From NCBI GenBank assembly GCA_021780755.1, contig JAJXYF010000011.1:1-64000 (forward strand): a stretch of 64,000 nt of DNA, written 5' to 3'. Below the pieces are notes generated by a model. That model was not told the origin of the DNA, searched no databases, and saw only the letters and a list, made by a program, of their open reading frames with translations. Made by a program: the position numbers and the translations under genes. Of the stretch, positions 1 through 64,000 are shown one piece after another (position 1 is the first letter of the stretch; every line of letters starts with the position of its first letter). This DNA comes from Deltaproteobacteria bacterium. Its GTDB lineage: Bacteria > Desulfobacterota > Binatia > Binatales > Binataceae.

Positions 1-1
1 T

Positions 2-97
2 CACTACAACCGCGCTCCCAAGCCCATCAAGTGGACCTATCGTGACCCTTCACACCGCATCAGCCTTAATACCAATTTCTCTGTTACAGGCCACTAG
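2..97 (+). mobile_element. IS630-like transposase, C-terminal fragment (cut by window start)
   Basis: Frame starting at base 2 reads HYNRAPKPIKWTYRDPSHRISLNTNFSVTGH*, resembling the C-terminal '(Y/F)N..(A)KPFKWTY' motif of IS630-family transposases. Confidence 0.65.
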
Positions 98-418
98 TGC
101 GCCATCTTCTACTAAGACGCGAAAGTAGAAGTCATGAAAGCGATCAAGAAACGCTCGCTTCTGCGCGTCCGTTCCGGTCGTTATGCCGTGCAGCACGGCT
201 GCCGAAAATCCCCACAGGCTCAGAATCGCTTTCTCCGCTTGGTTTGGCGTTCTGTTACCCAGATCGAATGGCCAACCCTCCAAACCGGAGAGATTGCGCT
301 CGATGGCAGCGCCCAATCCCCTTGTTGACGCTAGCTCTAGTAGCGTGTTTTCGCCTAGGATTCGATCAGCCGGTGCAGAATCAGGCTGTCGGAAAAAGCG
401 CCGAAACCAGCTAGGCAT
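50..418 (-). CDS. hypothetical protein, probably 3'-truncated by the IS630-like element
   Basis: 122-aa ORF whose last residues overlap the transposase 3' end on the opposite strand; no recognised family. Confidence 0.4.
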   Translation of the reverse strand: MPSWFRRFFRQPDSAPADRILGENTLLELASTRGLGAAIERNLSGLEGWPFDLGNRTPNQAEKAILSLWGFSAAVLHGITTGTDAQKRAFLDRFHDFYFRVLVEDGALVACNREIGIKADAV

Positions 419-424
419 TCTCTA

Positions 425-490
425 CTTACTACCCCCTCATTCGACGACGTGACGCCGGAACATACGCTGGTGAAATTCAAGCCGGCCTGA
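425..490 (+). pseudogene. possible C-terminal gene remnant (...TTPSFDDVTPEHTLVKFKPA*)
   Basis: Open frame without a start codon, with coding-like composition, ending 6 nt before a 12-bp hairpin. Confidence 0.3.
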
Positions 491-496
491 AAATGA

Positions 497-527
497 GCGG
501 AGCCGCGCACGCCTGGCGCGGCTCCGC
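497..527. terminator. hairpin, likely terminator
   Basis: Perfect 12-bp stem GCGGAGCCGCGC/GCGCGGCTCCGC; on the minus strand it is followed by a short T run, downstream of the 552-845 gene. Confidence 0.55.
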
Positions 528-551
528 ACCCGATTATTCCGGGCGGATCGA

Positions 552-845
552 TCAGCCGATCGGCAACTTGGTCAGAATCGTGAGGACCTCGTCTTCAACG
601 ATGTCGTGGATGCGCGGGCCCCATTTCTGGAAATCAGGATCGGCGAGCAGCGCGGTGACCGCGTTGGCGTCGGGCACTTCCCACAGATCGACGACGGTGT
701 TCAGGCGGCCGACGAGTCCGCCGTAGCTGCCGAGCAGTTTCCATCCATGCTTTTTGTTGAGGATGGGAACGAGGTCGTTGAGCAGTGAGATGAAATCCTG
801 GAGTTTTCCGGGATGCAATTTGATCGATGCCTGCAGATACATCAT
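552..845 (-). CDS. NIPSNAP-like / dimeric alpha-beta barrel protein
   Basis: 97-aa ORF MMYLQASIKLHPGKLQDFISLLNDLVPILNKKHGWKLLGSYGG...; NIPSNAP-like pattern. Confidence 0.6.
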   Translation of the reverse strand: MMYLQASIKLHPGKLQDFISLLNDLVPILNKKHGWKLLGSYGGLVGRLNTVVDLWEVPDANAVTALLADPDFQKWGPRIHDIVEDEVLTILTKLPIG

Positions 846-1006
846 GAGTAGTTCTCCTTCTATAGGGCTCGGATAACGCCGCAGGGGTGCAAAGTCAAGG
901 CGGGCCTTACCCGGCTATCGCCCGCATCCTATACGACCAATCGCTGAACGAACTCATCACCATGCCCTTTTGACAGGGCGAAGCCCGCATCTTTATAAAT
1001 GGGAAG

Positions 1007-1060
1007 TCTGAAACCTCATGAGGTTTCAGAACAACCAGGAAGTTTTGTGTTCTTCAACCA
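1007..1060. repeat. palindromic intergenic repeat, copy A
   Basis: 24-bp perfect palindrome TCTGAAACCTCATGAGGTTTCAGA, then AAGTTTTGTGTTCTTCAAC; similar to copies at 3539-3617 and 10947-11033. Confidence 0.7.
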
Positions 1061-1106
1061 CTGGTTTGCGCGGGCCGGGCCGGCCGATCACTGAAGCGGC
1101 GGCGGG

Positions 1107-1808
1107 TCACGCCAGCAGTACGGCGACGATGCCGGTCAGGAAAACGCCGTCGAAGGTGCCGGCGCCGCCGATCGATGCGACGGGCGCGCCGAGGTCGCCG
1201 AGCTTGCCGAGATTCATCAGATCGGCACCGATGAGAGTACCGAGGACTCCGCTGACATAGGCTACGGCATCGGTATGCGTATCCGCGCCGAACAGGGCGG
1301 TAAGGCCCACGGCGACCAGCGCCGCGACGATCGGCGGAATGAACATCGGAGTGGCGATGCCGACGCCGGGCACCGGTCGCGCGTAGCGATTGACGACGAA
1401 CGCGACGATCGCCACGCCGATGGCGGCGGGCAGAATCGCGGCCGGCTGGTAAATCAAGACGTACAGCGAGATCAGCACGGGGACGAGCGCGCCGCCGACA
1501 TTGATGGCGAGGATGGTGTCGGCGCCCGCATAGCGCATCGGAAGGCGATAACGGACGCCGAAGTGGTCAACGATCTCCTGCGGATGGATGGGGCCGCTCG
1601 CGATTTTCATCAGCGGAATATTTACGTAGCTGCCGACGAGGCTGGCGAAGAGCGCGAGGAACGCGGCCTCGGGCGGGAGTCCGATCATCAGAAAAGCGTG
1701 GCGGATGACGCCGATTTCGAGCAGCACGAAGAGGAAGGCGAGGATCAGGAAAAAGACGATCGCGTAGAGGACTATGAAGGGAGCAAAGAACATCGCGGTC
1801 GCCATCAT
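1107..1808 (-). CDS. DUF1614-like integral membrane protein
   Basis: 233-aa ORF, very hydrophobic, with a 'GSYVNIPL' motif typical of DUF1614 proteins. Confidence 0.65.
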   Translation of the reverse strand: MMATAMFFAPFIVLYAIVFFLILAFLFVLLEIGVIRHAFLMIGLPPEAAFLALFASLVGSYVNIPLMKIASGPIHPQEIVDHFGVRYRLPMRYAGADTILAINVGGALVPVLISLYVLIYQPAAILPAAIGVAIVAFVVNRYARPVPGVGIATPMFIPPIVAALVAVGLTALFGADTHTDAVAYVSGVLGTLIGADLMNLGKLGDLGAPVASIGGAGTFDGVFLTGIVAVLLA

Positions 1809-2065
1809 AGCATCATGATTGACGCTCGCGATGCTCAGGTTGCACGGGAAAAAAGAGCGAGGCCGAAGCCCCTCCAGATGCGCGCGTTGGCGTTATCGAG
1901 GGGTCGCGAAAAGTTAACCGAGGGACGGCGTGCGATGACCGGCACTGTGATGCGTGCGGCTCCGGGTCGCGACGGTCGTGCGATGGAGTCGTCGAAGGGG
2001 CGAGACTCGCGGCACTTGTTCCGGCGGCGCGAGCAAGTAAGATTGCGCCGGGACGAAAAAAAATC

Positions 2066-2629
2066 ATGGATGCGACCGACCGAACTGAATTGCTGCGGCT
2101 GTTGGCCCGCGAATCGTATTTTGAGCGTGACCTGACGCTGGCCTCGGGGCGCGCGTCGAATTTTTATATCGACTGCAAGCGGACGCTCTACCTGCCGCGT
2201 GGGGCCCATCTGGCGGGAACCCTGATGCTCGAACTGGTGAGAGCCGAGCGAATCGAACAGATCGGCGGGATGGCCGCGGGCGCGCTGCCGGTGACTGACG
2301 CGATCGTGAATGCGGCGTTTGCGCGCGGCTACGACGTGACGGGCTTTTTCGTGCGCAAGGAGACCAAGGCGCATGGCCTGCAGCAGCAGATCGAGGGCGC
2401 GTTCAAAAAAGAGCGCGCGACGGCGGTGATCGACGATACGATCACGACCGGCGGATCGAGTCTGCAGGCGGTGGCGGCGATGCGCGCGGCGGGTGCGACG
2501 GTGCGCGTCGCGTTCGCGCTGGTCGAGCGCGGCGAAGGCGCGGCGGACGCGTTCGCGCGCGAGGGCCTGAAGTACGTTTATCTCTACACGGCGGAGGAAG
2601 TCCGCGCGGCGCGCGCCGCCGGCGGATGA
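2066..2629 (+). CDS. pyrE: orotate phosphoribosyltransferase
   Basis: 187 aa; LASGRASNFYIDCK and PRPP-loop-like AVIDDTITTGGSSL motifs. Confidence 0.9.
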   Translation: MDATDRTELLRLLARESYFERDLTLASGRASNFYIDCKRTLYLPRGAHLAGTLMLELVRAERIEQIGGMAAGALPVTDAIVNAAFARGYDVTGFFVRKETKAHGLQQQIEGAFKKERATAVIDDTITTGGSSLQAVAAMRAAGATVRVAFALVERGEGAADAFAREGLKYVYLYTAEEVRAARAAGG

Positions 2630-3528
2630 GCGCGATGGATGCCGCTCACGGTTTGAGCGGACGGACGCTGTTCACCGCGATCTTCGGCGATCCGGTAGTT
2701 CATTCGCTGTCGCCCGCGATGCATAACGCGGCCTACGCGGCGCTCGCGATCGAGCGGGCGTATGCGGCGTTCCAGGTGACGCCGGAGCGTCTGCGCGAGG
2801 CGATCCGCGCGATTCCGGCGATGGGAATTCTGGGCGTCAATTTGACCGTGCCGCATAAGGAGCGCGCGCTCAGGATGATGGCGTACTTGAGCGACGAGGC
2901 GCTGCTGTTGCGGGCGGTGAATTGCGTAATCAACCGCAACGGTGAGTTGCACGGCGACAACACCGACGCGCGCGGCATAGAGGCCGACCTGCGGGAAAAC
3001 CAGGTGACGATCGAAGGCGCGGTCGCGATCGTGATCGGGGCGGGCGGCGCCGCTTCCGCGGCGGTGCTCGCGATGCTGCGCCTCGGCGCGATGCGGATCG
3101 TGATCTGTAATCGCACGGTGGCGCGGGCCAACCGGCTTGCGCGCGGCTTTGCGCGATACCTGGGCGCACGCGGCGGCGGCCATCCGCGCCAGACGATCGA
3201 GACGCGCGGCCTGGACGCGTTGGTCAACGCGACGACGATGGGCGCGGCGGCGCTCGTAATCAACGCCACCCCGATGGGGCTCAAGACCGGCGGCTTCGCG
3301 CCGCTCAGCTATGCGGCAGCGCCGGCGACGTGCGTCTTTTACGACATGATCTACGCGCGTGAGGCGACGCCGTTTCTCGCGCCCGCGATCGCGCTCGGAC
3401 GACGCGCGATCGATGGCGCCGGCATGCTGCTCCATCAGGGGGAGCTGGCGTTCGAGCTATTCAATGGCGTCGCGCCGCCGGCCGGCGTGATGCGCGTGGC
3501 GTTGATGTCGGCGCTGGGCCGCGGATAA
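2626..3528 (+). CDS. aroE: shikimate dehydrogenase
   Basis: 300 aa; FGDPVVHSLSPAMHNAAY, NLTVPHKE, VIGAGGAASAAV, NATPMG motifs; start overlaps the pyrE stop. Confidence 0.93.
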   Translation: MSAMDAAHGLSGRTLFTAIFGDPVVHSLSPAMHNAAYAALAIERAYAAFQVTPERLREAIRAIPAMGILGVNLTVPHKERALRMMAYLSDEALLLRAVNCVINRNGELHGDNTDARGIEADLRENQVTIEGAVAIVIGAGGAASAAVLAMLRLGAMRIVICNRTVARANRLARGFARYLGARGGGHPRQTIETRGLDALVNATTMGAAALVINATPMGLKTGGFAPLSYAAAPATCVFYDMIYAREATPFLAPAIALGRRAIDGAGMLLHQGELAFELFNGVAPPAGVMRVALMSALGRG

Positions 3529-3538
3529 CGAGAGAGTG

Positions 3539-3617
3539 GTCAGGAACGCGGAACTTTTAGCTTCTTTCTGAAACCTCATGGAGGTTTCAGAAAACTATAA
3601 GTTTTGGGTTCCTCGAC
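3539..3617. repeat. palindromic intergenic repeat, copy B
   Basis: Core TTCTGAAACCTC-ATG-GAGGTTTCAGAA; outer arms GTCAGGAACGCGGAACTTTTAG / CTATAAGTTTTGGGTTCCTCGAC are imperfect inverted repeats. Confidence 0.75.
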
Positions 3618-3653
3618 GAATGGATTATGCGCCGATGAATTTCCGGCTCGGGG

Positions 3654-4784
3654 CTAGCCGAACATTTCCTTGAGCTTGTCAACAAAGCCCTTGGACAGCG
3701 GATGGTGGGTGTCTTCGCCAGAAACCTTGGCGAATTCCTCGAGCAGTTCGCGCTGGCGCGCGGTGAGGCGGCGTGGCGTTTCGACCACCACGCGGACCAA
3801 CTGGTCGCCGCGTCCGTAGCCGTGGAGATCGACGAAGCCCTTGGCCTTGAGGCGGATCACTTTGCCCGACTGGGTGCCGGGTGGGACCTTTAATTTGATC
3901 TTGCCTTCGAGGGTCGGAACCTCGATCTCGGCGCCGAGCGTGGCTTGCGGGAAGCTGACCGGGACCTCGATGACGACGTCGTTGTCCTGGCGGACGAAGA
4001 GCGCGTGCTCCTTGACGTGGACGACGACGTAGAGGTCGCCGCTGGGGCCGCCGCCGAAGCCGGCCTCGCCCTCGTTGCGCAATTTGAGGCGCGAGCCGTT
4101 GTCAACGCCGGGCGGAATCTTCACGGAGAGCGAGACGGCCTTGCGCACGCGGCCCTGACCCTGACATTTGGGGCAGGGGTCGGCGATTATCATGCCCTCG
4201 CCACGGCATTGTCCGCAGGTGGTGGAAATCGAGAAGAAGCCCTGTTGCGAGCGCACTTGTCCAGTGCCACGGCAATTGGGGCACGTGCGAGCGCCTTCAC
4301 CGCCGCCGCGGGCGCGGCTGCCGTTGCATGATTCGCACAGGGTAAGGCGCTGGAACTTAACGACTTTTTCGGTGCCGCTCGCGGCCTCCTCGAATTCGAC
4401 TTCGAGGTCGTAGCGGAGATCGTCGCCGCGCCGGCTGCGCGAGCGTGAACGTCCACGGCCGGTGCCGAAGAAATCACCGAAGATGTCGGAAAAGACTTCC
4501 TCGAAGCCTTGGGTAAAGTCGAAACCGCCGAAGCCGCCAGCGCCCTGGCCCTGGAAGGCGGCGTGTCCGAAGCGGTCGTACTGGGCGCGCTTTTCCTGAT
4601 CCGAGAGGACCTGGTAGGCCTCGTTGAGTTCTTTGAATTTTTCCTCAGCTTGTTTGTCGCCGGGGTTGCGGTCGGGATGGAACTGGATGGCGAAACGCCG
4701 ATACGCCTTTTTGAGGTCGTCTTCGTTGGCGCCGCGAGCGACGCCGAGCACCTCGTAGTAGTCGCGCTTTTTTTCAGGGGGCAT
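3654..4784 (-). CDS. dnaJ: molecular chaperone DnaJ
   Basis: J domain with HPDRN, G/F region, CxxCxG zinc-finger repeats, C-terminal domain. Confidence 0.97.
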
Positions 4785-4860
4785 CGCGGAGCAATCTTAA
4801 TCCAGTTACGAGAGAGAAGTAAGGGTACGATTGAAAAAGCATCGGTCGGCGTAAATTACA

Positions 4861-4896
4861 CGCGACGCCCTTACCGGGTGGGATAAGGGCGTCGCG
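4861..4896. terminator. stable hairpin between dnaK and dnaJ
   Basis: 13-bp perfect stem CGCGACGCCCTTA/TAAGGGCGTCGCG in the dnaK-dnaJ gap; weak U-tract on the minus strand. Confidence 0.5.
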
Positions 4897-4937
4897 GCGA
4901 ATCAGTTGCGGCTGGGCTTAAGGACACCGGCCGCAGT

Positions 4938-6872
<1,935 letters not shown>

Positions 6873-6910
6873 TTTTAAGGAAACCTCTCAGACAGATCGA
6901 TAATCACGTT

Positions 6911-7558
6911 TCAGCCGTTTTCAAGGCCGCCGTCGCCGGAATTATTGCCAGGCCTCGGCGCGCCGTGGCTCGACACCGAGACGCGCGCGGGGCGCAGCGT
7001 GCGGTCGCCGATCAGGTAGCCGCAGTGAAATTCGCTGACGACGGTATTGGGCGGATGCTCGCGGCTGTGCACATGATCGACCGCCTCGTGCAGTTGGGGG
7101 TCGAAGAGCTGGCCGATCGCGCTGACCTGCGTGACGCCGTGAGAGCGGAGGAAATCGAGCAGCGCCCGCAAGACCATCTCAACGCCTTCGACGATCGTCT
7201 GGCCGCCGCCGCTGCCGCCGCGGGCCGCGTCCACCGCGCGTTCAAGATTGTCAACGATAGGCAGCAGGTCGCGCAGAAAATTCTCGCGCTGGACGCGGAC
7301 GCTCTCCTCGCTCTGCTGGCGGATGCGTTTGCGGGCGTTCTCCGCGTCGGCCAGAACGCGCAGGTACTTGTCCTTCAGCTCGGCGAGTTCCTTGTCCTTG
7401 TCGGTCAATTGTTGCAGCAAACCATCGACCTCGGAAGTTCCGGCACCCGCCGTATCTTTGGGATTTTCAGTTCCCGACGGGTCGGCAAGGTCGGGCGAGA
7501 CGGCATCTTTATTGTCGTTATCCACTTCAGACCGCTTGAGCATGTTGCGAAGTTTCAC
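6911..7558 (-). CDS. grpE: nucleotide exchange factor GrpE
   Basis: Coiled-coil and NARKR motif, NLERAVDAA, position in the heat-shock cluster. Start is GTG (7558) or ATG (7543). Confidence 0.9.
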   Translation of the reverse strand: MKLRNMLKRSEVDNDNKDAVSPDLADPSGTENPKDTAGAGTSEVDGLLQQLTDKDKELAELKDKYLRVLADAENARKRIRQQSEESVRVQRENFLRDLLPIVDNLERAVDAARGGSGGGQTIVEGVEMVLRALLDFLRSHGVTQVSAIGQLFDPQLHEAVDHVHSREHPPNTVVSEFHCGYLIGDRTLRPARVSVSSHGAPRPGNNSGDGGLENG

Positions 7559-7578
7559 CTGCCTGAAACCTAAGCACG

Positions 7579-7586
7579 ATATGGGG
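7579..7586 (-). promoter_or_regulatory. possible sigma32-type -10 box upstream of grpE
   Basis: CCCCATAT on the minus strand about 20 nt upstream of the grpE start; no good -35 seen. Confidence 0.25.
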
Positions 7587-7632
7587 CCGCGCCAAGAGCG
7601 GCGCCCGAACTTTTCGCGTCAGGGGGTTGGGG

Positions 7633-7986
7633 TTAATGATGACGGTGCGGTGGAGGCAGCGAAGAGCAAGCGAAGCTGTGGCCCTGGTTCGTATAGTGGC
7701 AGACGCCGGGAGCCACCTTGTAGGCGAGGAAAGTGTAAATGCTGGACTGCATCGAGTAGGCGCAGCTCAGTGTGCAGGTGCCGTTGGAGCAGCTATAGGA
7801 GCCTTCAGCGAATTGGACGGTCGCGTCGCGGTTGGAACTGTCGGACCAAGGGTAGGGCGGGTCGGCGGCCTTGAGGCGGAGGGTCTGCGGGCAATTGAGA
7901 ATGACGGCGCCGGCGGTGCCGCAGGCGGCGAGAATCGCGATGGCAGTCGCGAGTATGGCGGCGCAGATGAAAGCGGGTGGCTTCAT
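7633..7986 (-). CDS. small exported Cys-rich protein (lipoprotein-like) between hrcA and grpE
   Basis: Internal start MKPPAFICAAILATAIAILAACGTAGA looks like a signal sequence/lipobox; six further Cys in the mature region. Confidence 0.6.
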   Translation of the reverse strand: MKPPAFICAAILATAIAILAACGTAGAVILNCPQTLRLKAADPPYPWSDSSNRDATVQFAEGSYSCSNGTCTLSCAYSMQSSIYTFLAYKVAPGVCHYTNQGHSFACSSLPPPHRHH

Positions 7987-8117
7987 GATGGGGCATTCCT
8001 CCGGGCGCCAGCATATACGGGCGCACGGCGGGATCAATCGGATGCGAGGTCCCGGGCGCGAGCGAATTAGCGATAAACGAAGTGAGAGGGCGGAACCGCG
8101 CGCGACCGCCGACGCGC

Positions 8118-9164
8118 TTAGTGTTCGAGGACGCGCGATAGCGCGCGGGCGGTATAGCTGACCAGCGGGATAACGCGGTCGTAGTCCATCCGGACGGGGC
8201 CGACCACGGCGAGGCTGCCGAGCGGTAGCGAGCCGCTGGCGTATGCGGCGGCGACTACGCTGAAGCCGGACAGGCGCGCGTCGAAATTCTCGGAGCCGAT
8301 CGAGATCATGGGGCCGGGATGGCTCAGGCTCTGCTCGAGCAATTCGAGCAGGGCGGTGCGGTCCTCGAGGGCGCGAAGCAGTTCGCGCAGGCGGTTGGGA
8401 TTGGCGAATTCGGGCTGATCGAGCGCCTTGCTGCTGCCGTCAACGTAAAGCTCGGCGGGTGTGGTGCCACGCGCGATGGTACCGCCGAGAATGAGCGCGG
8501 TATGCATGAAGCGGTCGTAGTTCGCGCGGTCCTCTTTGAGGCGCTCCTCGATCCATACGCGGGCCTGATCGAGCGTGCGGCCGCGTAGCGATTCGTTGAG
8601 ATAGCCGGCCATCCGATCGAGTTCGGTCTGGGTGTGATCAGCGTCGGTCTGGACGAAGCGGTTCTGGATGCCGCCGGCAATCGCGACAAAAACCGCCAGC
8701 ACCTCGCGCTCGCGCAGGCGGACGAACTGGACGCGTTCGAGGACGACGGCTTCGAGCCGCGGGGCCATCACGAGCGCGGCTTGCCCGGTCATCAGGGTGA
8801 GCAGGCGGGAGGTATCGCGGATAATTTCGTGAATATCGCCGGTGGGCGCTGAGTAGTGCAGCTCGATTTGGGAGCGATCCTCGAAGCCGATGGGCGGCTG
8901 CGGCATCAGATGATCGACGTAGTAACGAAATGCCTTGTCAGTCGGAATACGGCCGGCGGAGGTATGCGGTTGCACGAGATAGCCGGCGTCTTCGAGATCG
9001 GCCATCAGGTTGCGAACCATCGCGGCGCGCACGCCGAGTTGATGTCGAGCGACGAGTTGCTGCGAGCCGACGGGTTCGGCCGTAGTGATGAATTCCTGCA
9101 CGGCCGCGAGCAGCAGAGTGTGCTGACGGCGCGTGCGTTCTCCATGTGAGTCGCCGCTTTGCAT
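8118..9164 (-). CDS. hrcA: heat-inducible transcription repressor HrcA
   Basis: N-terminal wHTH (TAEPVGSQQLV, VRNLMADLEDAGYLVQPHTSAGRIPTDKAFRYYVD) and C-terminal effector domain. Confidence 0.95.
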   Translation of the reverse strand: MQSGDSHGERTRRQHTLLLAAVQEFITTAEPVGSQQLVARHQLGVRAAMVRNLMADLEDAGYLVQPHTSAGRIPTDKAFRYYVDHLMPQPPIGFEDRSQIELHYSAPTGDIHEIIRDTSRLLTLMTGQAALVMAPRLEAVVLERVQFVRLREREVLAVFVAIAGGIQNRFVQTDADHTQTELDRMAGYLNESLRGRTLDQARVWIEERLKEDRANYDRFMHTALILGGTIARGTTPAELYVDGSSKALDQPEFANPNRLRELLRALEDRTALLELLEQSLSHPGPMISIGSENFDARLSGFSVVAAAYASGSLPLGSLAVVGPVRMDYDRVIPLVSYTARALSRVLEH

Positions 9165-9312
9165 AACGGGGAGCAGACGGGGAATCGCGGGCGGCGTCCG
9201 TGGCTATCCAGGACAGGCGGAAACAGCCAAACGCGTTCCCGAACTGACACCTGTTACAATCTTGTTACGTCGGCGGTCGCCGCACAAGCGCCGCGGCGCG
9301 GATCCATTGGGG

Positions 9313-9939
9313 TCAGCGCTTGCGCATCACAAATTGCGAACGGCGCTTGAAAATGCGACGAGCGCGGCCGGTCGCCATGAACTCATCAACGGCACGGGTG
9401 ACGCCGTCGTTCCAGAAGCCCGCATGATGGTAGTCGTCGCAAACGATGAAGCCGCCGGGCTTGAGCTTGCGGAAGTAGAGTTCGAGGTCCTGGCGGACGA
9501 ATTCGTAGCTGTGATTGCCGTCGATATAGACCCAATCGAAAAAATTGTCGGGAAATTCGGCGCCGGCAACTTCCGAATTCGCTCGATGCAGGATGACGCT
9601 GCCGCCTGCGATATCGCTGGAGAAGCGATCGCGAACGAGGTCGAAGCGGCCGGCCGAGTCGAGCTTGCGGGCGGATTCGAGCGCGACCTCGCGCTGGCGA
9701 TACTCGCCACTTTCGACTGTCCACGGATCGATCAGATGAAGCTCGCGAGGGCGATTGACGGCGAGGATTTTTTCGGAGAAATCGCCGAGGTCAACGCCGA
9801 TTTCGGCGACCACGCCATGGCGCGGCATCCGACGCACGATGAACTCGCGGACCTCGTCGCGGTCGGGGCGTCGCGCGGCAAAGCGCCATCTCCATAATAC
9901 CGGATGCATCGCAAAAGACTGTGCCGACGCGAGTCTCAA
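9313..9939 (-). CDS. class I SAM-dependent methyltransferase
   Basis: VAEIGVDLGDFSE, WVYIDGNHSYEFVRQDLELYFRKLKPGGFIVCDDYHH. Confidence 0.8.
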   Translation of the reverse strand: MRLASAQSFAMHPVLWRWRFAARRPDRDEVREFIVRRMPRHGVVAEIGVDLGDFSEKILAVNRPRELHLIDPWTVESGEYRQREVALESARKLDSAGRFDLVRDRFSSDIAGGSVILHRANSEVAGAEFPDNFFDWVYIDGNHSYEFVRQDLELYFRKLKPGGFIVCDDYHHAGFWNDGVTRAVDEFMATGRARRIFKRRSQFVMRKR

Positions 9940-10886
9940 TTGGCAAGCGGGCGGTTGCCCGGCACCGGTAGCAAGGGCTCCGGCGGTTGTTCGGGCAGCG
10001 GCTGGCCGGGAGGAGCCTCACCGATGGGCGGCAGCGGAATCGGGCGAGCGACCGCGAAGCGCAAGGCTGCGGGAATCCATACGTAGCGCGTGGCGCTGGA
10101 GCGCGCGCCCGCGTCGCGGTAGTAGGCGACGACGGCGGTCAGATGGCCGGTGAGGTCGTGATCGAAACGGATCGCGGCGCGATAGGCGCTGGCCGGCGGC
10201 GCTCCGGACCCATCGTCGGTCGCGGTCGCGGGACGTTGACGCCCGGTCACCACCGAAAGCGCGGTCCCGGCTCGGGTGGGGGAGTTGGCGATCACCACGA
10301 AGCGGTTTTCGGTCCGGCGCGGCGGGGATGCACGATCATGCCCTGGACTCATCGCGAAGAGCTCGAAGCTGGCAGAGTTTTCGGCTCCGCGCATCTTCAC
10401 CGTCTCGGAGAGGCCGACGTGGTAGAGCGTGTCGGGAGTATCGTCTGCCGTCCTGAGGTCGAGGAACTGAATGACGCGGCGGGTGGAATTGAAGACGGCG
10501 AGCCGTTCACTGTAAAGGCCGTCGAACTCGGCGAGGCGCGAACTACACCTATAAGTGACCCACGCGCTGCCGCCGGCGACCGCCATAATGCGCATCGCGA
10601 CGCGCGAGCTACCGCGCGCGGCGGGGCCGAATCGATCGACGGTCGCGGCACATCCGGCGCGCAAATCGGCTGGGGAGTCGCGCAGCAGAATTTCTTCGAC
10701 CGCAAGGGGCATCGGACCGGCCTGATAGGGCGGCGAGAAGTAGGTCGCGAGTCTGCGGGCATCGGCCGGCGCGGGCGCGACGACCTGATTGGATTGCCCG
10801 AAGCTGGCGGTTGCGGCGGCCGATGCTGCGGCGGCGAAGGTCGCGAACAGTGCGATCGCGAGGCGGAGCAGGGACGTCGGCTTCAT
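9936..10886 (-). CDS. hypothetical exported protein
   Basis: ORF with internal start MKPTSLLRLAIALFATFAAAASAAATA (signal peptide); Pro-rich C-terminus; overlaps the downstream methyltransferase start. Confidence 0.6.
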   Translation of the reverse strand: MKPTSLLRLAIALFATFAAAASAAATASFGQSNQVVAPAPADARRLATYFSPPYQAGPMPLAVEEILLRDSPADLRAGCAATVDRFGPAARGSSRVAMRIMAVAGGSAWVTYRCSSRLAEFDGLYSERLAVFNSTRRVIQFLDLRTADDTPDTLYHVGLSETVKMRGAENSASFELFAMSPGHDRASPPRRTENRFVVIANSPTRAGTALSVVTGRQRPATATDDGSGAPPASAYRAAIRFDHDLTGHLTAVVAYYRDAGARSSATRYVWIPAALRFAVARPIPLPPIGEAPPGQPLPEQPPEPLLPVPGNRPLAN

Positions 10887-10946
10887 CGAGGGGCATAGCT
10901 TAGTCGTCGCGGCGGTCGAAGTCTCGCGGCAAGAGGGGGGCGAGGT

Positions 10947-11033
10947 GGTTGAGGAACGCAAAACTGATAGCCTTTCAGGAGACTGAAACCTTGTGGGGTT
11001 TCAGTGAAAATAATGGTTTTTGCATTCCTCAAC
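10947..11033. repeat. palindromic intergenic repeat, copy C
   Basis: Outer arms GGTTGAGGAACGCAAAAC / GGTTTTTGCATTCCTCAAC; inner core ACTGAAACC / GGTTTCAGT. Confidence 0.8.
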
Positions 11034-11095
11034 AAAAATGACGCGCAGGGAGCGCGAGCGCGGATGATCGCGCGATCGAGCATCGCGAGCATCGA

Positions 11096-12736
11096 ATGGT
11101 GAAAAAAGCGGGCAAGCGCAAAACCGTCAAGCCGCGTCAGCCGCATATCCCGGTGGTGCCCGACAATGCGTCGTGGATCGAGAGCGACAGCTACGATCGG
11201 CGGGCATGGGCGGATCTCGGGCTGACGGCGCCGACGATCGGCGCGCTGGTGGAGTCTGGCGAGCGGCTGGTGCCGGACTTTGGCGCGCTGCTCCACGACC
11301 TTTTCCTCGGGCTGTTCAAATACAACCTGGTTTGGTTGAAGCCCGACGCGGTGCGGCGCAGCGCGGTGCTCAACCGCACGATCCTGGAGCGGCTGATTCC
11401 GTCGGCGGGCTTCGAGATGCTGAAAGCGCGGACGCTGCTCGAGGAGGACAAGGCGGTGATCGCGGCGCTGGTGCTGGGCGAGCAGGTGCTGGAGCTGGTG
11501 CGATCGGAAAAGCTCGTGAATCGGCGCGATATGCTCGATTTGTGGGACCTCAAACATCAGGAGGAGAGTCTTGCCGAGAGCGCGGCGGCGCTAAAGAATG
11601 CGGTCGAGTTGTCGGAACAGAATCAGCAGGAGGCGCAGGCGCAAGAAAAGACCGCGGGCGACGGTGCGCCGGAGAATGCGGAAAAAGACGATCTACAAAA
11701 GAACATCGACGAACTGAAGGAGGCGGCCGAGCGTGCGACGCGCGTGGCGGAGGCGCGGCTGAACCAGAAGGCGCGGATGTTCGAGGACTCGCTCCGGCAT
11801 AGCGACCAGAGCGAGCTCAAGCGGATGCAATTGCGCAGCGCACAACTGGCCGAGGAGATCGACCGCGTGGCGCAGGACAGCCATGACTTCAGCCTCGAGT
11901 TCGGGCAGGGCGGGCGGCGGTCGGCGGGCGAGCGGTTGGAACTGGGCCGGCGGCTGGCGCGTAATCGCAAGCTCGGGGAACTTGCGCGGCTGGTCGGGCG
12001 CTTCAAGCAGGACGCGCGGGCGCTGCGGCGCAAGACGCTCGACCGCGGAGTGGCGGAGGCCTACGACGTCGAGCGCGGGTCGGACCTCGGGCGGCTGATA
12101 CCGTCGGAGCTGGTCGCGCTGCATCATCCGCAACTGCGCGCGGATTTCCATCGGCGGCTGCTCGAAGGAGCGGTGCTTCAATACCGGCTGCGCGACGACG
12201 AGCAGAAGGGCAAGGGCCCGATGGTCGTGTGTGTCGACGTGAGCTCGTCTATGCAGGGGGACAAGGAGCTGTGGGCGAAGGCGGTCAGCCTGACGCTGAT
12301 GGATATCGCGCGGCGGCAGCGGCGGCTGTTTCGCGCGGTGCTGTTTTCGTCGGGGCCCGAGAGCATGCGGGTGATCGACCTGAATCGCGAGCGGCGTTAC
12401 CAGCCGGAACTGCCGAAGGTGATCGAACTGGCCGAGTACTTTCCCGGCGGCGGCACCGACTTTCAGGCGCCGATCGACGCGGCGATCGAATTGATCGAGG
12501 ACAAAAAGCTCAAGCGCGGCGATATCGTGGTAATCACGGACGGCGAATGCCAGGTGGCGCCGGAGTGGTTGGCGGAGTTGAAGCGGCGCAAGGACGAGAT
12601 GCAGTTTTCGATTTTCGCGGTGCTGGTCGATGTCGGTTCGAGCGACTTATCGACGCTGGCGCAATTCAGCGACCGGGTCAGTTCGGTGACGAAGCTGACG
12701 GTCGAGGGGACGCGCGAAATCTTCCTGAAGATTTGA
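11096..12736 (+). CDS. VWA (CoxE/ViaA-like) domain protein
   Basis: C-terminal VWA: MVVCVDVSSSMQGDKELWAKA...FPGGGTDFQAPI...VVITDGECQV; long alpha-helical N-terminus. Confidence 0.8.
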   Translation: MVKKAGKRKTVKPRQPHIPVVPDNASWIESDSYDRRAWADLGLTAPTIGALVESGERLVPDFGALLHDLFLGLFKYNLVWLKPDAVRRSAVLNRTILERLIPSAGFEMLKARTLLEEDKAVIAALVLGEQVLELVRSEKLVNRRDMLDLWDLKHQEESLAESAAALKNAVELSEQNQQEAQAQEKTAGDGAPENAEKDDLQKNIDELKEAAERATRVAEARLNQKARMFEDSLRHSDQSELKRMQLRSAQLAEEIDRVAQDSHDFSLEFGQGGRRSAGERLELGRRLARNRKLGELARLVGRFKQDARALRRKTLDRGVAEAYDVERGSDLGRLIPSELVALHHPQLRADFHRRLLEGAVLQYRLRDDEQKGKGPMVVCVDVSSSMQGDKELWAKAVSLTLMDIARRQRRLFRAVLFSSGPESMRVIDLNRERRYQPELPKVIELAEYFPGGGTDFQAPIDAAIELIEDKKLKRGDIVVITDGECQVAPEWLAELKRRKDEMQFSIFAVLVDVGSSDLSTLAQFSDRVSSVTKLTVEGTREIFLKI

Positions 12737-12749
12737 AGGACGTGCTCGA

Positions 12750-13220
12750 TCAGCGGCGGGAGCGGAAGAAATCGCGCAGCAGATCGGCACACGCGGATTC
12801 AAGCAGACCGGAGTACACCTCGATGCGATGGTTGAGGCGGCCGTCGCGTCCGATGTCGTACACCGAGCCCAGCGCGCCGGCCTTGTCGTCGCGCGCGCCG
12901 TAGTAAACGCGGGCGATGCGAGCGTTGACGATCGCGCCCACGCACATCACGCACGGCTCGAGCGTGACGTAGAGCGACGCGCCTTCGAATCGGTACGCGC
13001 CGAGGGCGGAGCCGGCGGCGCGCAGCGCTTCGACTTCGGCGTGCGCGGTGGGGTCGTGCGACGCGATCGGGCGGTTGTGGCCGAGGGCGACGACGGCACT
13101 ATCGACCGCCACGACGGCGCCGACCGGAACTTCGCCGGCTAGCGCTGCTTTGCGCGCTTCGGTGATCGCTCGCGACATCAGATCAACATCGGTTTGCGCC
13201 TTGTCGTTTTCGTTCGCCAC
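12750..13220 (-). CDS. tadA: tRNA-specific adenosine deaminase
   Basis: HAEVEAL and PCVMCVGAIVNARIARVYYGARDDKAGA deaminase motifs. Confidence 0.92.
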   Translation of the reverse strand: MANENDKAQTDVDLMSRAITEARKAALAGEVPVGAVVAVDSAVVALGHNRPIASHDPTAHAEVEALRAAGSALGAYRFEGASLYVTLEPCVMCVGAIVNARIARVYYGARDDKAGALGSVYDIGRDGRLNHRIEVYSGLLESACADLLRDFFRSRR

Positions 13221-13331
13221 CCTTTCGATGGTAGGTTCTTTACTGTAGGCGCGAAACCCGTCCGTTTCCGCTAACCTCCACGGTTACCGCGAAATAACTG
13301 CGAAAAAGGAGACCTCCGACAGGAATAAAAT

Positions 13332-13658
13332 ATGGCGGAAATCGGTGAAATCGAGCCGGTCGAGTTGAAGGCGCGCCGTGAACGCGGCGATAAATTCGTC
13401 GTGCTCGACGTGCGCGAACCCGAGGAGGTCGCGATCGCGCCGTTTCCCGACGCGACGCAGATTCCGATGGGCGATGTACCGTCGCGCCTGACCGAACTCG
13501 ACCCCGATGGCGAATGGGTGGTGGTATGCCATCATGGGGTGCGCAGCGCGCAGGTTGCGATGTACCTGGCGCGGATGGGTTTTGCGCGGGTGAGCAATCT
13601 GAGCGGCGGCATCGACGCGTGGTCGCTGACCGTCGATCCGGCGACGCCGCGCTACTAG
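13332..13658 (+). CDS. rhodanese-like domain protein
   Basis: VLDVREPEEVAIAPFPDATQIPM...VVVCHHGVRSAQVA. Confidence 0.9.
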   Translation: MAEIGEIEPVELKARRERGDKFVVLDVREPEEVAIAPFPDATQIPMGDVPSRLTELDPDGEWVVVCHHGVRSAQVAMYLARMGFARVSNLSGGIDAWSLTVDPATPRY

Positions 13659-13726
13659 TCGTTGCATATCATGAAGAGACCAAACTGTTCGGTAACGCGA
13701 TTCGGCCGGGCTAGAGGCGCTGAGCG

Positions 13727-14533
13727 ATGACCCATCTAGTGGCCGCAATCCAGATGGCGAGCGGGAGCGACAAGGCGGCCAATCTCGAAAAGGCGGAAAA
13801 CCTGATCCGCCTGGCGGGCGCGCGCGGAGCGCGGCTGGTCGCCCTGCCCGAGGTCTTCAACTGGCGCGGCAAGCGTAGCGACGAGGCCGCCGCCGCGGAG
13901 TCGCTCGAGGGCCCGACGCTCACCCTGATGGCGGGGCTCGCGCGCGAACTCGAAATCCATCTGGTGGCGGGATCGATCACGGAAGACGCCCCCGGCCATA
14001 CGAAACGCTACAACAGCTCGGTGCTGATTGGCCCCGATGGCGGTCGGCTTGCGGTTTACCGCAAAATTCATCTATTTGACGTTGACCTGCCGGGGCGCGT
14101 GACGATCAAGGAGTCGGACGCGAAGATGGCGGGAGTGGAAGTCGTGTCGGCGCAAACCGCGCTGGCGACGATCGGTCTCAGCGTGTGCTACGACCTGCGC
14201 TTTCCCGAGCTTTACCGCCGCCTCGCATTTGCCGGCGCGCGCATTATCACGATACCGAGCGCGTTTACCTTTCCGACCGGCGAGGCCCATTGGGATGTGC
14301 TGATTCGGGCGCGCGCGATCGAGAACCAATGCTACGTGATTGCGCCGGCGCAGTTCGGGCCGAACGTACATGGGTTCAGCGATTATGGTAATTCGATGAT
14401 CGTCGATCCGTGGGGGCGGGTGATCGCACGGGCGACCGACATGGAGGGCGTGGTGATCGCGCCGATCGATTTGGAATACCTGGAACGGGTGCGTCGCGAG
14501 CTACCGTCGCTCGCGCATGCGCGCCTGCGTTGA
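13727..14533 (+). CDS. carbon-nitrogen hydrolase, Nit1/omega-amidase-like
   Basis: Catalytic E/K/C motifs LPEVFNWRG, YRKIHLFDVD, CYDLRFPELYR. Confidence 0.9.
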   Translation: MTHLVAAIQMASGSDKAANLEKAENLIRLAGARGARLVALPEVFNWRGKRSDEAAAAESLEGPTLTLMAGLARELEIHLVAGSITEDAPGHTKRYNSSVLIGPDGGRLAVYRKIHLFDVDLPGRVTIKESDAKMAGVEVVSAQTALATIGLSVCYDLRFPELYRRLAFAGARIITIPSAFTFPTGEAHWDVLIRARAIENQCYVIAPAQFGPNVHGFSDYGNSMIVDPWGRVIARATDMEGVVIAPIDLEYLERVRRELPSLAHARLR

Positions 14534-14746
14534 CAAAAATGGCTCGGTAAAAGCGAAGTTTGACGAGCTTTGCTTGACGCCCGCGAGTGGGCGGGTTAAG
14601 CAGGCTTTTCATCTTGGAAGGATTTGCCGCCGTCGAGCGCCTCAGGATTTGTCATCGTACTCGCGAGCCGGTCGGAATCGCCGATTGCATCGAGTGAACG
14701 AGGCGGGTACGCGGGACGCAAATCGCGGTGGACGAGGAACATATAA

Positions 14747-15919
14747 ATGGCTGATGGACCGCTGGCTGGCTTTCGCATTCTCGACCTGACGCAAGTCGTT
14801 TCGGGGCCGTTCTGCACGATGCAACTCGGCGATCTGGGCGCCGACGTGATCAAGATCGAGCCGCCCGAAGGCGACGCGACGAGAGTATTTGGCCGACCGG
14901 CCAAGGGTGGCGTGACCGCGAGCTTTCTCAACTTCAATCGCAACAAGCGCAGCGTGGTGGTTGATCTCAAAAAAGAGCACGGGCGCGACCTGGTGCGGCG
15001 GCTGGCGGTAAAGGCCGACGCCTTTATCGAAAATAACCGGCCCGGGGTGGCCGATCGCCTGGGTATCGGCTACGCGGACATCCGGCGGCTCAATCCGAAG
15101 ATTATTTACTGCTCGATTTGCGGCTTCGGGCCGAAGGGGCAGTACGCCAACGCGCCGGCGTACGATCCGGTGATCCAGGGCTTCTCGGGCATGGCGTTTC
15201 TGCAGGGCGGGCGCGAAGGCAAGCCGACCGCGGTGAAGATGGCGCTGGCCGACAAGATCAGCGGGATGACGGCGGCGCTGAGTATCGTGAGCGCGCTCCA
15301 TGCCGCGCGTAATCGCGGCGTCGGGCAGTACATCCGGGTGGCGATGACCGAAGCGATGATGGCGTTTACCGCCAATGACGCGACCTACCTCGGCTACACC
15401 TTTCAGCCCGACGCCGATTACAAGGACAAGGTGCCGAAGAGCGGCAGCCTGGATCCGTTCAAGACCAGCGATGGGTGGGTGACGATCGCGCCGTTTACCG
15501 ATGAGCAGTGGGAGCGGCTGTGCGCGGGTCTCGGCCATGCGGAATGGTGGCAAGTCGAGAGCCGCGCCGATCGCATGCGGGCAGCACTGAAGGGAATCGC
15601 GAAGCTGCTGCCGGAGCGCGAGACGGCGCATTGGTTGAAGGTGCTGGAGGAGGCCGACGTTCCGCATGGGCCGGTGCATAATTACGATACGCTGTTCGCG
15701 GAGCCTGAGGTGGTCGCCAACGAGAACTTCACCGTGTATGAGCATCCGCAGGGCGGGCAGGTGCGCACGGTAAATCCGGGGATGCGCTTCAGCGAGACGC
15801 CGGCGCGGATGTGGCGGACGCCGCCGCGTCTCGGGGAACATACCGAGGAGGTCTTGCGCGAGGCCGGCTTCGAGCGCGATCAGGTCGAGGAGTTGCGGGC
15901 GGAGAAGGTCATCAACTAG
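14747..15919 (+). CDS. CaiB/BaiF (type III) CoA-transferase
   Basis: MADGPLAGFRILDLTQVVSGPFCTMQLGDLGADVIKIE... hallmark N-terminus. Confidence 0.95.
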   Translation: MADGPLAGFRILDLTQVVSGPFCTMQLGDLGADVIKIEPPEGDATRVFGRPAKGGVTASFLNFNRNKRSVVVDLKKEHGRDLVRRLAVKADAFIENNRPGVADRLGIGYADIRRLNPKIIYCSICGFGPKGQYANAPAYDPVIQGFSGMAFLQGGREGKPTAVKMALADKISGMTAALSIVSALHAARNRGVGQYIRVAMTEAMMAFTANDATYLGYTFQPDADYKDKVPKSGSLDPFKTSDGWVTIAPFTDEQWERLCAGLGHAEWWQVESRADRMRAALKGIAKLLPERETAHWLKVLEEADVPHGPVHNYDTLFAEPEVVANENFTVYEHPQGGQVRTVNPGMRFSETPARMWRTPPRLGEHTEEVLREAGFERDQVEELRAEKVIN

Positions 15920-15936
15920 CGCGGCGCGGGGGCGGA

Positions 15937-16512
15937 TTATTCCGGTTTCGATGATGGCGTCTGGCGCGTTGATGGCTGGGTGCCGCGGAGCCAGGGCGGC
16001 TTGAGTCGCGCGATCTTCCGATAGATCGGACAGCTTTCGTCATGCGCGCCGGGCAGGTAGCCGGTGCTGAGCAGGAACTCGCCGGTGATTTCGCCGCCGG
16101 TGAATGTGAACGTCCCCTTAAAGACCTTCACCCAGGAAGGTTTGTCGAGCGGATGATGCGCGGCGAGCCAGCCGGCGAACGATCCGTGGCTTTCGCGCAG
16201 TTCGATCAGGCGGCGCGCGTTGGCGATCGCGGCATCGACCTTAAGGCGATTGCGGACGATGCCGGGGTCGGCGAGCAGGCGAGTGCGATCGCGCGCGGCA
16301 TAGGCGGCGACCTTATCGACGTCGAAGTTGTCGAAGGCGGCGCGGAAGTTCTCGCGTTTGGTGAGAATCGTCAGCCACGAGAGTCCGGCCTGGTTAATCT
16401 CGAGCACCAGCCGTTCGAACAGGGCCGCCTCGTCATCGGTGGGGAAACCGTATTCGCGGTCGTGGTAGGGGCCGTGGAACGGATGGCCGGGAGCGATCGT
16501 GCAATAGCTCAT
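15937..16512 (-). CDS. tagI: DNA-3-methyladenine glycosylase I
   Basis: YHDREYGFPTDDEAALFERLVLEINQAGLSWLTILTKRENFRAAFDNFD. Confidence 0.92.
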   Translation of the reverse strand: MSYCTIAPGHPFHGPYHDREYGFPTDDEAALFERLVLEINQAGLSWLTILTKRENFRAAFDNFDVDKVAAYAARDRTRLLADPGIVRNRLKVDAAIANARRLIELRESHGSFAGWLAAHHPLDKPSWVKVFKGTFTFTGGEITGEFLLSTGYLPGAHDESCPIYRKIARLKPPWLRGTQPSTRQTPSSKPE

Positions 16513-16598
16513 CGGTCAAGTGGAGGCGAGTTCGAATCTCCGATCATAGGCGATAGTTCACGAAAGATTCTAGCGGGGCGCGTGCGGTTTGGCGAGGG

Positions 16599-16653
16599 CT
16601 CAGAGGCCGGCACGGGCGGTCCTGACGAAGGGCCGCCCGTGCCGGCCTCTGAG
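16599..16653. repeat. GC-rich perfect hairpin (21-bp stem)
   Basis: CTCAGAGGCCGGCACGGGCGG ... CCGCCCGTGCCGGCCTCTGAG. Confidence 0.85.
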
Positions 16654-16671
16654 ATCTGATAGACGACCCAA

Positions 16672-16752
16672 CTAGAGCAGGTGGGCGACGATGTAAATAA
16701 TGACTAATACTGAAATAGGCACTCCCAATAACCATGCGATTCCATACTTCAT
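16672..16752 (-). CDS. 26-aa hydrophobic single-TM small protein
   Basis: MKYGIAWLLGVPISVLVIIYIVAHLL*; CAGGAGATAGTCAGTATG places an AGGAGA RBS at good spacing. Not in the ORF track because it is short. Confidence 0.75.
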   Translation of the reverse strand: MKYGIAWLLGVPISVLVIIYIVAHLL

Positions 16753-17016
16753 ACTGACTATCTCCTGTAGGTAAAAGCCGCGATCCGTTCGGGCGGGACT
16801 TTATATCTGAAGTCCTATTGTCATTAGACTCCACTAGTAATGATTAGCAAGCGGCGGTGGATGCAATCGCTTGTAAAGAGAAGTTATTCGACGGGTCCGG
16901 TTCCGCAGGAGACGAAAGCCGAGACGCGGCCGTGGTTGCGGGACAGGCGTTTGCATAGCATGGATTATCGGAGGGGGCGGCCGAATTTTCCAGCGGGAAA
17001 GAAGTGAGCAAACGCA

Positions 17017-17532
17017 GTGTATTCAATGGAACGCAGAAACGGGTGGCTATACGCACTTGAGGGAGCGGCGGCGGTTGCCGCGATGTTGATCGGGGGATGC
17101 AGCACGACGGCAGCGCCCGCGGCAGCGGTTGCAACGGCGCCGTCCGCATATTCGACGATGGAGCCGCCAGCACCGGTGCGAAGTCAACCGAAGCGAGCGC
17201 AAGGGCACGTGGTAACGGCCTCGCGCTACGCCGAACGGCTGGCCGGAAATTGCACGAGCAGCGGCCAGACCTACGACCCGCAGAGCCTGACGGCGGCGTC
17301 GCGCACGCTACCGATGGGTTCGACTGTGAAAGTGACGGACGTGCATAACGGGCGTTCGGTCAATGTGCGGATAAACGATCGCGGCCCGTACGTGCATGGG
17401 CGGAGTCTCGATCTGTCCGGCCGCGCCGCTAAGAAGATCGGTCTCGGCGACAAGGGCTTGGCAAAAGTGAAGGTCAGTCGGCCGGTGATGGCCACCGCCA
17501 CCACGACGGCCCCGTCGATACCGTGCGAATAG
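17017..17532 (+). CDS. rlpA: septal ring lytic transglycosylase RlpA family lipoprotein
   Basis: Lipobox MLIGGCS; ASRYAERLAGNCTSSGQTYDP...ASRTLPMGSTVKVTDVHNGRSVNVRINDRGPY. Confidence 0.88.
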   Translation: MYSMERRNGWLYALEGAAAVAAMLIGGCSTTAAPAAAVATAPSAYSTMEPPAPVRSQPKRAQGHVVTASRYAERLAGNCTSSGQTYDPQSLTAASRTLPMGSTVKVTDVHNGRSVNVRINDRGPYVHGRSLDLSGRAAKKIGLGDKGLAKVKVSRPVMATATTTAPSIPCE

Positions 17533-17714
17533 TCACGACATTGGAATAGTCAGTCCGACCCGGCACGTGCGCGATGGTGACGCGGCTTGCGGGAATGCGA
17601 CGGCCCTCGTATGGTTGACGGCCTCGCGAGGTCGGATTTTTGCCGGAATTCGAGGTCGGCCGCGGATTATCGAGCGACCGCCGATAGGTATTCAGCTAGA
17701 CGCTCGCGCGGGAA

Positions 17715-18959
17715 ATGGGGATAAGCGTGATGAGCGATGCTCCCGCGATGGCCGGAGTGAGTCGTGCCGAGGTGGATTCGCCGCACGCATGGCGGATGGC
17801 GGTGGCGGGGTTTTTTACCTGCTTCACCCTGTTTGGCGTGGTGTACAGTTTCGGTGCGTTCTTCAAGCCGATGGCGGCGGAGTTCGGCGCCGACCGCGTG
17901 CATACGTCAGCGGTCTTTTCGATAACCGCCTGCATCTACAATGTGCTCGGGTTCGCCGGGGGCCATCTGGCGGATCGTTACGGTCCGCGCCGGGTGCTGA
18001 TGGTTGGGGCGATCGCGATGGGGCTGGGGCTGGTCGCGACGTCGATGGCCGGCAGCCTGGCGGTCGGGTGCGTGACCTATGGGCTCGGGATCGGGGTCGG
18101 CGTCGCGTGCAGCTATGTGCCGGTGCTGGCGGTGGTCGGGGGATGGTTCGAGAAGCGGCGCACGATGGCGCTCGGAATCGCGGTCTCGGGGGTGGGCTGC
18201 GGGACGCTGGTGGTGGCGCCGATCGCGGCGGCGCTGATCGTTCATTACGGGTGGCGCGAGTCATACGTGATCATGGGTATCGCGAGCACGCTTTTGATGG
18301 CGGTGTGCGCGATGGTGAGCGAGGCGCCACCAATCCATACGGCGGCGTTGGCTGCGCCCTTGACGCTTACGCACACCATGCGGTCGCCCGACTTTGTGAT
18401 GCTGTACGCGTCGATGGTGCTGGCATCGATTTCGATCTATATCCCGTTCGTCTATCTGCCCGAATTCGCCCATAGCCGCGGCGTCAGCCAGGTCGCGGCG
18501 GCGGCGCTGGTGGGGTTTATCGGTGCCGCCAGCATCGTAGGGCGCCTCGGTTTGGGCCGGGTCGCCGAGCGCACCGGAATCATCCCGCTTTACCAGACAA
18601 GCACGCTGATCCTGGGTTTGAGTTTCGGGTTGTGGATGGTGTCGCATTCGTACGCCGTACTGGTGGTGTTTACGATCGTGATGGGGGCGGCGTATGGGGG
18701 GATGATCGCGCTATCGCCGGCGGTGGTCGCCGAGTTGTTCGGGGTGCGCGGACTCGGTGCGCTGCTGGGCGCGCTTTATACCGGATCGGCGATCAGTGCG
18801 CTGACGGGGCCGCCGCTGGCGGGATTCGTGATCGATCGCACGGGCAGCTACCTGGGCGCGGCGGGGCTGGCGGGGGCGGCGGGAGTAGTGGGTTTCCTGG
18901 TGCTGATACCGCTGGGACGCCGGCGCGATATGGTCGCGGCCGCGGCGGAGGTTGGCTAG
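17715..18959 (+). CDS. MFS transporter
   Basis: 12-TM pattern, HLADRYGPRRVLMVG motif. Confidence 0.9.
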   Translation: MGISVMSDAPAMAGVSRAEVDSPHAWRMAVAGFFTCFTLFGVVYSFGAFFKPMAAEFGADRVHTSAVFSITACIYNVLGFAGGHLADRYGPRRVLMVGAIAMGLGLVATSMAGSLAVGCVTYGLGIGVGVACSYVPVLAVVGGWFEKRRTMALGIAVSGVGCGTLVVAPIAAALIVHYGWRESYVIMGIASTLLMAVCAMVSEAPPIHTAALAAPLTLTHTMRSPDFVMLYASMVLASISIYIPFVYLPEFAHSRGVSQVAAAALVGFIGAASIVGRLGLGRVAERTGIIPLYQTSTLILGLSFGLWMVSHSYAVLVVFTIVMGAAYGGMIALSPAVVAELFGVRGLGALLGALYTGSAISALTGPPLAGFVIDRTGSYLGAAGLAGAAGVVGFLVLIPLGRRRDMVAAAAEVG

Positions 18960-19065
18960 TTGCGGCGCGCGGAAAGTTTGTCGCTCGTGGCAGGTTACGC
19001 AGGCATGAAAATATCAGCATAAATCAGCCGCCGCTCCCACATTTTGCGGATCGGCGGAGAGGTCG

Positions 19066-19242
19066 GTGGATATCTACTGGACAGCGTTCGCGAATTTGCT
19101 TGACCCGCTGCCGAAGGAGCAATGCGCGATGCCGGAGGCGTATCGGCCGAGCTTCACGGTGAGCGACCCGGCAAGTCGCCGCATTTCGTCGTCGGATCGA
19201 GATGGAGTGAATCAGACTGGTCATGGAAACACACTGAATTGA
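19066..19242 (+). CDS. possible small ORF (58 aa, GTG start)
   Basis: VDIYWTAFANLLDPLPKEQCAMPEAYRPSFTVSDPASRR...; purine-rich GGAGAGG upstream; no family. Confidence 0.3.
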   Translation: MDIYWTAFANLLDPLPKEQCAMPEAYRPSFTVSDPASRRISSSDRDGVNQTGHGNTLN

Positions 19243-19274
19243 CTCATATCGCGATAAAACACTAGTCTCAAAAG

Positions 19275-20018
19275 ATGGTGCTTGAGGGGGCGAGGACGAA
19301 GTGGATGGGTATCGACGAACCGGTGGGAGCGGCGGCTGACGCGCCCGAAGCGACGCCCGCCGTCGCGGAATCGGAAGCTCCGTCGAAGATTGCGGAACCC
19401 GAAGTCGAATTGTCGCGGGGCGCGCGCTATCGGCATGCGCTGGGAAATATCGGTCTCGCGCTGCTGTTCTTCACCGCGTTGATACCGGCTAAGGGGCAGT
19501 ATAATTCGGGGCTGGCCAACGATATCTGGCTAGTCGGCGCGGTGCTGATGGGGGTGCTGTCGCTGGTGCGGGTGCCGGCGCGATCGTCGATGATCAACAT
19601 GCGCTCGATCATGGCGACGGCGGCGATGATGACGATACCGGCGCTGATGCGGCCGGCGGCGGGGTCGAGCGGATTGCTGCAAGACCTTGCGATCGTGATC
19701 GAACTAATCGGAATCGCGTTCACGCAAGTCTCGCGGCTCTACCTGGGACGGCGCTTCGGGCTGTTGCCGGCGAATCGGGGAATCGTGTCGAAGGGGCCGT
19801 TTCGACTGGTGCGTCATCCGATATATTCGGGATGGCTGGTGCTGACGATCGGGTTTCTGATGGCCTATCCGACGCCGAGGAATGTCGGGATTCTGATCCT
19901 GTCGGTGCCGTTCCTGGTCTGGCGGATGGAGTTGGAAGAAGAGCATCTGAACGAGGATGCCGAATATCGGGAGTACGCGGCGAAGACCCGGTATCGGCTT
20001 ATTCCGGGGATTTATTAG
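19275..20018 (+). CDS. isoprenylcysteine carboxyl methyltransferase-like membrane protein
   Basis: GPFRLVRHPIYSGWLVLTIGFLMAYPT...EEEHLNEDAEYREYAAKTRYRLIPGIY. Confidence 0.85.
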   Translation: MVLEGARTKWMGIDEPVGAAADAPEATPAVAESEAPSKIAEPEVELSRGARYRHALGNIGLALLFFTALIPAKGQYNSGLANDIWLVGAVLMGVLSLVRVPARSSMINMRSIMATAAMMTIPALMRPAAGSSGLLQDLAIVIELIGIAFTQVSRLYLGRRFGLLPANRGIVSKGPFRLVRHPIYSGWLVLTIGFLMAYPTPRNVGILILSVPFLVWRMELEEEHLNEDAEYREYAAKTRYRLIPGIY

Positions 20019-20081
20019 GGGACTCAGTGGGGCGCGTGGCGACAACGTCGCGGCACGCCGCCTGTGTTGTGCCCCGGGGGA

Positions 20082-23000
20082 TCAAGCTGGGGCATCTACC
20101 TGAGCGGGACGCTGGTGCGTACCGATCAGGTAGATGCCGCCGGCGAGCGCGGTGGACAGAACCATCGCGAACGCGAGGCCGCCGATGACGGCGAGCGCCA
20201 GGGGCTGCTGCACCTTGGCGCCGGCGCCGAGTCCGAGGGCGAGCGGTAAGAGGCCTGCGGCGGTCGCCAGCGTAGTCATCAGGATCGGCCGCAGACGGAC
20301 CTGTGCGGCCTCGGTCAAGGCGTCGCGCGGCGTGGCGCCACGGGCGACGCCGTGCTCGGCGCGATCAAGCAGCAGGATGCCGTTCTTGGCGGTGATGCCG
20401 ACCACCATGATGATGCCCATGAAGGACGAGATGTTGAGGCTGATGCCGGTGAGATCGAGCGCGATGAAGCTGCCGGCGAGGCATGAAAGAGCGCCGAGCA
20501 GGACGGCGATCGCGGGCGCCATCCGGGCGAATTCCCAGACCAGTACGAGGAACATCGCGATGGTTCCGGCGACCAGCACCAGGGCGAGTTGGTGAAAGGA
20601 TTTTTGTTGCTCGGCGTAGAGGCCGCCGTATTCGAGCGACATGCCGGGTGGCATCGCGAGGCCGGCAAGGCGCGCCTTGACGCGCGCGATCGCGGTGCTG
20701 AGATCGACGCCGTTGACGCGGGCGGTGACGCGGACGACGGGGCGCAAGCGTTCGCGTGCGAGTTCGGTGCCGGGTTTGAGCGTCTGCATGCGGGCGACCG
20801 CGGCTAGCGGTACGCGGCCGCCGTCGGGCGTTTTCAAGAGCACTCGTGGCAACAGATCAAGCCGGCGATGATAAATGTCGGGGTAGCGCACACGTACGTC
20901 CATTAGGCGGTCGGCGACGCGCAGGCTGGTCGCGACGGTGCCTTCGATGACGGCGCGCAGTGACGAACGGATGTTGTCGGCCGAGAGGCCGTAGCGTTCG
21001 GCGGCCGTGGCGTCCACGAGGACCTGTTCCTCGGGCGTGCTGAGCACCAGTCCGTTGAAGACGTCGACCACGCCCGGAATGCCATCGATGCGCTTGGCGA
21101 CATCGATGGCGGTGGTTTCGATGGCGGCCTGATCGGCGCCGAAGATATCGATGACGATGGGCTGCGGGGTGCCGGAGAGGTCGCCGATCATGTCTTGTAG
21201 CAACTGCGAGAAATCCACACTGACGCCGGGCACGGTGGCGAGGATGCGCGCGCGGATCGAACCCATCACGGCGTCGATGCCGCGGGTGCGGTTGGCGCGC
21301 AGGCGAACGGAGAAATCACCGACATTGGACTCGGTGAGAAAACCGCCGAGTTGGGTGCCGGTGCGGCGCGAGAACGCGGCGACCTCGGGAGTGTCTTTGA
21401 GGATGCGTTCGATTTTGGCGAGGAGCGCCTCGGTGTCGGCGAGCGTGCTTTCGGGCGGCGTGATGTAGTCCAGAGTGAAGCCGCCTTCGTCGAGCGCCGG
21501 CAGATAGTCAGTGCCGATGGTGCCGTAGAGGGCGAAGGCGGCGGCGATTGCGAGCACGGCGCCGGCGAGCGCGAGCGATGGCATCCGGATGAACGGGCGC
21601 AGGCTGAACAGAAATGCGTCGCGGACCAGGTCGAAGAGGCGGCCGGGCGGGTGCGCGGGACGGCGCCAGCGTTCGGCGATCAATTCGAGCGCGGGTGTGA
21701 AATAGAGCGCGAGCAGCAGCGAGATGAAGAGTCCGCCGCCCAGCGTCAGGGCGAGCGCGCGAAAGAACGCCCCGGTCACGCCGGCGAGGAAGACCAGCGG
21801 CAGGAACATCACGATGACGGTCGCGGTGGAGGCGATCAGCGGGCGGGTGAGCTCAGCAGTGGCGTCGCTAATCGCGCGGTCGGCGCCGGCGCCAGCGGTG
21901 CGTGCGCGGTGCATCGCCTCGATCATGACGATGGCGTCGTCGATGAACAGGCCGATGCCGGCGGCGAGTCCGCCGAGGGTCATCATGTTGAAGGTCATGC
22001 CGAAGGCGGCCATCGCGGCGAAGGTGATCGCGATGGTGCAAGGTACAACGACGGCCGCGACCAGGGCGCTGACGATCGAGCGGGTGAAGAAAAAAACCAC
22101 GGCGACGGCGAGCAGGAGGCCGAGCACGATAGCGTCGCGCACGCTGTTGAAGGATTCGTCGACGAGCGCGGCCTGATCGTAGGAAAACGAAAACGTGACA
22201 TCGGGGTAGCGCACGCGAAAATCGTTGACGATGGCGTGAGCGGCGGCGGAGATGGCCTGGGTATTGCCGGCGGGCTGGCGCGAGACCCCGATCATCACGG
22301 CCTCGCCGTGCTGGCTCGAGCCGCGGAGATAGTCCTCGGTGATGCCGAGTTCGACGGTGGCGATGTCGCGCACAAAGACCGGTTGTCCGTCGATGTTGGC
22401 GAGCGGAATGGCGGCGAGTTGATCGGCGTCGTGCAGTTCGGTGCTGACGATGGTCAGCAGCATGCGATGGGCGTTGAGCACGCGACCGGCCGAGGCGATG
22501 ACGTTGGCCTTGGCGAGTCCGGTGACGACGTCGTCGGGAGCGAGCTGGTGCTGGAGCATGCGAGCGGGATCGAGGCGGACGACGTACTGGCGATATTTGG
22601 CGTTGCCGATATCGACACGATAGGTGCCGTCGATGCGATGGAGGCTCGGCACCAGGTCGTACTGTGCGATGTCGGTGAGACTGGCAAGGTCGCGAGCCGA
22701 GGAACTCAAGTCGATGTCGATAATCGGGAAGGTGCCGCTGTTGAGCAGGCGCGTATCGACCACGGTCGCGGGCGGCAACTTTGCGCGGACCTCGCCGAGG
22801 GCCGAGTTGAGCAACTGGAAGCCGGTGACCGGGTCGGTGCCCTCGTTGAAGTCCACGTCGATTTCGGCGCTGCCGCGCGTGGTGGTGGAGCGGACGAGCT
22901 TGATGCCGACGACGCTGTAGGCCGCTTCCTCGAGGGGGCGGGTGACCGCGACGAGCATCTGTTGTGCGGGCAGGTCGCCGGCTTCGGCGGTGACCAGCGC

Positions 23001-23117
23001 GCGGTTGAACTGGATTTCAGGAAATACCGCACTGGGAATCGAGCGCGCCAGGACCAGGCCGAGCGCCGCCGCCGCGGTGACGAGGCAGAGCGCCAGAATC
23101 GAATTGCCACGGGTCAT
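20082..23117 (-). CDS. RND efflux transporter permease
   Basis: 1011 aa; AAGIGLFIDDAIVMIEAMHR, GITAKNGILLLDRAEHG; AcrB/CusA-type layout. Confidence 0.93.
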   Translation of the reverse strand: MTRGNSILALCLVTAAAALGLVLARSIPSAVFPEIQFNRALVTAEAGDLPAQQMLVAVTRPLEEAAYSVVGIKLVRSTTTRGSAEIDVDFNEGTDPVTGFQLLNSALGEVRAKLPPATVVDTRLLNSGTFPIIDIDLSSSARDLASLTDIAQYDLVPSLHRIDGTYRVDIGNAKYRQYVVRLDPARMLQHQLAPDDVVTGLAKANVIASAGRVLNAHRMLLTIVSTELHDADQLAAIPLANIDGQPVFVRDIATVELGITEDYLRGSSQHGEAVMIGVSRQPAGNTQAISAAAHAIVNDFRVRYPDVTFSFSYDQAALVDESFNSVRDAIVLGLLLAVAVVFFFTRSIVSALVAAVVVPCTIAITFAAMAAFGMTFNMMTLGGLAAGIGLFIDDAIVMIEAMHRARTAGAGADRAISDATAELTRPLIASTATVIVMFLPLVFLAGVTGAFFRALALTLGGGLFISLLLALYFTPALELIAERWRRPAHPPGRLFDLVRDAFLFSLRPFIRMPSLALAGAVLAIAAAFALYGTIGTDYLPALDEGGFTLDYITPPESTLADTEALLAKIERILKDTPEVAAFSRRTGTQLGGFLTESNVGDFSVRLRANRTRGIDAVMGSIRARILATVPGVSVDFSQLLQDMIGDLSGTPQPIVIDIFGADQAAIETTAIDVAKRIDGIPGVVDVFNGLVLSTPEEQVLVDATAAERYGLSADNIRSSLRAVIEGTVATSLRVADRLMDVRVRYPDIYHRRLDLLPRVLLKTPDGGRVPLAAVARMQTLKPGTELARERLRPVVRVTARVNGVDLSTAIARVKARLAGLAMPPGMSLEYGGLYAEQQKSFHQLALVLVAGTIAMFLVLVWEFARMAPAIAVLLGALSCLAGSFIALDLTGISLNISSFMGIIMVVGITAKNGILLLDRAEHGVARGATPRDALTEAAQVRLRPILMTTLATAAGLLPLALGLGAGAKVQQPLALAVIGGLAFAMVLSTALAGGIYLIGTHQRPAQVDAPA

Positions 23118-24157
23118 TGCGGCGCGACCGTGAGTGGTGCGACCGCGGGCGGCGCCACCGTGGCCTCGATCTTGAGGCCGTCGGCGAGCGCGTAGCCACC
23201 GGAGGTGATTACGAGAGTGCCCGGCGCGAGTCCCGCCGTCACCTGGATGAGGTTACCGCGGCGGATGCCGGTGGTGATCGCCGTGCGATGCGCGCGGCCG
23301 TCGGCGCCGGCGACAAAGACGTGATAGGCGCCGTCGGTATCGGCGAAGAGAGCGGCGGTGGGAATGACGATAGCGTCGGGCACCGAGGCGATGGTGACGG
23401 CGACCTCAACCGGCGCACCGGTCTGGCTGATGCGTTGGGCGGCGGTGAACTCGAGGCGGGCGGGCGCGGTCGCACCGTTGGGGCTGAGGCTCGGTGAGAG
23501 CGCGGCGACGCGCGCGGGAATCGCGGCGCCGGGAACCATCGGCGAGGTCACCGTCGCGTTCATACCGGGATGAATCGAGGCGAGGTCGTCGATCGGCACC
23601 GCCGCTTCGACATAGACGCTTTTGGGATCGATCAGGTCAGCCAGCGGGTCCATATCGTTGACCATCTGGCCGGTGCTGACGAGCCGTTGCGAGACGATGC
23701 CGTCTTCGGGCGCAACGACGGCGACGCCGCCGGTGTGGCTATAACGATGGACCGATTGCGCGAGCGCGGGAGCTTCGGACGGATCGAGGCGCTCGGCCAC
23801 CGCGAGTCCATTGGCGGCGGCTTCCACTTCGCGGTTGAGGACGTGCGCGATGACTTCGCCGCAGCGCACGCGGTCGCCATTCTGGAGGTTGAAGCCGAGC
23901 ACGCGGCCGGCCGAGGGCGCGCGGAGTTGCAGATGGCGGGCGGCGACGGTGGTGCCGAGCAGGCGCAAATCGCGGCGCATCGGGGCGACGGTGACCCTGG
24001 CGACCGACACCGCCATGGTGACGGCGCCGGGCGGGGGCGCGGCGGAATCGTCGTCGCTAGCGCTTGCGCCGCTGCCGGCGCGGCATCCGGCGAGCGCGAG
24101 GGTGAGCACAATCAAAAGAGCGAGTGCGGTGCCGACGAGCGTGCGCATTATCGTCAT
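23114..24157 (-). CDS. RND efflux periplasmic adaptor (HlyD/MFP)
   Basis: LRAPSAGRVLGFNLQNGDRVRCGEV; 4-nt overlap with the permease gene. Confidence 0.9.
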   Translation of the reverse strand: MTIMRTLVGTALALLIVLTLALAGCRAGSGASASDDDSAAPPPGAVTMAVSVARVTVAPMRRDLRLLGTTVAARHLQLRAPSAGRVLGFNLQNGDRVRCGEVIAHVLNREVEAAANGLAVAERLDPSEAPALAQSVHRYSHTGGVAVVAPEDGIVSQRLVSTGQMVNDMDPLADLIDPKSVYVEAAVPIDDLASIHPGMNATVTSPMVPGAAIPARVAALSPSLSPNGATAPARLEFTAAQRISQTGAPVEVAVTIASVPDAIVIPTAALFADTDGAYHVFVAGADGRAHRTAITTGIRRGNLIQVTAGLAPGTLVITSGGYALADGLKIEATVAPPAVAPLTVAPQ

Positions 24158-25416
24158 CGCGCGATCCCCAGGACCAGTGCGGCCTGCGCGGCGGCCTGAT
24201 GGGCGGCGAACTGCTGGTCGAAGCGCGCGAGGCGCAGCGCCTGGGCCTGCTGGTAGGCGTCGAGTACTTCGAGAAGGGTGACGCTGCCGCCGCCGAGAAA
24301 GCGCGTCCAGTCGAGGGCGAACGAATCGTCGGCGGTCGTTTGCGATTGCGCGAGGAGGTCGAGTTGCCTGCGCGCGTTGGCGTAGCGATCGTCGGCGTCG
24401 GCGAGGTCGCGCGTCAATTGGAGTTCGATCTGTTTTTTTTGCGCCTCGGCGACGTGCTGCGAGGCCAGCGCTTCATCGATATGCGATCGCACCAGACCGC
24501 CCTGGAAGAGCGGCAACGCGAGTGCGGTGTCATAGGAGGCGCCGAGATGATGCCCGAAAGTCTTTTGCGGATCGATCCCGAGCCATCCGGCAGTGGCGCC
24601 GAACTTGACCGTCGGGTAGCGCTCGTCGTGGGCGGCGGCGACCTGCATCTGGGCGGCGCGGACCTGGCGATCGGCGGCCTTGTACGCGGGGCTCTGATCG
24701 AGGGCGGCGCTGGGCGGCGCGGGCAAATCGTCAACGGGAGCGACCTGCAAGTCGTTGGTATCGTCGGCGCCGATTAGCGAGGCGAGCACGATCGAAGCGT
24801 GATCGGCGGCCTGATCCGCGTTGGCGAGGGCGAGCTCCGTGGTGTCGCGCGCGGAGCGGATGCGCAAGAGGTCGTTGGGAATCGCGCGGCCGCTGCGTTC
24901 GAGGGCCTCGACGATTTTGACGTAGCCGGTGAGCCGGCCGAGGTTGGCGTCGAGGGTCCATTGCTGGTCGCGTGTGCGCAGCAGGTCAAAATAGGCGACG
25001 GTGGTATCGAAGACAATTTGCGCGCGAACGGCGGCGACTCCGAGCGTCGCGGCCTCGGCGGCATAGCGGGCGGCCCGCACCTGGTCGTTGCGGCGGCCAC
25101 CGTCAAAGGCGGTGTACTCGAGCACGAGTTGTCCGAGGGTCTGACCGCCGTTGGTAATCGTGCGGTCATACCCGGGCGCCTGCAGGTAGTCGCCGGCGCC
25201 GGAGATATTCGGGTAGAGCGGGGCGCGCGCCTCGTCAATGCGGGCGCGATTCAGGTCGCTGTTGGCGGCGGCGTTGGCGAGCATGGGGGCGACTTCGAGC
25301 GCGCGACCAATTGCCTGATCGAGCGTGATCGCTTCGCCACAATGCGCGGGAGCAGAGGCCAGCGCGATCGCGCAGACCGCGGCGGCGAGAGGGACGCATC
25401 GGAGGCGACAGGGCAT
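24154..25416 (-). CDS. TolC-family outer membrane efflux protein
   Basis: Signal peptide, two OEP-type helical repeats; overlaps the adaptor gene. Confidence 0.9.
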   Translation of the reverse strand: MPCRLRCVPLAAAVCAIALASAPAHCGEAITLDQAIGRALEVAPMLANAAANSDLNRARIDEARAPLYPNISGAGDYLQAPGYDRTITNGGQTLGQLVLEYTAFDGGRRNDQVRAARYAAEAATLGVAAVRAQIVFDTTVAYFDLLRTRDQQWTLDANLGRLTGYVKIVEALERSGRAIPNDLLRIRSARDTTELALANADQAADHASIVLASLIGADDTNDLQVAPVDDLPAPPSAALDQSPAYKAADRQVRAAQMQVAAAHDERYPTVKFGATAGWLGIDPQKTFGHHLGASYDTALALPLFQGGLVRSHIDEALASQHVAEAQKKQIELQLTRDLADADDRYANARRQLDLLAQSQTTADDSFALDWTRFLGGGSVTLLEVLDAYQQAQALRLARFDQQFAAHQAAAQAALVLGIAR

Positions 25417-25600
25417 GGGGAGGATCGTACCAACGGCGGGCAGCGCGGCCTAATTAACAAACGTTAAGGATCGGTGCGGCGCGGAGGGGGGGACTTTGTA
25501 TCCGTGAATCGAGTTCGCGACGAGGGGAAAACCCGGGCGCGGCAGATCGAAGGGCGCCGTACTCTTGACTGCAAACCCAGTCGCTCACCCGCGCTCGCCA

Positions 25601-25642
25601 TTTCGCGCGCCCTCCGCATGGACAAGTAGAGGGCGCGCGAAA
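25601..25642. terminator. hairpin downstream of the 25660-27264 gene
   Basis: 14-bp perfect stem TTTCGCGCGCCCTC/GAGGGCGCGCGAAA. Confidence 0.55.
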
Positions 25643-25659
25643 ATCTCGCAGGGCGAAAT

Positions 25660-27264
25660 TTATCCGCGGGTCAACGCGAGGATACCGCCGTCGCCGTCGG
25701 CCGCGATATAAATCCTGCCGTCGCTGCCCACGGTGACGCCGGCAAACGGGCTCAGCGGTCCGGGCAGGAGCCCCGGAATTCCCATCAGCAGTTTCGGCAC
25801 GACACCGGGCGCGGCACCGACCGGCAGATTCGACGCTACGGTCTCGCGCTTCTTGCTCTTGAGGGAATACGCGATTAGTTCGTGCGCGCCCGCGTCAACG
25901 ACGTAGAGATTATCGCCGTCGATGGCGAGACCCTGCGGCTCCTTGAGGCCCTCAATCACCGCCGTCGCGGCACCGCTCTCGAGTTGCGAGACACGGCCCT
26001 TGTTGCTCTCGGCGACGAAGCACGCGCCGTTGGGCGCGACCGCTATTCCGGTCGGACGCGCGAGGCCGCGCGCCCTTTCGGTGAGCTTGCCGCCCGCGAT
26101 TTCGAGTACGCGGCCCTCGCCGCCGTCGGCGACGAAAACGGCACCGTCCGTGCCGATCGCGACGCCATAGAGTTCGTGCAGGCCGGTCGCGAGCACTTCC
26201 ATCTCGTGCGTCACCGGATGATACGAAGTAACGTCGCCGCCGGTCGTAGTGACGACCAGCCAGCCCTTGGCGGCCCTGGCGACGCCGCGTACGAAGCCGG
26301 GGAAATGGCCGTCGAAGAGCAGGCCCACGCGATGATGCGCGCCGTCGGGCGCGACCGCCGCCATGCTGATACCGTCGGCGGCATAGATGGTTCCGTCGTC
26401 GGCCATCGCGATACCCATCGGGCCGCAAAAGCCGGGTGCGACGAGGCGCCGCTCGGTGCCGTCGGACATGATTTCGGCGACGCCGCCATCGACGAAGTGC
26501 GAGACGAATAGACGGTCGTTGTCGGTGAGCGCGAAGTTGTCGATACCGGGGCGCATCTTGGCGACGACGCGGCGGTCGCCGCTTTGCAAATCGAAGCGCA
26601 GAATCTCGCCGCTGCGGCCCTGGGTCGAAAGCAGGGAGCCTTTGCTGTCGAATTTGACCGCGGTCGGCACCGCCATGTCGGTCGCGAATACCTCGGGCTT
26701 GCCGCCTTCGATCGGCACGCGCCAGATTTCGTTGGCGCCGATCGCGGGAAAATAGATCTTGCCGTCGGGGCCGACGTTGAGCGCGTTGGGCAGTGGCAGG
26801 TTCTCCGCGATCTTTCGCGGCGCGCGGCCGTCAGGAAAGAGTTCGAAGAGCCGGCCGTCGTGGCGGCATTCGTCCATGAAGAGGCGATCGCGCCATTGCG
26901 TGATGCCGTTGGCGGCGGGGACGTTGTCCGCGATGATGCGCAGGTCGCCGTTGGGCGAGCGCGCGCACACCCGCTCGCTCATCACCTCGGTAATATAGAG
27001 GACGCCGTGCGAGTCGAAGGCGAGGTCGTCGGGCGCAACGATCGGACCGCCGATCGGGCTGATGGTCGTGATCGCGCCGCTGGTGACGTCGATCGCGCTG
27101 ACCTGGCTGCCGAAGGCTTGGGCGACGTAGAGGCGGCCGTCGGGACCGACGCGCATCCCGTTGGCGCCGAAGAGTGCGCTCGGCGGGGTGACGCGGCTGG
27201 CAGTCCAGCCTTTGGCGGTGCTGACGTTTGATTTCGCGGTGAAGCGATTCGTGGTGCTCTCCAT
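25660..27264 (-). CDS. SMP-30/gluconolactonase/NHL-type beta-propeller protein
   Basis: Repeated 'VGPDGRLYVAQ', 'ADGGEGRVLEIAGGK', 'GSDGRIYIAADGDGG' blades. Confidence 0.8.
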   Translation of the reverse strand: MESTTNRFTAKSNVSTAKGWTASRVTPPSALFGANGMRVGPDGRLYVAQAFGSQVSAIDVTSGAITTISPIGGPIVAPDDLAFDSHGVLYITEVMSERVCARSPNGDLRIIADNVPAANGITQWRDRLFMDECRHDGRLFELFPDGRAPRKIAENLPLPNALNVGPDGKIYFPAIGANEIWRVPIEGGKPEVFATDMAVPTAVKFDSKGSLLSTQGRSGEILRFDLQSGDRRVVAKMRPGIDNFALTDNDRLFVSHFVDGGVAEIMSDGTERRLVAPGFCGPMGIAMADDGTIYAADGISMAAVAPDGAHHRVGLLFDGHFPGFVRGVARAAKGWLVVTTTGGDVTSYHPVTHEMEVLATGLHELYGVAIGTDGAVFVADGGEGRVLEIAGGKLTERARGLARPTGIAVAPNGACFVAESNKGRVSQLESGAATAVIEGLKEPQGLAIDGDNLYVVDAGAHELIAYSLKSKKRETVASNLPVGAAPGVVPKLLMGIPGLLPGPLSPFAGVTVGSDGRIYIAADGDGGILALTRG

Positions 27265-27535
27265 GCGGCGATCCTCCAGCGACATACGAGATTCCGGCGT
27301 TGTTCGACTCGCGCGCATCCGCGCCGAATCGTTGATTTACGAACAAGGTGTTACAGCTTGCGCCACGGATATGCTAAACGGCAAGGGAAATCGCGCCGGC
27401 ATGAGCGGAAATTAATTCGCCCTCGGCGCGCGTCATGCAATACGGGTGCGTGCATCATTCGGCGGTTGGGGGAAATCGCGCCGGCGGGCGTATGCAACCG
27501 GTCACGCAAGCGGCGTGCAATCAGGAGGATCGAAA

Positions 27536-28450
27536 GTGGCATCAGTGGATTTTGGCGTCGCGATACCGTCGTCCAAGGGCATCCCAGAGTTTGCGCAGCG
27601 CGCGGAACGGATGGGCTACGATTATCTCTGTAGCGGCGAGCACATGATGTTTCATGGGCCGGTCGCGAATTCGCTGATCGCGCTGTCGGTGGCCGCCGGC
27701 GCGACCACCAAAATCAAGCTGATGAGCACCGTGGTGCTGCTGCCGCTCTATCAGCCGATGGTGTTGGCGAAGTTGACCTCGGTGCTCGACGTGGCGTCGG
27801 ACGGCCGCTACCACATGGGGATCGGAATCGGCGGCGAGTTTCCCAAAGAGTTCGAGGCCTGCGGTGTGCCGGTCAAGCAGCGCGGGTCGCGCAGCAATGA
27901 AGCGCTCGAAGTAATCAAAAAATTGTGGACCGAAAAGAACGTCACCTTCGAGGGGCGTTACACCAAGTTTTCGGGAGTGACTATCGCGCCGCATCCGGTA
28001 CAGAAACCGCATCCGCCGATCTGGGTGGCGGGGCGCAAGGAGCCCGCGATGCGGCGGGCGGCGACCTACGCGGACGGTTGGATTCCGTACATGTACACGC
28101 CCGAGATGCTGCACGAGAGTATCGAGAAGATTAAGCAGTTCGGCAAGGAAGCGGGCCGCGACATGAGCCATTTCCGGCCCGGGCTGTTTATTTTCGCGTC
28201 GGTCTATCCGGATCGCGACATGGCGCGCGACCAGGCGGCCAAGGCGCTCGGCGGCACCTATTCGCAGGATTTTTCGAAAATCGCGGGACGCTACACGCTC
28301 TACGGAAATCCCGACGATTGCCGCAAGCGGCTCAAGGAATATGTTGATGCGGGCGCGCGCACGGTGCTGATCAGCTGGGCGTGCCGCCAGGAAGATATCG
28401 GTCAGAACATGAAGCTGGTGGCCGAAGAGATCGCACCGGCATTTCGGTAG
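27536..28450 (+). CDS. LLM-class flavin/F420-dependent oxidoreductase
   Basis: GTG start after AGGAGG RBS; DFGVAIPSSKGIPEFAQRAERMGYDYLCSGEH; luciferase-like fold motifs. Confidence 0.88.
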   Translation: MASVDFGVAIPSSKGIPEFAQRAERMGYDYLCSGEHMMFHGPVANSLIALSVAAGATTKIKLMSTVVLLPLYQPMVLAKLTSVLDVASDGRYHMGIGIGGEFPKEFEACGVPVKQRGSRSNEALEVIKKLWTEKNVTFEGRYTKFSGVTIAPHPVQKPHPPIWVAGRKEPAMRRAATYADGWIPYMYTPEMLHESIEKIKQFGKEAGRDMSHFRPGLFIFASVYPDRDMARDQAAKALGGTYSQDFSKIAGRYTLYGNPDDCRKRLKEYVDAGARTVLISWACRQEDIGQNMKLVAEEIAPAFR

Positions 28451-28499
28451 GGCGCGCACACTCCGGTGACTCGCGGCGCCCGTGCGCATCCGATCGTCC

Positions 28500-28604
28500 A
28501 TGACGGTGCCGCGCGCGATCATTGATCACGCCTGGCTCAGCGCAGGCTTTGATACCGGCGACCCGAAAGACGCCAAAGTGTTGCTCGACGAGTCTCGGGG
28601 ATAA
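28500..28604 (+). pseudogene. C-terminal remnant of a cyclase/AAA/TPR paralogue
   Basis: 34-aa frame ends AWLSAGFDTGDPKDAKVLLDESRG*, aligning with GWFTEGFDTADLIDAKALLEELAR* at the end of the next gene (12/24 identical by eye). Confidence 0.65.
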
Positions 28605-28620
28605 CTGAGGGGCGGGCCAA

Positions 28621-31600
28621 ATGCGCTGCGCGAAATGCGGAAGTGACAACCGGGACGGTCGCAAGTTCTGCGCGAAATGCGCCGCGCCACTTGCGCGCCT
28701 GTGTCCGCAATGCGGTGCCTCGAATGAGCCCGGCGAGAATTTCTGTGGTGAATGTGCTGCTGCGCTGGTGCAACCTCCAGTTGCACCGAAGAAATCGAAC
28801 GATGCGCCGATTCGAATAGCCGATACATCCGCTCCTGAGAATATAGACGGCGAGCGCAAGACGGTCACGGCGCTGTTCGCGGATATCAAGGGATCGACCG
28901 AGTTGATGGAGGACCTCGACCCCGAAGACGCCCGCGCGATCATCGATCCCGCGTTGAAGCTGATGATCGACGCGGCGCATCGCTATGACGGTTACGTCGT
29001 GCAGAGCACCGGCGACGGCATCTTCGCGATCTTCGGCGCGCCGGTCGCCCACGAGGACCATCCGCAGCGGGCGCTGTATGCGGCGCTGCGGATGCAGGAA
29101 GAACTCAAACGGTACTCGGACCGCATCCGACAGGAAGGCCGGCTGCCATTGCAGGCGCGGGTTGGAGCGAATACCGGCGAAGTCGTGGTGCGCACGATCG
29201 CAACCGGCGGCGCCAAGACCGAGTACACGCCGATTGGCCATACGGCGAATCTAGCGTCACGGATGCAGGCGCTGGCGCCCATCGGCTCGATCGCGGTGAC
29301 CGAGACGACCCGAGGGTTATGCGAAGGCTACTTTCTGCTCAAGTCGCTCGGGCCGACGCGAGTTAAAGGCCTGGGCGAGCCGGTCAACGTCTATGAAGTG
29401 ACCGGGCTGGGGCCGCTGCGGACGCGGTTGCAGCGGTCGGCCGGGCGCGGGCTGACGAAGTTCGTCGGGCGCGAGCGCGAGATGGAGGCGTTGCGGGCCG
29501 CCGCCGACCGTGCGATCTCCGGCCACGGCCAAATTGTTGCGGCGATGGCGGAAGCAGGCACCGGCAAGTCGCGGCTCTTCTTCGAATTCAAGGCCAAGAA
29601 TCAGTCCGGCTGGATGGTACTGGAGACCTTCTCGGTCTCGCACGGCAAGGCGTCCGCCTATCTTCCGGTGCTCGATCTATTGCACGGCTATTTCAAAATC
29701 GCGGGCGAAGATGATCCGCGCGCGCGGCGGGCCAAGGTCACCGGCAATGTCCTTACCCTCGACCGTTCGCTCGAAGACACGCTGCCGTACCTGTTCAGTC
29801 TTCTCGGGATCGTCGAGGGCGACGATCCGTTGGCGCAGATGGACGGGCAGGTCAGGAAGCGGCGGACGCTGGAAGCGATCAAACGAATCGTCTTGCGCGA
29901 GAGCTTGAATCAGCCGCTGATGGTGATCTTCGAGGATCTCCATTGGATCGACGAGGCGACGCAGGAGTTCCTCAATCTGCTGGCCGACTCGCTGGGCACC
30001 GCGAAGATATTACTGTTGGTCAACTACCGTCCCGAATACTCACATCAGTGGGGCAGCAAGACCTGTTACACGCAGCTTCGGCTCGACCCGCTCGGACGCG
30101 AGAGCGCCGACGAGATGCTTACGGCGCTGGTCGGCGACGGGGTTGAAGTAACGGCGCTCAAGCGAGTGATTATCGAGAAGACCGAAGGCAACCCGTTCTT
30201 CATGGAAGAGACCGTGCAGGTGCTGTTCGACGAGGGCGCGCTGGTCCGCGACGGCAGTGCGGTGAAGCTTACGCGGTCACTCAATACGCTAAAGATTCCG
30301 CCGACCGTGCAGGGGATTCTCGCCGCGCGCATCGACCGCCTGCCCTCCGAGGGCAAGGACCTGCTGCAAACGCTGGCCGTGATCGGGCGTGAGTTCCCAA
30401 TCTCGCTGATTGGGGCGGTCGTGACGAAACCCGACGACGAACTCAACCGCGTGCTCGATAGTCTGCAACTGGGCGAGTTCATCTACGAGCAACCGGCGGT
30501 GGGCGATACCGAATATATTTTCAAGCATGCCTTAACACAGGAGGTCGCCTACCACTCGGTCTTGATCGAGCGGCGCCAGCAACTGCACGAGCGCACCGCT
30601 GCCGCACTTGAATCGCTCTACGCCAAATCGATCGAGGAGCATCTGGCCGCGCTCGCGCATCATTATGGCCGCAGCGACAATCCCGACAAGGCGGTGCAGT
30701 ATCTGACGCGCGCCGGCCAGCAGGCTCTCAGCCGGTCGGCCTTCACCGAGGCGCAGGCGCAATTGCAGCAGGGTCTAGAGTGGATCAAAAAACTGGCCGA
30801 ATCGCCTGAGCGTGACGCGCGCGAGCTGGAGTTGGCGCGCACCCTGGCGCAGGTGTTGATGGTCACGCGGGGGTTTTCGACACCCGAGACTCGTGCGGCC
30901 GCCGAGCGTGCCCGGGAGCTGGCCGAGAAGAGCGGCAACCTGGCAGAACTCGTAGCACGGGTATTCGAGATTTTCCGCACCGTTTTGAATAGCGGCGAGG
31001 ATTACTCCACCGCGGGCCTGCTGGCGGACCGGATACTGGACCTCGCACAGCGCGAGGGCAGCCCCGCGAGCTTCGGCTTCGTATGCTATGCTCAGATGGC
31101 CGTCGGCCACTTTCGCGGTGACCTCGTCGGTGTGGAGGAGCAATTCGCACGCTGGGGCGGCTTCCTTGACACCGATGGTTTCAGGCAAGTTCCCGGCGCG
31201 ACCGTTGTTACCATCAACATCGCAGGCCATTGCGCGTTTGCCTCGGGTCACGCCGACTCGGCCCGCGCGCGCGGCGCCCAGGGGTTGGCCTTCGCCCGGA
31301 ATAGCAACAACCCTTACGATCTGGCGGTCGGGCGACTCTTTGAAAGCTGGCTGTCTTGCCTACTGCGCGAACCGCAGCGTGCCGAAGTTGCGGCTTCCCA
31401 AGCGTTAGCGGCCGCTGAAGAGCACGCCTTTGCGTTGATCAGAAATCTCACCCTGCCAAGGCTCGGCTGGGCGCGAGCGCAGCTCGGCCGCGCGGGTGAG
31501 GGCGCGACGTTGATCCGCCACGGTATAGCCGGCCTGGCCGAGATAGGAAGCAGGCAGTTTATCACAGATCACCTGACGCGTCTGGCCGAGGCTCAAGCCC

Positions 31601-31956
31601 TCGACGGCAAGATCAACGACGCCCTCATCACGATCGAGGAAGCGCTACTGGCGAATCCCGAGGAACTCTTCTACCGGCCCAATGCGCTGATCTGTCGCGG
31701 AGAGCTGCGGCTCAAACTTGGGCAGACCGGACTGGCCGAGGCCGACTTCCGTGAGGCGATCGCACTCGCCCAAAAGATGAGTGCGAAGGCGTGGGAGTTG
31801 CGTGCGACGACCAGCCTCGCGCGGCTGATCGCCTCGCAAGGGCGTCGCGGGGAGGCGCGCGCGACGCTCGCGGAGATCTATGGCTGGTTCACCGAGGGCT
31901 TCGATACGGCCGACCTAATCGACGCCAAGGCGCTGCTCGAAGAACTTGCGCGTTGA
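28621..31956 (+). CDS. zinc-ribbon + class III adenylate/guanylate cyclase + AAA ATPase + TPR regulator
   Basis: CxxC zinc ribbons; VTALFADIKGSTELME and GDGIFAIFGAP cyclase motifs; P-loop AEAGTGKSRL; TPR-like C-terminus. Confidence 0.93.
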   Translation: MRCAKCGSDNRDGRKFCAKCAAPLARLCPQCGASNEPGENFCGECAAALVQPPVAPKKSNDAPIRIADTSAPENIDGERKTVTALFADIKGSTELMEDLDPEDARAIIDPALKLMIDAAHRYDGYVVQSTGDGIFAIFGAPVAHEDHPQRALYAALRMQEELKRYSDRIRQEGRLPLQARVGANTGEVVVRTIATGGAKTEYTPIGHTANLASRMQALAPIGSIAVTETTRGLCEGYFLLKSLGPTRVKGLGEPVNVYEVTGLGPLRTRLQRSAGRGLTKFVGREREMEALRAAADRAISGHGQIVAAMAEAGTGKSRLFFEFKAKNQSGWMVLETFSVSHGKASAYLPVLDLLHGYFKIAGEDDPRARRAKVTGNVLTLDRSLEDTLPYLFSLLGIVEGDDPLAQMDGQVRKRRTLEAIKRIVLRESLNQPLMVIFEDLHWIDEATQEFLNLLADSLGTAKILLLVNYRPEYSHQWGSKTCYTQLRLDPLGRESADEMLTALVGDGVEVTALKRVIIEKTEGNPFFMEETVQVLFDEGALVRDGSAVKLTRSLNTLKIPPTVQGILAARIDRLPSEGKDLLQTLAVIGREFPISLIGAVVTKPDDELNRVLDSLQLGEFIYEQPAVGDTEYIFKHALTQEVAYHSVLIERRQQLHERTAAALESLYAKSIEEHLAALAHHYGRSDNPDKAVQYLTRAGQQALSRSAFTEAQAQLQQGLEWIKKLAESPERDARELELARTLAQVLMVTRGFSTPETRAAAERARELAEKSGNLAELVARVFEIFRTVLNSGEDYSTAGLLADRILDLAQREGSPASFGFVCYAQMAVGHFRGDLVGVEEQFARWGGFLDTDGFRQVPGATVVTINIAGHCAFASGHADSARARGAQGLAFARNSNNPYDLAVGRLFESWLSCLLREPQRAEVAASQALAAAEEHAFALIRNLTLPRLGWARAQLGRAGEGATLIRHGIAGLAEIGSRQFITDHLTRLAEAQALDGKINDALITIEEALLANPEELFYRPNALICRGELRLKLGQTGLAEADFREAIALAQKMSAKAWELRATTSLARLIASQGRRGEARATLAEIYGWFTEGFDTADLIDAKALLEELAR

Positions 31957-32083
31957 TCGAGATGCGCGGCCTGACCAATTCGCGGCGTGAGCCAGGATTG
32001 ATATCTCGCCCAGATGGAGCGGCGCATATGCGCATCCGAATATCCATGACGCAGGCCGCGCGCCGCATGCGCGAGCGATTTCG

Positions 32084-33715
32084 ATGAGACGCGCGTGTAC
32101 GGCGCTGCAAGCGATCGCCGTCGCCATCGCGATCTTCGCGACGACGCTCGCACTGGCGGCGCCCGCGTCATCGCCGCCGACTCCGCAAGCACAGAGCGAT
32201 CCGCGGGCGCTCGCCAGCGCGGCACTCGAGCGGATGGCGCGCGCGACCTTCGGCGAACTGGGCGCCGCCGAATTGCGGTTCGTGCGTCACGCGCCGTATC
32301 GCGAGCTGGCCTGGAGCAGTCCTAGTTCCGATCTTGATAATCCCGTCAACGATCCGTCCAAGGGTGCGTCGTGGGGCAAGGAGCGGACGATCCGCGCCGA
32401 CCTCGTGCGCTGGATTCTCACCGATCCGGTGGCGTCGAAATACGTGCATCCGAGCGGTATCGGGATTGCGGGCGCGCGCATTACCGGCACGCTCGATCTA
32501 TCGTACGCGACGGTCACGCTGCCGCTTACGCTGCTCGATTGCGCAGTTGCCGACGGACTCGAGCTTTCGTTCGCGCACCTCGACAGCATCGATTTGCGGC
32601 GGAGCTGGACCGGCCAGATCGACGCGGAGCAGGCGCTGGTCCACGGCGATGTCCTGCTGCGCCTCGGCCATTACGACGACGTGAATTTCTATCGCGCCGA
32701 GATCGACGGCGACCTCGATTGCAGCAGCGGACACTTCGTCGGCGACCAACCGCTCTCGATGGTCGAGGCGACGCTCAAGGGCGACGCGCTGTTCCATCAG
32801 GGCTTCGCGACCGGTGGCCTGGTCGATTTTCGCCTCGCCAAGGTCGCGCAGTCGTTAAGCTTCAATCGCGCGCGCTTCACCGGCACGGGGGTCAACGGGC
32901 TCAACGCGGAGCGCGCGATCGTCGCCGGCGCGATCTATTGGGTCGCGATCGCGCTCACCCCGCATACGATGCTGGATTTGGGCAACGTCCACGCGGGGTC
33001 GCTCTGGGATGACGCGGCGAGCTGGCCGGCCGCCGGCAATCTCGATCTGACGGGTTTCGTCTATGGCAATATCAGCGGCGGTCCGGCCGATGCGGAGTCG
33101 CGCCTCGACTGGATTCATCGGCAGGAGCGATCGGACTGGGCGCAGCCGCAACCCTACCGCCAACTCGCGCAGATACTGCGCCAGAACGGTGCGGAGGAGG
33201 GCGCCACGCGCGTCGAGGTCGCACGCGAAAACGCGGCCACCGAATACGGCGGCATGCGGCTATCGGATCGCATCTGGCGGACGGCCCTGCGCGTCACGAT
33301 CGGATACGGTTACCGTCCGCTGCGCGCGGTCTGGTGGATCATTATTTTCGTGACGCTGGGAACGGCGCTCTTTGGATGGGGCTATCGCGCACGGCTGATC
33401 ACACCGACCGAGGAGAGCGCCTACGAATCGTTTTGCACGACGGGCGAGCCGCCCTCGCACTATCCGCCGTTCAGCAGCTTCGTCTATTCGCTGGAGAATT
33501 TCCTGCCCGTGGTTGACCTTCATCAGGGGACCTACTGGCGGCCGAATCCGCGGCATCGGCGCGCTGGCGACAAGCCCGCGGCGGACGCTGAAACGCTGCG
33601 CGAAAGCCTGCCCGCGCGGATTTTGCGTTGGTACCTGTGGCTTCATATTCTCGCCGGATGGACGATCACACCGCTGCTTTTCGCGGGCCTCGCCGGGATG
33701 CTGCGAAGCGGATAG
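32084..33715 (+). CDS. membrane-anchored protein with pentapeptide-like/beta-helix repeats
   Basis: Signal sequence, repeated layers such as ITGTLDLSYATV...DGLELSFAHLDSIDLRRS...EIDGDLDCSSGHF, YRQLAQILRQNGAEEGATRVEVARE, C-terminal TM helices. Confidence 0.65.
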   Translation: MRRACTALQAIAVAIAIFATTLALAAPASSPPTPQAQSDPRALASAALERMARATFGELGAAELRFVRHAPYRELAWSSPSSDLDNPVNDPSKGASWGKERTIRADLVRWILTDPVASKYVHPSGIGIAGARITGTLDLSYATVTLPLTLLDCAVADGLELSFAHLDSIDLRRSWTGQIDAEQALVHGDVLLRLGHYDDVNFYRAEIDGDLDCSSGHFVGDQPLSMVEATLKGDALFHQGFATGGLVDFRLAKVAQSLSFNRARFTGTGVNGLNAERAIVAGAIYWVAIALTPHTMLDLGNVHAGSLWDDAASWPAAGNLDLTGFVYGNISGGPADAESRLDWIHRQERSDWAQPQPYRQLAQILRQNGAEEGATRVEVARENAATEYGGMRLSDRIWRTALRVTIGYGYRPLRAVWWIIIFVTLGTALFGWGYRARLITPTEESAYESFCTTGEPPSHYPPFSSFVYSLENFLPVVDLHQGTYWRPNPRHRRAGDKPAADAETLRESLPARILRWYLWLHILAGWTITPLLFAGLAGMLRSG

Positions 33716-33884
33716 CCGGGTCCCTCGAAGGCAACTCGCACTAACTCGTCGTGCGGCGCGGTGCGCGTCCGGCTTGGCGAATCGCGCACGGCTGGGGTAG
33801 TCTCCGAGGGCAAATCGGCAAGTGGCGGCGCGGTTCGTGAATACGCGAGCGCGTCCGCAATAAACCGCAAGAAGGAGAAAATCG

Positions 33885-34775
33885 ATGGCAAGCCCGCAGC
33901 TGCAAATGGCGAAAGACGCGTACAAGGCGGTGATGGAATCGGGGGCGAAGACGCCGCAGGAACTGCGCGTGGTCTTCGAGAAAATGGGCGACGCGACGCC
34001 GATTCCGCCCGATATCAAACGCGAGAAAGTGACCGCGGGCGGAATCGACGGCGAATGGATCAGCGCGCCCAACGCGTCCGCCGATCGCGCGGTGCTCTAC
34101 GTGCATGGCGGCGGTTACGTGATCGGTTCGGTCAATACGCATCGCGATCTGATGGGCCGTATTTCGCGCGCGTCCGGAGCCCGCGTCCTCGGCATCAATT
34201 ACCGCCTCGCGCCCGAGCATCCGTTTCCGGCGGCGGTGGACGATGCGGTTGGGGCGTATCGCTGGATGCTCGCGCAGGGACTCAAACCCAATCGCATCGC
34301 GGTGGCGGGCGATTCGGCCGGTGGCGGCCTGACGGTCGCTACACTCGTCGCGATACGCGATGCCAAACTGCCGGTGCCGGGTGCGGGCGTATGCCTTTCG
34401 CCATGGTGCGACATGGAAGGGATCGGCGAATCGATGAAGACCCGGGCGGCGGCCGATCCGGTGGTGCAGCGCGAGGGCCTGCTCGGGATGGCGGCGGCGT
34501 ATCTCGGCGGACAGAATCCGCGCTCGCCGTTAGCGGCGCCGATCTATGCCGACTTGAAGGGCTTGCCGCCGCTGCTGATCCAGGTCGGTGACGCCGAGAC
34601 CCTGCTCGACGATTCAACCCGGCTGAACGATCGCGCGAAGGCGGCCGGGGTCAAAACCAAGCTCGAAGTGTGGCCCGAGATGATCCACGTATGGCAACTG
34701 TTTGCCTCGTTTCTGCCCGAGGGGCAGCAGGCGGTCGATGGCATCGGCAGCTTCCTGAAAGAGCATACGGCATAG
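33885..34775 (+). CDS. alpha/beta hydrolase (HSL/esterase type)
   Basis: YVHGGGYVIGS, GDSAGGGL motifs. Confidence 0.93.
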   Translation: MASPQLQMAKDAYKAVMESGAKTPQELRVVFEKMGDATPIPPDIKREKVTAGGIDGEWISAPNASADRAVLYVHGGGYVIGSVNTHRDLMGRISRASGARVLGINYRLAPEHPFPAAVDDAVGAYRWMLAQGLKPNRIAVAGDSAGGGLTVATLVAIRDAKLPVPGAGVCLSPWCDMEGIGESMKTRAAADPVVQREGLLGMAAAYLGGQNPRSPLAAPIYADLKGLPPLLIQVGDAETLLDDSTRLNDRAKAAGVKTKLEVWPEMIHVWQLFASFLPEGQQAVDGIGSFLKEHTA

Positions 34776-34799
34776 GCCGCGCATCAGCGCCGCAAAAAT

Positions 34800-34836
34800 C
34801 GACGGCCGCATCGATTGCGAATCGATGCGGCCGTCG
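34800..34836. terminator. bidirectional terminator between convergent genes
   Basis: 17-bp perfect stem CGACGGCCGCATCGATT-GCG-AATCGATGCGGCCGTCG; minus strand followed by TTTTT. Confidence 0.85.
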
Positions 34837-34861
34837 CCATTTCATGCAAGTACTGCGCGCG

Positions 34862-36145
34862 TTAGAGCTTGAGGCGAATCGAATCCATCAGGCGATGCAC
34901 GAGGCCCCCTTCCTTGACCTCCGACTGGGTCACCAGCGCCACCGATGAGATCGGCTTGCCCGCGACCGTAACGCTCAGCGTGCCGACCTGTGTGCCTTTC
35001 GCGACGGGTGCGACCAGCCATCGGTTCGGCAGCGTGGCTGTCAACACCACCTTGGTTTCGTCGCCGTGGCCGACCGTGAAGTAGGGCGTACCGTCGGCCG
35101 GCGCGATCGCCACTTCTTCGACCTCGCCTTTGTAAACCCGCAGTTGCGGGGGTGCCGCCTTGTGCCAATCCGGGCTTATCGTGGTGAAAGTGCGAAAGGC
35201 CCAATCGAGCAGCTTGTCGGTCTCGACGCGCCGCTTCTCCATGCTCGGCGTGCCCATCACGGCCGATATCAATTTGAGATCGCCCGACGCGGCCGACGCC
35301 ACCAGGTGAAAGCCCGCCTCTTGAACGTGGCCGGTCTTAATTCCATTCACGCGCGCGTCGTAAAACAACAGCGTGTTGAAGTTGCGCTGCTCAATCTTGT
35401 CGAAGGTGAACTCCTTGGTCGAGGTATAGTCGAGTGCCTCCGGAAAATCGTGTACCAGCGCATGGCCGAGCTTCACCATGTCGTTGGCGGTGGTGTACTC
35501 GCCGTCGGCCGGCAGCCCGTCGGGATTGGTGAAATGAGTTTCAGTGAGTCCGAGTTGCTGCGCCTTTTTATTCATCTGTTCGGTAAAGGCGTCGGTGCCG
35601 CCCGCCAGGTATTCTGACAGCGCGACCGCGGCGTCATTGCCCGACGAGACCATCAGGCCATAGAGCAGATCCTTGACGGCAACGCGCTGGCCGACCTGCA
35701 GGAACATCCGCGAAACCGAATCGTTGAGCGAGAGCCGCCACGCCGCTTCGCTGATTGGAATCGGTGTGTCGAGCGCGATCCGCTTTTGCCGCAGCGCCTC
35801 GAGCGTGAGGTAAAATGTCATCATCTTGGCGAGGCTGGCGGGCTGCATCCGCTGATGCTCATTGTAGGCGTAGAGCACGTCGCCGCTTTGGGCGTCGATC
35901 AGCATCGCGGCGCGGGCGTCGAGCGGAAATGGGGCGGGGCGATCGCCAAAGACCTTAATGCCGGTGAGCGGCATCGCCGGTGGCTGCGCGACACGATGCG
36001 CGGAGTGGCCGCCCGCGTGGTGGTTTGCCGCCAGCACGCGACCGGCCGGCGCCAGCAGAACAACCAGCGCAAGCGCCAGCACGAGGCCCATCACGCGCCC
36101 CATCACTGAACCCTCCGGAGACTTCGATTTGTTGGAAAACTTCAT
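34862..36145 (-). CDS. dacA: D-alanyl-D-alanine carboxypeptidase (PBP5/6 type)
   Basis: SLAKMMTFYLTLEAL (SxxK), SGNDAAVALSE, KTGHVQEAGFHLV (KTG). Confidence 0.93.
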   Translation of the reverse strand: MKFSNKSKSPEGSVMGRVMGLVLALALVVLLAPAGRVLAANHHAGGHSAHRVAQPPAMPLTGIKVFGDRPAPFPLDARAAMLIDAQSGDVLYAYNEHQRMQPASLAKMMTFYLTLEALRQKRIALDTPIPISEAAWRLSLNDSVSRMFLQVGQRVAVKDLLYGLMVSSGNDAAVALSEYLAGGTDAFTEQMNKKAQQLGLTETHFTNPDGLPADGEYTTANDMVKLGHALVHDFPEALDYTSTKEFTFDKIEQRNFNTLLFYDARVNGIKTGHVQEAGFHLVASAASGDLKLISAVMGTPSMEKRRVETDKLLDWAFRTFTTISPDWHKAAPPQLRVYKGEVEEVAIAPADGTPYFTVGHGDETKVVLTATLPNRWLVAPVAKGTQVGTLSVTVAGKPISSVALVTQSEVKEGGLVHRLMDSIRLKL

Positions 36146-36329
36146 CGCCGGCCACTCCCCACCGCAGCAATTCCCGTATGACGAGATTACGGCGGGCGTG
36201 GGGTGTGGGCAAGTGCACCGCCTGATCATGAACGCTGATATCGACGATCGCGCACGGCCATGGACGATCCGCAGGCCGCCGCCGGGGTTCCCTTTGCCAC
36301 GCGATCCAAATAAAAATTCGGGAACGATT

Positions 36330-37637
36330 ATGGATCTTTCGATAATTCTCCCGGTCGTCAACGAGCGCGACAATCTGGTCGTGCTGATCCCGCGGATGCG
36401 CGCGCTGATGGAGCGCGAACAAATCGACTTTGAGGTCGTCGTGGTCGATGGCGGCTCGAAAGACGGCACCCGCGAAGCCGCCACCGAACTGGGTGCGCGC
36501 GTGGTCGGCGAGCGGCGTCGCGGCTACGCCGGCGCGATGGAGACCGGCTTCGCGGAGGCGCGCGGCGACTATGTATTGACGCTCGACGCCGACATGTCGC
36601 ACGACCCGGCCTTCGTCTCGCGCATGTGGCGCGCGCGCAAGCAGGCCGACATCATTATCGCGTCGCGCTACGTCCACGGCGGCATCGCTTACACGGAGTT
36701 TCTGCGCGATTGGCTGAGCCGCATTCTGAACTTCGGCCTGCGCCATTTTCTCTCGATGCCGGTGCGGGACCTGTCCAGCGGCTTTCGCCTCTACCGCCGC
36801 GAGGCGCTCGCGGATTTGAATATCGAGAGCCAGAATTTCGAGGTTCAGGAAGAGGTCCTGGTCAAGGCCTACGCGCAGGGTTTCAGCGTGTACGAAGTCC
36901 CGTTCACCTATTTCCCGCGCGAGGCCGGACGCTCGCATGCCCGGGTGCTGCGCTTCGGGATCGATCTGGGGCGCGCGGCGCTGAAGTTATGGACGCTCAG
37001 AAATTCGATCGCGTCGGCGGATTACGACGATCGCGCGTTCTACAGCATTATCCCGTTCCAGCGCTATTGGCAGCGCGCGCGCCATCGCATCACCACCTTG
37101 TGGGCACGCGGCGCCAATCGCATTCTCGATATCGGATGCGGCTCGAGCGTCATCATCCAGAGCCTCAACAACGCGATTGGGATGGATGTCAGCCCGGGTA
37201 AGTTGCGCTTTATCAGCCGCCTCGGCGTCCCGCTCGTGCGCGGGTCGGCGTTCGCGCTGCCCTTCGCCGATAGTGTTTTCGACTGTGTAATCAGTTCGCA
37301 GGTAATCGAGCATATCCCCTATGAGGAATCGCTCTTTACCGAACTATGGCGGGTGCTCTCGCCCGGCGGTACACTGATTATCGGTACGCCGGATTATTCC
37401 ACCCGCGGCTGGCGCATCATCGAGCCGATTTACGGCCATCTCATACCGGGCGGCTACCGCGACGAGCACATTACTCACTATACGCGCGAAAGCCTGAGCC
37501 GGATCCTGTCGGATCGAGGCTTCGTCGCGGAAGCGACTGACTACGTTGCCGGCAGCGAATTGATCATGCGCTGGCGCAAACCCGCCGCCGCCCCAATCGC
37601 GAAGACCGCCGCGCTGCCGGCGGCCGCCGCGCTATAG
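36330..37637 (+). CDS. GT2 (polyprenol-phosphate glycosyltransferase-like) fused to class I SAM methyltransferase
   Basis: N-term MDLSIILPVVNERDNL...LDADMSHDP; C-term ILDIGCGSSVI...FDCVISSQVIEHIPYEESLFTELWRVLSPGGTLIIGTPDY. Confidence 0.88.
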   Translation: MDLSIILPVVNERDNLVVLIPRMRALMEREQIDFEVVVVDGGSKDGTREAATELGARVVGERRRGYAGAMETGFAEARGDYVLTLDADMSHDPAFVSRMWRARKQADIIIASRYVHGGIAYTEFLRDWLSRILNFGLRHFLSMPVRDLSSGFRLYRREALADLNIESQNFEVQEEVLVKAYAQGFSVYEVPFTYFPREAGRSHARVLRFGIDLGRAALKLWTLRNSIASADYDDRAFYSIIPFQRYWQRARHRITTLWARGANRILDIGCGSSVIIQSLNNAIGMDVSPGKLRFISRLGVPLVRGSAFALPFADSVFDCVISSQVIEHIPYEESLFTELWRVLSPGGTLIIGTPDYSTRGWRIIEPIYGHLIPGGYRDEHITHYTRESLSRILSDRGFVAEATDYVAGSELIMRWRKPAAAPIAKTAALPAAAAL

Positions 37638-37710
37638 CTCGCGCAATTCTCCGACGGAACCGATCGCGAATCTCAACTCGATAGTCCGGCGCGGCCTTTT
37701 CGCGATCGCC

Positions 37711-38430
37711 TCACACCTTCGCCGCGCTGTCGTACTCGTCGTGGCGCTTTACCCAGTCGGTCAGGTTGAAATTGGGGCCGTTCTCATTGCGGCCCTTGGG
37801 TGTCAGGTCGAGGAACATATAGGCGCCCAGCCCGCGCTCATCGCCGCGCGCGTACGACGAGTAGGTATGATAAATCGCGCCGCTCTCGTCCTTGAAAAAC
37901 ACGCTCGTGCCATGCAGATCTTCCATCGACGAATCGATCATCTCGTAGCCGTAATAAACCTTGCCCTTCGCGAGATCGCCTTTGGTGAACGACACGTGAT
38001 AATCGTAGTTGAAATCGCTGCTGTTGGACGATACCCAGTTGAAGCGCCAGCCCATGCGCTTTTGGTAAACTTTGATTTCGTCAAGTGTCGCGCGTGAAAC
38101 CGCGACGAAGGTTACATCGTGATGCGCGAGATGCTGGTTCGGGCCATCGACATGATCCGCAAAGAACGAGCAACCCACGCATCCCGCCTTCCATCCAGGG
38201 CCGAACATGAAGTGATAAACCACCAGTTGGCTGCGCCCGTCGAACAGATCGGCGAGCGTCCGCTTTCCCTCCGGTGTGTCGAATACGTACTCTTTCGCGA
38301 CCCTCACTCGCGGCAGTTCGCGACGCTGACGGCTTACCTCGTCCTGCAACTTAGTGAGTTCTTTCTCTTTTTCGAGTAGCTGCTTGCGTGCGGCGGTCCA
38401 CTCTTCCCGCGATACTGTTGAATTGTTCAT
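37711..38430 (-). CDS. DUF899 thioredoxin-like protein
   Basis: FMFGPGWKAGCVGCSFFADHVDG...LGAYMFLDLTPKGRNE typical of DUF899. Confidence 0.92.
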   Translation of the reverse strand: MNNSTVSREEWTAARKQLLEKEKELTKLQDEVSRQRRELPRVRVAKEYVFDTPEGKRTLADLFDGRSQLVVYHFMFGPGWKAGCVGCSFFADHVDGPNQHLAHHDVTFVAVSRATLDEIKVYQKRMGWRFNWVSSNSSDFNYDYHVSFTKGDLAKGKVYYGYEMIDSSMEDLHGTSVFFKDESGAIYHTYSSYARGDERGLGAYMFLDLTPKGRNENGPNFNLTDWVKRHDEYDSAAKV

Positions 38431-38514
38431 TGCGACTCTCCCTTTCCGGGTATTGTTCAATCAATAGTCAATAACGTGTGTGGATAGTCAGTCGTACTAT
38501 TCAACTGGCGATTA

Positions 38515-38988
38515 CTATTGAAGCGTCGCCAGGTAGTCCGCCAGGCAGTCGAACGAGCTGTCCCATCCGCCGCGATGATCGTCGCGCGCGGTCATCGAGT
38601 CGAAAATTGCCTGATGCAACGTAAGCCTGGTCTGGTCGCCCTCATCGGCGAAGCTGACCGTGATCAGGGTCTCGTGACCGGCCTTGCCGTTGGCATCGAC
38701 CCACGCCCAGGTGTAAACCAGCCGCTCCCCTTCCACGATCTCGTGATAAACCCCGCGCACACGATGTTCCGTGCCCTCGGGCGAGCGCATAGTCATGCGA
38801 AACGCCTCGCCCGGACGGGTGCCCAGTTCGCATGACGTCACCGTAAAGCCCCTCGGCCCGGCCCAGCACGCCATGCGCTCGGGCTCCGCCCATGCCTTCC
38901 ACACGAGGCTGCGGGGTGCGTCAAACACGCGCGTTATAACCAGTTCCAGAGCGGTGGACCTTGCGGCGGTGCTACTTCTTTCGGCCAT
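38515..38988 (-). CDS. SRPBCC/AHSA1-domain protein
   Basis: ELVITRVFDAPRSLVWKAWAEPERMACWAGPRGFT... Confidence 0.92.
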   Translation of the reverse strand: MAERSSTAARSTALELVITRVFDAPRSLVWKAWAEPERMACWAGPRGFTVTSCELGTRPGEAFRMTMRSPEGTEHRVRGVYHEIVEGERLVYTWAWVDANGKAGHETLITVSFADEGDQTRLTLHQAIFDSMTARDDHRGGWDSSFDCLADYLATLQ

Positions 38989-39355
38989 TGATCTTCTCCT
39001 TGGTCGGGCTTGTTTTCTTCAGCCGCCCCCGCTCCCTCGATCGCAGTTCGCGCAAATATTCCCCCAGGCGATCGAAGCTCTCCTCCCAGAAGCGGCGGTA
39101 ATGCTCCAGCCAGTTGGCGGCGTCCCTGAGTGGCCGCGCTTCGAGCCGGCACGGGCGCCATTGCGCCTCACGCCCGCGCGCGATCAGGCCGGCCCGCTCC
39201 AGCACCTTCAGATGCTTCGAGATCGCGGGCAGGCTCATCTCAAACGGCTCGGCGAGTTCTGTCACGGAGGATTCGCCTGCGGCGAGACGGGCCAGTATCG
39301 CGCGCCGGGTGGGATCGGCGAGAGCGGAAAAGGTGGCGTTGAGGTCGGACGTCAT
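38972..39355 (-). CDS. ArsR-family transcriptional regulator
   Basis: FSALADPTRRAILARLAAGESSVTELAEPFEMSLPAISKHLKVLERAGLI. Confidence 0.94.
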   Translation of the reverse strand: MTSDLNATFSALADPTRRAILARLAAGESSVTELAEPFEMSLPAISKHLKVLERAGLIARGREAQWRPCRLEARPLRDAANWLEHYRRFWEESFDRLGEYLRELRSRERGRLKKTSPTKEKINGRKK

Positions 39356-39366
39356 ACTGTATGATA

Positions 39367-39394
39367 AACCAATAGGTTAAGTAACTACATGGTT
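39367..39394. promoter_or_regulatory. putative ArsR operator pair
   Basis: AACCAATAGGTT (39367-39378) and AACTACATGGTT (39383-39394) directly upstream of arsR; 16-bp phased GGTTAA repeats. Confidence 0.5.
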
Positions 39395-39680
39395 AAATAG
39401 TGGACCACGCGACGCCTGTCAAGTGCCGTGCTGAAGGCGTTGGCTTCGACGCCCATCGACAATTGTTGGCCGGTGTTCGCGGTCACGGTGCGAGAGACTC
39501 GTGCGGGATGCGGCGGCGCGATGGATGGGTGCGAGATAACGAATGCCGCCCGTGCTTGATTCTCGTCGTGCGACTCTCAGCGAAAGTGAATTACGCTTTA
39601 AGCTCTTTCAGTTCCGCGGATAACCTAATCTTACGCACGATGCGTACACGGCACTGGGGCCGCCATGTTAAGTTGAAACT

Positions 39681-39884
39681 GTGAATAAGAGAATAATTAC
39701 TACATCATGTTACATCGCGCTCGTGGGTCTGATCGGCGGCCTCGGAGCAGTCGGATGCGCGCCTGATTCCACTTCCACTTCGACCCAGGCATCTGAGCAA
39801 TCGCACACCACCACTACCACTCAGGACATGCCGGTGAGCAGCACCAAAACGACTTCCGTAAGAAGTAGCAGCAGCACTAACTGA
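39681..39884 (+). CDS. small Ser/Thr-rich lipoprotein
   Basis: GTG start; MNKRIITTSCYIALVGLIGGLGAVGCAPDSTSTST...; lipobox GAVGC. Confidence 0.6.
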   Translation: MNKRIITTSCYIALVGLIGGLGAVGCAPDSTSTSTQASEQSHTTTTTQDMPVSSTKTTSVRSSSSTN

Positions 39885-39905
39885 CCGGGTGGGAGGCGTC
39901 CGGCG

Positions 39906-40121
39906 GTGCGGAAACTTATAACTGCGGCAGCGTACGTCGTGTTCGGATGCCTGATCGGTGTCGGCGGCGTCGGATGTGCGGCCAGTCGCCCGGCCCAATC
40001 CGTGCGGGAGGCATCGGGGCATTCGCTGATCGTTGCCGCCGTCCATCGGGACCTGCCGATCCGTGTCAGTAAAACCACACCGGCGCGAAGCCGCACTTAC
40101 ATGGGCGTCTTGATCGAATAA
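39906..40121 (+). CDS. small lipoprotein, signal region related to the previous ORF
   Basis: GTG start; MRKLITAAAYVVFGCLIGVGGVGCAASRPAQS... Confidence 0.5.
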   Translation: MRKLITAAAYVVFGCLIGVGGVGCAASRPAQSVREASGHSLIVAAVHRDLPIRVSKTTPARSRTYMGVLIE

Positions 40122-40219
40122 TCGGTGGTTCGCGTCACTGGCGCTCAATCTTCGTGTGGGGCCCTTATTTACTCGTTGCCGCCGGGCCTACGGCGGCGCG
40201 CACAACTGGCAAGGAGAAT

Positions 40220-40516
40220 ATGAAAGAAATGAAACACGTTAGTCGCCTGACAATCGGTGTGATGGGTCTTGCGCTCACCGCCCTCGTTAGCGCTTGTGGC
40301 ACGACGACCAAGGAGACCACCACTTACGTACCGGTCGCGCCCGCGCCGCAGGCGGTGGTGCAAGCGCCAGTGGAAGTTCCCGCGCCGCCGACGACTACCA
40401 CCAGTACCACCAGCGACCGTTCGAGCAATTCGACCACTTCGGATCCGAACGCAGGAACTGACTATTCATCCAGCCGCCAGCATAGCGAGTCGGTAACCAG
40501 CGCACCGAGTAACTAG
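40220..40516 (+). CDS. small Ser/Thr-rich lipoprotein
   Basis: AAGGAG RBS; MKEMKHVSRLTIGVMGLALTALVSACGTTTKE...TTTTSTTSDRSSNSTT. Confidence 0.65.
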   Translation: MKEMKHVSRLTIGVMGLALTALVSACGTTTKETTTYVPVAPAPQAVVQAPVEVPAPPTTTTSTTSDRSSNSTTSDPNAGTDYSSSRQHSESVTSAPSN

Positions 40517-40546
40517 TCGTTTGCGCGGTAGTCAGGAAGAATAGAT

Positions 40547-40957
40547 ATGACACTTGGGTTGCGTTCACTTGCGAAGCATATCGCGCTCGCGGCGATTGCC
40601 ACCGTCGCTCTGATGCTGGCGGGAATCCAGCTTCCCGCCAGTGCGGCGTATGCCGCGGAAGGCGATTCAGTCGATTCGAGTGTGGTTACCGAGCACGATA
40701 GTGCGCACCTCGAAGGGCATCACCATTACCTATCTTCAGCGGATCGGGCCAACGACGCCCTGCTGATAACCGAGGTCAAAAGCGCGTTGGCCGAGGACGG
40801 CGTCGCGGAGGAGTCCGCGATCGTGGTCGATTGCGATCACGGCAGGATTCTCTTGAGCGGCGTGATGAAGTCCGCCGCGGACGCCAGACACGCCGGGGAC
40901 ATTGCGGCTGGGGCTGACGGTGTGCTTGCGGTAAAGAATCAGTTGACGTGGCATTAG
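40547..40957 (+). CDS. exported BON-domain protein
   Basis: Signal peptide; ALLITEVKSALAEDGVAEESAIVVDCDHGRILLSGVMKSAADARHAGDIAAGADGVLAVKNQL. Confidence 0.8.
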   Translation: MTLGLRSLAKHIALAAIATVALMLAGIQLPASAAYAAEGDSVDSSVVTEHDSAHLEGHHHYLSSADRANDALLITEVKSALAEDGVAEESAIVVDCDHGRILLSGVMKSAADARHAGDIAAGADGVLAVKNQLTWH

Positions 40958-41002
40958 CCGCCGCCCGCTCCGCCGCCAGCCGGTTTCAATTTTCGATCTG
41001 TT

Positions 41003-42787
41003 GTGATTGTCACGTCGCGCTGGGTTATTCTGACCCACGTGAGCGGCTTCAACGATTTCGCGCTCGTCTGCCTCGCCTTGGGGCAGACTCAAAGCCGGCT
41101 GCAGATGGCGGAACTGGCGGGCGAGTACCTCGCCCGGCTCGATCCCCGCGACGCGGAAATCGCGGCACGTTTCATGGTGGGGCGTCCGCTTGCGCAGGGC
41201 GATGAAAAGCCCTTGCAAATCAGCGGCCGGGCCATCTGGAAGATCGTCGCGGCGATGACCGGGGGCCAGGATCACGAAGATCAGGGCGAGGCGATCTTCG
41301 CCGTCGCGACCGATTTCGGCGAGGCGATCGAGATGGTGCTGCGGCTCCGTCAGAGCGAGCCCGAGGTGACCCTGACGCTTGCTGAGGTGGAGCGGTGCTT
41401 TGGCGAAATCGCGTCGATCGAGGGGCGCAACTCGCGCCGTCGCAAGCTTGACGCCTTGCGCGAGTTGTTCGAGCGCGCGAGCGCGCTCGAAGGCAAATAC
41501 CTCACAAAAATTCTGATTGGCGAGATGCGTCACGGCATGAGCGAAGGGCTGATGCTCGAGGCGATCGCCCGGATGGCGTCGCGGCCGGTGGCCGAAGTGC
41601 GGCGCGCCAATATGCTCGCCGGCGACGTTGGCCGCGCCGTGCGCGCGATGCGCACGACGGCGCCGGCCTCCGCCGACGCAACGGGCGCACCCGCGTCCGA
41701 ACTGGACGCGGATGCGCCCGCCGCGTCGCTCACCACCGCGCGCGCCGATGACGCGCCGGCGCATCCCCGCCCGCTCAAGCCGATGCTCGCACAGCCCGCG
41801 CAAAACGTCGCCGAAGCGTTCCGGATGCTCGGCGATCGGCTCGCGCTCGAACACAAGCTCGACGGCGCCCGCGTGCAAATTCATTGCACCGGCGCCGGTG
41901 TGCATATCTTCTCGCGTGCCCTCAACGACGTGACCGCGAGCCTGCCCGAGGTGGCGGAGATCGCGGGGCGCCTCGGTTCGCGTCGGGCGATTTTCGACGG
42001 CGAAGTGATCGCGATCGGCGCCGACGGCCGGCCGCTCGCCTTTCAGGAGGTGATGCGCCGCTTCGGAAGGGTTCGCGATATCGAGCGACTGCGCGTCGAA
42101 CGGCCGGTGCGTCTGTTCGTGTTCGATCTGATCGGACTCGACGGTGAACTGTTGATCGACGCGCCTTATGAGGAGCGCTACACCGCGTTGAGCGAACTCG
42201 CATCGGCGGCCGGACTTGCGATGGCCGCGCGAATTCTGCCGTCCACCGTTGCCGAGGGCAGCCAGTTCTACGCGCGCGCGATCGCCGAGGGCTACGAGGG
42301 TATCGTCGCGAAGGCGCTCGCCGGCCCCTATATGCCGGGGGCGCGCGGCCGCGGATGGGTCAAAATCAAAACCGCGCGCACCTTTGACCTCGTGATTGTC
42401 GCCGCGGATTGGGGCTATGGGCGCCGACACGGATGGCTCTCCAACTATCATCTGGCGGCGCGCGACGAGCGCGACGGCGGTTTGGTCGAAGTCGGCAAAA
42501 CTTTCAAGGGCCTCACCGACGACGACTTTCGTGCGATGACCGAGCGCCTGCTCGCGATCAAGACCGCCGAGGCCCGTGGCACCGTCGTGGTGCGGCCGGA
42601 GGTTGTCGTTGAGGTCGCCTATAGCGATATCCAGCGCAGTCCGCGCTACGCCGGCGGCATGGCGCTGCGCTTCGCGCGCATCGTTGGCGTGCGCAACGAC
42701 AAAAGCGCTGCCGAGGCCGACACGATCGCGACCGTCGCCGCCGCTTTCGATCGCCAGATGGTCAAGCCACTCGGCGCGGACGAGTAG
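41003..42787 (+). CDS. ATP-dependent DNA ligase, archaeal/LigI-like
   Basis: N-terminal DNA-binding domain; EHKLDGARVQIH nucleotidyl-Lys motif; YEGIVAKALAGPYMPGARGRGWVKIK. Confidence 0.92.
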   Translation: MIVTSRWVILTHVSGFNDFALVCLALGQTQSRLQMAELAGEYLARLDPRDAEIAARFMVGRPLAQGDEKPLQISGRAIWKIVAAMTGGQDHEDQGEAIFAVATDFGEAIEMVLRLRQSEPEVTLTLAEVERCFGEIASIEGRNSRRRKLDALRELFERASALEGKYLTKILIGEMRHGMSEGLMLEAIARMASRPVAEVRRANMLAGDVGRAVRAMRTTAPASADATGAPASELDADAPAASLTTARADDAPAHPRPLKPMLAQPAQNVAEAFRMLGDRLALEHKLDGARVQIHCTGAGVHIFSRALNDVTASLPEVAEIAGRLGSRRAIFDGEVIAIGADGRPLAFQEVMRRFGRVRDIERLRVERPVRLFVFDLIGLDGELLIDAPYEERYTALSELASAAGLAMAARILPSTVAEGSQFYARAIAEGYEGIVAKALAGPYMPGARGRGWVKIKTARTFDLVIVAADWGYGRRHGWLSNYHLAARDERDGGLVEVGKTFKGLTDDDFRAMTERLLAIKTAEARGTVVVRPEVVVEVAYSDIQRSPRYAGGMALRFARIVGVRNDKSAAEADTIATVAAAFDRQMVKPLGADE

Positions 42788-42897
42788 CGCCCCGGAATGA
42801 AATACCGTGGGCCGAACTTTCGTTCCGCACCACTCACGATGCGCTGCGCGATTGGGGCGCGCTGGTCGAAAAGCGCGGCGCCTAGCGGGTAGCTGTC

Positions 42898-45498
42898 TCA
42901 GAAAGTGAGGCGCCGGATCAGCGCCTCGCCGATCAGCAGGATCATCGCCGTCACCACCAGCCATGGCGTGAACGAAGCCGTGCGCTCGAATTGCGGCCGC
43001 GACATCACCAGTTCCTCAGGCGACGGATTCAGCCGTCCGCCGGTGGCCGACGCGAGATGCTCCAGCAGGCCGTAGTTGGGCGCGGGTCGTGGCGATTCGG
43101 CGTCGATCGCGGGGCTGACGGTATAGGCCAGCGGCGGAAAAGTCTGGTCGCTGCCGGGCGGCGGTTTGAGCTCGATGTAGTAGTTCCCCGGGGTCGCCGC
43201 TTCCAGGCTCCCCGACAATTCGCCCGGCGCGTCCTGCGACAGAATCGCGTCGGCCTTCGATCCGTTGGGCATCCGCACCACCGCGTCGATCGCCCGCCCC
43301 GCGGTGCGCAAGTCGTCGCTATAGTCGGTCAGTTTGATCTCGATACGCCCGGCGCGGTAGCCGAGCGCGACGTCGAATTTCTGCGCGGCGGTGCCAGTCT
43401 CCGGCGTCATCCAGGCGATCAGCTTGTCCCACAAAGGGCCGAAGACTCCGCTCTCGACCCATCGCGATGACCAGCGTCCGCTCGCGTCGGTGGTGACGGC
43501 CAGCGCCTTGCCCGCGCCGAATTTCCAGCTCGCAACCACTGGTGCGCGCACGCCGGCGCTGTTGACGAAGACGCTCAGCGTGGCGCCCGGCTTGATGTCG
43601 GTCGAAACAAAACCGGTGAGCGCCGGCAATTGGCGTCCGGCGAGGTCCTTGAGCACCGGGTCGGGCGAGACGCTGTACGGCACGAAATCCTTCTCGACCA
43701 TAGTGGTGTCGCCGCCGCGCTGGCGTACGTCTTCGAGGAAAAGTTCAGGAAGATTCGCGGGGCTGTCGGTTTGGTAGAAGCCGCCGCCGCCGTATTTGCT
43801 GATCGATTGAAGCAGGCCGAGGTTGGCTTCGCGGCCGATCGCGATGGTCGAAATGGTCGCGCCGCCGTCGCGATGCATGCTCGATACCAGGTCGTAGTAC
43901 ATCGCCGCGGTACCGCCGGTTTCGCCGTCGGTGAGAATCACGACGTGCTTGATCGCGGCGCCGCTCTGCGCCAGCGTGCGCTCCGCTTCCTCGAGTGCGG
44001 GCAGCAGGAAAGTGGTGCCGCGCGCCTTCAGCCGGTCGATCAGTTCGTTGAAATACGGACGGCTCTGGCCGACCGACTCCAGCGGAATCACGACGAAGGG
44101 CTGCGAGTCGAAGCCGATTACGCTGATCATGTCGCTGTCGCTGAGCGTCTTGGTAACGGTGAGCGCCGCGGCCTTCGCGTATTGAAGTTTATCGTTGCGG
44201 CCCATCGATCCCGATTTGTCGATCACCAGCACCAGCGCGCGTTTGCGCTCATGGCGCTCCGGCGGTTTCATGATTACCGGCATCACGCGCGCGACCGGAC
44301 TGTCCTGCCATCCGCCGAGGCCGAAACTCTGGTCACCGCCGACCATCGCGAGCGATCCACCGTTGGCGGTGTACTGCACCAGCGCGCTTTGCGCGGCGGG
44401 CGCGATATGTGAGCGTGAAACATTGTTGAGCACTACCGCGTCGTAGCCCCTGGGACTGCCGTTCCATTCGCCGTCGCCCACGACCACCGTGGTCGGTTCG
44501 AGTCCGATGCGCCGGATGACGGTGGCCAGGTCGTTCGCGTCGCGCTGGGTGCCGGTAAGGATCAGGACCTTACGCTGCGCGCCGATCCCGACCCAGCCCT
44601 GCAGCGAGTCATCCTCGGGATAGGTGTCGAGCGCCGGATTTGCCGGTTTGAAAACGGCCCGATAGTTGACCAGGCCCGCATTCTCCGTTCGCACCGGGAA
44701 GTCGAAGCGCGTCGCGCCGGGCGCGATCGTGACCACGCGCTGGTCGAGCGTCTCGCCATTGCGGATGATCGCAATGGTTCCCGCTGCCGGCGCCGCGTTG
44801 AGGTTCATCATCGTGACGCCGAGTGCGAACGGCTCCGCTTTGGCGAGTGCGGGCGGCAGGTTCAATTCGGTCATCGCGACGTTCGGAATCGATCGCGCGC
44901 CAGGTGGCGTGAAGATATAGAGCTGGATACCTGCGGCACGCAGGGCGCTGACGGCGTCGCTCGCGTCGCCGTGATTTTGCCAGCCGTCGGTCACCAGCAC
45001 GATCGGTCCGCCGCGGGCCTCCGCGCGGCCCGCGATCTCGTTGAGCGCGGCCTCCAGGTTGGTCGCCGCGGGCCCGCACGCGGTACATCCACCGGCGCCG
45101 GTGAGAGTAGCCAGCGCGACGCCAACGGTGGTGTCGCGCGGTGCCGTGGCAAAAATTATTGCCGGGTCGCCGGTCTTGAGCTTCAACTGGTCGCGCAATA
45201 GGCTCGCCGTAAATTCACGCATCCGCGGCGTGATACTGGTCGAAGCGTCAACCATCGCCGGCCGCGCGGCACCCTCCGAGCGCATCACGCTATGCGGATC
45301 GGCGAGCGCCGCGACGAACAGCGCCAGCACGAGCGCGCGCATCACCGGCGCGATCGATCGCACCAGGGTGCGCGCCTGCCACAGCCACCACGCGAGCAGA
45401 AGTGCCACCACGCCGAGCAGATAGAATGCATCGGGGCGGGCGAACGCGAGCCCCCTCAGCGGCAGATGCAGCGCGTTGGCGATAGCGTCGGCGTTCAC
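42898..45498 (-). CDS. VWA-domain membrane protein with Ig-like/GATase-like region
   Basis: 866 aa; ALVLVIDKSGSMGRNDKLQYAKAA, N- and C-terminal TM helices, GGSLAMVGGDQSFGLGGW. Confidence 0.85.
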   Translation of the reverse strand: MNADAIANALHLPLRGLAFARPDAFYLLGVVALLLAWWLWQARTLVRSIAPVMRALVLALFVAALADPHSVMRSEGAARPAMVDASTSITPRMREFTASLLRDQLKLKTGDPAIIFATAPRDTTVGVALATLTGAGGCTACGPAATNLEAALNEIAGRAEARGGPIVLVTDGWQNHGDASDAVSALRAAGIQLYIFTPPGARSIPNVAMTELNLPPALAKAEPFALGVTMMNLNAAPAAGTIAIIRNGETLDQRVVTIAPGATRFDFPVRTENAGLVNYRAVFKPANPALDTYPEDDSLQGWVGIGAQRKVLILTGTQRDANDLATVIRRIGLEPTTVVVGDGEWNGSPRGYDAVVLNNVSRSHIAPAAQSALVQYTANGGSLAMVGGDQSFGLGGWQDSPVARVMPVIMKPPERHERKRALVLVIDKSGSMGRNDKLQYAKAAALTVTKTLSDSDMISVIGFDSQPFVVIPLESVGQSRPYFNELIDRLKARGTTFLLPALEEAERTLAQSGAAIKHVVILTDGETGGTAAMYYDLVSSMHRDGGATISTIAIGREANLGLLQSISKYGGGGFYQTDSPANLPELFLEDVRQRGGDTTMVEKDFVPYSVSPDPVLKDLAGRQLPALTGFVSTDIKPGATLSVFVNSAGVRAPVVASWKFGAGKALAVTTDASGRWSSRWVESGVFGPLWDKLIAWMTPETGTAAQKFDVALGYRAGRIEIKLTDYSDDLRTAGRAIDAVVRMPNGSKADAILSQDAPGELSGSLEAATPGNYYIELKPPPGSDQTFPPLAYTVSPAIDAESPRPAPNYGLLEHLASATGGRLNPSPEELVMSRPQFERTASFTPWLVVTAMILLIGEALIRRLTF

Positions 45499-47318
45499 GG
45501 CGATACTTCGATGGTGCGGCGGCGCCGGTAAACCAGCAGTGATTCAAACACGATCAGCACGATAATCGCGGCGAGGACATACGCGGCCAGCGGCGCGCGC
45601 ACGGTCGAGCTTGCCGGCATCGCACCGGCCGCCACGGCCGGAACGCTGATGGGCGGATTGTTGGTCAGGTCCGACACGGTCAAATCAGCGAGGTTCACCG
45701 CGCGCGGGGTCTGTTGCCCGTTGGCCCCGATCAACTCATAGAGGCCTTGCGACTCCACCGACGAGAACAGCGAACCGGCCTGCGCCGATTCCCGATGCCC
45801 CGACGGCAGCACGATCGCCGTCACTCCGGCCGGGACCATCCACGGCTCCCCCGTGCGATAGCCGCTGGTCCGCGCGCCGAATCCGGCGAGACTGCCGAGC
45901 ACGTTCAAGGTCAGGATCGACATTGGCAAATTTTCGCGGCCGAGATAGGGGAACGGATTGAAGCCGGCGGCGACGAAGCGATGCCCCTGGCGGCTGCCCG
46001 ACAGCATCAGCCCGCCGCTGTTGCCGGCCACCACCGCCCGCATCCACGGATGCTGTCCGAGGTATTCGCCCTCACGAAAATTAAGCAGCCGGAAATTCAC
46101 CGCGTCGGTGAGCGGATCGGTCGTGGGCCAGCCCGCGACCTCCACGCGCGGCGCGGACAGCGCGGTGAATTTGAAGACCGGGTCGCCCGGCGGCGGCATC
46201 ACCAGCAGCGCGTTTACGGTGGGCAATTCCTTGGGCACCGTGTACTCGAAAATCGCGAGATCGAAGTTCGCGAGGTCTTTGGGCGAGTATGCATTTGGCG
46301 CGCGAGTCGCGACGCTGACGCCGGGAATCGAACGCAGGCTCGCGCCGTCGGCGGGGGTGGGACTGACGAACAGCACCGCCACCGACTTGACTGCCGAGCC
46401 GGTCGCGTAAGCGGTGTTGTCGAGCGTGAAGCCGTCGGACGGGTCTAACTGCGCGCGATAGATCGTGGCCGGCGCGAGCCGGGGAAATTCGAGCGCCGCG
46501 ACCGCGTTGGGTGCGACTGTCGCCTGCGCGGTGCCAATCGGCTTGCCGTCACCCGCTATCGTCACCGTGAGCGCCTGCGCACTCGGACTGAAATTCGCGA
46601 CCGTCACGCGTGCATGCAGCGCCGCCGCGCCAAAGGTCTCGCGGGTGAGCGCGAACGATCCGATCGCGTAATTCGCGATCGGCTGCCCCACCACGATGGG
46701 TACCACGCGCCCCGGCACCGGCGCCGCGATCGATCGGTAGCTCGCAAAGATGATGCGTCCGAGATGACTGTCCGACGCGAGTTGCCCGAGCAGCGTCGCC
46801 AGCGCCGCCGGATCATCAGGCGCATCGACCGCCTTCGTGCGGGCGATCGCCTCACGCGCCTCGCCAATTCCGCCGATCACGCCACTTAGCTGATGGGGTT
46901 GGGGGGCGGTGAGATAAACCGTCACCTGGCCGCCGCCCGCGCGATCGAGCGCGTCGTTGGTGGCCGCGATCGCCTCGTCGAACCGCGTCTTGCCCGCTGG
47001 GGTGAGCGCCTGCATCGCAGCCGAGTTGTCGATCACGACGGCGATCGGAGTGCCCTTCTTCAGCAGATACGGCCCCGCCATCGCGAGCACCGCGAGGCAC
47101 AGCGCCAGCAATTCGAGAAAGAAGGTCCAGGTGAAACGCGGACGCCCGCCGAAGCGCTGACCGCGCATCACGTGCAGGGCGCGAAACGCGAGCACGCTGG
47201 AGACCGTCGCCTGCCGCGGACGCTCCCGCGCGAGGTAGGCGAGGATCAGCGCGGGCACGATCGCGAGGAAGTAGAGTGCGCCCGGATTCAGCAGGCCGAT
47301 CGCGTTGAGCAGTCCCAT
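45495..47318 (-). CDS. BatA-N-terminal + VWA membrane protein
   Basis: MGLLNAIGLLNPGALYFLAIVPALILAYLARERPRQATVSSVLAFRAL; 4-nt overlap with the next gene. Confidence 0.85.
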   Translation of the reverse strand: MGLLNAIGLLNPGALYFLAIVPALILAYLARERPRQATVSSVLAFRALHVMRGQRFGGRPRFTWTFFLELLALCLAVLAMAGPYLLKKGTPIAVVIDNSAAMQALTPAGKTRFDEAIAATNDALDRAGGGQVTVYLTAPQPHQLSGVIGGIGEAREAIARTKAVDAPDDPAALATLLGQLASDSHLGRIIFASYRSIAAPVPGRVVPIVVGQPIANYAIGSFALTRETFGAAALHARVTVANFSPSAQALTVTIAGDGKPIGTAQATVAPNAVAALEFPRLAPATIYRAQLDPSDGFTLDNTAYATGSAVKSVAVLFVSPTPADGASLRSIPGVSVATRAPNAYSPKDLANFDLAIFEYTVPKELPTVNALLVMPPPGDPVFKFTALSAPRVEVAGWPTTDPLTDAVNFRLLNFREGEYLGQHPWMRAVVAGNSGGLMLSGSRQGHRFVAAGFNPFPYLGRENLPMSILTLNVLGSLAGFGARTSGYRTGEPWMVPAGVTAIVLPSGHRESAQAGSLFSSVESQGLYELIGANGQQTPRAVNLADLTVSDLTNNPPISVPAVAAGAMPASSTVRAPLAAYVLAAIIVLIVFESLLVYRRRRTIEVSP

Positions 47319-47370
47319 CGCTAGTGCGCCTGGTGCGCCTTCGGCTCCGAGCTATTTTGCGCGCGCGGCA

Positions 47371-48270
47371 TCAATGCACCAGGCCGAGGTCGGCGACGGC
47401 GCGCAGGAAGAAATCGTGGAAGTCCACGCCGGTAGTGTAGAGCGTGTAGTGCAGTCCGTTGCGGAAGCAGAAGACCTTAATCTCGCGCGCGAGACGCAGC
47501 AGCGTTTCGCGATAGCGGTCGCGCTCGCGCTGGCCGATCGAGACCCGCACGCGCTCGCCGCTCTCGGCGTCAACCACCTCGACGTCGCCGTTGAGGCCTT
47601 GGCCGTCGAGTTCCGTCGCGCCGAGGATCTGCACCGCGGTCACGTCCATATTCGCGGCCGTGAACAGCCCCAGCCCGCGCGTCGCCACGTTGGGCAACAT
47701 CATGAAGTCCGAGATCAGGAAGACCTTGCCGGCGCGCCGGATCGAGACCATCTCGCGTGCGAGCGCCGGCGCCAGATCGACCTCGCCGCCGGGGCGAATC
47801 GCGGTCAGGCTGCGCCCCAATTCGACGATCCGATGGCGTCCGTAAACGAACGCCGGGGGGGGCGGAGTGCCGCGGCCCGCGATCACGCGGATCATCACGC
47901 GGTCGCCCGACGCGAGTGCGACGTAAGCGATCGCCAGCGCTGTCGCGACGGCTGATTCGAACTTGCGATCGCGCGCGGGAAAACCCATCGAAGCACTCGC
48001 GTCGATAAAAATATACGTGAGCAGGTCTTCCTCTTCCTTGAACAGCTTGATGTACAGTTTGTCGGTGCGCCCATACAGGCCCCAGTCGATGTAGCGGAAG
48101 TCGTCGCCGTCCGAATAATGGCGAAAATCGCTGAACTCCAGCGACGAGCCGCGCCGCGGCGACAGATGCGTCCCCTTGCCGAGACCCGCGAACTCGCGCC
48201 GCGTCTTGATGCGCAACTGGTCGAGGCGCGCGATGAACTCGGGGGTGAATTCTTCCGGCAGTCCGAGCAT
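47371..48270 (-). CDS. DUF58-domain protein
   Basis: GKGTHLSPRRGSSLEFSDFRHYSDGDDFRYIDWGLYGRTDKLYIKLFKEEEDL. Confidence 0.93.
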   Translation of the reverse strand: MLGLPEEFTPEFIARLDQLRIKTRREFAGLGKGTHLSPRRGSSLEFSDFRHYSDGDDFRYIDWGLYGRTDKLYIKLFKEEEDLLTYIFIDASASMGFPARDRKFESAVATALAIAYVALASGDRVMIRVIAGRGTPPPPAFVYGRHRIVELGRSLTAIRPGGEVDLAPALAREMVSIRRAGKVFLISDFMMLPNVATRGLGLFTAANMDVTAVQILGATELDGQGLNGDVEVVDAESGERVRVSIGQRERDRYRETLLRLAREIKVFCFRNGLHYTLYTTGVDFHDFFLRAVADLGLVH

Positions 48271-48272
48271 CG

Positions 48273-49286
48273 TTAGCGCGGGCGCTTGAGCCGCTTGACC
48301 GCCTGTTCCAGAATCGATTCCGGGCTCACATTCTCGGCCTCCGCCTGGAAGTTGCGCAGCAGCCGATGACGCAGCGCCGGGATGATCGCATCCTCGACGT
48401 CCTCGTAACTGATCGTCACCCGGCCCGCCAGCAGCGCGTTGACCTTGGCGCACATGATCAGCGATTGCGCGCCGCGCGGGCTCGGGCCGAAGCGCAGGTA
48501 CTGCGAAACTTCAGGAATCGCGTTGGGACCGCCCGGCGTGCACGCGCCGATAATCGAGATGATGTAGCGCTCGACCGGCTCGCCGACCATCACTTCGCGC
48601 ACCAGAGCCTTTTCCGCCTCGATCTGCGCGGGCGCGCGCGCCGGATCGAAAATCGACTGGACTTTGTACGACGTCGCGCCGGTGGTGCGGTTGAGGATCT
48701 CGCGCAATTCGTCGGGCTGCGGCGCTCCCATCACGACCTTGAACAGGAAGCGATCCATCTGCGCTTCGGGCAGCGGATAGGTGCCCTCCAACTCGATCGG
48801 GTTCTGTGTCGCGAGCACGAAAAACGGCGCCTCGAGTTTATAGGTGGTGCCGAACACCGTGACTTGCCGCTCCTCCATCGCCTCCAGCACCGCCGATTGC
48901 GTCTTGGGCGTGGCGCGATTGATCTCGTCGCCGAGCACGATATGCGCGAAGATCGGGCCGGCCTTGAAACTGAATTCGCGCCGCCCGTCGCTCTCCGCCA
49001 GCACCTGCGTCCCCACGATGTCCGAGGGCATCAGATCCGGCGTGAACTGGATCCGCTTGAAGCTCAGACCCAGGGTCTCCGCGGTGGCCTTGACCATCAG
49101 CGTTTTCCCGAGGCCCGGGACGCCTTCAATCAGTATATGCCCGCCGCAGAACAGTGCGGTCAGCACCTTTCGTATCGGGTCGCGATGGCCGACGATTACG
49201 CGGGCGACCTCGGCCTCGGCGCGGGCGAAGGTCTTGCGGAACTCGGCCACGCGCTCGTTCGGTGATATTTGGGGAGCCGCTCCCAT
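48273..49286 (-). CDS. MoxR-family AAA+ ATPase
   Basis: EGVPGLGKTLMVKATAETL, DEINRATPKTQSAVLEAMEERQVT. Confidence 0.96.
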   Translation of the reverse strand: MGAAPQISPNERVAEFRKTFARAEAEVARVIVGHRDPIRKVLTALFCGGHILIEGVPGLGKTLMVKATAETLGLSFKRIQFTPDLMPSDIVGTQVLAESDGRREFSFKAGPIFAHIVLGDEINRATPKTQSAVLEAMEERQVTVFGTTYKLEAPFFVLATQNPIELEGTYPLPEAQMDRFLFKVVMGAPQPDELREILNRTTGATSYKVQSIFDPARAPAQIEAEKALVREVMVGEPVERYIISIIGACTPGGPNAIPEVSQYLRFGPSPRGAQSLIMCAKVNALLAGRVTISYEDVEDAIIPALRHRLLRNFQAEAENVSPESILEQAVKRLKRPR

Positions 49287-49407
49287 CGCTTCTCCTTCCT
49301 TACTGCTCGACTGCTCAGATCGCTTTGCTACTCAGTCCGCTACATTATTCAGTTCCACTTACTAATCGATCGCGCTGCTGCTCAGTCCGCCCGACGAATC
49401 GACTCGC
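49287..49407. repeat. degenerate direct repeats between the 49408 gene and moxR
   Basis: GCTACTCAGTCCGC (49327) and GCTGCTCAGTCCGC (49377), plus weaker related units. Confidence 0.5.
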
Positions 49408-50916
49408 CTAATGAATCAGGTCGCGATAGCGCGGCGGCACCAGTTGGCGCTCGTCGGGCATGTCCGTCAGCCGCTCTTCCTTGAGCGGCGCATTGGTGTA
49501 CGCCGCCGAGGCCACCGGATGTTCGGCGTCGGCCACCGTGCGGCCGCCACTGGTGTCGCTCACCGCCGCGCTCGGCAGCCGAAACGTCACGTAGCGGGCG
49601 TCATGGATTTCCAGTCCGGGACCTTCGCCAGGCTTGTAGAAACGCTCGTAATTGCCGGCCTTCGGCATCTCGCCCAGGTGCGTATCGCCCATCGAGCCTT
49701 TGTCGTCGCGCCGCCCGCTCGGCGGGGTGCTGCCCGCGCTTGCCGGCTGGTTGTTGCGGGCCTCGCTGCCGGGCCGCGGCAGTTCGATGCTGCCGGTGCC
49801 ATTCGGCTGTTTTCGCGGCCCGGTCGCGTTGGAATTGTCGCCCTCTTTGGGCGCCATGCCCGTTCCGTTATTGGCCTGCTGCGATCCGGTGTTCTTGTTC
49901 TGTTGACCCGCGGCGGCTTCGATCTGCGCCTGCGCCTTCGAAATGTCGTTGCCCAACTCGACCATTTTCTGATCCGTCTTGTCGCCCTTGCCGCCCCCGC
50001 CGCCGCCGGCGCCCGATCCGGTGCCTTTGCCGGCGCCGCTGCCCTGTCCCTCGCCCGCGCCATCACCGCTGCCGCTGCCCGTGCCTTTGCTGTTGCCGCT
50101 GCCCGATCCGCCGCCGGAGCCGCCCGACGCATTCTTCGCGATGCTGTTGCCGCTCTGCCGCTGCTGCTCGACTCGCTCGAGCTCCCGCTTCATCGCGGCG
50201 AGTTCCTGCAGCTTTTGCTCGGGCGGCAGCTTGGGGTTTTCGAGGTCGCGCGCCACGGCGCGCATCGCTTTGACCAGGTCCCTTTCGGCTGGCGTCGCCG
50301 AGGAGCTATCCAACGACCGCGCGACCTGGCGCAGCCGATGCGCGATCGCCTGGTCCGGCGTCGGTACCACCACGAAGGCCAGCGCCGCCGCTGCCAGCGC
50401 GGCCATCACCACCGCCGCCGCGATCGCCGACCGCTTCAGCGGTTGCGCGAGCTTCAGCCTGAACTCGCGCCGCGGTTCGAACAGGTCGAGATACGCGATC
50501 GCGCGCCGCCACAGCATCGGGAACAATGGCGAGCGCCGTCCGCGTTCCTGCGGATGTGCCGGATTGGCGAGCGTCGCCAGCGTCAAAATCTCCTGGTGCC
50601 CACCGATATGATTGTCCACCGCCGCCGCCGCGCCGAGAAAGTCGTCGGCCTTCAGGTAGGCGAACAGCGCCAGCACTCCCATCATGATCAGTTGCGCGGC
50701 GCAGGCTGCGATCAGGACTTCGCCGAACCGCGTCTCGCGATCGTCGGTCAGGATGTAGCCGAAGTTCTCCCAGGTCAACACGCCGATCACGTCGAGGCCC
50801 AGTGCGAACAAAATCGTGAGCCCGAGCGGCATCGTCAAATCGATCGCCGCGGTCATCGCCGCCAGGCGCGCCAGGCGCCGGCGCGATTTGCCGATTTGCT
50901 CGATTGGGTTGACCAT
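49408..50916 (-). CDS. DUF4175-like membrane protein with Gly/Ser-rich segment
   Basis: N-terminal TM helices; GGSGGGSGSGNSKGTGSGSGDGAGEGQGSGAGKGTGSGAGGGGGG; first gene of the moxR operon. Confidence 0.65.
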   Translation of the reverse strand: MVNPIEQIGKSRRRLARLAAMTAAIDLTMPLGLTILFALGLDVIGVLTWENFGYILTDDRETRFGEVLIAACAAQLIMMGVLALFAYLKADDFLGAAAAVDNHIGGHQEILTLATLANPAHPQERGRRSPLFPMLWRRAIAYLDLFEPRREFRLKLAQPLKRSAIAAAVVMAALAAAALAFVVVPTPDQAIAHRLRQVARSLDSSSATPAERDLVKAMRAVARDLENPKLPPEQKLQELAAMKRELERVEQQRQSGNSIAKNASGGSGGGSGSGNSKGTGSGSGDGAGEGQGSGAGKGTGSGAGGGGGGKGDKTDQKMVELGNDISKAQAQIEAAAGQQNKNTGSQQANNGTGMAPKEGDNSNATGPRKQPNGTGSIELPRPGSEARNNQPASAGSTPPSGRRDDKGSMGDTHLGEMPKAGNYERFYKPGEGPGLEIHDARYVTFRLPSAAVSDTSGGRTVADAEHPVASAAYTNAPLKEERLTDMPDERQLVPPRYRDLIH

Positions 50917-50952
50917 TACCGCTCCGCCCGCTGGCGCGATCCGTCCTTGCCG

Positions 50953-51966
50953 TTAGCCCTTCAATCCTCGTAATAGCGCGTTGCGGCGCTTGACCTCGGC
51001 GATTGCCCGCTGATGTTCCGCGAATGAGCGCGAGAAGATATGGGTCCCGTCATTGCGTGCAACAAAATACAGGTAATCGGTGTGCGCCGGATAGAGTGCC
51101 GCACGAATCGAAGGCAGTCCCGGGTTCGCGATCGGCCCCGGCGGCAGCCCGGCGATTTCATAAGTGTTGAACGCCGAGGGCGTCCGCACCGCCGTCGCCG
51201 CCCGTTCGCTGTCGCCTTGCTGATTATATTCGGCGGTCGGATCCGATTGCAGCGGCATCCCGAGCTTCAGCCGGTTGTAAAATACACTCGCGATAATCGG
51301 CCGCTCTTGCGGTGCGTGCGCTTCCTTCTCGATTATCGAGGCCATCGTCACCATCTCGCGTGCGGTCAGGTTGAGATCGAACAGGCGCTGCTCGACCGCG
51401 GGCGTCAACACCGCGAAAAACCGCTCCAGCATCGTCGCTAATATCTGATCGGTCTTTACCAGCGGCGAGAAGCGATAGGTCGCCGGGAACAGGAAGCCCT
51501 CGCTGCCTAGCGGGCCCAGCCCCAGTGCCGCCACCATCGATCCGCTGCGCGCGGCCGCGTCGAAGTCATTTTCACAGACCAGTCCGGCCTCTTCCAGCCG
51601 CGCGCCTATCTGATGGACCGTCATGCCTTCCGGTACCGTCACCGTCACCACCATGAAGTCGCCGTTGACCAGATGGGCCAACACCGCGGGCATCGCCTCG
51701 CCGCCCTTGAAGCCGTAATCGCCGGGCTTCAGGCGCTTCGCGCGTCCGGTCAGGTTCGCATAGAGAACGAACGCGAGTTCGCTGCGGACCACTCCGGCCC
51801 GCGCGAGTTCACCTGCCGCCACCGTCATCGATGCGCCCTTGCGGATCGAGACCACGCGCGGCGGCGTAAAAATCCCGGTCGGGCTGAAGACCAGGTAGCG
51901 GACGTATAGTCCGCTGCCGGCGGCCGCCAAAATCAGCACGGCCAATCCGTATCCAAGCTTTCTCAT
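50953..51966 (-). CDS. mltG: endolytic transglycosylase MltG
   Basis: VPEGMTVHQIGARLEEAG...MASIIEKEAHAPQERPIIASVFYNRLKLGMPLQSDPTAEY...GLPPGPIANPGLPSIRAALYP. Confidence 0.95.
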   Translation of the reverse strand: MRKLGYGLAVLILAAAGSGLYVRYLVFSPTGIFTPPRVVSIRKGASMTVAAGELARAGVVRSELAFVLYANLTGRAKRLKPGDYGFKGGEAMPAVLAHLVNGDFMVVTVTVPEGMTVHQIGARLEEAGLVCENDFDAAARSGSMVAALGLGPLGSEGFLFPATYRFSPLVKTDQILATMLERFFAVLTPAVEQRLFDLNLTAREMVTMASIIEKEAHAPQERPIIASVFYNRLKLGMPLQSDPTAEYNQQGDSERAATAVRTPSAFNTYEIAGLPPGPIANPGLPSIRAALYPAHTDYLYFVARNDGTHIFSRSFAEHQRAIAEVKRRNALLRGLKG

Positions 51967-52081
51967 CGTTGCTATTCGGCCCGGCTATTCGGCTCGACTA
52001 ATCAGCTTAACAGATGTGTTTTGCGGGTGTGGATCGCTCGCCTGCGATCGCCGATAGCGTCCCCGCCGCAACCGCCGCGGT

Positions 52082-52507
52082 TCACGCCAACCCACCCGCC
52101 TGCCGATTATTCAGCCAGCCCTCCAGGATCACGCTCGCGGCCACCGCGTCGATCGTGCCCTTGTCCCGCGCGCGCCTGCCGGACAATTCCTTGAGCCGCT
52201 CTTCAGCTTCGAAACTCGTCAGACGCTCGTCGAAAAGCTCCACCGGAAGACCGCTCGCTTCGTGCAACCGATGGGCAAATGCGGTCGCTGCGCGCGCCGC
52301 CGGACCCGCGCTCCCGTCCATGTTCAGCGGCAATCCGACCACCACTCGCGTTACTTCAAATTCGACGAGACGCGCGCGAATCGCTTCAAGGTCGCGCACC
52401 ACCGAACGACGCTCCAACGCGCCAATCGGATGAACCGCGAGACCCGCATCATCCGCGATCGCGATTCCAATACGGCGTTTACCCAGATCAAGAGCAGCTA
52501 TCGCCAT
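52082..52507 (-). CDS. ruvX: Holliday junction resolvase-like RuvX/YqgF
   Basis: ALDLGKRRIGIAIADDAG...VVGLPLNMDGSAGPAA...LFDERLTSFEAEERL. Confidence 0.93.
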   Translation of the reverse strand: MAIAALDLGKRRIGIAIADDAGLAVHPIGALERRSVVRDLEAIRARLVEFEVTRVVVGLPLNMDGSAGPAARAATAFAHRLHEASGLPVELFDERLTSFEAEERLKELSGRRARDKGTIDAVAASVILEGWLNNRQAGGLA

Positions 52508-52628
52508 TCAACAGCAATCCTAATACTACTCAGCACCCATTATACCGATAAAATGAGCCGATTTTCCTGTTGAAAACGCGCTCGCTCGGGGTTGATTGTG
52601 ACACAGGCGTGACATAGCCTCGACCTCA

Positions 52629-54071
52629 ATGCGGTGGGGGAATCTTCGACATTCCTGGGCCAGAATGGGATCTGGCCTGCTAGTCGCGATGGTCGCGACG
52701 GCAGCGATCATTCAGGTCTTCGTCGCCGGCGCCAACGACCGCACACAGGAAATCGCCGCGCGCCAATTTGCCGCCGCCGCCGGCCGCATCGAACCCGAGT
52801 ACATCGACGAGCCTACCGCGGTCGCGCCCGCACCCGAACCGGTCACGATCAGCCTCACCATCGATCGTTCGGCCCCCGTGCTCTCCTATCTGGAGGAGGC
52901 CGGACTCGATCGCGACGAGGCTCAGCGCTGGGCATGGTCCTTTGCGCAGGCCGCGACGGGCGGCAGGCTTCAGAGCGGCCATGCGCTGACCCTATATAAA
53001 GATCCCGACGACGGCAGCCTCCGCGAACTCAAGTACAACCTCGACGACCGCGTGGCGATACGCGCGCGCACCTACGGCAACGGTGTCATTCGTTCCTCGC
53101 AGGAATTGATTACCTACACCGTGCGCCCGGTCGCTGTATCCTTTAAGATCAGAGGTGATTTCTGGGCCGAGGCCGAGCGTCATGATTTGCCCAAGCCGAT
53201 CGCGGCGACGCTCGCCAACGCGTTTAAAGATCAACACCCGTTGACGGCGCTTCCGCGCGGCTCCGCGGTGAAACTCATCTACCAGGAACGGGTCAGCCGC
53301 GATGGCACCTCGCATCTGCCCACCGGCCTCGAAGCCGCGCAGATCAGCTTCGGCAACCAGACGCTCTCGGCCTTCGCCTTCCGCGACGATCGCGGCCAGG
53401 CCCATCTCTACAACGCCGACGGCGTCGCGCTCGAGCCCCAGTCCCTGCGCTTCCCGGTCGAATTCCAGTACATCTCGTCGGGCTTCAGCTTCCATCGCTA
53501 TCATCCGATCCTCCACGAATATCGACCGCACGTCGGTGTTGACCTCGCGGCCCATTACGGTACTCCCGTCAAGGCCATTGCCGACGGCCGCATCGAGAGT
53601 GCCGGATGGTGCGGCGAACTCGGCCGCTGCGTCAAGATCGACCACGAGGCCGGGATGGTCAGCATCTACGGCCATCTGTCGGAGATCACTCGAGGTTTGC
53701 AGGGTGGCAATCCGGTGCGCGTCGGCGAGGTGATCGGTCGCGTCGGCTCGAGCGGACTCTCGACCGGTTCACACCTCCATTTCGCTATCGAGAAAAACGG
53801 CCAATTCGTCAATCCCCTGACCGAATCTCTCGGCACGCACCACCGGATTCCGCCGACCATGCGCGCGCTGTTTGACGGCCTTAAGCAAAAGTACCTTGCG
53901 GCGCTCGACCGGATGCCGCAAATTGGCGGCCATGGCGGTAATTTCAGCGTGTCTCACGCGGCCGTCGCCCGCACCGAGAGCGGCTCGGGCATGAGCGCGA
54001 TGGCCGCTCCGCCGCAATCCGGGGCCGTACGCACCGTCTCGACCGAAACCTCCAGCTCGATCGGCCGCTAG
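52629..54071 (+). CDS. M23-family peptidoglycan endopeptidase
   Basis: HVGVDLAAHYGTPVKAIADGRIESAGWCGELGRCVKIDH...SGLSTGSHLHFAIEKNGQFVNP. Confidence 0.95.
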   Translation: MRWGNLRHSWARMGSGLLVAMVATAAIIQVFVAGANDRTQEIAARQFAAAAGRIEPEYIDEPTAVAPAPEPVTISLTIDRSAPVLSYLEEAGLDRDEAQRWAWSFAQAATGGRLQSGHALTLYKDPDDGSLRELKYNLDDRVAIRARTYGNGVIRSSQELITYTVRPVAVSFKIRGDFWAEAERHDLPKPIAATLANAFKDQHPLTALPRGSAVKLIYQERVSRDGTSHLPTGLEAAQISFGNQTLSAFAFRDDRGQAHLYNADGVALEPQSLRFPVEFQYISSGFSFHRYHPILHEYRPHVGVDLAAHYGTPVKAIADGRIESAGWCGELGRCVKIDHEAGMVSIYGHLSEITRGLQGGNPVRVGEVIGRVGSSGLSTGSHLHFAIEKNGQFVNPLTESLGTHHRIPPTMRALFDGLKQKYLAALDRMPQIGGHGGNFSVSHAAVARTESGSGMSAMAAPPQSGAVRTVSTETSSSIGR

Positions 54072-54167
54072 AAAACCGCGGTTAGGCGTACGTGCTGCCG
54101 ATGCGCCCCTCGCGCTCTCCATCACCGCGTGACTTGGCCGCCCGCCCGAGCATTGCGAGCGTCAATC

Positions 54168-54965
54168 ATGAAAAGCGAATTCTTCGATCCGCCGCGTCCG
54201 CGCGTCTTCGCCCATCGCGGCGCCAGCGGCGATTACCCTGAAAATACGCTGCCCGCCTTCATCGCCGCCCGTGACCTCGGCGCACCCTACATCGAACTCG
54301 ACGTCCACCTGACTCGCGACGGCCACGTCGTCGTCGCCCACGACGAAAACCTTGGGCGCGTCGGTGACACCGACTGCCTCATTCCCGATTTGACGCTCGC
54401 CGAATTATCGCGGGTCGATGCCGCCCATAACTTCACGCCCCCCACGAGCGCCGATGGCGAGTTCCCGTTTCGCGGCCGCGGCATCCGTGTGCCTGAACTC
54501 GCGGAGGTCTTCGCGGCGTGTCCCGATCAGCGTTTCATCATTGAAATCAAGCAGACCGCCCCGAGCCTCATCGATGCGCTCCTCAGCGTTATCGATCGCG
54601 CCGCGATGCGCCGGCGCGTGCTCGTGGCGAGCGAGCATCAGGCGCCGATTGACGAATTTCGCATCGCCGCTCCCGACCTCCCGACCAATTTACCGACCGC
54701 CGAGGTCGCCGCCTTTCTGATGTCGCTGCCGCCCGGCACGCCGCCCTTCGTACCACGCGGCGCGGCCCTCCAAATCCCGCCCGAATACGAATCGTGGAAA
54801 ATGGTGACGCCGGAAACCGTCGCCGCCGCTCATCGCATCGGCCTCGAGATGCATATCTGGACGATCAACGAAGTGGCCGAAATGCGCGCGCTGCTCGCGC
54901 TCGGCGTTGACGGGATCATCACCAACTTCCCCGCCCGCCTGCTGCAACTCCTCACGCGCCGTTAA
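54168..54965 (+). CDS. glycerophosphodiester phosphodiesterase
   Basis: FAHRGASGDYPENTLPAFIAARDLGAPYIELDVHLTRDGHVVVAHDENLGRV. Confidence 0.93.
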   Translation: MKSEFFDPPRPRVFAHRGASGDYPENTLPAFIAARDLGAPYIELDVHLTRDGHVVVAHDENLGRVGDTDCLIPDLTLAELSRVDAAHNFTPPTSADGEFPFRGRGIRVPELAEVFAACPDQRFIIEIKQTAPSLIDALLSVIDRAAMRRRVLVASEHQAPIDEFRIAAPDLPTNLPTAEVAAFLMSLPPGTPPFVPRGAALQIPPEYESWKMVTPETVAAAHRIGLEMHIWTINEVAEMRALLALGVDGIITNFPARLLQLLTRR

Positions 54966-55000
54966 GGTCCCGAGTCTCCCCCCTCAGATGGGCGATCTCC

Positions 55001-55051
55001 AGGTGGGAAGTCTGGAACCCTTTCAAAGTTCTCACGATTCTTTTTCCACCT
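55001..55051. repeat. imperfect hairpin, possible degenerate relative of the palindromic repeat
   Basis: Outer arms AGGTGGGAA/TTTCCACCT; inner GGGAAGTCTGGAACC resembles GGGAAGTCTGAAACC of copy A. Confidence 0.35.
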
Positions 55052-55134
55052 GCCGCGCGTTGGCTTTTCAGCGCGCACACCCATCTGTTACGATTCCCGC
55101 GCTCACCACGCCGATCAACGGAGGGCCCTTGCCG

Positions 55135-56151
55135 ATGAAGCTCGATACCACGCTCACCACCCGCGACTTAAGCGAAGTCCCCGCCGCCGCAAAGTCCGCC
55201 GAGGCCCTCGGCTTCGACGCCATCTGGTCGATGGAAGCCGGTAACGACGGCTTCCTGCCGCTCGCCCTCGCCGCCGAACATACCAGCCGCGTCAAGCTCG
55301 GACCCGCCGTCGCGATCGCCTTTCCGCGCAGCCCCATGTCGATGGCTTACCAGTCGTGGGACCTCGCCGCGCTCTCCAAGGGCCGTTTCATCCTCGGCCT
55401 CGGCACCCAGGTCAAGGGTCATATCGAGCGCCGCTACGGCGTCAAATGGGAACCGCCGGTGGCCAAGCTGCGCGAGTATGTGCAGGCGCTGCGCACCATC
55501 TTCAAATGCTGGCAGGAGGGCGGCAAGAAGCTCTCATTTTCAGGTAAATACTACAACCTGTCCCTAATGACGCCGTTCTTCGCCCCCAAGCCCCACGATT
55601 ACAACATTCCGATCTATATCGCGGGCGTTAATGAACTAATCCTGCGCACCGCCGGCGAGCTGTGCGACGGTCTCCACGCCCATCCGTTCACCTCCGCCAA
55701 GTACCTGCGCGAATTCCTCGTCCCGCATGTCGAGGAAGGCCTCAAAAAATCCGGTCGCGCGCGCAAGGACTTCACCATCACCACGACGCCCTTTGTGATC
55801 GTCGGCCGCAACGCCGACGAAATCGAACGCGCCAAGGCCGGTGTCCGCCAGCAGATTTCCTTTTATGCCTCGACCCGCACCTACCAGATCGTGCTCGAGA
55901 CCCACGGCTGGGGCGACGTCGCGCCCAAGCTCAACGAGATGGCCGCCAAGGGCGATTGGGCGAACATGGGCAAGCTCATCACCGACGAGATGCTTGAGGT
56001 CTATGCGGTGACCGGGACCTTCGACAACATCGGCGAGAAGGTGCGCGAGCGCTACGACGGCCTGCTCGATCGCGTCAATTTTTACGTTCCCTACAAGGCG
56101 GCCTTCGATGACGCGACCTGGCGCCGCCTATGCCAACAGCTTAACGGTTAG
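55135..56151 (+). CDS. LLM-class F420-dependent oxidoreductase
   Basis: MKLDTTLTTRDLSEVPAAAKSAEALGFDAIWSMEAGNDGFLPLALAAEHT. Confidence 0.9.
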   Translation: MKLDTTLTTRDLSEVPAAAKSAEALGFDAIWSMEAGNDGFLPLALAAEHTSRVKLGPAVAIAFPRSPMSMAYQSWDLAALSKGRFILGLGTQVKGHIERRYGVKWEPPVAKLREYVQALRTIFKCWQEGGKKLSFSGKYYNLSLMTPFFAPKPHDYNIPIYIAGVNELILRTAGELCDGLHAHPFTSAKYLREFLVPHVEEGLKKSGRARKDFTITTTPFVIVGRNADEIERAKAGVRQQISFYASTRTYQIVLETHGWGDVAPKLNEMAAKGDWANMGKLITDEMLEVYAVTGTFDNIGEKVRERYDGLLDRVNFYVPYKAAFDDATWRRLCQQLNG

Positions 56152-56178
56152 CGGCCGCAGGTCAGCTTCAGGTCGCCA

Positions 56179-57111
56179 TCAGGCCGGCGCGCCGCCGCCG
56201 GTCCGACCGCTCAGCGCGCGCGCGAGTTTTTGCGGCAGAAAGGTGCGCGCGAAGCGCATCACCGTCTTTACATCGAGCGGACGCTCGCGCAACGCGCGCG
56301 CGAAATATCCCCGCGCCGCCCGCAGGTCGCCCGATCGCATCGCGATCAACCCCTCGTAGCCGAGCGCACTCGCATACGCGCGCCGCGTGCCCCGTATCAG
56401 CCCGCGCGCGGCGTCGCCGTAACGTTCCCGCACGCGGCGCACAAAGACCTCGCGATAGCGCGAATACTTTTCCATCCGCACGCCCGGTGACTCGTAACGA
56501 TAACGCACCAACCGTTCCGCCACGTAGGCGAACTTGCCATGCTCGCGCGCGACCAGGAACAGAAACGGATCTTCATACGCCGCGGATTTGAACTCCTCGA
56601 CGAAGCCTCCGCACGCCGCGAACGTGGCGACGCGCATTACGGCCGTGCTCGGAATTATCGGCCACCACCGATCGAGCATCTCGGCCATCGTCGGCGCATG
56701 CGCGCAATCGGGCGTCACGTAGGAGTCGCCTACCGGTGCGCCGTTCGCATCAATCGGTATCGCATCCGAGAAGACCAGCACCACCGCTTGATTCCGCTCG
56801 AGTAGTGGCACCGTTGCCGCAAGCTTATCCGGCCGCCACTCGTCGTCGGCGTCCAGGAACGCGAGGTATTCGCCCTGCGCGAGGGCGGCGCCCGCATTGC
56901 GAGCGGCGGCGGCCCCACGATTCGCCTGCTCGATTACCCGGATGCGATCGCCGAACCCCCGCAAAGTCTCCCCGCTGCCGTCGGTCGAGCCGTCGTTGAC
57001 CACGATCACTTCGACTTCATCGTCGAAGCGTTGCTCCAGCACGCTCGCCACCGCGTGCTTGAGCGTTGCTGCGTTATTGAAAACCGGTATTACGACCGAC
57101 ACCCGCGACAT
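56179..57111 (-). CDS. glycosyltransferase family 2
   Basis: VSVVIPVFNNAATLKHAVASVLEQRFDDEVEVIVVNDGSTDGS...FLDADDEWRPDKL. Confidence 0.94.
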   Translation of the reverse strand: MSRVSVVIPVFNNAATLKHAVASVLEQRFDDEVEVIVVNDGSTDGSGETLRGFGDRIRVIEQANRGAAAARNAGAALAQGEYLAFLDADDEWRPDKLAATVPLLERNQAVVLVFSDAIPIDANGAPVGDSYVTPDCAHAPTMAEMLDRWWPIIPSTAVMRVATFAACGGFVEEFKSAAYEDPFLFLVAREHGKFAYVAERLVRYRYESPGVRMEKYSRYREVFVRRVRERYGDAARGLIRGTRRAYASALGYEGLIAMRSGDLRAARGYFARALRERPLDVKTVMRFARTFLPQKLARALSGRTGGGAPA

Positions 57112-57238
57112 CGCGAGCGAGACTAGCACATCGCGCGACGCCCTCCGCGCCACCGTCATTCTCACCCGACTCGCCGCGCGCGATGCGATGGTAAATGACC
57201 GGCCTCGCGATTAAGCTCGCGCCGGAGGAAAGCGGTCG

Positions 57239-58543
57239 ATGGCCAATTCTCCCATACCGGTCGAGCTTGATTCCGCGCGCACCAACCCGCACGAATGGCC
57301 GCGCCGTTATACCGTGGTCGTGCTTTTCGCGCTCGCGACCGCCCTCTGCTACATCGACCGCGTCAATATCTCCATCGCGATCATCCCGCTCGCGCGCGAA
57401 AAAGGTTACGACCCTGCCGCCAAGGGGCTCGTCCTGTCGTCATTTTTCTGGGGCTACCTGTGGCTCCAACTGCCCGGCGGATGGATGGCCGATCGCTTCG
57501 GCGGCAAGCGCGTGCTCGCCGCCGGCGTTGCGATGTGGTCGGTCGCGACCTTCCTGACGCCGCCCGCCGCTTCGATCTCGTTCGGTGCGCTGCTCGCGAT
57601 GCGCGCGCTGCTCGGCGCCGGCGAAGCCCTGAATTTCCCGGCCGTCCACAGCATCGCCGCCCGCTGGACCATCGGCTCCGAACGCGCGCGCGCCATTTCG
57701 CTCCACTTCAGCGGCGTCGCCTTCGGCACCATGATCGCCCTCATCGTCAGCCCGCTGATCGTCCTCGCCTACGGATGGCCCTCGGTTTTCTATATCTCCG
57801 GCGCGCTCGGGCTTCTGTGGCTCGTGGTCTGGCAGCTCAAAGCCGCCAACGGCCCCGAGGATTGCCGCGGCGTCTCGCCCGACGAACTCGCCCTCATCAT
57901 GGCCGAGCGCGCCTCCGCGGTGGAACTCGCCGACCGCATCCCGTGGGGACGCATCTTCCGCGAGCCCGCCGTGTGGGCCATCGTTATCGCTCATCTGTGC
58001 AACAACTTCGGCTTCTACATCATCCTGCTATGGCTGCCGAGCTACCTCACCCGGACCTTCAATGTGCCGATGGAGCGCCTCGGCGCCTTCTCCGTCATTC
58101 CGTGGATCGTCGCCTTCATCATGCAGAACACCAGCGGATGGTTTGCCGACGGCCTGCGCAAACGCGGCATGCCACTCACCACCGTGCGCAAGCTGATGCA
58201 GGCGAGCGCCTTCACGATTGGCGGACTGCCGCTGCTGGTGCTGCCGCTCGCGCGCTCGCCCGAGATGGCGGTTGTCCTCGTCACCATCTCGATCGCCGGC
58301 ACCGCGCTCGGCGCCGGCGGCTTCGTCGTCAACCACTTCGACGTCGCGCCTCGCTACGCGGGCATCCTGATGGGTATCTCGAACACCGCCGCGACCGTTC
58401 CCGGCATCATCGGGGTGGCCGCCACCGGCTTCATCCTCGAGGCGACCAATTCCTTTTCCGCTGTCTTCTATTTGACGACAATCGTCTATGCGGTCGGCGC
58501 GATTTGCTACATCGCGATGGCCAGTGGCGACCGCAAAATCTAA
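57239..58543 (+). CDS. MFS transporter (anion:cation symporter-like)
   Basis: LCYIDRVNISIAIIPLAREKGYD...LPGGWMADRFGGKRVL. Confidence 0.92.
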   Translation: MANSPIPVELDSARTNPHEWPRRYTVVVLFALATALCYIDRVNISIAIIPLAREKGYDPAAKGLVLSSFFWGYLWLQLPGGWMADRFGGKRVLAAGVAMWSVATFLTPPAASISFGALLAMRALLGAGEALNFPAVHSIAARWTIGSERARAISLHFSGVAFGTMIALIVSPLIVLAYGWPSVFYISGALGLLWLVVWQLKAANGPEDCRGVSPDELALIMAERASAVELADRIPWGRIFREPAVWAIVIAHLCNNFGFYIILLWLPSYLTRTFNVPMERLGAFSVIPWIVAFIMQNTSGWFADGLRKRGMPLTTVRKLMQASAFTIGGLPLLVLPLARSPEMAVVLVTISIAGTALGAGGFVVNHFDVAPRYAGILMGISNTAATVPGIIGVAATGFILEATNSFSAVFYLTTIVYAVGAICYIAMASGDRKI

Positions 58544-58613
58544 GCCCGCAAATTCCGACCCGCTCCGCGCCCGTTTTGGGCGGCCATCGTGATATTACAA
58601 GCTGAATTGATTG

Positions 58614-59489
58614 CTACTTGTGGTCGCGCGCGGGCAGCATCCGTTCTAGCTGCGCGTGCAGATGGCCGTTCGAGGCGACGAAGCCCGGCGTCTTCACTTC
58701 GCGCTGGTTGAAACTTACTTCCTTGCCATGCAAATCGGTCACCCGTCCGCCCGCCGCGACGATCAGCGCGACGCCCGACGCGATGTCCCATTCGTTCTTT
58801 GGCGTCAGCGTGAAGGTTGCGTCCGCCTGTCCCGCCGCCACCAGCGCCAGCTTGTAGGCGACGCTCCCGATCGGCCTCACGATCACGCGCCCTTCGTAGG
58901 CTTTCCATTCGCCGCGCGCCGTTTCGCTGCGGCTCGCCAGGATCGTCGCGTGCTCCAGCGCGCGCGTATGGCTGACCGTCACCGCCTTGCCATCGAGCGT
59001 GCAGCCCGCGCCGCGCACCCCGCAAAATAACTCGTCCTTGATCGGGTTGTACGTGACCCCCATCACCGGCACGCCGTGGTCGGCCAGCGCGATGGCGACG
59101 ACGAACTCCGGTATCCCCTTGATGAACTCCTTCGTCCCGTCCAGCGGATCGACGATCCACACCCGTTCGCGCGTCAGCCGATCGTCGTTATCGACGGTCT
59201 CCTCCGAGAGCCAGCCATAGGCGGGAAATGCGTCGCGCAGAATCTGCTTGAGCGTGCTGTCGGCCTCGAAGTCCGCCGTCGTTACTGGATTGTTCTTGCC
59301 CTTCGAATCGATCTGGTAGCCGCCGTCGCGAAAGTAGCGTTGCAGGATTTCGCCCGCCGCGATCGCCGCATCGCGCGCGACCTGCAGTTCGCGATCGTAC
59401 GCGCTCGCCGCTCCACCCACGGCCAGCGTCCCGGCGCCGTGTTCCGATTTATTCGCGAGATCCCCTTCGTCCTTCGTCCGTGTCGTCAT
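58614..59489 (-). CDS. cysQ: 3'(2'),5'-bisphosphate nucleotidase / inositol monophosphatase family
   Basis: LSEETVDNDDRL, WIVDPLDGTKEFIKGIPEFVVAIAL, WDIASGVALIVAAGG. Confidence 0.92.
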   Translation of the reverse strand: MTTRTKDEGDLANKSEHGAGTLAVGGAASAYDRELQVARDAAIAAGEILQRYFRDGGYQIDSKGKNNPVTTADFEADSTLKQILRDAFPAYGWLSEETVDNDDRLTRERVWIVDPLDGTKEFIKGIPEFVVAIALADHGVPVMGVTYNPIKDELFCGVRGAGCTLDGKAVTVSHTRALEHATILASRSETARGEWKAYEGRVIVRPIGSVAYKLALVAAGQADATFTLTPKNEWDIASGVALIVAAGGRVTDLHGKEVSFNQREVKTPGFVASNGHLHAQLERMLPARDHK

Positions 59490-59515
59490 TACTTCGCGTG
59501 CTTCTCCGCCCGCCC

Positions 59516-60643
59516 TTAGAGTTTTCCGCCCTTCGCGCGCTTGCGCAGGACTTTTTCATACGCACCCGTCAGCTTTGCCATCATCGCCTCGCGCTGCTCG
59601 AACAGCCGCCGCGGCTTGCGCGCCTTGCGCCGCGCCAACGCGTAAGCGGTGATCAGCGGCAGCGCCACCGTCGAATCAACATAACAGACCACCGAATCTG
59701 GCAGCCGCTCCGGATCGATCTTACCCCAACTCACCGCCTCGTTCGGCGTCGCGCCCGAAAGGCCGCCAGTGTCGGGCCGCGCGTCGGTCACTTGCAGAAA
59801 GTAATCGTGGCCCTTTTCCGCGACACCCATCACTTCCTGGATTTGCGGTTCGGTCTGCAGCACGAAGTTCTTCGGCGATCCGCCGCCCAGGATAAACACC
59901 GCGCTCTTCATCCCGGCCGCCTTCGCCGCATACACGATCGCCGCCGTCTCGTTGACGTCGGTCAGCGGATCGAGCCGCAATTCGTAGCCTTCGAGCTCGA
60001 GCGCCGCGAGATTCATCCCGATCGACGAATCGCCCGGCGACGATGTATAGACCGGCAGCGCATGCTTGTAGGCCGACGCCAGCAGCGACCGCCGATCGAG
60101 CTTCAGCACCCGCTCGCGCTCGGCCACATAGCGGCCCGCCATGAAATGAAATTCCGCCGTGCTCATCGCCCGCTGAAATTCGGGCTGCCGCGCGATCTCG
60201 CGGAAGAACGCGTCAGTCGATAACAACACCCGGTAGTCGAAGAAAATATCGTAGATGCGCACCACCCCGGCCTTGCGCAGCGCGATATCGTCGGCCTCGG
60301 CCGTGCCCTGGAACATCTTGAGGCCCAGCCCGAAATGAGTGTCGTGATAGAGGTTCGCGCCGGTCGAGACCATCCAATCGACGAAGCCGTTTTCGATCAG
60401 CGGGATGATGCATGACATGCCGAGCCCGGCCGGCGTCAGCGCGCCCGTCAGGCTGATTCCGACCACCGTGTCGTCGGTGAGCATTTTCTCGGCGAACAGC
60501 CGGCACGCATCGCGCAATCGCCGGCCGTTGTAGGCGAGAAACGCGGTATCCACCAGGTCCGCCGCGCTCATTTTCCCGGTGACGGCGGGGGGATTTATTT
60601 GTGCGCCCGAGATACGCTCGACTGCGGTTTTTTTTGCTGCCAT
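59516..60643 (-). CDS. deoxyhypusine synthase-like protein
   Basis: [33 protein letters not shown] (retains the Lys of the DHS active-site segment). Confidence 0.9.
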
Positions 60644-60707
60644 CGTTACTCGCCAATGCCAAACGGCTGGGCGGCGCGCGCTCTTTTGGCCGTTAGTCCC
60701 CAAGCGC

Positions 60708-60758
60708 CGCCCGGTAGGTTACGGTGCGGAAAGTAAAGCTCCGCGATCCTACCGGGCG
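60708..60758. promoter_or_regulatory. nested hairpin in the divergent intergenic region
   Basis: CGCCCGGTAGG/CCTACCGGGCG outer stem (11 bp), GCGGA/TCCGC inner stem. Confidence 0.6.
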
Positions 60759-60853
60759 CGGGCCGCCGATTCCATCGCGCGCGCCGGTTTGCGCCTCGAT
60801 CGCCGGCCACCTAAGATTGCTTGCAGGGGACCTCTCAGCGCGGGGATAACAAC

Positions 60854-61675
60854 ATGGCGATTATCGCGATTACCCAGCATCTGGGCACGCGCGGCGAATT
60901 ACTGGGACGGACGCTCGCCGCCCGCCTCGGTTACCGCTTCATGAACGTCCAGGATGTGATCGACGAGGCGTCGAAAACCTACAACATCACGCCCGAGCTG
61001 CTGGTCGTCGTGGACGAGCGCCGGCCCCATTTCTGGGAGCGCCTCAAGACCGACACCGCTCGCTTCATCCCGATCTTCAAGTCCGTGCTGCTCAAACACA
61101 TGGCCGAGGATCGCTTGGTCGTGCTCGGCCGTTCGGTCGCCCAACTGATGCCCGATTACGGATGTGGTCTGCGCCTGCGCTTGACCGGTGCGCTGAGTGA
61201 GCGGGTCAAGGAAGTCGCCGCCGAGGAAAAGCTCGCGCCGGCCGTGGCTGAGCGGCGTGTGCGCGATTACGATCGCGAAGTTCGCGCGCGCCTCCAGGTC
61301 CTGTTCGAAGTCGATATCGAAGATCCCACCACCCACGACCTGACGCTCAACACCTTCTCCACCCCGATGCCGCTGCTGATCGCGATGCTGACCGCCGGCG
61401 CCGCCGAGATCGATCGCACCGCCGGTCCCGAACAGTGGCGCCTCATGCGCGATACCGCGCTCGCCGCCGAAGTGCGCGCGATGTTGCTGGTGCATCCCAA
61501 GATCGGGCACGCCCCGCTCGTGGTGAATTGCGCCAGTGGCGCCGTGCGCGTAAATGGCCCCGGCCTGGTGCCGCCATGGGACGGGCTGATCGGCGACGTC
61601 GCCCGTCAGGTCAACGGCGTCACCTCGGTCGAAGTCAACGCCGAGGAATCACCCGCGCCAATCCGCCCCAGCTAG
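60854..61675 (+). CDS. cytidylate kinase-like family protein
   Basis: MAIIAITQHLGTRGELLGRTLAARLGYRFMNVQDVIDEA...LVVLGRSVAQLMPDYGCGLRLRLTG. Confidence 0.82.
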   Translation: MAIIAITQHLGTRGELLGRTLAARLGYRFMNVQDVIDEASKTYNITPELLVVVDERRPHFWERLKTDTARFIPIFKSVLLKHMAEDRLVVLGRSVAQLMPDYGCGLRLRLTGALSERVKEVAAEEKLAPAVAERRVRDYDREVRARLQVLFEVDIEDPTTHDLTLNTFSTPMPLLIAMLTAGAAEIDRTAGPEQWRLMRDTALAAEVRAMLLVHPKIGHAPLVVNCASGAVRVNGPGLVPPWDGLIGDVARQVNGVTSVEVNAEESPAPIRPS

Positions 61676-61734
61676 TGACCCCCATTCCGCAGGGGCGGTT
61701 GCGCAAGACCGCAGGATTTCACGGCAAACAGACC

Positions 61735-61764
61735 GCGAAGATGTTTCACGTGAAACATCTTCGC
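61735..61764. promoter_or_regulatory. parS: parS centromere-like site (ParB binding)
   Basis: Exact TGTTTCACGTGAAACA at 61742-61757 within the 30-bp perfect palindrome GCGAAGATGTTTCACGTGAAACATCTTCGC. Confidence 0.92.
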
Positions 61765-61882
61765 TATCCATACGTTTTGCCGCCCGGCCTCGATTCTGAT
61801 CCGCCGACTTGGCAGCCGGTAGCGCGCCAGCCTTTGTGCGCGCCTGCCCGCGTGTTATGGTCGCGCTTCCTCCAGATTCACG

Positions 61883-62344
61883 ATGCGCCAACTCCTCATA
61901 TTCATCGCCACCGGAGCATGGTCGGGATACGCCCCGTTCGCCCCCGGAACCTTCGGTTCGATCGTCGGCCTCATCGTTGGATGTCTAATCTTCGCGCCGA
62001 TCTGGCGCCGGTCGCCCGCCGCCTTCCTGCTGATTTTTGCGATCGTCTTCGTACTTGCGTGCTGGATCGCCGGCCGCGCCGAACAGCTTCTGGGCGAGCA
62101 TGACAGTTCGAAAATCGTGCTCGACGAAGTTCTCGGCATGGTCGCGACGATGTTCATGAATCCGACCGGATGGATTGCGCTCGTCGCCGGTTTCGCGCTC
62201 TTTCGCATCTTCGATATTATCAAGCCCTTTCCGGCGAGCTTTATCGACCGTCGCGTGCGCGGCGGCACCGGTGTGATGCTCGACGATATCGCCGCCGGCA
62301 TCTATGCGAATCTCGTATTGCAGGTCGCACGCCGACTACTCTGA
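61883..62344 (+). CDS. pgpA: phosphatidylglycerophosphatase A
   Basis: GYAPFAPGTFGSIVGL...DSSKIVLDEVLGM...RIFDIIKPFPASFIDRRVRGGTGVMLDDIAAG. Confidence 0.95.
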   Translation: MRQLLIFIATGAWSGYAPFAPGTFGSIVGLIVGCLIFAPIWRRSPAAFLLIFAIVFVLACWIAGRAEQLLGEHDSSKIVLDEVLGMVATMFMNPTGWIALVAGFALFRIFDIIKPFPASFIDRRVRGGTGVMLDDIAAGIYANLVLQVARRLL

Positions 62345-62399
62345 TGCGGTCGCGGCGCATATCGTCGGCGTCGCGCGACGCCCTTGAAGGAGCCCAGAG

Positions 62400-63686
62400 A
62401 TGATTGAACGAGCCGTCATACTTTCAACCGGCGACGAAATCACCACCGGCAAGGTGGTCGATAGCAACTCGAACTACCTGGCCGACAAGCTGAACGAGAT
62501 CGGCATCGACCTGATCGCCGTGCTGACCGTCGGCGACGTGCCCGAGCGTCTCGAATGGGCCTGGCGGTCCGCGCTCGAACTGGGCGACGTGGTACTCTCA
62601 ACCGGCGGTATCGGACCGACCGCCGACGACCTGACGACGGAGACCATCGCGCGCCTCACTGGCAAGAAATTGTGGCGTCACGAACCCTCGGTCGATCACA
62701 TGCGCCGGCTGTTCGAGTCGGTCGGCCGCGTGATGCCCGAGAACAACATCAAGCAGGCGCTCTTTCCCGAAACCGCTGAAGTCATTCCTAATCCGCTCGG
62801 CACCGCGCCCGGCTTTCGCATGGCCGTGCGCCAAAGCAATCACACCGCTCACCTGGTCGTGATGCCGGGGGTGCCGCGCGAGATGAAGCCGATGATGGAG
62901 AATGAGGTCATCCCGTGGCTGCGGCTCAATCGCGGCAGCGACAAGGTCTTCGCCACGCGCATCTTCCAGACCTTCGGCATCAGCGAATCCGGACTCGATG
63001 AGGCGGTCGCGGGACTGATCAAACCGGAAGAGGCCAAGGTCGGCTTCCGCGCGAGCTTCCCGCAAATCTCGATGAAGGTGATGGTCGAGGATGTCGCCGG
63101 CGCCGCCGAGCAGCGGCTCGAGGAACTGAGCCAGCGCGTCCGCGCCCGCGTCGGCGAGTACATTTATGGTGAGGGCGAAGTCTCGATGGAAGAGGTGGTC
63201 GGCCGCCTGCTAATCGAGAAGAAGCTGAAGCTTGCGGTGGCGGAATCGTGCACTGGCGGCCTCATCGGCCATCGCATAACGAATGTCGCTGGCAGTTCCG
63301 GTTACTTCGAGGCGGGCCTCGTCACTTACTCCAACGCGATGAAGGTCGGCCTCCTCGGCGTGCGCGAAGATACGCTCAAAAGCCACGGCGCGGTGAGTGA
63401 GGAATGCGTGCGCGAGATGGCGGCGGGAGCGATCGAGCGCGCCGGCGCGGACGTCGCGATCGCGACCTCAGGCGTTGCGGGCCCCGGCGGCGGCAGCGCG
63501 GAACATCCGGTAGGCACGGTGTGCCTCGCGCTTGCGGCCAAGGGCGTGTCGGCCTCGCGCCGCTACAATTTTCGCGGCAATCGCGAGTGGGTTAAACTGC
63601 TCACCTCGCAGGTCGCGCTCGACTGGCTGCGCCGTTATGCGCTCGGCCTGCCGATCGGCGGCGAAGCGACCATCTTCCGCCGCTGA
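62400..63686 (+). CDS. cinA: CinA-family protein (MoaB-like + nicotinamide-nucleotide amidase)
   Basis: ILSTGDEITTGKVVDSNSNYLADKL...AESCTGGLIGHRITNVAGSSGYFEAGLVTYSNAMK...ATSGVAGPGGGS. Confidence 0.96.
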   Translation: MIERAVILSTGDEITTGKVVDSNSNYLADKLNEIGIDLIAVLTVGDVPERLEWAWRSALELGDVVLSTGGIGPTADDLTTETIARLTGKKLWRHEPSVDHMRRLFESVGRVMPENNIKQALFPETAEVIPNPLGTAPGFRMAVRQSNHTAHLVVMPGVPREMKPMMENEVIPWLRLNRGSDKVFATRIFQTFGISESGLDEAVAGLIKPEEAKVGFRASFPQISMKVMVEDVAGAAEQRLEELSQRVRARVGEYIYGEGEVSMEEVVGRLLIEKKLKLAVAESCTGGLIGHRITNVAGSSGYFEAGLVTYSNAMKVGLLGVREDTLKSHGAVSEECVREMAAGAIERAGADVAIATSGVAGPGGGSAEHPVGTVCLALAAKGVSASRRYNFRGNREWVKLLTSQVALDWLRRYALGLPIGGEATIFRR

Positions 63687-63765
63687 CCGCGATGGTTTAA
63701 CTTCGATAGTGTTTCACCTTCGAGCGGAAGTCCGCATGACACTTGTACAGCCTGGAACCTGAATC

Positions 63766-64000
63766 GTGCTGAGTATTCTCGTCGGACTCTTCGCGCTCTC
63801 GATTGGCGCCGGCTTCGTCGGCGCGCTTTCGGGACTGGGCGGCGGTGTTTTTATCGTGCCGGGCCTCGTTATCCTGGCGCACGTCCCGATGAATATCGCC
63901 GTTGGCGCGAGCCTGATTTCGGTGGTTGCGACCAGTGCCGGCGCGAGCGTCGCCTTTGTGCGCGACGGCTGGACCAATTTGCGCGTCGCGATCATTCTCG
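63766..64000 (+). CDS. TauE/SafE-family membrane permease (partial, cut by window end)
   Basis: GTG start; VLSILVGLFALSIGAGFVGALSGLGGGVFIVPGLVILAHVPMNIAVGASLISVVATS. Confidence 0.85.
   Translation, partial: MLSILVGLFALSIGAGFVGALSGLGGGVFIVPGLVILAHVPMNIAVGASLISVVATSAGASVAFVRDGWTNLRVAIIL

Follow-up and report, generated by a model that had tools for sequence, protein, structure and literature searches.

The 64,000-nt window, the whole stretch of DNA analyzed here, contains an exact 16-bp parS at positions 61742-61757 (TGTTTCACGTGAAACA, itself a 16-bp palindrome) that is probably a genuine ParB-binding site and one of 15 copies of an intergenic repeat spread over the chromosome, the parS cores of which may be preserved by ParB recognition. 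We assign a probability of roughly 0.6 to this reading, which is based on comparisons of DNA and protein sequences. The genome studied (G000) is that of an uncultured soil bacterium of Candidatus Binataceae and consists of 3.9 Mb on 42 contigs with 0.24% contamination. In a scan of the window that allowed up to three mismatches, the site is the sole match to parS, while 0.07 were expected. The core sits in a 30-bp perfect palindrome (61735-61764), in which it is flanked by GCGAAGA and TCTTCGC and whose two 15-nt arms (61735-61749 and 61750-61764) are 100% complementary. The site and its palindrome are thus present as described in the sequence-only reading, which also placed them between a cytidylate kinase-like gene and pgpA; Pfam matches agree with both gene assignments (Cytidylate_kin2, PF13189, 60854-61675; PgpA, PF04608, 61883-62344). 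Both genes are on the plus strand, as is cinA (CinA, PF02464, 62400-63686), which served as the anchor for locating the cytidylate kinase-pgpA locus in relatives. The relatives of cinA carry the labels Candidatus Binataceae or Deltaproteobacteria MAG, which places the window in that family. In the region 40000-64000 of the window, GC skew is at first positive and becomes negative at about 40-48 kb.

The window has no parA or parB, as had been noted; the two genes are adjacent to each other on contig C16 of this genome, where gidB, gidA and trmE accompany them in the usual order. Each of three intergenic regions in this cluster contains two parS-type sites separated by about 110 bp. Of these six sites, four are exact and two have one mismatch, and all are in the ori domain with parAB. 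The three regions are composite units (L008:8003-8159, 9102-9257 and 11275-11427) in which the paired sites enclose a conserved hairpin CGGCATTCCATGCCG and CCGGTAC...TTGTTCG; this intervening element is possibly the site of a second protein. The ParB encoded on C16 matches solved ParB structures. In an alignment with Caulobacter ParB (6t1f; chain offset taken as 10), it has R, T, E and G at Caulobacter positions 173, 179, 184 and 201, the residues that decide between parS and NBS; of these, R173 and G201 are reported not to vary among ParBs, while positions 179 and 184 do (PMC7383237). The canonical parS is thus found in a genome whose ParB has parS-type specificity residues. A Noc-binding site was considered and rejected, as Noc needs Q/K/K/R and the only strong ParB_N protein of the genome has R/T/E/G; a second, sub-threshold ParB_N match on C22 was inspected as an ORF only. 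An SMC gene is also present in the genome, and dnaA is on C38.

Across the genome, the exact 16-mer is found 19 times on 13 contigs, while the reversed control pattern has no match. Fifteen of these sites, including that of the window, are dispersed beyond the C16 cluster on 12 contigs. Allowing up to three mismatches yields two near-matches with one mismatch and one with two, all within or beside known sites. All 15 dispersed sites are inside a 61-bp repeat with the consensus ACACGAAGGAGAGGCGAAGA-parS-TCTTCGCCGTCTGTTTGCCGTGAAAT. When the 15 copies are aligned on the core, the repeat is asymmetric and ends sharply at -20 and +40, and just outside these limits pairwise identity drops to about 0.33. 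In the window, the repeat is on the minus strand at 61717-61777, with 100% BLAST identity over 61716-61764 and a diverged distal left part (61766-61777). A second motif, GTTTGCCGTGAAA at +28 (61717-61729 of the window, minus strand), is near-invariant in the 15 copies and resembles a degenerate parS; the dispersed copies of the congener G004 have a similarly placed TTTGCGGTGAA. By a rough codon-usage gene call, none of the 15 copies overlaps a called gene, so that the repeat is multi-copy, intergenic and paralogous in the manner of REP/BIME-type elements. The GCGAAGA/TCTTCGC arms belong to this repeat and are common to other copies: symmetry extends six or more bases beyond the core in nine of the 15 copies and one base before the first mismatch in six. 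The extra 7-bp symmetry pointed out previously is therefore real, but as part of a repeat found at 15 loci it is not independent evidence for the window site. A small leader peptide, with GAAGGAG followed by an ATG at the core start as seen by eye in several copies, was also considered and rejected, as its upstream part is lost in the window copy and the frames diverge. A scan of our contig collection, which may not include the window's own genome, with the element and its right flank gave no match.

The core is identical in all 15 dispersed copies, whereas 28 of the 240 positions within eight bases on either side of it are off consensus (11.7%). At that flank divergence, about two of the 15 cores would be expected to be exact, which corresponds to a nominal P of about 1e-13; this value is overstated, because the test assumes independent copies and paralogs share ancestry. 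The exactness of the core is not merely a search artifact, as neither a BLAST search with the whole repeat nor the scan at up to three mismatches revealed any copy that had the flanks only or a damaged core in the genome outside the C16 cluster. The core therefore appears to be under selection, which is the best reading, or otherwise kept exact.

The flanks of some copies are shared further, as mosaic repeats of up to 370 bp at 72% identity. The copy on C34 also holds, as judged by eye against the C16 units, a parAB-proximal composite in which the first parS is decayed and the hairpin CGGCATCCATGCCG and the text through GTTGTTCG are recognizable, which suggests that the dispersed copies may derive from the parAB-proximal unit. 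The copies on C5, C14 and C30 (L005, L007 and L011) are near IS1595 (ISXO2-like) transposases and have common right flanks to about +75 (TTGGCGATTATAACGGACTTGACA); their adjoining genes are unrelated, some of them apparently encoding membrane proteins. IS1595 was rejected as the carrier of the repeat, as transposases are near these three copies only. Another copy (C31:48374; L013:4875) is between bioB and truB, which are on separate contigs in congeners and suggest a synteny break at this repeat.

Most congeners have the parAB cluster only, and parS number in the genus ranges from 1 to 19 by the 16-mer and from 3 to 19 by a 14-mer. Four syntenic loci, those of cytidylate kinase-pgpA (the window's own), ilvD-nadE, gtr-nadK and kinase-acn, are without parS in congeners. 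The cytidylate kinase-pgpA spacer is devoid of parS in all six congeners and in about 24 further members of the family; conservation of the palindrome flank between cinA-pgpA neighbors, which the sequence-only reading had raised, was thus not borne out, and the flanks are conserved instead among the paralogous copies of the same genome. This spacer is about 100 bp long in most congeners, 211 bp in G000 and 273 bp in G004, where it contains a different repeat. At kinase-acn, the spacer is about 15 bp in G004 and 751 bp in G000, with the parS repeat inside. The latter spacer includes an intergenic block of about 740 bp (L006:4750-5500, on C10) that is missing from G004 and in which GAAACCT...AGGTTTC stem-loops flank the parS repeat on either side. 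The cytidylate kinase-pgpA and ilvD-nadE spacers of G004 (L092 and L273) contain the same MITE-like repeat of about 115 bp with inverted ends CTAGGGAACCTCTGC and GCAGAGGTTCCCTAG; because G000 has the parS repeat at these two loci, both spacers may be insertion hotspots. One dispersed site is common to G000 (C26:3597) and G004 (C22:3912), downstream of the same CaiB gene, and in G004 its flanks are diverged while the core is intact, so that essentially no more than the core and a portion of the second motif can be recognized. Empty sites thus exist in relatives, where intergenic DNA is too diverged to fix insertion boundaries or to establish the terminal inverted repeats and target-site duplication expected of a MITE, and the dispersed copies are recent relative to the genus.

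Because the outer base of parS varies in other genera (CGTTTCACGTGAAACG) and the exact 16-mer undercounts parS there, the comparison within the family was repeated with the 14-mer. The 14-bp core is found at 8 to 29 sites in 11 of the 41 Binataceae genomes and at 0 to 3 sites in 56 genomes from other families of the class. Dispersed parS are expanded in other Binataceae genera as well (up to 29), with flanks that are common to the copies of one genome but differ by lineage. In G039, G020, G026 and G004, and weakly in G012, the flanks are pairwise more alike than shuffled controls. Many dispersed sites of G039 (L186, L187, L189, L191, L195 and L199) consist of two perfect parS in tandem, spaced 29-33 bp apart. 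In genus g15, AGTTCAGGAGAACGAAACRCGAA directly follows parS. A scan of seven g15 genomes anchored on this flank found 44 copies, of which, as counted from the listing, about 32 retain the 14-bp core and seven have nothing similar, and hence the flank also occurs without parS.

The location of the window near the origin, which had been considered probable, was not supported by the genome-wide survey. It is conceivable that the sites form an ordinary origin-proximal array with the window near oriC: the parS sequence is canonical, C38 carries two dispersed copies in addition to dnaA, and sets of 20-23 origin-proximal parS are known from Streptomyces and Listeria (PMC7333895). We nevertheless consider such an array improbable. 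The contigs with parS sites total 1.97 Mb, and the smallest arc that includes every site measures 1.51 Mb, which is 38.6% of the assembly (36.6% after completeness correction), even when the two end contigs are allowed to be mostly outside of it; given draft metagenome-derived genomes, such positions are bounds from contig arithmetic rather than measurements. With one replicon and correct binning, as assumed for this bound, the sites cannot all be origin-proximal; according to reviews, by far most parS are found in the 20% ori domain (PMC7022226). In addition, the window contig carries neither parAB nor dnaA, and the window site is missing from congeners. Orientation of the repeat has no consistent relation to local GC skew. 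Of the two outcomes that the sequence-only reading had named as counting against it, many scattered copies of the 16-mer were largely found, whereas a genome devoid of ParB homologs was not. In Caulobacter, extra parS are tolerated chiefly where they lie less than about 500 kb from ori and are disfavored in mid-arm (PMC5815017); functional parS throughout a genome would therefore be unusual, which counts against the reading that we favor.

The copies could also be selfish or neutral passengers of a REP- or MITE-like repeat that happened to include parS, in which case the exact cores would be due to a recent spread or to gene conversion, or the element and not the cell would profit from the binding of ParB. 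The sharp difference in 16-mer number among congeners, the mosaic flanks and the block inserted at the acn locus are compatible with passengers, and SGI1 offers a precedent of a mobile element that exploits parS (PMC10954446). Recent spread or gene conversion, however, predicts flanks as uniform as the core, and the flanks vary; moreover, the copy common to G004 retains nothing beyond the core and a portion of the second motif. We thus regard passengers as unlikely, although less so than an origin-proximal array. It is more improbable still that the palindrome functions as an RNA hairpin, a terminator or a cruciform and resembles parS incidentally. Its RNA folds as a 13-bp stem (z of about -5), and there is a terminator-like match on the minus strand, but the genes on either side are encoded on the plus strand, for which no terminator with a GC stem and T tract was matched. 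Although selection for a hairpin would allow compensatory change, the core has none in 15 copies, only some of which have perfectly symmetric arms, and an Rfam search found no match.

The dispersed copies of a ParB-binding parS, the reading that we favor, have partial counterparts in known systems. As in the clusters by parAB of Bacillus, Caulobacter and Streptomyces, the 16-bp sequence is the same, ParB is of the parS type and a conventional cluster (parA-gidB-gidA-trmE) is present, but those sets are mostly confined to the ori domain (PMC7022226), whereas G000 has 15 extra exact sites in a repeat. The parS5-parS10 of Pseudomonas aeruginosa are likewise away from the cluster, two of them opposite oriC, but are imperfect palindromes predicted in coding sequence (PMC4368675), while the copies of G000 have perfect cores, are intergenic by rough gene calls and have paralogous flanks. 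The parS-like repeats of SGI1 are also sites on a mobile sequence that are bound by the ParB of another replicon (IncC parABS; PMC10954446); SGI1, however, is an integrative element with two copies, and the repeat of G000 is short, non-coding and spreads the host chromosome's own parS. REP/BIME elements and MITEs are similarly short, partly palindromic, intergenic, multi-copy, lineage-specific and mosaic, from which the repeat differs in having only about 15 copies and an invariant core predicted to bind protein. Thus, parS itself is known, as are dispersed imperfect parS in P. aeruginosa (PMC4368675); in the open-licence papers searched, a scope outside which the main survey of parS sites (Livny 2007) falls, we encountered no description of a perfect parS that has spread in copies of a paralogous repeat.

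We propose that a parS-bearing intergenic repeat spread chromosome-wide, mostly after the species split from its nearest sequenced congeners, and that the perfect cores may persist because the C16 ParB still recognizes the copies. In known systems, ParB loads at parS and recruits SMC (PMC7333895); by extension, ParB-CTP clamps would likely load both at the parAB-proximal cluster and at the dispersed copies and would recruit SMC there, so that numerous small points of ParB/SMC loading would take the place of a single origin domain. We infer such ParB occupancy and SMC loading, as well as a benefit to the cell and a mechanism of copying. More tentatively, and with doubt prevailing, mobile intergenic repeats of Binataceae may have captured parS repeatedly and broadcast working ParB/SMC loading sites over the chromosome, which would make it multi-centromeric. 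It is an open question why species differ in parS number and why the sites are clustered (PMC7333895), and experiments in Caulobacter and Bacillus suggest a cost of extra, widely spaced loading sites (PMC5815017; PMC8357415). The congeners, with 3 to 19 sites by the 14-mer, provide natural before-and-after pairs for these questions. Copying of a perfect parS within a paralogous repeat is a possible route for the spread of centromere sites, and repeated capture, if true, would explain how parS number changes so fast between close relatives.
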